From: Clostridiales bacterium
GTDB lineage: Bacteria; Bacillota; Clostridia; Lachnospirales; Lachnospiraceae
Direction of reading: 5' to 3'
Assembly: GCA_012518975.1 (NCBI GenBank)
Contig: JAAYRC010000017.1
Coordinates: 1 to 37,735, forward strand
Length of the DNA stretch: 37,735 nucleotides
Part shown: in pieces, positions 1-37,735 of the stretch
Layout: the number at the start of each line of letters is the position of its first letter
Position numbering within the stretch: position 1 is the first letter of the stretch
Position numbers and translations under genes: made by a program
Notes under the pieces: model-generated
Told to the model about the DNA's origin: nothing
Databases searched by the model: none
Seen by the model: only the letters and a program-made list of their open reading frames with translations

Positions 1-99
1 AGCCTGAACCCACTTTGCTTCTTCTGGGATAGGTGCTGCTCCATGGTTAACACCCTGGGCAACCGGACACATCATTTTTACTTCATGTGAATAAATCAT
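1..99 (-). CDS. Iron-sulfur cluster scaffold-like protein, N-terminal part only (cut by window edge)
   Basis: Minus-strand reading from ATG at 99: MIYSHEVKMMCPVAQGVNHGAAPIPEEAKWVQA..., with a GAAAGGAG-type RBS upstream. Resembles the conserved clostridial family found beside GGGtGRT proteins (from memory). Shorter than the ORF-track cutoff. Confidence 0.6.
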   Translation of the reverse strand, partial: MIYSHEVKMMCPVAQGVNHGAAPIPEEAKWVQA

Positions 100-172
100 G
101 TTGTTGAAACTCCTTTCAATTTACATAATATAGCATATATCAATATATTTCTTATGCTGTCTAACCTTAATT

Positions 173-198
173 ACGTCGTGGCAAATGTTCCACGACGT
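173..198. other. Perfect 9-bp inverted repeat (ACGTCGTGG-N8-CCACGACGT), possible terminator or operator
   Basis: Read directly from sequence. T-rich tract follows on the + strand only. Confidence 0.5.
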
Positions 199-287
199 AG
201 TTATTTTGTTTGTTATTTACTTAACATATTTTCGCATAAAATCATCTATAAGTCCAGTAGTATTTTAAATAAATGGACAAATAGACA

Positions 288-998
288 CTAATCAACATTT
301 TTGGATACTATTTCACCTGCATTTTTGTATATACTATCTGCAGCTACATAACCTCTAACCATTGATAGAGGATAGATGTTGGCATTTCTACCAATAATAG
401 AGCCTGGATTTAAAACAGAGTTGCAACCCACTTCTACATGGTCTCCTATAATGGCACCAAATTTCTTCATTTCTGTATCTATTACACCTTCACTAAGCTT
501 CACCTTCACAAGGGTTTTGTCTGATTTAACATTAGAGGTTATGCAACCAGCACCCATATGAGATCCAAAGCCCAATATGGAATCACCTACATAATTAAAA
601 TGAGGTACCTGAACTTTATTAAATAGAATCACATTCTTTAGCTCTGTAGAATTTCCTACAACTGCACCTTCACCCACAATTGCATTGCCACGTATAAAGG
701 CACCATGCCTTATTTCTGCATTCTTTCCTATGATAGCAGGCCCATTAATATATGCAGTAGCAGCTACTGTAGCTGATTTTGCAATCCATATATCCTCACC
801 TATTTTGTTATAATCTTCCTTGGCTAAGGTCGGACCAAGTCGCAGTATCTCATCCTTAATCCCAGAAAGTATCTCCCATGGGTAAGTACAGCCTTCAAAT
901 ACCTTGGCTGCTATCGTCTCATTTAAATCAAGTAATGCATCAATCTTAAGATAATGATATATTGTAATCACTCCTTTAACCTGCGTAATATAAACCAC
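288..998 (-). CDS. Left-handed beta-helix (hexapeptide repeat) protein, UDP-N-acetylglucosamine pyrophosphorylase/GlmU-like
   Basis: Hexapeptide-type repeats (IWIAKSATVAATAYINGPAIIGKNAEIRHGAFIRGNAIVGEGAVVGNS) in the 236-aa ORF. Confidence 0.75.
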   Translation of the reverse strand: MVYITQVKGVITIYHYLKIDALLDLNETIAAKVFEGCTYPWEILSGIKDEILRLGPTLAKEDYNKIGEDIWIAKSATVAATAYINGPAIIGKNAEIRHGAFIRGNAIVGEGAVVGNSTELKNVILFNKVQVPHFNYVGDSILGFGSHMGAGCITSNVKSDKTLVKVKLSEGVIDTEMKKFGAIIGDHVEVGCNSVLNPGSIIGRNANIYPLSMVRGYVAADSIYKNAGEIVSKNVD

Positions 999-1043
999 TA
1001 TTTGTCAGCATCAATTCAAGGCAAACTTTAGGACATGACTTTC

Positions 1044-1832
1044 TTAAGATGCAGATGTTGTGTTTTTCACTGAACTAAGTCTTGATGCGGCTTCCTCATC
1101 AAGTATTACTGTAGCTTTTCCTTGATATAACTGAATTGCAGACGCTGTTACAAGATTACTAACAGGGCCCTCTAATGCATTAGCTACTATCTCAGCTTTT
1201 TTTACACCATTTGCTATCATAAGAATTTCTTTTGCTTCAAGAATTGTTCCTATACCCATAGTTATTGCATAATGGGGCATCTCTTCTCTACTAATACCTG
1301 CATTTTTATAAAAAGCCTCATAATTGTCATCTAGGGTCTGTTCACTGAGTCTTTCAATCCTTGTTCTAGAATCTAGGGAAGAACCAGGCTCGTTAAAGGC
1401 CCAATGTCCATCTCCGCCTATGCCCAGTATCTGCAAATCTATTCCACCAGCTTCTTTAATAGCCTCTTCATAAGACTTACAAAGTTCATCAGGATTTTTT
1501 GTTAATCCATCCGGTATATGTATATTCTCATCCTTTATATTTATGTAGTTAAATAACTCTTCATACATAAATCTAGTATAACTTTGATCTTCAGCATATG
1601 ACTTGGATAAATCCATTCCTATTCCAAAGTATTCATCTAGATTAAAAGCAATAATATTAGAAAAATCCAATCCTTCTCTATGCATTCTTATAAGCTCACG
1701 GTAAGTTCCAACTGGTGTGGAACCTGTAGCAAACCCAATAACGCTATTTGGCTTATTCCTTATCTGACCAGCTATTATTTCTGCAGCAAGTTTGCTCATT
1801 TGTTCATAATCTTTTTTTATGATAATCTCCAT
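1044..1832 (-). CDS. nagB: Glucosamine-6-phosphate deaminase
   Basis: Motifs GFATGSTPVGTYREL, FNLDEYFG, LGIGGDGHWAFNEPGSS, SRTRIERL; RBS GGAGGG upstream of ATG. Confidence 0.93.
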   Translation of the reverse strand: MEIIIKKDYEQMSKLAAEIIAGQIRNKPNSVIGFATGSTPVGTYRELIRMHREGLDFSNIIAFNLDEYFGIGMDLSKSYAEDQSYTRFMYEELFNYINIKDENIHIPDGLTKNPDELCKSYEEAIKEAGGIDLQILGIGGDGHWAFNEPGSSLDSRTRIERLSEQTLDDNYEAFYKNAGISREEMPHYAITMGIGTILEAKEILMIANGVKKAEIVANALEGPVSNLVTASAIQLYQGKATVILDEEAASRLSSVKNTTSAS

Positions 1833-2023
1833 GGTTGCCCTCCTTCAAACTCATGAACCACCTAACATTTAGTCTGTTTATAAAAGAGTTACAAAACATT
1901 TTATTCATAAACATTCTTAATGTTACTTATATATATCATGAGTTTTTCTCAGACGTTATATTAACACAAAATGACCTTCTTGTCACTAAAGAATCCTTTC
2001 CAAATGTCACTTTATAGGATTTA

Positions 2024-4147
2024 TCACTTGTAATATGAAGCTACATGATGAAAATTATTAGAAAGCAAGACCTGGTTGTTAACTTTTTTAACTCCGTTTA
2101 CCATACGGCCTACAAAACCCTCTAGCTTTTCCATATACTCCTCTGTAGTAATCTTACCCTCCTCTACATAGGCAAGGCCCTTTTCCCAGCTTGCTGTTAG
2201 CTCAGCATTTAAAAGAGACCTTATTGATGCATTCACCACCTCATATACCAGTTCTCCCAGTAAAGCAGGCGTTACAATCTGAGTTTTCTTATTTAGGCTA
2301 AGATATGATATCTTTACAAGCTTGTTCAATATCTCAGCTCTGGTAGCACTGGTTCCTATACCACTTCCCTTAATCTGTGCACGAAGTTCTTCATCCTCAA
2401 TAAACTGTCCTGCATTTTCCATGGCAAGTATTAAGGTACCGGAGCTATATCTCTTAGGAGGAGAGGTCTCTCCTTCCTTAATAATTAATTCATTAACAGC
2501 TAGCTTCATACCTTTTTTCAAACTTAAAACCGCATCAATAAAACTCTGATCTTTGGTGTCCTTATCCCCTTCATCCTTATCATCATCTTTAGCCAGCTCA
2601 TCTAGACCACTTTCCATTTCTTTGTTATCCTGATTATTATTTTTCTTTTCTTTGCTAGCAGAAGGATTGCCAGCAACCTTAAAGTAACCCTCTTGTTCTA
2701 GGACACGGAAGGTGGAAAAGAATGATTCCTTATCTATCTGAAGAGTAATATTGACCCTACGGTAAATCGCTGGAGGATAGAATATACTAAGAAAACGTCT
2801 TGCTATAGTTTCATATACCCTCCTAGCAGTTACAGATATCCTATCTATGGCCGCAAGTCCCTGACCTGTAGGAATAATGGCATAGTGGTCAGTTATCTTA
2901 CTGTCATTTACATATCTCGTCTTTTCTAACCCCTTATAAGCAGCAGAAGCTAATATCTCACTTGCATAGTCTCTGAACTTTGTATATGCTTGTAGACCAT
3001 CAATGTTTTTTTTGATTTCTTTAGCAACCGCAGAAGATAATACTCTTGCATCTGTTCTAGGATATGTAACAAGTTTTTTCTCATAGAGTTCTTGAGTAAT
3101 CTTTAGGGTTTCATCAGGACTTATCTTGTACATCCTTGCACAGTCATTCTGAAGCTCTGCAAGGTTATATAGTAAAGGAGGATTTTTGTTTTCCTTTTTC
3201 TTTTCTAGCGAAGTAATTTGCCCCATCAAAGGCTCACTGCCTGAAAGTTCCTTCACCCATGAACCATCCTCATTGTAGTTTGGAAGGTCCTTAGCAAGAT
3301 CCTTTATTAACTTTATGGCTGAAGCCCTCTCAAGAAAGCCATTCTCCTTATAAAGAAGAGGAGAATTATAATACTCTGAACCAGAAACCGCCTTAAATTC
3401 CCCTACAAACTCGCCTGTATATCCCTGAGTATCTATAGCAAAGCTTGATAAAACACGGTAAAATGGTGTCTTAACAAAGTTTCTTATTTCTCTTTCCCTT
3501 CTGACAACCATCCCAAGGACACAAGTCATTACCCTTCCTACGGAAATTGCAGACCATTTCTCACTTTTTAAAAAACGTTGGACATCATTACCATATTTTA
3601 GAGTTAATACTCTCGAGAAATTAATTCCCATAAGATAGTCTTCCTTGGCACGAAGGTAAGCTGCATTAGATAAATTATCATAGGCTGACAAAGGCTTGGC
3701 CTCCCTAATACCCCTAAGTATCTCCTCCTCTGTTTGGGAATCTATCCAGACTCTTTTCTTTACCTTTGTATTGGGTACCCTGGCCTCTTGGTCTACCAGC
3801 CTATATATATATTCACCCTCTCTTCCCGAGTCAGTACATACATAAATAGTAGAAACATCTTCACGGTTTAGTAGGCCCCTTACTATCTGAAACTGCTTTT
3901 TAACATTTGGAATAATTTCATATTTAAACTGCTTAGGTAGAAATGGTAGGGGATCCATTCTCCACTTTTTATAAGCCAAATCATAAGCCTCCGGATAGCT
4001 CATAGTAACTAAATGGCCTACACACCAAGTAACAATGTTGTCTCCTGATTCTATAAACCCATCCTGCCTTCTTCCCTTTATATTTAGGGCCTTGGCAAAT
4101 TCCAAGGCAACACTCGGTTTTTCGGTTATATATAAATTAATCGACAT
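2024..4147 (-). CDS. topB: DNA topoisomerase III (type IA)
   Basis: MSINLYITEKPSVALEFAKAL start; SDSGREGEYIYR-type Toprim motif; active-site TYPRTDARVLS; GIGTSATRAEIL. The track's start at 4177 is a TTG; ATG at 4147 fits the family N-terminus better. Confidence 0.92.
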   Translation of the reverse strand: MSINLYITEKPSVALEFAKALNIKGRRQDGFIESGDNIVTWCVGHLVTMSYPEAYDLAYKKWRMDPLPFLPKQFKYEIIPNVKKQFQIVRGLLNREDVSTIYVCTDSGREGEYIYRLVDQEARVPNTKVKKRVWIDSQTEEEILRGIREAKPLSAYDNLSNAAYLRAKEDYLMGINFSRVLTLKYGNDVQRFLKSEKWSAISVGRVMTCVLGMVVRREREIRNFVKTPFYRVLSSFAIDTQGYTGEFVGEFKAVSGSEYYNSPLLYKENGFLERASAIKLIKDLAKDLPNYNEDGSWVKELSGSEPLMGQITSLEKKKENKNPPLLYNLAELQNDCARMYKISPDETLKITQELYEKKLVTYPRTDARVLSSAVAKEIKKNIDGLQAYTKFRDYASEILASAAYKGLEKTRYVNDSKITDHYAIIPTGQGLAAIDRISVTARRVYETIARRFLSIFYPPAIYRRVNITLQIDKESFFSTFRVLEQEGYFKVAGNPSASKEKKNNNQDNKEMESGLDELAKDDDKDEGDKDTKDQSFIDAVLSLKKGMKLAVNELIIKEGETSPPKRYSSGTLILAMENAGQFIEDEELRAQIKGSGIGTSATRAEILNKLVKISYLSLNKKTQIVTPALLGELVYEVVNASIRSLLNAELTASWEKGLAYVEEGKITTEEYMEKLEGFVGRMVNGVKKVNNQVLLSNNFHHVASYYK

Positions 4148-4335
4148 AACTTCCCAACTTTCTAGTTTACACTTCAACCACTAATAGTATAACGTATATT
4201 CCTTCCTACGACAAATCATAATTTACCTATCTACTGTAGAATATTATCATAATTTTTATTGAATATTAACAATATATCGTATACAATAAATCTAGTAATG
4301 AAAACTATGACACAAGGTAATTATAGGAGGATTTT

Positions 4336-5223
4336 ATGAGGCCTTATCAACTGTTTAGTGATTCTTCATGCGATTTACCAGAGAAGCTTCTACAGGAACA
4401 TCAAATAAAGCTTATACCCTTTTATGTTAGCTTTGATCAGGAAACTTATTATAAGGAAAATCTAGATATAACAAATGAGGTGTTTTACCAAACACTGACT
4501 GCAAAAAAAGTATATGCAAGGACCTCACTGCCTTCTGTTCAAGACTATATCTCTATGTTTAAAGAAGCTCTTAATGAGGGTCATGATATTATATGTCTAT
4601 GCCTAACTCAAAAATTTAGTGGTTCTTATCAAGCCGCCTTAAACGCAAAGCATATACTAGAGGAACAGTATCATGATTCAACTATATCAGTAATTGATAG
4701 TATACAAGCTACAGGAGGCCAAGGACTTTTGCTTTTACAGCTTGCCGCTATGAAGGAAGCTGGATTTACCATAGAAGAAGTAGGCCAGAAAATAGATATA
4801 TTGAAAGCAACAGGCCGAATTATGTTCACATTAAACACATTAGAATATCTTAGCAAGGGAAGAAGAATTGGTAAAGTTGTCTCCTTGGCAAAGGACATGT
4901 TGGATTTAAAGCCACTTATTCAGTTAAAAGATGCTGAACTTATTCCATATTCTAATATTCGTGGAAGAAAAAAATCCCTAGATAGGGTATTTGAAATGGT
5001 AACTGAATTTTTTAATGACACAGGTGATAGTCCATCTGATTATGAATTCTGTATAGCTAACGCCACAACTATAGAGGATGCAGGGTATTTAGAAAGAAAG
5101 CTTGAAAAATTTTTAGGCAGAAAACTTAAGTATCCTGTATTTCAAATCGGCATAACCATTGGTAGTTATACAGGACCTGGAGCTATAGGAATATGCTTAG
5201 TAAAAAGGTATGATAGGATATAA
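4336..5223 (+). CDS. DegV family fatty-acid-binding-like protein
   Basis: SDSSCDLPEKLLQEHQIKLIPFYVSF, RTSLPSV, LCLTQKFSGSYQAA; RBS TAGGAGG before ATG. Confidence 0.92.
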   Translation: MRPYQLFSDSSCDLPEKLLQEHQIKLIPFYVSFDQETYYKENLDITNEVFYQTLTAKKVYARTSLPSVQDYISMFKEALNEGHDIICLCLTQKFSGSYQAALNAKHILEEQYHDSTISVIDSIQATGGQGLLLLQLAAMKEAGFTIEEVGQKIDILKATGRIMFTLNTLEYLSKGRRIGKVVSLAKDMLDLKPLIQLKDAELIPYSNIRGRKKSLDRVFEMVTEFFNDTGDSPSDYEFCIANATTIEDAGYLERKLEKFLGRKLKYPVFQIGITIGSYTGPGAIGICLVKRYDRI

Positions 5224-5280
5224 TATATAATATGATGATACAAATACCTATATAACATTTCATAAGAAAGGAAGATAATT

Positions 5281-5442
5281 ATGTCAAAGAGAGATTATTG
5301 TGAAGCAAATGCAGCTGGCACTCCCTCAATTAGTGTTTCAGTGGATGTAACCAAAATTGTTAAATACCTATGTATTGCCGGAATAGTAATTGTAGGTATT
5401 ATATTCGGCACTAAATACTATCAGAAAATGATTGAAGATTAA
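5281..5442 (+). CDS. Small (53 aa) single-TM membrane protein of unknown function
   Basis: ATG at 5281 preceded by AAGAAAGGAAG; translation MSKRDYCEANAAGTPSISVSVDVTKIVKYLCIAGIVIVGIIFGTKYYQKMIED*. Below the ORF-track length cutoff. Confidence 0.72.
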   Translation: MSKRDYCEANAAGTPSISVSVDVTKIVKYLCIAGIVIVGIIFGTKYYQKMIED

Positions 5443-5469
5443 TATTGACAAGATAATGATACTAAATTT

Positions 5470-5500
5470 TATGTAATTGGGCGGGCTTTCCTATTACATA
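5470..5500 (+). other. Perfect 8-bp stem-loop (TATGTAAT-N15-ATTACATA) just upstream of the terminator
   Basis: Inverted repeat read directly from sequence. Confidence 0.55.
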
Positions 5501-5504
5501 GAAT

Positions 5505-5553
5505 GGGACTACATATCCAATAAATTGCTTGGATTATATAGTCCCTTTTTTTG
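5505..5553 (+). terminator. Rho-independent terminator of the degV/small-ORF unit
   Basis: GGGACTACATATCCAA...TTGGATTATATAGTCCC followed by TTTTTTTG. Confidence 0.85.
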
Positions 5554-5583
5554 CTTTATTTTCTATTATAATCTATAAACTGT

Positions 5584-6825
5584 TTACTTATAAAGAGGAT
5601 ACTTATCAGTAAGCTCCTTAACCATATCCATAGCCTTTTCCTTATTTGCATCCACATCATTAATAAGAAGATAAATCGCTTCAGCTATTACGTCCATATC
5701 CTCCGTATTAAATCCTCTAGTGGTAACTGCTGCTGTTCCTAGACGGATTCCACTAGTTACGAAAGGAGATGCAGGATCATTAGGAACTGTATTCTTATTA
5801 CATGTTATATTGGCAGCCTCCAATATTTTTTCTGCATCCTTACCTGTTACACCCTTATTCTGAAGGTCTACCAGCATAAGGTGATTATCTGTACCACCTG
5901 ATACAAGATTAAAGCCCCTCTTTACTAAGCCTTCTGCTAGAGCCTGTGCATTATCTATAACCCTCTTAGCATAATCCTTAAAACTTGGGTCTAATGCCTC
6001 CTTAAAGGAAACAGCCTTAGCAGCAATAACGTGCATTAATGGTCCTCCCTGAATACCAGGGAATACAGACTTATTAAGCTTATATTCATTGGCAAACTCT
6101 TGGCTAGATAGGATCATTCCGCCTCTTGGTCCGCGTAAGGTTTTATGTGTTGTGGTAGTGGTTACATGAGCATAAGGTATCGGACTTTCATGATAGCCTG
6201 CAGCCACAAGACCTGCAATATGAGCCATATCAACCATAAGTAATGCGCCTACTTCATCAGCTATCTCTCTAAATCTCTTAAAATCGATTTTTCTTGCATA
6301 AGCACTAGCACCAGCAACAATTAACTTAGGCTTGCTCTCGATTGCAATCCTTCTAAGCTCATCATAATCTATATAGCCACTATCATCGACTCCATAAGGA
6401 ATAATCTTAAAATAACTTCCACTTATATTTACCGGACTTCCATGGGTCAAATGTCCACCATGATCCAGGTTCATTCCCATAACAGTATCTCCGGGCTTAA
6501 GTAAAGCAAAAAACACAGCCATGTTAGCCTGAGCTCCAGAATGAGGTTGAACATTAGCATAGGTACATGAGAAAAGCTTCTTTGCTCGGTCAATAGCTAG
6601 GCTCTCCGCTATATCTACAAATTCACATCCACCATAATATCTTTTTCCAGGGTATCCTTCAGCATACTTATTAGTTAACTGACTACCCATAGCTGCCATA
6701 ACCGCCTTACTTACAAAGTTCTCTGAGGCAATAAGCTCAATATGGTCGCTTTGCCTAACTATCTCTTGGGATATAGCATCAGCTATTTCAGGATCAAAGT
6801 TTTTAACTTCATCAAATGTGTACAT
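5584..6825 (-). CDS. glyA: Serine hydroxymethyltransferase
   Basis: [53 protein letters not shown]. Likely start is ATG at 6825 (GAAAGGAATTGAAAGA-ATG), not the track's 6885. Confidence 0.95.
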
Positions 6826-6908
6826 TCTTTCAATTCCTTTCCGGTTATTTTCATATGTTAGCCTATAAATGAATTTCTCATACACTACAGGCTGGTTAGA
6901 AAGAGTAT

Positions 6909-6937
6909 ATCATACCCAATCTTTATTTAAAAGCCAA
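6909..6937 (-). promoter_or_regulatory. Candidate sigma-A promoter for glyA
   Basis: Minus strand TTGGCT-17 bp-TATGAT, about 85 bp upstream of the glyA start. Confidence 0.55.
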
Positions 6938-7013
6938 AAGCCCATGATAAAATACTCGGACTTATTATTTTATTTAATAAATATTTCCATTTATAATTAT
7001 AATTAACTAATTA

Positions 7014-7505
7014 CTATAAGTGTTCTGGCCCAAAGCTCAGGGGTAATAACTCTTCTAGAAAATACACCTGATAATCATCCTCTGATTTTGCTACAATGAC
7101 AAGAAATCTTCTAGGATCAGTAAATTCTCTAAGTACCTGGCGACATACCCCACAGGGAGGGCAATAATCACTGGTTATACCATTTTTACCACCGACAATA
7201 GCAATTGCCGCAAATTCTCTTTCACCATCACTAATTGCTTTGTAAAAGGCAGTCCTTTCCGCACAATTAGAGGGGGAATATGAAGCATTCTCTATATTAC
7301 ACCCTCTATAAATCTTTTGCTTTACAGTCAACAAGGCTGCTCCCACCTTGAAATTAGAATAGGGTGTATAGGCTGTCTCCATAGCAAGATAGGCTTCACG
7401 TATCATATTCTTAATAACTGATCGACTTACCAACTCATTCTTTGCTAATAGCTCGCCCTTTTCTTGTCGAATCAAGCTGTGTGTTTGTTCATTCTCTGAC
7501 TTCAC
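7014..7505 (-). CDS. cdd: Cytidine deaminase
   Basis: YTPYSNFKVGAALLT, GCNIENASYSPSNCAERTAFYKA, CPPCGVCRQVLREF. Likely GTG start at 7505, preceded by GGAAGGAGGGTTTAAG; the track's start at 7619 runs into deoC. Confidence 0.88.
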   Translation of the reverse strand: MKSENEQTHSLIRQEKGELLAKNELVSRSVIKNMIREAYLAMETAYTPYSNFKVGAALLTVKQKIYRGCNIENASYSPSNCAERTAFYKAISDGEREFAAIAIVGGKNGITSDYCPPCGVCRQVLREFTDPRRFLVIVAKSEDDYQVYFLEELLPLSFGPEHL

Positions 7506-7548
7506 CTTAAACCCTCCTTCCTTTGGTATAAACTTATCGATGAAATCT

Positions 7549-8214
7549 TTAGTATCCATCTCCTTGCTGATTCTTAGCCAACTTAATAATTCTGCTTGTA
7601 CCAAGTCTTTCTGCTCCAAGGTTAATGAATTTCATTGCATCATCAAAGGATGCAATTCCTCCAGCCGCCTTTATCCTTACATGGTCTCCAACATGCTTTG
7701 CAAAAAGAGCAACATCCTCAAATGTAGCACCTGCCTTAGAAAAGCCTGTTGATGTCTTAATAAAGTCAGCACCAGATTCAGTTACAAGCTCACACATCTT
7801 TATCTTTTCTTCCTCAGATAAAAGACAGGTTTCAATAATCACCTTTAATATTCGATTACCACAAACAGCCTTTATCTGCTTGATTTCTTCAAGAACCTTA
7901 TCATATTCTCTATCCTTTAATGCTCCTATATTAATTACCATATCAATTTCGTCTGCACCATTAGCTATAGCATCCTTAGCCTCAAACACCTTTAGGTCCC
8001 TTGTCTGATAACCACAAGGAAAGCCAATGACAGTACAGACAGCCATTTTATCACCCATATATTCCTTAGCTTGTTTTACATATGAGGGAGGTATACATAC
8101 AGATGCTACACCATAAGCTATAGCATCATCACATATACTTTGTATTTCCTCCCAGGTTGCTGTCTGGCTAAGTAGGGTATGGTCTACTCTTTTAAATATT
8201 TCTTTTTTATCCAT
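7549..8214 (-). CDS. deoC: Deoxyribose-phosphate aldolase
   Basis: [61 protein letters not shown]. Confidence 0.95.
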
Positions 8215-8278
8215 AATATTTCTGCCTTTCTATTTAACATAATAATCTGTGACCTATCAGTTTCTGATTAAACTTATA

Positions 8279-8986
8279 TTATGCTATATCCAGAGCAATT
8301 TCCATCATGTCACGGAAGGTGTTTTGTCTGTCCTCTGCCGATAAAGCCTCCCCAGTAAATACATGGTCAGAAATTGTGAGTATGCAGAGAGCATTTTTTC
8401 CTGCCCTTGCAGCGTTCATATAAAGGGCCGCAGCTTCCATCTCCACACACAATACATTCATTTTTTTCCATAGAGAATTTGCCTCCGGATTATCATCATA
8501 GAAGGTATCAGAGGATAGTATATTACCAACAACTGTTTTTAACCCAAGCTTCTCAGCCGACTCCACCGCCTTACGCAGAAGACCAAAATCTGCAATTGGA
8601 GCAAAGGTACCCGGAAGCTTATATTGGTGTGCAAAATTGGAGTTAGTAGACGCCCCCATCCCTATAACAATATCCCTTAGCTTAATATCATCAGCTATTC
8701 CACCAGCTGAACCTATCCTTATAATATTATCTACATCATAAAAATTGTATAGCTCATAAGAATAAATCCCAATTGATGGCATACCCATACCACTACCCAT
8801 AACAGAAACTCTTTTACCTTTGTAAGTGCCTGTGTATCCAAACATATTCCTAACCTGGTTAAAACAAACAAGGTCCTCTAAATAATTATCTGCAATAAAT
8901 TTAGCCCTTAATGGATCACCTGGCATAAGGACTGTTTTTGCTATATCTTTTGTATTTGCATTATTATGTGGAGTAGGTATACTCAT
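8279..8986 (-). CDS. deoD: Purine-nucleoside phosphorylase (DeoD type)
   Basis: [62 protein letters not shown]. Confidence 0.95.
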
Positions 8987-9107
8987 AATCTATTCCTCCT
9001 TTAGTTAAGTAATTTTATAGTAATATAAACACCATTTATTATGCAAATATTCTATCACTCTTTTATACAAAAGGCAATTTAGGATAAAACAATTTACATG
9101 CATTTCT

Positions 9108-9473
9108 TTATTCATTATCTGATAAGGTAAATATATCACCCGAATATTGGTCTACCCAATACCATCCATATGTTACAGTATGTCCTATTTGACTATCCTT
9201 ATCATCAATTACAAATTCATATAGGTGTATAAGGTGATTGCCTGTAGTATCATTAGTATCCTCATAAACCAAATAATATTCTCCCTTATCTAGCTTATAA
9301 TAGTAAAGCCCTAAACCATCCTCTACGCTAACTTTTGTAAAATTCGTCGCATAGGTCTCCTTAACAATATCCAAGGCCTCCATGGGTGTAATTGTAGAGT
9401 AAAAATCATCTTCATTGTTTGTCCCTAGAGTCCTTATCACTGTAATCAAAATAATAATAATAAACTTACTCAT
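9108..9473 (-). CDS. Small secreted/membrane-anchored protein, possibly PepSY-like
   Basis: Hydrophobic N-terminus (MSKFIIIILITVIRTLG) followed by a soluble domain ending YGWYWVDQYSGDIFTLSDNE, which resembles the PepSY 'VD..TG.I' style. Start at 9473 chosen over 9488 on RBS position. Confidence 0.5.
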   Translation of the reverse strand: MSKFIIIILITVIRTLGTNNEDDFYSTITPMEALDIVKETYATNFTKVSVEDGLGLYYYKLDKGEYYLVYEDTNDTTGNHLIHLYEFVIDDKDSQIGHTVTYGWYWVDQYSGDIFTLSDNE

Positions 9474-9738
9474 AAAGTATCTCCCCATCCTACAACTGTT
9501 GATTTTTGTGCTTCTCTTATCCTAACACATGTATCCATTTATTTCCAGCTGTATCGGATGGGGAGAATCGATCTTTCTCCACTATTATTTCAATTTAATA
9601 CAAGACTAATTCTTTTTTTGGTCACTTATTTGAGTCTTATTATAGGTTTATATAGTTTTTTATGTAGTAAAAATTCAACCTATTACATAAAAACAGTCTG
9701 CTTAATACGCACTCAAGGCAATACAAATATCCACACAT

Positions 9739-10236
9739 CTACTCGGCCTCATCAATTAAATGATACAGAAAATCCATATAAAAATAATCCACCCAAATTC
9801 CCTTCTCTCCCATGATTTTTAATTCATCACGGGTTACCCATTTTGCATCTACCACCTCGGATGGCTGTAGGGTAAGCTCTTCTATACTTACATCAGTTCT
9901 GACTAGCCACACTGCACAAAAACTCTTATGCCTTCTATACATCATGGCAAGGCTGGAGTTTTGTCTAGTCGCCTTAATCCCTAGCTCCTCCCATAACTCC
10001 TTCTGACAGGTTATCCAGGCATCATCCCCAGCTATAGCGGACCCCGATGTGCTTGCCCAATATCCAGGTCTCCAGCTCACTGTGTCCGTTCTTTTTTGAA
10101 TCAATATCTGACCTTTGCTGTTAATAGGATAAATATGTACTACTAGATGATAATCTCCCTTGGCCAAGGGTTTTCCTCGTTCATGAATTCTGCCCGTCTT
10201 TACAAAGCATTCATCGTATATATCCCATAGCTCCAT
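9739..10236 (-). CDS. NUDIX hydrolase (isopentenyl-diphosphate isomerase-like subgroup)
   Basis: MELWDIYDECFVKTGRIHERGKPLAKGDYHLVVHIYPIN; Nudix box GSAIAGDDAWITCQKELWEELGI. Start at ATG 10236 (CAGGAGGATACA-ATG). Confidence 0.85.
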   Translation of the reverse strand: MELWDIYDECFVKTGRIHERGKPLAKGDYHLVVHIYPINSKGQILIQKRTDTVSWRPGYWASTSGSAIAGDDAWITCQKELWEELGIKATRQNSSLAMMYRRHKSFCAVWLVRTDVSIEELTLQPSEVVDAKWVTRDELKIMGEKGIWVDYFYMDFLYHLIDEAE

Positions 10237-10360
10237 TGTATCCTCCTGTCTAATTAAAAGTAACTTAAATGTAACTACTATATAAGTATTCATAATTCTA
10301 TTATATATTATTGAGCAAAAAATAGCAAAAGCTTAATACATAATTTGACTGTAAAAGTCG

Positions 10361-10403
10361 AAAAATTGAGGCCCTGGTTCTAAATAACAAACCATGGGCC
10401 TCA
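10361..10403 (-). terminator. Rho-independent terminator of the 5'-nucleotidase gene
   Basis: Minus strand TGAGGCCCATGGTTTGTTATTTAGAACCAGGGCCTCAATTTTT. Confidence 0.85.
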
Positions 10404-10439
10404 TAAAATATTAGTTAATTTGCTCTAAAAAGATTAGAT

Positions 10440-13400
10440 TTACTTTTCTACAACAATTCTTACTAAGGGTCCTCTTCCTGCCTTATTAGTACCCCAGAGT
10501 CTAATGGTAGTACCTTCCTTTTGCTCAGGAATTTCTATAACAAAATTACCCTCATTGTCAATGGTTCCTTCATAAGTTTTCTTATCAATTTGTGCAAATA
10601 CTCTAGTCTGAGTCTTGGCAACTTCAGGAGCAGCATTCTTGAATCTCTTAGGAAGCTTTCCACTAGTTTCCGAACTTTCCTCATAATCAAGAAGCTCTAT
10701 TGTCCCTGTAACTTTTTTATCACCTTGACGTACCACATGGGCTATAGGTGAATCAGGTGAAACCTTAACAAGCTGTGATATTAAAGGAAGGCTAGGTCCA
10801 AAATCATTACTGGCTGTAACTGTTACCATAGTGCCTGACAAATCCCTATCGGTTGCTAGGGTGTAAATATACTGATCAGACTCTTCATCGTAATAGTATT
10901 CATCTGTTGTATATTTCTTTTTACCAATAACTAATTCTACTATGGAATCCTTAGCAGCGATAACCTTAACCTCTTTATCGGTATTGGTTATTTCTTTTAG
11001 AAGAGCTGGCATACTAGGTCTTCCCTCTGATACTGTGAAGGACCTTGCTACAAGAATTTCTCCATCAACATATCTTGCCATAGCATATACCTTGGTTCCT
11101 AATTCAAGATATTCATCAAGCTCATGGAAAAACTCAAAATCATAATCAGTTGATATTCTATATATACTACTCTTAAAGTCACTTCCACTCCCTGTAGTAA
11201 TGGCTATATTAACATTACCACCTGAATAGTAATATCCGGTTATTGCATTTGTCTTATTTGATACTCCGTCTAGGATTAAATTTACTGAATTATTATTAAC
11301 ATAAGATTCAATATCTTGAACAATAACCTCTTCTGGGTAGCTATATCTTTCTTTACCATTCTTCACATCATATGCAACGACAACTAAAGCCTGACCAGCA
11401 TAAAGTTGATCATTAAAGGTGAATACAAATTCACCGTTTTTATCGGTCTTAGTGGTGTAAGTTTTGTCACCTATTTTTAACATTACATTAGTATTTGCAG
11501 ATGAAGGAACAAATCCTGTTAAGCTTCTTTCAATGTTACTTACCTCATTAACTTTTGGAGCATTAGGAGCTGCTTCTCTTACCTTAATTGTAGTAACCCT
11601 ACTATTTCTTGAAACATGATCTATAGCATAGACTTTAATAGATGTACCAGTTTCCTGTGGTGGAAGCTTAATCACAAATTGGCCATTATATGATACTTCA
11701 ACTTGGGTTTCTACTATCTTATATGATGGATCATATATTTCTTTATTGGCTTCAAAAAGTTCTCTGCCACCCTTATCTGACACATATACTACTTCATCAA
11801 TAATTGCTACAACAGAAGTAATATCATCACGGCTATTTCCTGTTATATAGTTGGCATTATTATATAAAGGACTTATCGATGGTTGATTAGGCCCTGTACG
11901 GTTGATTCTTACATCTATACGCTCACTTTCAAGATCTCTTTTTTCATCCTTGACATATAAAGTAATATAAGTTTCAGCCAGCTGACCAGGAAGAGCAACT
12001 GAAAATGTTCCATTAGCGTTTATATTCTGCTCATAAACTTTGTCCGGTGTCACTATAACCAAGGTCGTATTAGGCTCTGCCCTACCACTAATTCTTTGTT
12101 TTCTATTAGTATAGTTATCCACAGTAGGCCTAGGCAAAAGGCTATCATCAAAATTATTGATATGCAATTTCTTTAAAGCCTTATTACCATGGATATCCTC
12201 AGCATAAATGGTATATACACCATTTTTCCATATAGTAAAGCCCTTGCTAGGAATATTATTGGCTACAACCCATACTTCACTTTCAAGGTCATAATCACCA
12301 TTAGCATATTTTAGATGCTTTATATTAGATTCATCGACAGCCTGCACCATAACCTCATATGAGCTCCCAGTCGGATTAGTTATTAGGGGAGTCGCTACTA
12401 TATGAGGGCCTACATTGTCACTAGTACTTGTTGGATAAGATGCTAGATAATAACGGTATTGCTCACTTTGTTTTAGTCGGTCTACATACCATGGTGTCTC
12501 CTTAAATATATCCTCAGCATAGTATGGCATCTTCACAATAAACTGGTAATCCTTTGGTAACTTCAATCTCCAGTTATAGTCTACCTGGGGCATGATACTA
12601 CCACTTTCTGAAAGCTGCCTGATATATTTACTAAGTATAGATTGACTTCTTACAAAGCCCCTGAGTACATACTGGTCTTCCACACCTCTATTGGCTTGAG
12701 TAGGCTTTGTTATCTTATTGGTAGCTACTAAAAGCTTCATATCTTCAGTAACTTCATTACCCTGATAATAGATATTTGTTATTCTTCTATTGTTACTTAT
12801 AATATTACCGGAAAAATCATATCTAGGATCCCTAGATGGATCAATTTCATAGCTAATACCATCAAATATATAGAAGTTACTCCAATCATTTAACCACTCT
12901 TCACGTATTAGGGATTTAAAGCCTGTCTCATCCATCAGAGATGACATTACATTATCTTGCCATGCTGTATTCCTAGTGATTGTTTCATAGGCACTAGCAG
13001 ACCACTCAAGCCATTCCCTTAACTGAGCACCTGTAATAGTATAGACATAAATATAGCTATTATAGTTCTGTAGTGTAGTTAAATCAGCTTCAGTAATCTT
13101 GTCTTTTATATCAACAAAATCATATATTGACTTCACGCCAAAACTTTCATAAGTAGAGGCTGCTATTACAGGATAGTCAATATATTTCTTATCATTTGCC
13201 TTAACTCTATTTATGGCGTAATGAATCTTCGAGTCATTAAGTAATTGTATTGCAGGATTGTCAACTAATAATCCATAATAATTTTGCAATGAAGTATCAG
13301 GTTCTAGTTCAGCAATTATATCAGTAGCATAATCAAGCAACTGCTCTTCCCATTGGCCAAACAATGCTGCAATTACCTGGTCTTCACTAGTATTCTTCTC

Positions 13401-14447
13401 TGTTACCATACGTAAGCTAGACTTACGATTAGCAATCTTTACAGAATCACCATCAAACTCAAGCTCTAAATCGACTACGCCAATAGCCCTGCCACGGTCA
13501 CCCGCCATCACAACATTCTTTCCATTAATCAGGTAATTATTCTTATCAACACCTGGAAGCCTATAATAAGCAGAGGTCATATCTGTTGTAGGGTATAAAT
13601 TGTGTTCATGTCCAGCTATAACCACATCAATTTCAGGTATCTTAGTTAAGGCATAGGCTACATTTTTAAAATAAGGCTCTGGGTTTTCAGGACCCATTCC
13701 TGTATGGGATAGGGCAATTATAATGTCTGCTCCCATTTCTTTTAGCTTAGCTGACTGCCTCTTTGCATTCTCAACCATATCCTCGCCTATTAATATACCG
13801 GCATAGCTATGGGTTTTACTAGCAAAGGCTGGGACCGTCTGTCCTATTATACCAATCTTTACTTCTACTTCTTTACCGGTCCTAGTCTTTAGTTTTCGCG
13901 TTATAAGCATGTTTTCAAGAAATGGATATTCACCAGTTCTTGCATCTGTTACATTTGATACTATGGTAATATCACGAAGCCCTGACCCATCCAGTTGATT
14001 AAGTATATAATCATATCCATAATCAAATTCATGGTTACCTAAGGTTATTGCATCATAACCAACGTACTTCATGGCTTCATAGATTGGCTGGATTGCTTGT
14101 TGATTCGCAGAAAAAATATACTCAGTAGTATAATCAAATAATACGTCTCCCGCATCCAGTGTAAGAGTATTTCCCTCTGGAAGCTCAGTCTTGGCCTTCT
14201 TAATTAGGTCAAAAACCCTAGCCAGACCACCATTATTATAATCCACACCCTGCTCATAGTCATTACTATTTAGCTGTCCATGCAAGTCTGTGGTTCCAAT
14301 AATTCTTAGATCAATTGTATCTTTTTCACTTTCGGCCGCATTTACACTAATAAGCTGATTTGCTCCTATTCCTATTAATAAAGCTAGTGCAAATATTCCC
14401 AATGTAAGTCCTGACAGAAAGCGAAAGCCTTTATTTCTTTTTGTCAT
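10440..14447 (-). CDS. Secreted 5'-nucleotidase / 2',3'-cyclic phosphodiesterase-type metallophosphoesterase with C-terminal Ig-like repeats
   Basis: Signal peptide; DLRIIGTTDLHGQL, TLDAGDVLFDY, TLGNHEFDYG, VIAGHEHN, GDRGRAIGVVDLELEF; then several ~90-110-aa Ig-like modules up to residue 1335. Confidence 0.88.
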   Translation of the reverse strand: MTKRNKGFRFLSGLTLGIFALALLIGIGANQLISVNAAESEKDTIDLRIIGTTDLHGQLNSNDYEQGVDYNNGGLARVFDLIKKAKTELPEGNTLTLDAGDVLFDYTTEYIFSANQQAIQPIYEAMKYVGYDAITLGNHEFDYGYDYILNQLDGSGLRDITIVSNVTDARTGEYPFLENMLITRKLKTRTGKEVEVKIGIIGQTVPAFASKTHSYAGILIGEDMVENAKRQSAKLKEMGADIIIALSHTGMGPENPEPYFKNVAYALTKIPEIDVVIAGHEHNLYPTTDMTSAYYRLPGVDKNNYLINGKNVVMAGDRGRAIGVVDLELEFDGDSVKIANRKSSLRMVTEKNTSEDQVIAALFGQWEEQLLDYATDIIAELEPDTSLQNYYGLLVDNPAIQLLNDSKIHYAINRVKANDKKYIDYPVIAASTYESFGVKSIYDFVDIKDKITEADLTTLQNYNSYIYVYTITGAQLREWLEWSASAYETITRNTAWQDNVMSSLMDETGFKSLIREEWLNDWSNFYIFDGISYEIDPSRDPRYDFSGNIISNNRRITNIYYQGNEVTEDMKLLVATNKITKPTQANRGVEDQYVLRGFVRSQSILSKYIRQLSESGSIMPQVDYNWRLKLPKDYQFIVKMPYYAEDIFKETPWYVDRLKQSEQYRYYLASYPTSTSDNVGPHIVATPLITNPTGSSYEVMVQAVDESNIKHLKYANGDYDLESEVWVVANNIPSKGFTIWKNGVYTIYAEDIHGNKALKKLHINNFDDSLLPRPTVDNYTNRKQRISGRAEPNTTLVIVTPDKVYEQNINANGTFSVALPGQLAETYITLYVKDEKRDLESERIDVRINRTGPNQPSISPLYNNANYITGNSRDDITSVVAIIDEVVYVSDKGGRELFEANKEIYDPSYKIVETQVEVSYNGQFVIKLPPQETGTSIKVYAIDHVSRNSRVTTIKVREAAPNAPKVNEVSNIERSLTGFVPSSANTNVMLKIGDKTYTTKTDKNGEFVFTFNDQLYAGQALVVVAYDVKNGKERYSYPEEVIVQDIESYVNNNSVNLILDGVSNKTNAITGYYYSGGNVNIAITTGSGSDFKSSIYRISTDYDFEFFHELDEYLELGTKVYAMARYVDGEILVARSFTVSEGRPSMPALLKEITNTDKEVKVIAAKDSIVELVIGKKKYTTDEYYYDEESDQYIYTLATDRDLSGTMVTVTASNDFGPSLPLISQLVKVSPDSPIAHVVRQGDKKVTGTIELLDYEESSETSGKLPKRFKNAAPEVAKTQTRVFAQIDKKTYEGTIDNEGNFVIEIPEQKEGTTIRLWGTNKAGRGPLVRIVVEK

Positions 14448-14549
14448 TGTTCCTCCTTACTATAACAAGTCAATATTGCCAGCGTTTCACATCCTGGGCA
14501 TATTTTAGTAAAATTTTAAGGCAAAAGAATGGCAAAACCATGAATTCGT

Positions 14550-14999
14550 TTATAAAACAATTGTAAATATGGGTTGAATCAGGTCTAGCATTCGCTTTGT
14601 TTGGTCAGTTAGATAAAGATAACCTATAAGGGCCTCTAGTCCAGTGGCTGTCCTATATTCAATTATATCTGCTTTTTTTGCCGAACTAAAGGATTTGGAG
14701 TTTCTACCTCTTTTGTAGACGGCCTGCTCCTCATCAGTTAGGGTCTCTTTTATTGTATGATAAAGTTTAGCTTGGGCAGATGCCTGGACAAGCTTAACAA
14801 CTTGCTTATGAAGCTTATTAACAGGTGCATTACCATGCTCTACCACATAGGTTCTAATTACTAAATCATATATGGCATCTCCTATATAGGCTAAAGTTAG
14901 ACCTGAATAGGACTTAATATCAGTGTCTGGCAAATCCCAAGCCTGTCTTATATATGCTGACATCGGTATTAAGTTATAATCCCCTATTTTCTTTTCCAT
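14550..14999 (-). CDS. mrnC: Mini-ribonuclease III
   Basis: SGLTLAYIGDAIYDLVIRTYVVEHGNAPVNKLHKQVVKLVQASAQA, KRGRNSKSFSSAKKADIIEYRTATGLEALIGYLYL; overlaps the 3' end of cysS. Confidence 0.92.
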   Translation of the reverse strand: MEKKIGDYNLIPMSAYIRQAWDLPDTDIKSYSGLTLAYIGDAIYDLVIRTYVVEHGNAPVNKLHKQVVKLVQASAQAKLYHTIKETLTDEEQAVYKRGRNSKSFSSAKKADIIEYRTATGLEALIGYLYLTDQTKRMLDLIQPIFTIVL

Positions 15000-16387
15000 C
15001 GTACACCTTCTCTAGTATCCTCAAGAACTATACCCTTATCAAGCAGGGCATCCCTTATTTGATCTGCCTTTGCAAAATCTCGGTTCTTTCTAGCATCCTG
15101 CCTTTCTTCAATAAGTCTTTCTATTTCATCTGGAAGAATCTCCTCATCCTGCTCAACCCTAATACCTAGAATATCACATAAGGAACTTATCTTGTTTTTC
15201 ATATACTCAACAAGTTTTCTGCCACTTTCAACACTACAATTTATATTAGCAAGCTTAACTAGTTCAAAAATAGCTGCTATAGCATCGGCTGTATTAAAAT
15301 CATCCTCCATAGCTGAATTAAACTTATCCACCAAGATATCCGCTTCACTTATTATCGTTTTTTCCTCATCAGTAAGTTCACCCTTCTTTAATGTATCGCC
15401 ATCAAGCAGATGTTCTAGCTGACTAACAGAGGTTATAATTCTTGTAAGTGAGTTCTTAGCCGCCTCAATCAAATTCCTACTAAAATTCAAGGGACTACGA
15501 TAGTGGGCATTTAGCATAAAGAACCTTATAACCTGTCCAGGATATTCCTCGCAGATTTCTCTAACAGTAAAAAAGTTCCCCTCTGATTTTGACATTTTCT
15601 TGTTATCTATATTTATAAAGGCATTGTGCATCCAATATCTGGCAAATGGTTCTCCGCTAGCTGCCTCACTCTGTGCAATTTCATTTTCATGGTGAGGAAA
15701 TATAAGGTCCTCCCCTCCACCATGAATATCAATCTTGTCTCCAAGGTACTTACTACTCATAACTGAACATTCAATATGCCAGCCGGGACGACCATCTCCC
15801 CATGGTGATGTCCAATATGGCTCCCCTTCCTTTTTAGGCTTCCAAAGCACAAAGTCTAGGGGATCATCCTTCTCATCACTTACTGCTATCCTTGCACCTG
15901 ATTCGAGATCATCTATTTTCTTCTTGGAAAGCTTTCCGTATTCATCAAAGCTTCTAGTTCTAAAATATACCGTTCCATTTTTCTCATAAGCATGGCCTTT
16001 ATCAATTAAGGATACAATCATCTCAATCATATCATCGATTTCTTCTGTAGCCTTGGGGTGATATGATGCGGGTAAAACATTTAAAGCCTCCATATCCTTC
16101 TTAAACTCCTTGATATACCTTTCAGATATGTCTGTCGAGCTCTTACCCTCCTCTATAGCCTTCTTTATAATCTTATCATCTACATCCGTAAAATTAGAAA
16201 CATAATTCACTTCGTAGCCAATATATTCAAAATAACGCCTGACTACATCAAAGAAAATGACTGGCCTAGCATTACCTATATGAATATAGTTATATACAGT
16301 TGGCCCACATACATACATACGAATCTTGTTTTCTTCAATAGGAATAAACTTCTCCTTTTGCTGTGTTAATGTATTATAAATCCTCAT
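14984..16387 (-). CDS. cysS: Cysteinyl-tRNA synthetase
   Basis: MYVCGPTVYNYIHIGNARPVIFFDVVRRY, FTDVDDKIIKKA, GWHIECSVMSSKYLGDKIDIHGGGEDLIFPHHENEIAQSEA, KMSKSEGNF. Confidence 0.97.
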   Translation of the reverse strand: MRIYNTLTQQKEKFIPIEENKIRMYVCGPTVYNYIHIGNARPVIFFDVVRRYFEYIGYEVNYVSNFTDVDDKIIKKAIEEGKSSTDISERYIKEFKKDMEALNVLPASYHPKATEEIDDMIEMIVSLIDKGHAYEKNGTVYFRTRSFDEYGKLSKKKIDDLESGARIAVSDEKDDPLDFVLWKPKKEGEPYWTSPWGDGRPGWHIECSVMSSKYLGDKIDIHGGGEDLIFPHHENEIAQSEAASGEPFARYWMHNAFINIDNKKMSKSEGNFFTVREICEEYPGQVIRFFMLNAHYRSPLNFSRNLIEAAKNSLTRIITSVSQLEHLLDGDTLKKGELTDEEKTIISEADILVDKFNSAMEDDFNTADAIAAIFELVKLANINCSVESGRKLVEYMKNKISSLCDILGIRVEQDEEILPDEIERLIEERQDARKNRDFAKADQIRDALLDKGIVLEDTREGVRWKRK

Positions 16388-16485
16388 CTTGTTTCCTCCT
16401 TGTCATATAATGTCCTCTTGCTTTTTGTCTTTATATAGACCAATATATGAACCCTGGTTCAGCATCAGCCTACTTTGAAATCTTA

Positions 16486-17235
16486 TTATCTTAAATCCTT
16501 ATCGTTTAACTTCTCCATCTTGTCTATGATCTTATCTATACTGTCTAGTTTATCACAGACCTTCTTAAATTCTCCAAAGCTACTACATACCTTCTCAAGC
16601 TCATTTTTCAGGTGTTCATTCTCTTTCTTAAGGATTTTTAAATCATTCAAGTAAGGATCTGGTAGATGAACTTGATCCATATCCTCTCTGGGTATTCTCA
16701 CATTGTCTCTCTTAACAATTCTTCCTGGCACTCCAACAACAGTTGAATTTGCAGGAACCTCGGATAGGACTACTGATCCAGCACCTATTTTAGAATTCTC
16801 TCCTATTGTAAATGAACCTAGTACCTTTGCTCCTGCACTAATCATTACATTGTTTCCAATAGTAGGGTGCCTTTTACCTTGCTCCTTACCGGTTCCCCCC
16901 AAAGTGACTCCCTGATAAAGGGTTACATTATCTCCTATAATGGTTGTTTCCCCTATAACCACTCCGATACCATGGTCTATGAATAGACCCTTTCCTATTA
17001 TGGCCCCAGGATGAATTTCAATTCCGGTTTTACGGGCTGTCCTTTGTGATAACCACCGTGCTAAAAAATAATGCTTCCTCTTATATAATTTATGGGCAAT
17101 CCGATAACGAATTATTGCCTTGAAGCTAGGATATAAGAAAACCTCAAAAGACGATTTTATTGCAGGGTCTCTTTCTCTTATAATTTTCATTTCCTCTTTT
17201 ATATACTTTACCAACCCCATATAACTTACCTCCAA
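16486..17235 (-). CDS. cysE: Serine O-acetyltransferase
   Basis: GIEIHPGAIIGKGLFIDHGIGVVIGETTIIGDNVTLYQGVTLGGTG, KRHPTIGNNVMISAGAKVLG; RBS GGAGGT. Confidence 0.95.
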   Translation of the reverse strand: MEVSYMGLVKYIKEEMKIIRERDPAIKSSFEVFLYPSFKAIIRYRIAHKLYKRKHYFLARWLSQRTARKTGIEIHPGAIIGKGLFIDHGIGVVIGETTIIGDNVTLYQGVTLGGTGKEQGKRHPTIGNNVMISAGAKVLGSFTIGENSKIGAGSVVLSEVPANSTVVGVPGRIVKRDNVRIPREDMDQVHLPDPYLNDLKILKKENEHLKNELEKVCSSFGEFKKVCDKLDSIDKIIDKMEKLNDKDLR

Positions 17236-17291
17236 TAAATCATATTAACAAAAAGAACTTGGTTTTAATTTAATAGGACCCCATTTCCTTT

Positions 17292-17545
17292 AATAAAAAA
17301 ACCACCCCTAATAGATAGAGGCGGTATAAGACGCGGTTCCACTCTAATTGTATGTCGCATTATTACAATACACTAGCAACATACACCTTATGCATATAAC
17401 GGCTGTTACCGGATTTGGCTAAGCTTTCACCTCACCAAATCAGCTCAGGGATGCACTTCACCCAGGTTCATGTAAGGAGTGCTTTCAGCCAGCGACACTC
17501 CATCTCTGCTACAATCTCAAGAGTTACTTTTCCCTTCATAGCTTT
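17292..17545 (-). promoter_or_regulatory. T-box leader, cysteine-specific (specifier UGC), controlling cysE-cysS-mrnC
   Basis: Minus strand: T-box AGAGTGGAACCGCG (complement at 17332-17345); Stem I with AGGGAAAAGTAACTC (AGTA loop-E half) and GAAGTGCATCCCT (specifier TGC followed by A, complement 17453-17455); AGAGATGG box; terminator ACCGCCTC...GGGGTGGTTTTTTT. Confidence 0.93.
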
Positions 17546-17639
17546 TAATTTTATTAATATAATAAATCTTTAATTCATTTTATGCATATAAGCTTATTTT
17601 GTCAATACCCTTTCAACTCCACTTGCTTATACCTATCCA

Positions 17640-18188
17640 TTATAGTTTTCGACCACAGCAACCATTACAATTTTTTTCTCTAGCATCTGGCGTAACATCA
17701 ACTTGATAATTCATCATCGACTCTAATAGGCAGACAGCCTTTGCAGCAATTCCATGCCCCTGCCCAGTAAAGCCAAGACCCTCCTCAGTGGTCGCCTTGA
17801 TATTTACCTGGTCCTCTCTTATGTCAAGACTAGCTGCAATAGTCTTTACCATCTGAGATATATAAGTTGATAGCTTTGGTTTTTGGGCAATAATGGTAGC
17901 GTCAATATTTTCAACCATATATAGGTTATCCTCCAAAAGCTCCTTGACTCTTTTTAAAAGCTCTATGCTTGAAACCCCTTTATAAGCTTCATCTGTATCA
18001 GGAAAATGTCTACCAATATCACCTAAAGCTGCTGCTCCCAATAATGCGTCCATAATAGCATGAACCAAGACGTCCGCATCGGAATGTCCCATTAACCCCT
18101 TTTCATATGGAATTGTTACCCCACCAATAATAAGCTCTCTATCCTCTACTAATTTATGAACATCATATCCTATTCCAATTCTCATCAA
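17640..18188 (-). CDS. ispF: 2-C-methyl-D-erythritol 2,4-cyclodiphosphate synthase with a Cys-rich C-terminal tail
   Basis: [68 protein letters not shown]; tail ends [10 protein letters not shown]. Confidence 0.95.
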
Positions 18189-18217
18189 TAAATCCTCCTA
18201 TGATTCAATGTGAATAT

Positions 18218-19774
18218 TTAAAATGACATGTATTGAACATATATATCATTAAAATCCTCATGATTTGATAAATGTATCTCCTCAGAAACAGAGATAATGT
18301 GGTCAATTTTATCATTTGCCTGGGGGTCTGTCACAGACATAATGGCCCCTGATAATGATGTATTTCCAACCGCCTCTGTCTTCTTTATAAGAGAATCAGG
18401 CAACAAGCCAATCCCTGCCGCCTTTTCTATATCCATATAATATCCAAAGCCTCCAGCAATATATACCCTATCTAGATCATCAATAGATATACCATAGGTC
18501 TTTGTCAATATCTCAACACCGGCTCTTATTGCTGCTTTGGCTAGTTGAAGCTCTCTAATATCAGCCTGAGTAAATTTCATACCTGCAATAGGATATCCTG
18601 TATCAAAATATGGGTCCACAAGAAGCCCACTGCTGTCAATTACGCCTTTTTTTAGGAGTTCATAAACAAGCTCTATAACCCCTGTCCCACATAAGCCCAG
18701 CGGCTCTACATTGTTTATTGTCTGGTAGCCTAACTTTTCACCTATAAAATACACACTGCTAATCGCACCTGAAACACTGGCTACTCCGCAGGATATATTA
18801 CCCCCTTCAAATGCAGGGCCTGCCGCCGTTCCAGTCACAAGAACCCTTTTACTATTACCCAGTGCCATCTCACCATTGGTACCCATATCTATAAAAAGAC
18901 ATGGTTTATTGGCCCTTTCAAATCCACAGGCCAGTAAGCCCGCTGTAATATCTCCTCCCACAAATGCAGATATGCACGGAAGAATTACAATGGGTATCCT
19001 ATCAGGGATTGCAAACAATTCATCTGAATAAGTATTGATTAGTCCTAAGTTTACTGGGTTGAATGGATAAGCTCCAAGACCAGCACATGAATACGACATA
19101 AGCAAATGAATCATTGTTGTGTTTCCAGCTATAACTATCCTTTGAACCCTATCTAAGCCTATATCCTTACCCTTTAGAAGAAAACCAATACCCTTAATAA
19201 GCTCATCTCGAATAATTTTAGATAAGAGGTCTTGCTTTCCTTCCTGGGAAGCCTTAATTCTAGAGATCACATCTACTCCATAGGCCCTTTGAGGGTTAAT
19301 AGAGGTATAATTATTTATAATCTTCCCATTTGCCAAGTCTAGCAAAGCAAGAACCAAGGTTGTAGTACCAATATCAATGGTTATGGCAAATGCATGGGCT
19401 AGAACTTTCTTATCAGAAGATTTCTCACCACTTCCATGGCCAAGGGTTTTTGTCACCACCTTAAACTCTCTATCTTCCCCTAGATTTATTAAAATACTAC
19501 AGGCCTGTCTAGGATAAGCCATACAGGCCAAACGATATCCCTGCCCAAGTTTATCAGCTGATAATGCCTTCTTATCCTGTGATGTAATATCCAGATGTCC
19601 ATCCACTAAGCGGATAATGCATTTTCCGCATGAACCCATACCACCACAATAACTTGGAATAGAAAGACCTTCTCTTATTATGGCATCCATAAGATTCTCA
19701 CCTATATATAGATAAGTCTCTATCTCCTTACCACTTTTGCCATCTATTATATTTATTGTAAGCCTTTGCTTCAT
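18218..19774 (-). CDS. 2Fe-2S ferredoxin-domain plus ASKHA ATPase (DUF4445-type; corrinoid reductive-activation/RACE-like protein)
   Basis: N-terminal CGGMGSCGKCIIRLVDG...LACMAYP (2Fe-2S ligand pattern); ASKHA motifs ITIDIGTTTLVLAL, IVIAGNTTMIHLL, LFIDMGTNGEMAL, VYIAGGFGYYMDIEKA. Confidence 0.88.
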   Translation of the reverse strand: MKQRLTINIIDGKSGKEIETYLYIGENLMDAIIREGLSIPSYCGGMGSCGKCIIRLVDGHLDITSQDKKALSADKLGQGYRLACMAYPRQACSILINLGEDREFKVVTKTLGHGSGEKSSDKKVLAHAFAITIDIGTTTLVLALLDLANGKIINNYTSINPQRAYGVDVISRIKASQEGKQDLLSKIIRDELIKGIGFLLKGKDIGLDRVQRIVIAGNTTMIHLLMSYSCAGLGAYPFNPVNLGLINTYSDELFAIPDRIPIVILPCISAFVGGDITAGLLACGFERANKPCLFIDMGTNGEMALGNSKRVLVTGTAAGPAFEGGNISCGVASVSGAISSVYFIGEKLGYQTINNVEPLGLCGTGVIELVYELLKKGVIDSSGLLVDPYFDTGYPIAGMKFTQADIRELQLAKAAIRAGVEILTKTYGISIDDLDRVYIAGGFGYYMDIEKAAGIGLLPDSLIKKTEAVGNTSLSGAIMSVTDPQANDKIDHIISVSEEIHLSNHEDFNDIYVQYMSF

Positions 19775-19892
19775 TCAACCACCGCCTAGGATGATATTAT
19801 TATCAATTACATTGTAAGAGTCAATATAAAATCCGTCAACCAAAAGCTATTAAAAAGCAGATACTTTCCAATCATAACAGATAAAGAGATAA

Positions 19893-19930
19893 CAAAAAAA
19901 TCGGATGAATTATAAATCATTCCGATTTTC
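19893..19930 (-). terminator. Rho-independent terminator downstream of tRNA-Met
   Basis: Minus strand AAAATCGGAATGATTTATAATTCATCCGATTTTTTTG. Confidence 0.85.
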
Positions 19931-19957
19931 TCAGTATTGATGACTATTATTAAGAAA

Positions 19958-20031
19958 TAGCGAAGGACGGATTTGAACCGCCGACACTGCGGGTATGAAC
20001 CGCATGCTCTCGCCAACTGAGCTACTTCGCC
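19958..20031 (-). tRNA. tRNA-Met(CAU), elongator type
   Basis: Minus strand GGCGAAG TA GCTC..GAGC A TGCGG TTCATAC CCGCA GTGTC GGCGG TTCAAAT CCGTC CTTCGCT A: full cloverleaf with anticodon CAU. No initiator hallmarks; 3' CCA not encoded. Confidence 0.96.
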
Positions 20032-20072
20032 ATAATGTCTTATAAAATCTGCAATTTCAAACGTACTTTATC

Positions 20073-20101
20073 ATTATATTCACTTAATATAGTTTTGTCA
20101 A
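20073..20101 (-). promoter_or_regulatory. Perfect-consensus sigma-A promoter for the tRNA-Met gene
   Basis: Minus strand TTGACA-17 bp-TATAAT, about 40 bp upstream of the tRNA. Confidence 0.88.
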
Positions 20102-20104
20102 CAC

Positions 20105-20704
20105 TTAAGGTCTATCTTCAAACTCTTTTGCCGATAAATTGAATGCCTCTAATTGCAGCTGCTTGTTTTCATATGTAAGAATGCAAATACATGCATTCTT
20201 TAATCCAGTCACTCCTGTCCCATTTTTGCCTTGTGTTAATACAGAGATAACAGCATTAATTGCAGCACCGTGGGACACCATAATAATATCTTGTTTTGGA
20301 TATTTCTTTGCGTAGCTAGTTATGCAATCTATCAATCTCTTACTTAGCTTATCAAGTGGCTCTAAGGAATTCTCAGCCACTCCAAAAGTATCAAAATACT
20401 TACTTCGATCATAGGTCATTCCAGATAGGCTCGCAAAGTCCCTCTCTATCAAATCATCATCTATAATAAGCCTTGCCTTATCAAGACTTTTAGATATAAT
20501 TCTAGCAGTTTCTACAGCTCGTATAAGCGGGCTTGTTATTATGGTTTTTACCCCAGTTTTCTGCAAGACCCTCCCACTTTGCCTAGCCTGCATTCTTCCC
20601 GTTTCATTAAGTGGTATATCCTCTCTGCCCTGAAGTCTTCCCTGTAGATTCCAATCGGTTTCCCCATGACGGATCAAATAAATTCTCATCTTATTTCCTT
20701 TCAA
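20105..20704 (-). CDS. Histidine phosphatase family protein (phosphoglycerate mutase-like)
   Basis: IYLIRHGETDWNLQGRLQGREDIPLNETGRMQA (RHG motif), SPLIRAVETARI, MVSHGAAINAVI. Confidence 0.92.
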   Translation of the reverse strand: MKGNKMRIYLIRHGETDWNLQGRLQGREDIPLNETGRMQARQSGRVLQKTGVKTIITSPLIRAVETARIISKSLDKARLIIDDDLIERDFASLSGMTYDRSKYFDTFGVAENSLEPLDKLSKRLIDCITSYAKKYPKQDIIMVSHGAAINAVISVLTQGKNGTGVTGLKNACICILTYENKQLQLEAFNLSAKEFEDRP

Positions 20705-20750
20705 TTATCCAATATTAGGTAATTGCAAAACTTGGACAAATCTGTATATG

Positions 20751-21491
20751 CTAAACATTTGATGTAACAACTTTTCCATTAGCCTCTAAAATACCTTTAA
20801 CCTCTTCCATAAGTTCCTTACTAGGCTCTGATGTATCTCCTAGCTTATATTCCATCCCAAGTTCCTTCCATTTATATTCACCCATCTTGTGGAATCCTAA
20901 AAGTTCTATTTTCTTAACATTTGGGTAGGCATCCAGATGGTTTGACAGTTTCCTTACACTATCCAAATTATCTGTGAGTTCAGGTACCACTACATATCTA
21001 ACCCAGGTTGATATATCTTTTTCCTTCAAATAATCTAAGAATTTTAAAGTAGGACTTAAGGATACACCCGTTACAGTCTTATATACAAGCGGGTCAAAAT
21101 TCTTAATATCAAGTAGGACTAAGTCAGTATACTCCAAAAGCTCCTTTACACTATCATTTAAAATAAATCCAGAGGTGTCTAAAGCTACAGAAATTCCATT
21201 CTCTTTACATCTTTTACCTAGTTCTAATAGAAAATCAGCTTGGAGAAAAGGTTCACCTCCAGTAAAGGTAACCCCTCCATTAGAGTAGTCCATATAGGAT
21301 TTGTATTTCAAAATTTCTTCCATTAGGCTGTCTGAAGTGTACTCCATGCCCTTGCTTACATCCCAAGTATCAGGATTATGGCAGAATTGACAGCGAAGTG
21401 GACACCCTTGCATAAAAACTACAAAGCGTATTCCAGGCCCGTCAAGAGTACCAAGACTTTCTAAGGAATGAATCCTTCCGATTTTTTTCAT
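20751..21491 (-). CDS. pflA: Pyruvate formate-lyase activating enzyme (radical SAM)
   Basis: GTLDGPGIRFVVFMQGCPLRCQFCHNPDTW, GVTFTGGEPFLQ. Confidence 0.95.
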   Translation of the reverse strand: MKKIGRIHSLESLGTLDGPGIRFVVFMQGCPLRCQFCHNPDTWDVSKGMEYTSDSLMEEILKYKSYMDYSNGGVTFTGGEPFLQADFLLELGKRCKENGISVALDTSGFILNDSVKELLEYTDLVLLDIKNFDPLVYKTVTGVSLSPTLKFLDYLKEKDISTWVRYVVVPELTDNLDSVRKLSNHLDAYPNVKKIELLGFHKMGEYKWKELGMEYKLGDTSEPSKELMEEVKGILEANGKVVTSNV

Positions 21492-21570
21492 GCATTATCC
21501 TCCCTATGCTTCAACAAGAATAATAAGTTTACGATATAATTTCCTTTTATTAAGCTTATACCAATTTATT

Positions 21571-21610
21571 AAATCCACCACCTAAGCCTGTGGCTATAGG
21601 TGGAGGATTT
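21571..21610. terminator. Strong hairpin in the pflB-pflA intergenic region (possible partial terminator or processing site)
   Basis: AAATCCACCACCTAAGCCTGTGGCTATAGGTGGAGGATTT, with an inner AGCC-TGT-GGCT stem. Confidence 0.7.
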
Positions 21611-21633
21611 ATTATACTTAAATTAATATATTC

Positions 21634-23859
21634 TTATCTTTCGTGGAAGGTACGATGAATAACATCCAGCTGCTGCTCCCTGTTGAGCTTTACAAAGTTT
21701 ACTGCATAGCCTGACACACGGATTGTTAGCTGAGGATATTTTTCAGGATGTTCCATTGCATCCATCAGGGTCTCACGATCAAATACATTGACGTTAATAT
21801 GATGTCCCCTATTATGGCAATATCCATCTAACATTCCAACTAGATTGTTTACTCTATCTTCCTCGTTCTTTCCTAATGCCTTTGGCACTATGGAGAAGGT
21901 ATATGAAATACCGTCCTCTGAGTGTCTATAAGGTAGTTTGGCAACAGAGGACATTGATGCTACTGCACCCTTCTTATCTCTACCATGCATAGGATTTGCA
22001 CCTGGTGCAAATGGTTCTCCTTTCTTTCTTCCGTCAGGAGTACTTCCTGTTTTCTTACCATATACTACATTTGAAGTAATTGTAAGGACAGAAAGAGTTT
22101 GCTTTGCATTACGATAAGTCTTAACCTTGCGTAGCTTATTCATGAAGCGTTCTATTATCTCAACAGCAATCTGATCCACACGCTCATCATTATTTCCATA
22201 TGCAGGATAATCCCCTTCTATTTCATAATCTACTGCTAGACCATCTTGGTCACGAATTACCTTTACCTTAGCATACTTAATAGCTGATAAGGAATCGGCA
22301 ACTACTGACAAACCAGCTATACCACAAGCCTGAGTACGTAGAATATCCGCATCATGGAGGGCCATCTGTAGACTTTCGTAGTTATATTTATCATGCATAA
22401 AGTGAATAACATTTAGTGTATTTATATATAATTCTGATAGCCAATCAAGGATCTGATCAAACTTTGATATAACCTCATCATAATCAAGGTATTCGCCCAT
22501 TATAGGTGCAAACATAGGTGCTATCTGCTCACCTGACATCTCATCCTTACCACCATTAATGGCATAAAGAAGAGCCTTGGCTAGGTTGGCACGGGCACCA
22601 AAGAACTGCATCTGCTTACCAAGTCTCATAGCAGATACACAGCAAGCAATACCATAATCATCTCCCCAGACATCCCTCATAATATCATCACTTTCATATT
22701 GAATGGAGCTGGTGTCTATAGATACCTTAGCGCAGAAATCCTTAAAATGCTTAGGCAAGAATACAGACCAAAGTACTGTTAGATTAGGCTCAGGAGCAGG
22801 TCCTAAATTATAAAGTGTATGGAGGATTCTATAGCTACTCTTTGTAACCAGTGTTCTTCCATCTAGACCCATACCACCTATAGCTTCTGTAACCCATGTA
22901 GGATCCCCAGAGAACAAGTCATTATACTCTGGCGTACGAAGGAATCTTACCATACGAAGCTTCATAACAAACTGGTCAATAAGCTCTTGAATTTCTTCCT
23001 CAGTAATTAATCCATTCTTCAAATCTCTTTCATAATAAATATCAAGGAATGTAGATACACGCCCAAGACTCATAGCCGCTCCATCCTGTTCCTTTATAGC
23101 TCCAAGATAAGCAAAATAAGTCCACTGTGTAGCCTCAAATGAATTCTTTGCAGGTTTACCAATATCATAGCCGTATGAAGCAGCCATTTCCTTTAGCTGT
23201 TTTAAGGCTTTGATTTGCTCAGATAATTCTTCACGTTGACGAATATCAGGGGCATCCAAAGTAGGATTCTCTAATTGCTTTTTCTCATGCATTTTTTGAT
23301 CTAAGAGGAAATCCACGCCATATAAAGCTACTCTTCTGTAATCTCCAATTATTCTTCCTCTTCCGTATGCATCAGGTAGACCTGTTATAATACCTGAATG
23401 TCTTGCCTTCCTCATGGCATCAGTATATGCATCAAACACTCCATCATTATGAGTTTTTCTGTTTTGAGTATAAATTTCCTCTGTAGTTTTATCAAGAGTG
23501 TAGCCATAAGAATCCAATGCCTTCTTTACCACACGGATACCACCATTTGGCATAATTCCTCTTTTTAGAGGCTTATCTGTCTGAAAACCTACTATTACCT
23601 CATTATCCTTATCTAAATATCCTGGTCCAAATGTTGTTATAGTAGAGGGCTTTTGTGTCTCTGCATCAATAATTCCCTTTTTATTTTCTTCAATCATAAG
23701 CTCTTGTACTTTTTCCCAAAGCTTCATAGTCCTATCTGTGGGTCCTACTAAAAAAGAAGCATCCCCCTCATAAGGTGTATAGTTATGTTGTATAAAACTC
23801 CTGACATTAATATCAATCATCCAGCTTCCTGGATCAAAACCATGCCATTCCTGTTTCAT
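21634..23859 (-). CDS. pflB: Formate C-acetyltransferase (pyruvate formate-lyase)
   Basis: [35 protein letters not shown] (Cys-Cys active site); glycyl-radical loop [20 protein letters not shown]. Start at ATG 23859 (GGAGGATAAGCAA-ATG). Confidence 0.97.
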
Positions 23860-23899
23860 TTGCTTATCCTCCTTATATAAAATCATAGTTTGCCTATAA

Positions 23900-23917
23900 T
23901 ATATTGTCCACAATATA
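23900..23917. promoter_or_regulatory. 18-bp palindrome TATATTGT-CC-ACAATATA upstream of pflB (candidate operator)
   Basis: Perfect 8-bp inverted arms, 41-58 bp upstream of the pflB start codon. Confidence 0.5.
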
Positions 23918-24015
23918 ATTCTAAATTTTTTATAGTCTTATGTCAATGGTAATTGATAATAGTAATCATTAAGTATTTTCAGATAAAATAGTAATACTGC
24001 ACAAGTCCTTATTAA

Positions 24016-24249
24016 TTATTTATTAAATAGGTCAGACATTTCCATTAAAAGCTTTTTATCCTCCTTGGTAAGCCTAATATTACCACTTATGGTTTTACCC
24101 TCCTGTGTTGTTACATTAATTTCAATAACAGTCCCCTCTTCAAGATAACCAAACCGTAGGGCACTAATAAAATTAATGAATTTAGGATGGTTCCTGGCAA
24201 AGCTTTCCCAACCAGCCTTAAGCTTAAAAAGTTTTGATGGATTAAGCAT
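24016..24249 (-). CDS. Conserved hypothetical small protein (77 aa)
   Basis: Plausible ORF (MLNPSKLFKLKAGWESFARNHPKFINFISALRFGYLEEGTVIEINVTTQEGK...), RBS-like GGAGATG upstream of ATG. Confidence 0.7.
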   Translation of the reverse strand: MLNPSKLFKLKAGWESFARNHPKFINFISALRFGYLEEGTVIEINVTTQEGKTISGNIRLTKEDKKLLMEMSDLFNK

Positions 24250-24462
24250 TTTATCATCTCCTATATACTATAATTTTGTAGAATCATATCACTTATCGAC
24301 AACAATATTACAAGATTAAGTGAATAAAAGCAATGACTCAAATCACATTTAAGTTACAAATACTACTATACAGATTGTTTTTAATTAAAACTTAACTAAT
24401 TGCCGATATAAATAATACCTATATAACAACACCTATTATATCAAATAAAGGATTTAATACAT

Positions 24463-26286
24463 ATGGAAATTAATGAATATTCAAAACAACATAGATTACA
24501 TAGGGCGGCCTCCGAATATGAAGCTAGCCAAGCTAAAGCACAGCATATAAAGCCATCCTCACAGGAGCAAAACACTTCTAGTCAAATGGGGAAAAATGCC
24601 CATGCCACCATAAAAGGAGAAATTATAGACCTCAGGTATCAAGAAGTTAAAATAAGGCTAGAGCCAAGTGGCCAGGTAATCACTGCAAGGTTAACAGCTG
24701 ATGTTCCCCTTCATATTGGTCAAATAGCTGAATTTGCTCTAGATGACGAAAAGGACGGTCAAATTACCTTACGATATATATCAACAAATAAGTCTCCTAT
24801 AAACGACATAGCTTACAAAGCCCTATATGCCTCAGGACTAGCTGCCTCTGAAAGAAATCTAGCCATAGTGGAGGAGCTTCTATCTAATCAAATGCCTGTA
24901 GACAAAAATACGATCCTTCAGTTAATAAAGCTATCTGCCACCTATCCAGAAGCTAGCCTAACAGGCCTTGTTTTAATGCATAAAAATCACCTGCCCATTA
25001 ACTCAAGTAGTATAGGGCAGTTTGAGCTCTATCAAAAGGGATTGCATGAGATCCTGTCACAGCTTAAAACCCTCATAGATAATATAGGCTCCTTTTTTGA
25101 AACTGAAAACAAAGATAATCTTATAGAAAAAGATACCCTGGTCAATTTGACAGATAATCTTAATCCTGAAACTCAGAAAAAGGCAGATAAAAATGTTTTA
25201 GAAGATGGCATAATAAATGAGATTAATAAAAGGATTCCTGAGGATATGCCAATGACAAGAAATGTTATTGAAGTCGAATATATAGATAATGACCTACATT
25301 TTTTTAAGAATTTGCTTAATATGCTTCTTGATGGAAACAACTTGAAACACCAATTAAAACCTGACACTAGCCTAGGCCATATCTTAAGCAAGAATGAACT
25401 TATGAAGTTGCAGGAACTTATTTTTAAAGACTTAAATGAGGATACATATTCCAATAAGGATATAATGGGTATCAAAGACCAACTTGCGGACGGTACCTTG
25501 ACCTTTCAGTCCTTTTTTCCTCTTGTAGAGGAAATATATTACAATCTCCCTCCTAGACAAAGCCAAGAAAACAATGTCCTACTTACCCGTATCCTACAGG
25601 CCTATGTTGGCATGTCCGAAAATATGCCTGACCCTGATAAGCAAAAACTTGCTTATCTTTTAAAATCAGATTCTGTGAGGGACATAATAAGCCAGGCACT
25701 CCATCATAGATGGACCCTAAGCCCAAGGGACCTTACTAAGGATAATAAGGTTAAGGAATTCTATAAGAGGCTTGATGAAGATTTGGATTATATAAAAGAA
25801 CTTACAAGTAGTAGCAAACTAGCTGATACACAAAACATACAATCATCAATAAATAAACTGCAGGATAACCTACAGTTTATGAGGGATCTTAATAATTTAT
25901 TCTCATATATCCAGCTACCTATACGTCTTTCAAACCAAGACGTCCATGGAGACTTATATGTCTTTACTCGAAAAAACAAAAAGCATATTGATACAGGACA
26001 GCTAAATATTTTACTACATTTAGATATGAAAAGTCTTGGTCCTATGGATATTCACCTGTCTATGAAAAACAAGCAGTTCTATGCTGTTTTTTACCTGGAG
26101 AAGTCATCTGAAAAAGTAATCAGTCAATATTTACATGAACTTATTGACTCCCTCCAAAGGAAAGGCTACCAGTTTCAAGCAAGTACCAAGATATCAGATA
26201 CTAAGCCTGACTTTATAACAGATATTTTACAAGACGATACACCTAATCCAGGCTCTCATAGGTATTCATTTGACATAAGAGCATAG
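24463..26286 (+). CDS. Flagellar hook-length control protein FliK-like
   Basis: 607 aa. N-terminal beta region (ATIKGEIIDLRYQEVKIRLEPSGQVITARLTADVPLHIGQIAEF), low-complexity middle, C-terminal Flg_hook-like domain (GQLNILLHLDMKSLGPMDIHLSMKNKQFYAVFYLE...). Confidence 0.6.
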   Translation: MEINEYSKQHRLHRAASEYEASQAKAQHIKPSSQEQNTSSQMGKNAHATIKGEIIDLRYQEVKIRLEPSGQVITARLTADVPLHIGQIAEFALDDEKDGQITLRYISTNKSPINDIAYKALYASGLAASERNLAIVEELLSNQMPVDKNTILQLIKLSATYPEASLTGLVLMHKNHLPINSSSIGQFELYQKGLHEILSQLKTLIDNIGSFFETENKDNLIEKDTLVNLTDNLNPETQKKADKNVLEDGIINEINKRIPEDMPMTRNVIEVEYIDNDLHFFKNLLNMLLDGNNLKHQLKPDTSLGHILSKNELMKLQELIFKDLNEDTYSNKDIMGIKDQLADGTLTFQSFFPLVEEIYYNLPPRQSQENNVLLTRILQAYVGMSENMPDPDKQKLAYLLKSDSVRDIISQALHHRWTLSPRDLTKDNKVKEFYKRLDEDLDYIKELTSSSKLADTQNIQSSINKLQDNLQFMRDLNNLFSYIQLPIRLSNQDVHGDLYVFTRKNKKHIDTGQLNILLHLDMKSLGPMDIHLSMKNKQFYAVFYLEKSSEKVISQYLHELIDSLQRKGYQFQASTKISDTKPDFITDILQDDTPNPGSHRYSFDIRA

Positions 26287-26298
26287 AGGATAAAGCCG

Positions 26299-27101
26299 CT
26301 AATTACAAAGTGTTTTAGGTCGTTTATAAGGGTTTATCTGCTCTAAAGCATATGCAGCTCGTATTATGCCTTCTTCTCCAAATCTTTTACCTACAAGCTG
26401 TATACCAATAGGTAACCCTTTTTTATCCCTTCCACAAGGTATGGTTACACCAGGTCCTCCAGCCAGATTAACTGAAGCATTAAGTATTTCAGAACGGTGC
26501 TTTTCATCATCGACCTTATTATCACTTAAAAGAGGAGCTGTTTTTAATGATTCAGGACTCATAAGAATGTCATACCTATTAAATGCTTCCTGGTATGCAT
26601 TGTAGATTACTCTACGTATTCTTCTCGCTTTGTTATAATAAATCTCATAATTGTCTGAGCTTATTACGTAGGCTCCTAGCATAATTCTACGCTTTAGCTC
26701 ATAACCAAAATCTTGTCCTTTTGAATTCTTAAATATTTCTTCTAGGTCATGATATTCACTTTTTATGTGGCTAGGTCTTACTCCCTTATACTTAGAAAAT
26801 ATCCAACTAGCCTCAGCACATGCAATCACATAATATATCTGCGCGCTATATTCTATCCCTTCTAGTTCAAACACCTCCACCTTGGCTCCCATATCCTCTA
26901 AGGCCTTTACCTGACTTAGAAAGCACTCTCGTATATCTTTATCCAAATCCTCTTCAAGATAGAGCTTTGGAACACCTATTCTCATCCCCTTCACATCATC
27001 TACTAGGGCCTGGCTATAGGAATATTTTTTCTTCCTAATGGAAGTAAAGTCCCTTGAGTCATATCCGCAATATAGAAAAGAGTATCTTTATCAATCTTCA
27101 T
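26299..27101 (-). pseudogene. gatC'-'gatA remnant: GatC N-terminus joined out of frame to the C-terminal half of GatA
   Basis: From ATG 27101 the frame reads MKIDKDTLFYIAD (GatC-like N-terminus), then stops at TAG. Overlapping frame reads GYDSRDFTSIRKKKYSYSQALVDDVKGMRIGVPKLYLEEDLDKDI...GGPGVTIPCGRDKKGLPIGIQLVGKRF (GatA C-terminal half). The Ser-cisSer-Lys half is absent. Confidence 0.8.
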
Positions 27102-27194
27102 AATCAGTCTACCCCTTTGTGTTTCTATTTTCTAATTGATTTTCTATACATATTCTCTGTCAAGACCTAGCTATTTTATTCAGGATCGATTGTT

Positions 27195-29429
27195 TTATTT
27201 AAAATCCTCAGGATAATTTGGAAATACATGGCGGTAGTAATCATTTTTTATAACACTTTTGGATACAGTGAATTTATTCTTTATTATAGAATTAATATTT
27301 GTTATATAATCATCTGAAACCTCATCATCTGTCAGATTTATAACCTCACCTGTGTTCGAGTTAAACATGACCTTATCTGTAATAAAGCTCCGGTTATTAA
27401 GTATAACCAAGGGATAAGAATCAGATAAAATATCCTTTCCCATCAAAAGTCTAGAATCATATTTAAGACCGAATAGATTACTTAATGTTGGAAGAATATC
27501 TAGACTTGAGGCTGGCTTATCTATAATAATATTCTCTTCCATTTCAGGATTCCATAAGATAAAATGGTTACGATATATTTCAAAGTAGGGGTCCACTTCA
27601 TGACCCACAAGTTCATCTATTTTTTCTTTTTCCCATCCGTAGGGATAATGGTCAGCACTAATAGCAATAACAGTCTTATCTATTATCCCTGCCTCAGTTA
27701 ATCTCCTAATGAGTTCCTCCATGGCACGGTCAAACTCAATCTGGCAAGCTATATAGGCCCTTGCATCAGATGAATAAGGAAGTTCTTTTACCAAGTCTTT
27801 ATTTTTAAAGGACATACTGTTACCAACAAAGCTGTAATTCATATGGCCACTTACTGTAAGATAATATATATGGAACTGGTCTTCATTAATAAATTCATCA
27901 ACCGTATTCTGCATCATTTCTAAGTCTGAACCAGGCCATACATCTGAATCAAGCACCAGACCATTTCCTTTTGCCTTAAACCTATAACCTAGGTTTGGAT
28001 GAGTTTCATGTCTCTCATAATAAGTATGGGAATGGTTATGATATGCCTTACTTTCAATCCCTAAAAGATTAAACTGATTTCCCAAGGCAAAGGGCATCAG
28101 ATTGTTTCTTGAATGATACATACTCCTTGAACCCACTGGTATCATACCAGTCATAGCTACATATTCTCCATCACTGGTACTTGTCTGCCAAAGAGCAGTA
28201 TAGAAATTATTAAATACAAAGCCTTCTTTGGTCATTTTATATAGGGTAGGAGTCAGTTCCTCATGTACTGCATATGGAGAAAACCCCTCTGCTGTTATCA
28301 TGATAAGATTATAACCCTCAAACATCCCTGTATATTCATTCTTATTTGTTGGGACAATTGTAGCGAAATAATTATGAAGTGATCTTATTTGGTCATTTTC
28401 TTCATTCTCTGCAAGCACTTCAAAATCTATATCCATTATATTAGGCGAAGTATCTATTGGTATTTGAGTAGGAAGGGCAGGTACTGTTGGCTGTAACTCT
28501 TCCTTTACTTGTTCTTGCCCTTCTGTTAAGGGTCCAGCAGTCGGTCTTGGGGGTATGGTTGGACTATGAATTATCTCATCTGTATTAAATACATCTTCAT
28601 TTGAAACATGCTGGGTTTCAATTATAATTAAATCATCATCTTTTAAGATACCTGTTAAATCAAACCTAGTAAGGGTAATGACTCCTAGCTGCTTTGCACT
28701 TAGGTCAGGAACCTTGCTATGATGATAAAGTTCATAAGGACTATAGTCTTGTTTGCCGTAAATTGGTAACAAAAGTAATGCAATTATATGTAGGCCCACA
28801 GCTCCTATAAGTAGAAAACCTTGGTCCTTAAGTTTTCTCTTCTCGCATGAAAAGACTTTTTTGATTAAAAAACATAAGATAAGCAATGGAAGAAATGACA
28901 AGATAATTGAAGGTATATTTGTACGAATAGCATTATAAACTTCCCTTCCAAACTCCGATACTGCATCATCTGCCATTCCGAAAGAACTTAATGACAAATA
29001 TACCTTAAAGATACTATAATAGACTATTTGTAAACCAAATATAAAGCATGTGACTATTGTTAATAGCCACATGATAAGTGTATTAATGTATTTACTAAAA
29101 AAACCTGTTAATATTGCAAATATTATGCCTACAGGCATAGCAAAAAAAATAGGATATATTATTTTTCCATCTATGGATTTATATATAAACAAATGAGCTA
29201 CTAATTCCAAATAGATCAATGTTCCAACAAAAAATAAGCAAGGAAATAATAAGGTGCTAATATTATTTTTCTTATGGGAAGTACTATCATCATTTGTGGA
29301 TTCATTGATCTTATTTGTCTCTTTATCAATTTCTTCTGTTTGTATATTATCCGCTTCTGTTTGTATATTATTCGCTTCTGGTTGCAAATTATCCGTTTCT
29401 GTTTGCAATTTATCCGCTTGTGTTTTCAT
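27195..29429 (-). CDS. LTA synthase family / sulfatase-fold phosphoglycerol transferase
   Basis: Several TM segments, then MITAEGFSPYAVHEELTPTLYKM, ALWQTSTSDGEYVAMTGMIP, AISADHYPYGWEKEKID, SSLDILPTLSNLFGL. Confidence 0.88.
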   Translation of the reverse strand: MKTQADKLQTETDNLQPEANNIQTEADNIQTEEIDKETNKINESTNDDSTSHKKNNISTLLFPCLFFVGTLIYLELVAHLFIYKSIDGKIIYPIFFAMPVGIIFAILTGFFSKYINTLIMWLLTIVTCFIFGLQIVYYSIFKVYLSLSSFGMADDAVSEFGREVYNAIRTNIPSIILSFLPLLILCFLIKKVFSCEKRKLKDQGFLLIGAVGLHIIALLLLPIYGKQDYSPYELYHHSKVPDLSAKQLGVITLTRFDLTGILKDDDLIIIETQHVSNEDVFNTDEIIHSPTIPPRPTAGPLTEGQEQVKEELQPTVPALPTQIPIDTSPNIMDIDFEVLAENEENDQIRSLHNYFATIVPTNKNEYTGMFEGYNLIMITAEGFSPYAVHEELTPTLYKMTKEGFVFNNFYTALWQTSTSDGEYVAMTGMIPVGSRSMYHSRNNLMPFALGNQFNLLGIESKAYHNHSHTYYERHETHPNLGYRFKAKGNGLVLDSDVWPGSDLEMMQNTVDEFINEDQFHIYYLTVSGHMNYSFVGNSMSFKNKDLVKELPYSSDARAYIACQIEFDRAMEELIRRLTEAGIIDKTVIAISADHYPYGWEKEKIDELVGHEVDPYFEIYRNHFILWNPEMEENIIIDKPASSLDILPTLSNLFGLKYDSRLLMGKDILSDSYPLVILNNRSFITDKVMFNSNTGEVINLTDDEVSDDYITNINSIIKNKFTVSKSVIKNDYYRHVFPNYPEDFK
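29347..29429. repeat. Four 20-21-bp tandem repeats encoding heptads at the LtaS-like N-terminus
   Basis: Units ttatccgcttctgtttgtata / ttattcgcttctggttgcaaa / ttatccgtttctgtttgcaat / ttatccgcttgtgttttcat; protein ADKLQTE-TDNLQPE-ANNIQTE-ADNIQTE. A degenerate fifth unit lies at 29326-29346. Confidence 0.85.
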
Positions 29430-29440
29430 ATGCTTTAATC

Positions 29441-30469
29441 TTACCTTCTTTCAAAAGTTATAGTTCCCTTTCCATTATAACTCTTTATTGTCCAAATAGC
29501 ACCATTTATCATAGTAAATTGCGGTGGCTTATGTCCTATATCTGCATCCATGATAATGGGAATATCCAGCTCATCTAGTACCGAACATATAGCCTCTTCA
29601 TAGGAAATATCGTAAGCCATATCGTACATAGCAGGTCTACCAAATACAAAACCAACTGCATTTTTAAACCAACCAGCCTCCTTAAGCTGCCAGAGTCCCC
29701 TAACCATAGCCGCACTACCTAGATCATAGCTTTCTAGAAACCATAAGACCCCATCATCAGCGTATTTTTCCACAAAATCAACAGTTTTATCAAACCTTGT
29801 ACCAACTATATTTAGGAGACAATCTAAGCACCCTCCTAGAGCGCGACCCCTTAATTGAATTTCATCATCTTTTTTTGATTTAGTGGGGTGAATGTTTTTC
29901 CATTCAACCTCCTTTTCTAGAACAAACCCCTCAAGACCTGTTATCCTTTTATAATATCCATCTTGATGAAGGTCAAAACTTTTCTGCACTATATCATTAC
30001 CCTCAAGAATTAATATATTATCCGATAGGGATTTGTGCCAATGCTCCATTCCAAAACTACTAAAATTATAAGAGTATATTGTGGCGATATCAAGGTTGGT
30101 GGTTATAGTAAAAGTCAAACCTGTGGTATCAGAGAACCCCTGTATCCACTTTGGATTATCCTTAAGGGATTTATAATCCAGATAGGGTAGCATTTCAACT
30201 AAAAAGTCTCCACCACTAGCTGCAAATATAACTCTCACCTTAGGATCCTCAATAAGCTTCATAAATTCCTTTGCTCTAATATTCTTCATGGAGCTTCGCC
30301 CCTTGTAGCATGTCCTTACATTAGGCGTCGTAATAAGGCTGTAGCCAAGGTCTTCAAAATGCTTAATAGCATTATCAAGACGCCTGTAATCCACTTCATT
30401 ATCAAAGCCTGAGGACGTCCCCGTCACACCAAGGCTAAAGCTTTTTTCTAAATTAGCAGGATATATCAT
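29441..30469 (-). CDS. LD-carboxypeptidase / MccF-like S66 family peptidase
   Basis: SFSLGVTGTSSGF N-terminus, GFSDTTGL (Ser), WFLESYDLG (Glu), DIGHKPPQFTMINGA (His). Confidence 0.87.
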   Translation of the reverse strand: MIYPANLEKSFSLGVTGTSSGFDNEVDYRRLDNAIKHFEDLGYSLITTPNVRTCYKGRSSMKNIRAKEFMKLIEDPKVRVIFAASGGDFLVEMLPYLDYKSLKDNPKWIQGFSDTTGLTFTITTNLDIATIYSYNFSSFGMEHWHKSLSDNILILEGNDIVQKSFDLHQDGYYKRITGLEGFVLEKEVEWKNIHPTKSKKDDEIQLRGRALGGCLDCLLNIVGTRFDKTVDFVEKYADDGVLWFLESYDLGSAAMVRGLWQLKEAGWFKNAVGFVFGRPAMYDMAYDISYEEAICSVLDELDIPIIMDADIGHKPPQFTMINGAIWTIKSYNGKGTITFERR

Positions 30470-30662
30470 TTTATTGCCTCCATGTTTGTCTCGTATTTAT
30501 CAATTATTAATCATAATGCATAAAAAATTTATTCACTTTATAGTAATCTGCAGTTTTTTTATTGTATGATTACATCAATTGCCCTTATTAAGCTTGTCAT
30601 TTGTCCTAAAGTAAAATATAATAAATATATTATCATATGTAACTAGTTTTGGGGGTGTAAAT

Positions 30663-31313
30663 ATGCTTATTGACAATATTCCTTCTGCTGCAAATATAGA
30701 ACTTGACGTAAAGTGCAATGGTCATACAATGGTCTTTAATAGTAATATAGAATTTATAATTGATAATTCAATATTAATTTCTGCTATAAAAGTAGACGAT
30801 CAAACAGTTGGATTTACTGATGATTGCACTATTAATTTTATCGTCAAGCTAGATGATGGTAAGGTATATATTTGGTATGATGTCACTGTTAAACTTGTTA
30901 GGTATAACGGCCTTATCTATAATAAAATCGATCTGCAAGGCGAGGGCAAAGCCTATAACCGTAGACAAGCATACAGGACCTATATAGGAGAAGAAATGCC
31001 AATATACATCAACTCGGCATCAGGCCCTGTTCAACTAAAGGTATTAATTAAGGATATTAGTGAAACTGGCATAAGCATTATTACTAAAGAGGATCTTGAT
31101 CTTAAACGTACTTTTAGAATAAAAATTAAAGATGACCATTTTCTCATAAATACTTCTGCCAGAATTATACGTAAGGAATTTATTACCAATCTTGATTCTT
31201 TTTTATATGGCTGTAAATTTATCGAGAAAAATAATACTTTAGGTAAATACATAGCTAAAAAACAAGCTGAAGAACTACGAAGAAGAAGTGAATTTTTTTC
31301 AAATCCCAACTAA
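30663..31313 (+). CDS. PilZ-domain protein (putative c-di-GMP receptor, YcgR-like)
   Basis: RRQAYR (RxxxR) followed by DISETGISI (D/NxSxxG), PilZ order; RBS GGGGGTG upstream of ATG. Confidence 0.85.
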   Translation: MLIDNIPSAANIELDVKCNGHTMVFNSNIEFIIDNSILISAIKVDDQTVGFTDDCTINFIVKLDDGKVYIWYDVTVKLVRYNGLIYNKIDLQGEGKAYNRRQAYRTYIGEEMPIYINSASGPVQLKVLIKDISETGISIITKEDLDLKRTFRIKIKDDHFLINTSARIIRKEFITNLDSFLYGCKFIEKNNTLGKYIAKKQAEELRRRSEFFSNPN

Positions 31314-31335
31314 TCTCTTTCCAAACAAGATAAAT

Positions 31336-32592
31336 TTAATTATTTTGTCTGTATTTTTCAAGATTAACTTTTGACTCTTCTTCTGAATCTAAATAAATAA
31401 AACGATATAGCTCCATAATATTTTCATCCCAGTCATATACTATTGGATATTTAACTCCATTATGTATTTTGGGTGCCTCGTAAGCACCGTTTACTGGAAT
31501 CCTAATCGTATCCATATCTGTTATTTTATTTTCAACTATATCCTCAATTGCTTTTTCAATTTGAGCTTGCGTAACATTGGTTTTAACATAACCTAGTATA
31601 TACTCAGATATACGTATTAAATCAAACATGTTCTTTGACTTATATTTATTAAAAAGTGATTTTAAAACCCTACGTTGTCTTAAGGTCCTACCATAGTCAT
31701 CATTGGCGCCACCAATTGTCTCTACTAGTCTTATACGGCAATATCCAAGTGCTTGATTACCGTTTAGAACATTCATTCCTGGTTTTACATTTCGGTTTTC
31801 ACGTTCTGATATATAGTTAGTAGTATTTAGATATCTAGCCTCCTTATCTCCAAGCTCAATTGAAATTCCTCCAAGATAATCTACAATTTTCTCAAAAGAT
31901 CCATAGTTAATATAGGCGTATCCATCTATTTTAATTCTAAATTTATCCTCAATTACATCCACAAGAGCCTTTGCTCCACCCATAGAAAAAAAGGCATTTA
32001 ACTTTTTAGGCTTACAGTCTTCAAATTCAATATAGGAATCCCTTAATATGGATGCTAGCTTAATGCTGCAATCCCTTGTATTTATTGAAGCAATCATAAT
32101 GGAGTCAGCATTCTCACTTTCCAAGCCAAGTACAAGATAATTGCTAACATAATCTTCTTGTCTTGGTTCCACAGCTGGCTTGAGTATGACCTCTTCCTTT
32201 ATAATATCCATATTACTATTATCTATATCTTCTTTTTGGTCATTTTGACTTATAGATGTATCCTCATCTATGCATCCAATTACTGAGCTTATCTCGATAT
32301 CTTCTTCCTTATCAATACTCTGATATATAAAGCTTCCGGCTATTTTATAAATTACCCTACGTCCGCTTTTAGTAAATAATAACCAAGCAAAAACAAGAAG
32401 CAGAACTAGAAGGATAACCCCAGCAATAGCAAAACCCTTCTTAAGTCTGCTTTTATTTAAACCTGTCTTACCCTTTTCATCTATATCCGCTTCACTATCT
32501 AATTCACTATCTGACTCACTATTACTTACTTCTGTGGTTTCTCCAGCATTTAATTGGTCCTCATTTTCTGACTCATATTCCTGTTTATCCAT
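31336..32592 (-). CDS. LytR-CpsA-Psr (LCP) family protein
   Basis: Single N-terminal TM, then NYLVLGLESENADSIMIASINTRDCSIKLASILRDSYIEF, KLNAFFSMGGAKALVDVIE, DGYAYINYGSFEKIVDYLGGISIEL, LNGNQALGYCRIR. Confidence 0.93.
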   Translation of the reverse strand: MDKQEYESENEDQLNAGETTEVSNSESDSELDSEADIDEKGKTGLNKSRLKKGFAIAGVILLVLLLVFAWLLFTKSGRRVIYKIAGSFIYQSIDKEEDIEISSVIGCIDEDTSISQNDQKEDIDNSNMDIIKEEVILKPAVEPRQEDYVSNYLVLGLESENADSIMIASINTRDCSIKLASILRDSYIEFEDCKPKKLNAFFSMGGAKALVDVIEDKFRIKIDGYAYINYGSFEKIVDYLGGISIELGDKEARYLNTTNYISERENRNVKPGMNVLNGNQALGYCRIRLVETIGGANDDYGRTLRQRRVLKSLFNKYKSKNMFDLIRISEYILGYVKTNVTQAQIEKAIEDIVENKITDMDTIRIPVNGAYEAPKIHNGVKYPIVYDWDENIMELYRFIYLDSEEESKVNLEKYRQNN

Positions 32593-32730
32593 TAGTTTGA
32601 TGCTCCTTACTTAGGCAATTGATAAAATCAGCTTACTAATCATATTATATGACTTTATTATACTTATTTCAACCCTGGCCCCGTCAAAGCTTCATATCAA
32701 TTATTTATCTAAATTCAAATCAAATCATAG

Positions 32731-33639
32731 CTAATCAACTAAAATATTTATAGCATTATGGATATTCTTTATAGTAACCTTACTCGCACCCGGTTCATAC
32801 TCTCCATCTATGGACCATGGAATCATATCATCCATGTAAAAGGTTACCTCTTCTGCCTTAAAAAAGTCAATAAGCTTATCATCATACTCTTTCTTTCTAA
32901 TCGATTTAAGTATTCTACTTAACTCAATTGGTGACTTTGGATTTCTTACCAATATTATTTCAAACAAGCCGTCATTTAAATCAACATTATTTATATCTAA
33001 CTTAATAAGTCCCCCTATGGACAAAGAGTTACTAACAGCACCAAATATATATTCACCCTGATAGGTCTTTCCATCAGCTTCTACCCGAATATGATAAGGT
33101 CTTATATTTGGAATATCCTTTACCCCATCCAATACATAGGCTAGGTGTCCTATCAAGTTTTTATTTAATTGTGGAGTAGAGTAAGAACTTCCTGTAAACG
33201 CTCCGAAAGAAGCAATATAACTAAAATATCTATTTTCTCCAAACAAACCTATATCTACCGGCCTAGGCCAACCATTAATAATAGTCTTTGCTGCAGTTTC
33301 CATACGGTCAGACAAATTTAAGCTATTCGCAAAGTCATTAGTTGTCCCTGACGGTATATATCCCAATATTATATCTTTGTCAAGACACATAACACCAGAT
33401 ATAACTTCATTAAGAGTCCCATCTCCTCCACTACAAACAACAATATCATATTCCTCACCATATGTTAAAACCAATTCTGTTGCATGTCCCCTAGAAGCAG
33501 TCTTTCTCATAGTAATATGATATCCATTGCTTTGTAATACTTCTATAGCCTGCCCTAGATTATTCTTGGAATTATATCTACCAGAAATGGGATTTACAAT
33601 AAGTAATACTTTTTTATTTATCAATTTAGTCATGAACAT
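32731..33639 (-). CDS. Diacylglycerol/lipid kinase family protein (DgkB/YegS-like)
   Basis: LLIVNPISGRYNSKN, DIVVCSGGDGTLNEVISGVM, LGYIPSGTTNDFANSL. Confidence 0.93.
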   Translation of the reverse strand: MFMTKLINKKVLLIVNPISGRYNSKNNLGQAIEVLQSNGYHITMRKTASRGHATELVLTYGEEYDIVVCSGGDGTLNEVISGVMCLDKDIILGYIPSGTTNDFANSLNLSDRMETAAKTIINGWPRPVDIGLFGENRYFSYIASFGAFTGSSYSTPQLNKNLIGHLAYVLDGVKDIPNIRPYHIRVEADGKTYQGEYIFGAVSNSLSIGGLIKLDINNVDLNDGLFEIILVRNPKSPIELSRILKSIRKKEYDDKLIDFFKAEEVTFYMDDMIPWSIDGEYEPGASKVTIKNIHNAINILVD

Positions 33640-33809
33640 TAACCCCCTTGTTCTTTAACTATATCCTATACAGATGTAAAATTCTAATTCTTATACCTAT
33701 TATCTCATTTATACTGGTTTTTAATAGTCTTTGCAAGTATAAACATAAAAATTAACCAAAGCTTAAGAAATATATTTATGAATTTTTTGTGAAATCATAT
33801 TTTATCATC

Positions 33810-33838
33810 TTGACAGGTATTATTGTATATGTTATAGT
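33810..33838 (+). promoter_or_regulatory. Candidate sigma-A promoter for hsp20
   Basis: TTGACA-17 bp-TATAGT, followed directly by a small inverted repeat (GTTCATATAGAAC). Confidence 0.65.
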
Positions 33839-33917
33839 TCATATAGAACACATATATGATATAGAATTGACGCAACTTATTAATCTTAATACTTTATTAA
33901 TAGAAGGAGGAATAATT

Positions 33918-34358
33918 ATGTTGTTACCAAGTATTTTTAAAAATAATTTTGTAGAGGATTTTTTCGAAGGGTTTGATAACATGTTCAGATTACCAATAAT
34001 AGGTCAAATTCCAGTATCCAGTGCCATGAATACCAACATAAAGGACTTGGGAAATGGCTATCAACTAGAAATTGAGCTTCCTGGCTATGATAAAAAAGAC
34101 ATTACTGCTAGCCTAAATAAAGGCTATCTAACCATATCAGCTACTAAGGAAGAATATAAAAATTTAAGCGATAAAAAGGATAATTACATCCGAAGAGAAC
34201 ACTATAGTGGAAGCTGTAAGAGAAGTTTCTATGTAGGTGATACACTTAAAGAAGAAGATGTTAAGGCAACATTCAATAATGGTATACTTAGTCTTGTGTT
34301 CCCTAAAGAAAAAAAAGTAGCAAAGCTTGATGATAAAAAACAAATAACAATTGAATAG
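33918..34358 (+). CDS. Small heat shock protein, Hsp20/alpha-crystallin family
   Basis: MLLPSIFKNNFVEDFFEGFDNMF; ELPGYDKKDITASLNKGYLTISATKEE; ATFNNGILSLVFPK. Start at ATG 33918 with AGAAGGAGGAATAATT, 43 codons downstream of the track start. Confidence 0.93.
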   Translation: MLLPSIFKNNFVEDFFEGFDNMFRLPIIGQIPVSSAMNTNIKDLGNGYQLEIELPGYDKKDITASLNKGYLTISATKEEYKNLSDKKDNYIRREHYSGSCKRSFYVGDTLKEEDVKATFNNGILSLVFPKEKKVAKLDDKKQITIE

Positions 34359-34374
34359 TCTAGAAAGAATCTAA

Positions 34375-34403
34375 AAAGAGGCATTGCATTAGCAAGGCCT
34401 CTT
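34375..34403. terminator. Terminator hairpin between convergent hsp20 and solute-binding protein genes
   Basis: AAAGAGGC-N13-GCCTCTTT with adjacent A/T-rich flanks. Confidence 0.7.
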
Positions 34404-34424
34404 TCATTATAAACATACAAATCA

Positions 34425-36086
34425 TTAATTTGATTCTTTATACTCTGCATATTTTGCAGCACGCTCATCTATAATTTCTTGAGCACCAGAATCAAGCCAT
34501 TCTTCAATACCTCTATCCCATACACTATCGAATTTATCAGGGCTTGCTGTTACAGCTCCAGACATAAGCTCATTTCCCTTATCTGTAAGCACCTGAGTAT
34601 AAGGACCAGCAGCACTTAATGTCACAGGAACAATAACTGCAGGACGTCCGTTACGCATAGCGTCTTCATAAGCTTTAATAATCAGGTCTGAATCAACTGA
34701 ATATGAAGCAGAAAGAGCCTTAGCGTTCTTTTCAGGATCACCAACATCAAGACCATTAATTATGATAGTATAGTCTAGGTTCTGACCAGAGTTCATAATC
34801 TTCTCATTCTCTGCTGGAATAAGCTGAGGAACTCCATCAACCATCACATGAGTATCACCCTCATCACCGATCTGCAAGTAATAACGATTCTCGAATTTAG
34901 ACAGCCAGTTGATGTAACGAAGAGCACCCTCAACATTTTTACTGTTTGCAGGAACAAAATAACTTAGACCTGCCGCATCATACAAACCTTTACTAGTCTT
35001 GCCAGCGCTATTTACGAAAGGATCAATTGATACAATTTCTGCATCAGGAACATTTTCCTTTAGGTCACGTAAAAGACCTGGTGTATCTCTATATGGCTGG
35101 TCCCAGTTATGGATAAAGGAACCCACAACACCACTCTTAATTAAGTTATCACTATCAGTATCATCTTTATAGAGTGCAAACTGATTATCAATTAGGCCTT
35201 CATTATACATCTTATTTAAGAAACGAACGCCCTCTTTATATCCAGGTAATAGATATTGACGGTCAATAACCGTATTAATCCAACGGTCCTCATCAGAAAG
35301 GTTAGGGTCCACGAAGGATTCAAGAAGTGTTGATGCACGCCAGCGAACATCGCTTGTCATTGTGAAAGGAACAACATTGTTAGCACCAACTCCACCTGGA
35401 TCCTGCTCCTTGAAAGCTACTAATGCATCATAGTATTCCTGTGTTGTTGTTGGCAATGGTAAGCCAAGCTTATCAAGCCAGTCCTTACGTATAAAAGTAG
35501 AAACCTGAGCAACATTCATACGACGTGCTGGTAGTGAATGAACTTCACCAGTTTCAGTATCCATATTTCTAACAATCATGTCACGACCTGGTAGTGCAAG
35601 GTCAGGTCCAAGGAATTCCTTAAGGTCTGGTAGTAAAGTGTCAATGTATGGAGATAGATCAGTTAGACCACCCAAATCACGGTAATTTGCTATCAGATCA
35701 CCACTATATGTCATACATACATCTGGTGCTGTTCCAGCAGCCATTAGGTTATTAAGCTGTTCTGTCTCCTCCCAACGTGATACTGCCACGAAGGTAACTC
35801 CTAGATTCAGTTCCTCTAAAACCTTTTTCTTAATCCAATCAGTATAATAGTTGTTTGTAGGGTCGGTTTTTCCACCGTCAGTACCACGATCGAATATTTC
35901 TACTGTGATTTCACTATACTCAGGCTTTCCATCCACATTAGTGTCACCAGTTTTTCCACCGTTATTATCTGTGGTATTTGTTGGATCTGGATCCTTAGTC
36001 GCGTCTGGATCTTTACTGCCACAACCCCCCAAAACGCTGACAATCATCACACCAACAAGTAGGATTGACAACAATTTCTTTTTCAT
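34425..36086 (-). CDS. Extracellular solute-binding lipoprotein (family 1, carbohydrate ABC transporter)
   Basis: Lipobox VLGGCGSKDP, Asp/Thr/Gly-rich linker, solute-binding body. Start ATG 36086 with GGAGGATGTAAT upstream. Confidence 0.92.
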   Translation of the reverse strand: MKKKLLSILLVGVMIVSVLGGCGSKDPDATKDPDPTNTTDNNGGKTGDTNVDGKPEYSEITVEIFDRGTDGGKTDPTNNYYTDWIKKKVLEELNLGVTFVAVSRWEETEQLNNLMAAGTAPDVCMTYSGDLIANYRDLGGLTDLSPYIDTLLPDLKEFLGPDLALPGRDMIVRNMDTETGEVHSLPARRMNVAQVSTFIRKDWLDKLGLPLPTTTQEYYDALVAFKEQDPGGVGANNVVPFTMTSDVRWRASTLLESFVDPNLSDEDRWINTVIDRQYLLPGYKEGVRFLNKMYNEGLIDNQFALYKDDTDSDNLIKSGVVGSFIHNWDQPYRDTPGLLRDLKENVPDAEIVSIDPFVNSAGKTSKGLYDAAGLSYFVPANSKNVEGALRYINWLSKFENRYYLQIGDEGDTHVMVDGVPQLIPAENEKIMNSGQNLDYTIIINGLDVGDPEKNAKALSASYSVDSDLIIKAYEDAMRNGRPAVIVPVTLSAAGPYTQVLTDKGNELMSGAVTASPDKFDSVWDRGIEEWLDSGAQEIIDERAAKYAEYKESN

Positions 36087-36176
36087 ATTACATCCTCCTA
36101 ACATATTTTTATAAATAACAACGAATTTATTAGTATCGTTGATATCTAACAAGATAAGTACATATTTTTCTTTGAA

Positions 36177-37046
36177 TTACTCCTTAATTGCTCCTAGGGT
36201 AACTCCTGCTATAAAATAGCGTTGTAACCATGGATATATTAGTAAAATAGGAACTGTAGCAAACATAACAGAAGCAGCTTTTAGCCCTTCACTTGCTGTT
36301 GGGGTAGCAAATCCTTCTTGTGCCCCAATCTCAATTGATGATCTATTGTTAATAATCTGATATAACTTCAATTGAATTGGTGCATATTTCGGATTTGATA
36401 TATACATTAAGGCATCCGAAAAACCATTCCATCTACCAACCGCGTAAAACAATGCCAATGTAGCCATAACAGGCTTCGATAAAGGCAGATAAACCCGAAG
36501 AAGAACATTTACGGGGCCTGCACCGTCTAGCTGGGCTGATTCCCTCAAGCTTACAGGCACATCAGCAAAAAAGCTTCTAAGTATAATCATGTTGAAAATT
36601 GACAAACAGTTGGGAATTATCAATACTAAAGGATTATCAAGCAAATCCAATTGCTTCATTAGCAGATAATTCGGTATAGTACCAGCGCTAAAGTACATCG
36701 TCATTAGCATCATGCCATTATAGAACTTCCTACCCTTTAGGTCATCATAAATCAAAGGATATGATGCTAAAGTGGTTATAACAAGTGACACAACTGTACA
36801 TATGAGTGTTAAAATGCCTGTCCACCATAAAGAACGGACAAAAGCACTATCCTTCAACACATAATAGTAGGATTCCAAGGTAAACTCCACAGGCCAAAAT
36901 GAAACTCTATTATTAATCATTGCCTGGGAAGAGCTTAATGACCTAGCAAAAATATTAACCATAGGCAATAAACAAATTAGAACAAACAAAAAACAAACTA
37001 CTGCAATAACAATATCATCTATTTTTCTTTTTCTTGACTTAACCAT
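36177..37046 (-). CDS. Carbohydrate ABC transporter permease (LplC-like)
   Basis: Six TM segments; EAA-type loop DVPVSLRESAQLDGAGPVNVLLRVYLPLSKPVMATL; C-terminal LQRYFIAGVTLGAIKE. Confidence 0.92.
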   Translation of the reverse strand: MVKSRKRKIDDIVIAVVCFLFVLICLLPMVNIFARSLSSSQAMINNRVSFWPVEFTLESYYYVLKDSAFVRSLWWTGILTLICTVVSLVITTLASYPLIYDDLKGRKFYNGMMLMTMYFSAGTIPNYLLMKQLDLLDNPLVLIIPNCLSIFNMIILRSFFADVPVSLRESAQLDGAGPVNVLLRVYLPLSKPVMATLALFYAVGRWNGFSDALMYISNPKYAPIQLKLYQIINNRSSIEIGAQEGFATPTASEGLKAASVMFATVPILLIYPWLQRYFIAGVTLGAIKE

Positions 37047-37061
37047 TAGTACTGCACCTCC

Positions 37062-37735
37062 TTACCATATTCCACGCTCACCAAAGCGTTTGGCTATTGA
37101 ATTAGCTAATAACAGAAAAACCACACAGACTAATGATTGGAATAAACCAATTGCAGCTGTTAGGGAGAATTGAGATCCTCTGATACCTACACGGTATACA
37201 TAGGTACTTAATACATCTGCAAACTTCATAACCAAATCATTTTGCATAGCAAATGGACGATCAAATTCGCTTCCTAGGATACGTCCCATATTCATAATTA
37301 ATAATACAACTATAGTAGAACGAATTCCTGGTAGCGTAATGTGCCATATCTTTCTTATGCGAGAAGCTCCATCTACTTCAGCCGCCTCATATAGTTCAGG
37401 ATTAATACCTGTAATTGCAGCTAGATAAATAATGGTGTTCCAACCCATCTCCTTCCATAGTCCTAAGGCTATATAGGTTGCAACATATAGGCCGTTTTCC
37501 ATAAGGAAGTTAATTGGGCCTACTCCCGCCTTTCCAAGCAGAACATTTACTACACCTGTACGAGGAGCAAGCAGTTGCTTAGCAATACCACTAATAATAA
37601 TCCATGATAAAAAGTGTGGTAAATAAACAACAGTCTGGGTAAACTTTTTATATCGTTTAAATGCAAGCTCGTTTAAAAGCAGAGCAAGCATAATTGGTAG
37701 TGGAAAACCAAATATCAAGTCCAACCCGTTCAGCA
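37062..37735 (-). CDS. Sugar ABC transporter permease (LplB-like), 5' end beyond window
   Basis: EAA loop INPELYEAAEVDGASRIRKIWHITLPGIRSTIV; reading frame stays open to the window edge (LNGLDLIFGFPLP), so the track start at 37724 (TTG) is internal. Confidence 0.9.
   Translation of the reverse strand, partial: LNGLDLIFGFPLPIMLALLLNELAFKRYKKFTQTVVYLPHFLSWIIISGIAKQLLAPRTGVVNVLLGKAGVGPINFLMENGLYVATYIALGLWKEMGWNTIIYLAAITGINPELYEAAEVDGASRIRKIWHITLPGIRSTIVVLLIMNMGRILGSEFDRPFAMQNDLVMKFADVLSTYVYRVGIRGSQFSLTAAIGLFQSLVCVVFLLLANSIAKRFGERGIW

Follow-up and report, generated by a model that had tools for sequence, protein, structure and literature searches.

GatCAB is essential in many bacteria and has been described with GatA as the source of ammonia and a tunnel leading from it to GatB. 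How, then, does a bacterium manage when its gatCAB locus holds only the start of gatC and the end of gatA? The question is raised by positions 26299–27101 of the window, by which we mean the whole 37,735-nt stretch analysed here, the entire contig C189 of genome G000 (2.1 Mb, 267 contigs, 78% complete). A sequence-only reading had seen in this place a gatC′–′gatA deletion remnant that lacks the half of GatA carrying the Ser-cisSer-Lys triad, with no gatB and with a convergent FliK-like gene next to it. Translation, matches to the Pfam Amidase family (PF01425) and synteny bear out the remnant, and the neighbour is indeed a Flg_hook protein gene.

On the minus strand, the first 14 codons of gatC join, out of frame, the last ∼255 codons of gatA (27101–26299). 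The gatC remnant (27060–27101; the start codon and 13 further codons, delimited by reading and by comparison with gatC of ten relatives) is opened by an ATG at 27101 (MKIDKDTLFYIAD) and meets gatA at the junction GGATATG (27066–27060). Because gatA continues in a different frame past GGATATG, the peptide initiated in gatC (MKIDKDTLFYIADMTQG...) ends after 32 codons, and a second frame (GYDSRDFTSI...DDVKGMRIGVPK...) is open to the stop at 26299. The gatA 3′ remnant (26299–27066, minus strand), placed by PF01425 matches, alignment and conserved-site decay, corresponds to a 484-aa GatA from approximately residue 234 onwards. It matches PF01425 over profile positions 235–443 of 445 (E = 5.8e-40), and its longer open frame over positions 202–443 (E = 5.3e-43); together with synteny, these values rule out chance similarity. 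Everything before residue ∼234 has been deleted and, in alignment, Lys81, Ser160 and Ser180 (G007 numbering) are all absent, leaving the remnant without the Lys-cisSer-Ser triad of a functional amidase. Two Pfam-identified neighbours served as syntenic markers: the FliK-like gene (24463–26286, plus strand) and, upstream, a sulfatase-superfamily (LTA-synthase-like) gene (27195–29429, minus strand). With none of gatC, gatA and gatB intact between them, the locus does not hold a functional GatCAB operon.

The comparison with close relatives that the sequence-only reading had proposed was informative about how the remnant arose. Ten same-genus relatives carry, at the same place, gatC, gatA and gatB in the order sulfatase – gatC – gatA – gatB – convergent fliK, mostly followed by pflD and pflA; Pfam confirmed the neighbour identities, and in one of the ten, G007, the genome is a single contig. 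Since this gene order is conserved in the relatives and only a remnant stands in the window, the deletion is confirmed. The heptamer GGATATG of the scar occurs in both gatC (GCGGATATGGTC) and gatA (TCTGGATATGACC) of relative G044, an arrangement consistent with loss of the DNA between two short direct repeats, and comparison with the relatives indicates that ∼0.95 kb was removed. A single deletion, as originally supposed, is ruled out as the whole explanation. The gatA 3′ end is complete in the window, and the gap from the gatA stop to the fliK stop (26287–26298) is 12 bp, with gatB wholly absent, whereas G007 has ∼1.5 kb and G001 ∼1.9 kb between the two stops, gatB included. The loss of gatB therefore requires a second, separate event. 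By this comparison, one deletion at the GGATATG repeats removed the catalytic half of gatA together with the 3′ part of gatC, and another took gatB. The window locus is almost certainly a non-functional remnant of the native gatCAB operon of the genus.

Might the C-terminal fragment nevertheless persist as a stand-alone protein, as had also been considered? A 231-codon open frame is left from a GTG at 26994, and reinitiation there is possible, as the 32-codon peptide stops near that GTG and gatC keeps both its start codon and the AAAGGGG ahead of it. Conservation, together with the missing catalytic residues, argues against a useful product. The remnant is changed at 8 of the 44 columns at which 25 functional GatAs of the genus all agree, whereas each of those 25 differs at 0–4 such columns when left out in turn. 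Most of the changes fall in the conserved SxNLSRYDG segment, and they include Arg, Asp and Gly positions of that segment that are retained in all of the short pseudo-GatAs described below. The simplest reading of these changes is relaxed constraint on what would be a pseudogene remnant, and a fragment that is still translated and useful appears highly improbable.

Of the other fates offered by the sequence-only reading, possession of another gatCAB was the one that the genome search revealed. The only gatB detected in G000, plus another gatA, was found on contig C231, in the order aspS2 (1497–3326), gatC (3340–3615), a gatA-like gene that we call pseudo-gatA (3628–4737) and gatB (4725–6164). 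Its GatA is without catalytic residues: the catalytic Lys of AIKDN is replaced by Glu (ALEDS) in this 369-aa protein, which also lacks the GGSSGGS loop and the Ser of GSIRQ. Like its 11 pseudo-GatA relatives, it thus lacks the Lys-cisSer-Ser triad of a functional GatA. It matches PF01425, and TIGR00132 is the best NCBIfam match of the pseudo-GatAs, at 208.6–255.6 bits and so under the curated cut-off of 481.1. As for its partners, GatB has the GatB_N and YqeY domains and the active-site Glu/His, GatC is above the TIGR00135 cut-off (72.2 versus 47.1 bits), and the AspRS is of the bacterial type, above the TIGR00459 cut-off (639.1 versus 373.85 bits). AspRS2 has RDHGG, typical of non-discriminating AspRS, where E. 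coli has RDLGS; tRNAAsn is suggested to be a further substrate. Direct charging of tRNA-Gln/Asn, another option raised earlier, held for one half only: asnS is present (contig C8), but glnS was not detected in the 78% complete assembly. Neither the loss of catalytic residues in the replacement GatA nor the occurrence of at least two deletions at the native locus had been foreseen.

The C231 cassette has its affinities outside the genus. Its aspS2 shares ∼80% identity with the G051 and G202 copies, and 41% with the native AspRS on contig C36. In a GatB tree, the operons with pseudo-GatA form one clade (support 1.0), and G000 is nested among Oscillospiraceae-side operons, two of which come from named termite-gut metagenome genomes. 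The surroundings of the cassette are those of the host: a solute-binding-protein gene on C231 is 77–82% identical to same-genus orthologues, and the two genes that bracket the cassette, an AAA gene in front (86%) and a MATE gene behind (78%), sit in one region of G001. The tetranucleotide profile of C231 (r = 0.982) lies inside the range of G000's own contigs, evidence that is partly circular by itself because bins are built with composition, and its GC content is 0.36, compared with ∼0.5 in the donors' contigs. Flanks and composition rule out C231 as an Oscillospiraceae contaminant. These comparisons show aspS2-gatC-gatA-gatB to be, as judged from sequence, horizontally acquired, with Oscillospiraceae affinity and inserted among native genes. 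No relative was found in the viral collection searched. The assembly of G000 is fragmented and of the metagenome type, and an assembly or binning artefact could have produced a misassembled scar or placed the C231 of another organism in the bin. However, an assembler would not be misled by a repeat of 7 bp, and point decay is seen in the remnant as well, while the same-genus orthologues adjoining the cassette (77–86%) and the GC difference speak against a binning error. We give such an artefact very little credence.

A short GatA adjoining gatB was found in eleven further genomes besides G000. When 299 genomes of G051's family were searched, nine more turned up in addition to G051's own, and among 34 same-genus genomes searched the short pseudo form was present in G000 only. 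The loci read have the common order aspS – gatC – short gatA – gatB, with a contig end cutting off everything before gatA in G088. In all 12 pseudo-GatAs the Lys is replaced by Asp or Glu and the GGSSGGS Ser-cisSer loop is absent; a Ser at the nucleophile position is kept in three (G185, G220 and G316). The accompanying GatB keeps its active-site Glu/His in 12 of 12 genomes. For the three closest pairs, dN/dS of pseudo-gatA was 0.085 (G172/G249), 0.19 (G220/G316) and 0.07 (G052/G313); two of these pairs have a dS that is high or nearly saturated, with G052/G313 near saturation. Constraint on gatB was tighter, at 0.015–0.04 where measurable. Pseudo-gatA appears clearly to be under purifying selection. 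A decaying pseudogene is ruled out by these ratios and the 12 open frames. Structure prediction of pseudo-GatA from two sequences gave a pLDDT of 36.5 and was not used as evidence. G052 and G313 each have an in-frame aspS–gatC fusion ahead of pseudo-gatA (L133:2666-4147 and L134:2-1489), and in G050 an asparaginase gene (PF00710; L093:2403-3449) lies directly upstream of aspS-gatC-pseudo-gatA-gatB.

Within the host genus, gatCAB seems to have been replaced repeatedly. The native locus of G019 (L073:7961-9705) has a full-length, well-conserved gatA but lacks gatB, and its gatC is shortened to 69 aa. A separate foreign aspS-gatA-gatB cluster (L074) of this genome encodes a GatA that keeps the triad; the orphan GatA of the native locus might work in trans, or it may recently have become redundant. 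Related foreign clusters occur in G004 and G047, the former (L075:6343-13307) with a foreign gatA-gatB pair flanked by two different aspS genes. As a separate observation, gatB of genome G041 (L089:5580-6942) appears split into two overlapping frames, a possible frameshift.

The deletions in the window would represent the loss of a redundant native enzyme, presumably tolerated because G000 carries aspS2-gatC-gatA-gatB on C231, and the imported operon very probably replaced the native one. GatA releases ammonia from glutamine for use by GatB, and such enzymes also accept NH4Cl in vitro (PMC4027206; PMC8406222). In the mechanism that we propose, pseudo-GatA would act as a scaffold in the C231 complex, and GatB would amidate Glu-tRNAGln as well as the Asp-tRNAAsn made by AspRS2, with ammonia coming free from the surroundings, or from another enzyme in some hosts, instead of from GatA. 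That the C231 GatCAB functions in an ammonia-dependent manner is predicted from the loss of glutaminase residues and the retention of those of GatB, and we put its chances at slightly better than even. More tentatively, and as a claim somewhat more apt to fail than to hold, we suggest a GatCAB lineage permanently without a glutaminase of its own, in which pseudo-GatA would hold the complex together, GatB would use free ammonia, and the operon would be the sole route to Gln-tRNAGln in G000. As an overall account, the combination of a native gatCAB remnant, an imported C231 operon replacing it and an ammonia-dependent GatCAB is the best explanation, and probably the correct one.

An alternative account is that the unrecovered ∼22% of the genome encodes a GlnRS or an intact, catalytic GatCAB; the scar would then be a lost extra copy and the C231 operon would serve tRNAAsn only. 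With an assembly that is only 78% complete and in 267 contigs, an intact gatA or a glnS could have been missed. Moreover, five of the 12 pseudo-GatA genomes (G051, G052, G088, G172 and G220) have one or more full-length GatAs as well, and in those genomes the pseudo form could be an additional device for tRNAAsn only. Yet the native locus itself was recovered, and it is dead. The closest relatives (e.g. G001, G005, G007, G013 and G014) each have a single gatB and no detected glnS. In G050, the other of the two pseudo-GatA genomes in which glnS was sought, likewise the pseudo form alone was found and no glnS was detected. Full-length GatA was not detected in 7 of the 12, namely G000 and six Oscillospiraceae-side genomes, G050 among them, with assemblies of unstated completeness. 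We consider the unrecovered enzyme unlikely, though it deserves serious weight. The imported operon could also be fed by a different, unlinked glutaminase or asparaginase, in a GatD-like division of labour, and not by free ammonium. Archaeal GatDE uses an asparaginase-like subunit, and the asparaginase gene next to the G050 operon would suit such an arrangement. No asparaginase gene stands beside the operon in G000 or G051, however, and we regard this source as improbable.

If replacement by an ammonia-dependent GatCAB is correct, a GatCAB that is conserved and horizontally mobile although its glutaminase is dead would mean that ammonia channelling is dispensable in nature. Such a glutaminase-free version of an essential translation enzyme would lend itself readily to testing how translation is reshaped in ammonia-rich habitats, and 'gatA present' in a genome annotation would not equate to glutamine-dependent amidation. 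Neither a catalytically dead GatA in GatCAB nor a switch from glutamine to ammonia in this enzyme was found described in the literature searched, which lay mostly outside subscription papers, so the missing description is weak evidence of novelty.

Compared with the native GatCAB of the genus, the window has the same locus and neighbours, and its gatA remnant is up to 65% identical to the GatA of relatives, but gatC is truncated, gatB is missing altogether and gatA has lost its catalytic half. For most of the core, the C231 GatA can be aligned with canonical GatA (TIGR00132; PDB 3h0l, 2df4), and its gene is flanked by gatC and gatB; the protein differs in its Lys-to-Glu change, the lack of the Ser-cisSer loop, a length shorter by ∼115 residues and a score of 219.5 bits against the cut-off of 481.1. 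The aspS–gatC fusions of G052 and G313 resemble the AspRS–GatC fusion of NCBIfam PRK12820, although they precede pseudo-gatA and the partial sequence falls far under the PRK12820 cut-off. In Deinococcus and Thermus, a second AspRS works with GatCAB in tRNA-dependent asparagine synthesis (PMC4206432); the C231 operon likewise pairs a second AspRS with GatCAB, but its AspRS is of the bacterial type and its GatA is a pseudoenzyme. Finally, the proposed change of donor from glutamine to ammonia is akin to the division between ammonia- and glutamine-dependent amide synthetases, as in AsnA and AsnB and in the NAD synthetases (PMC3376133).
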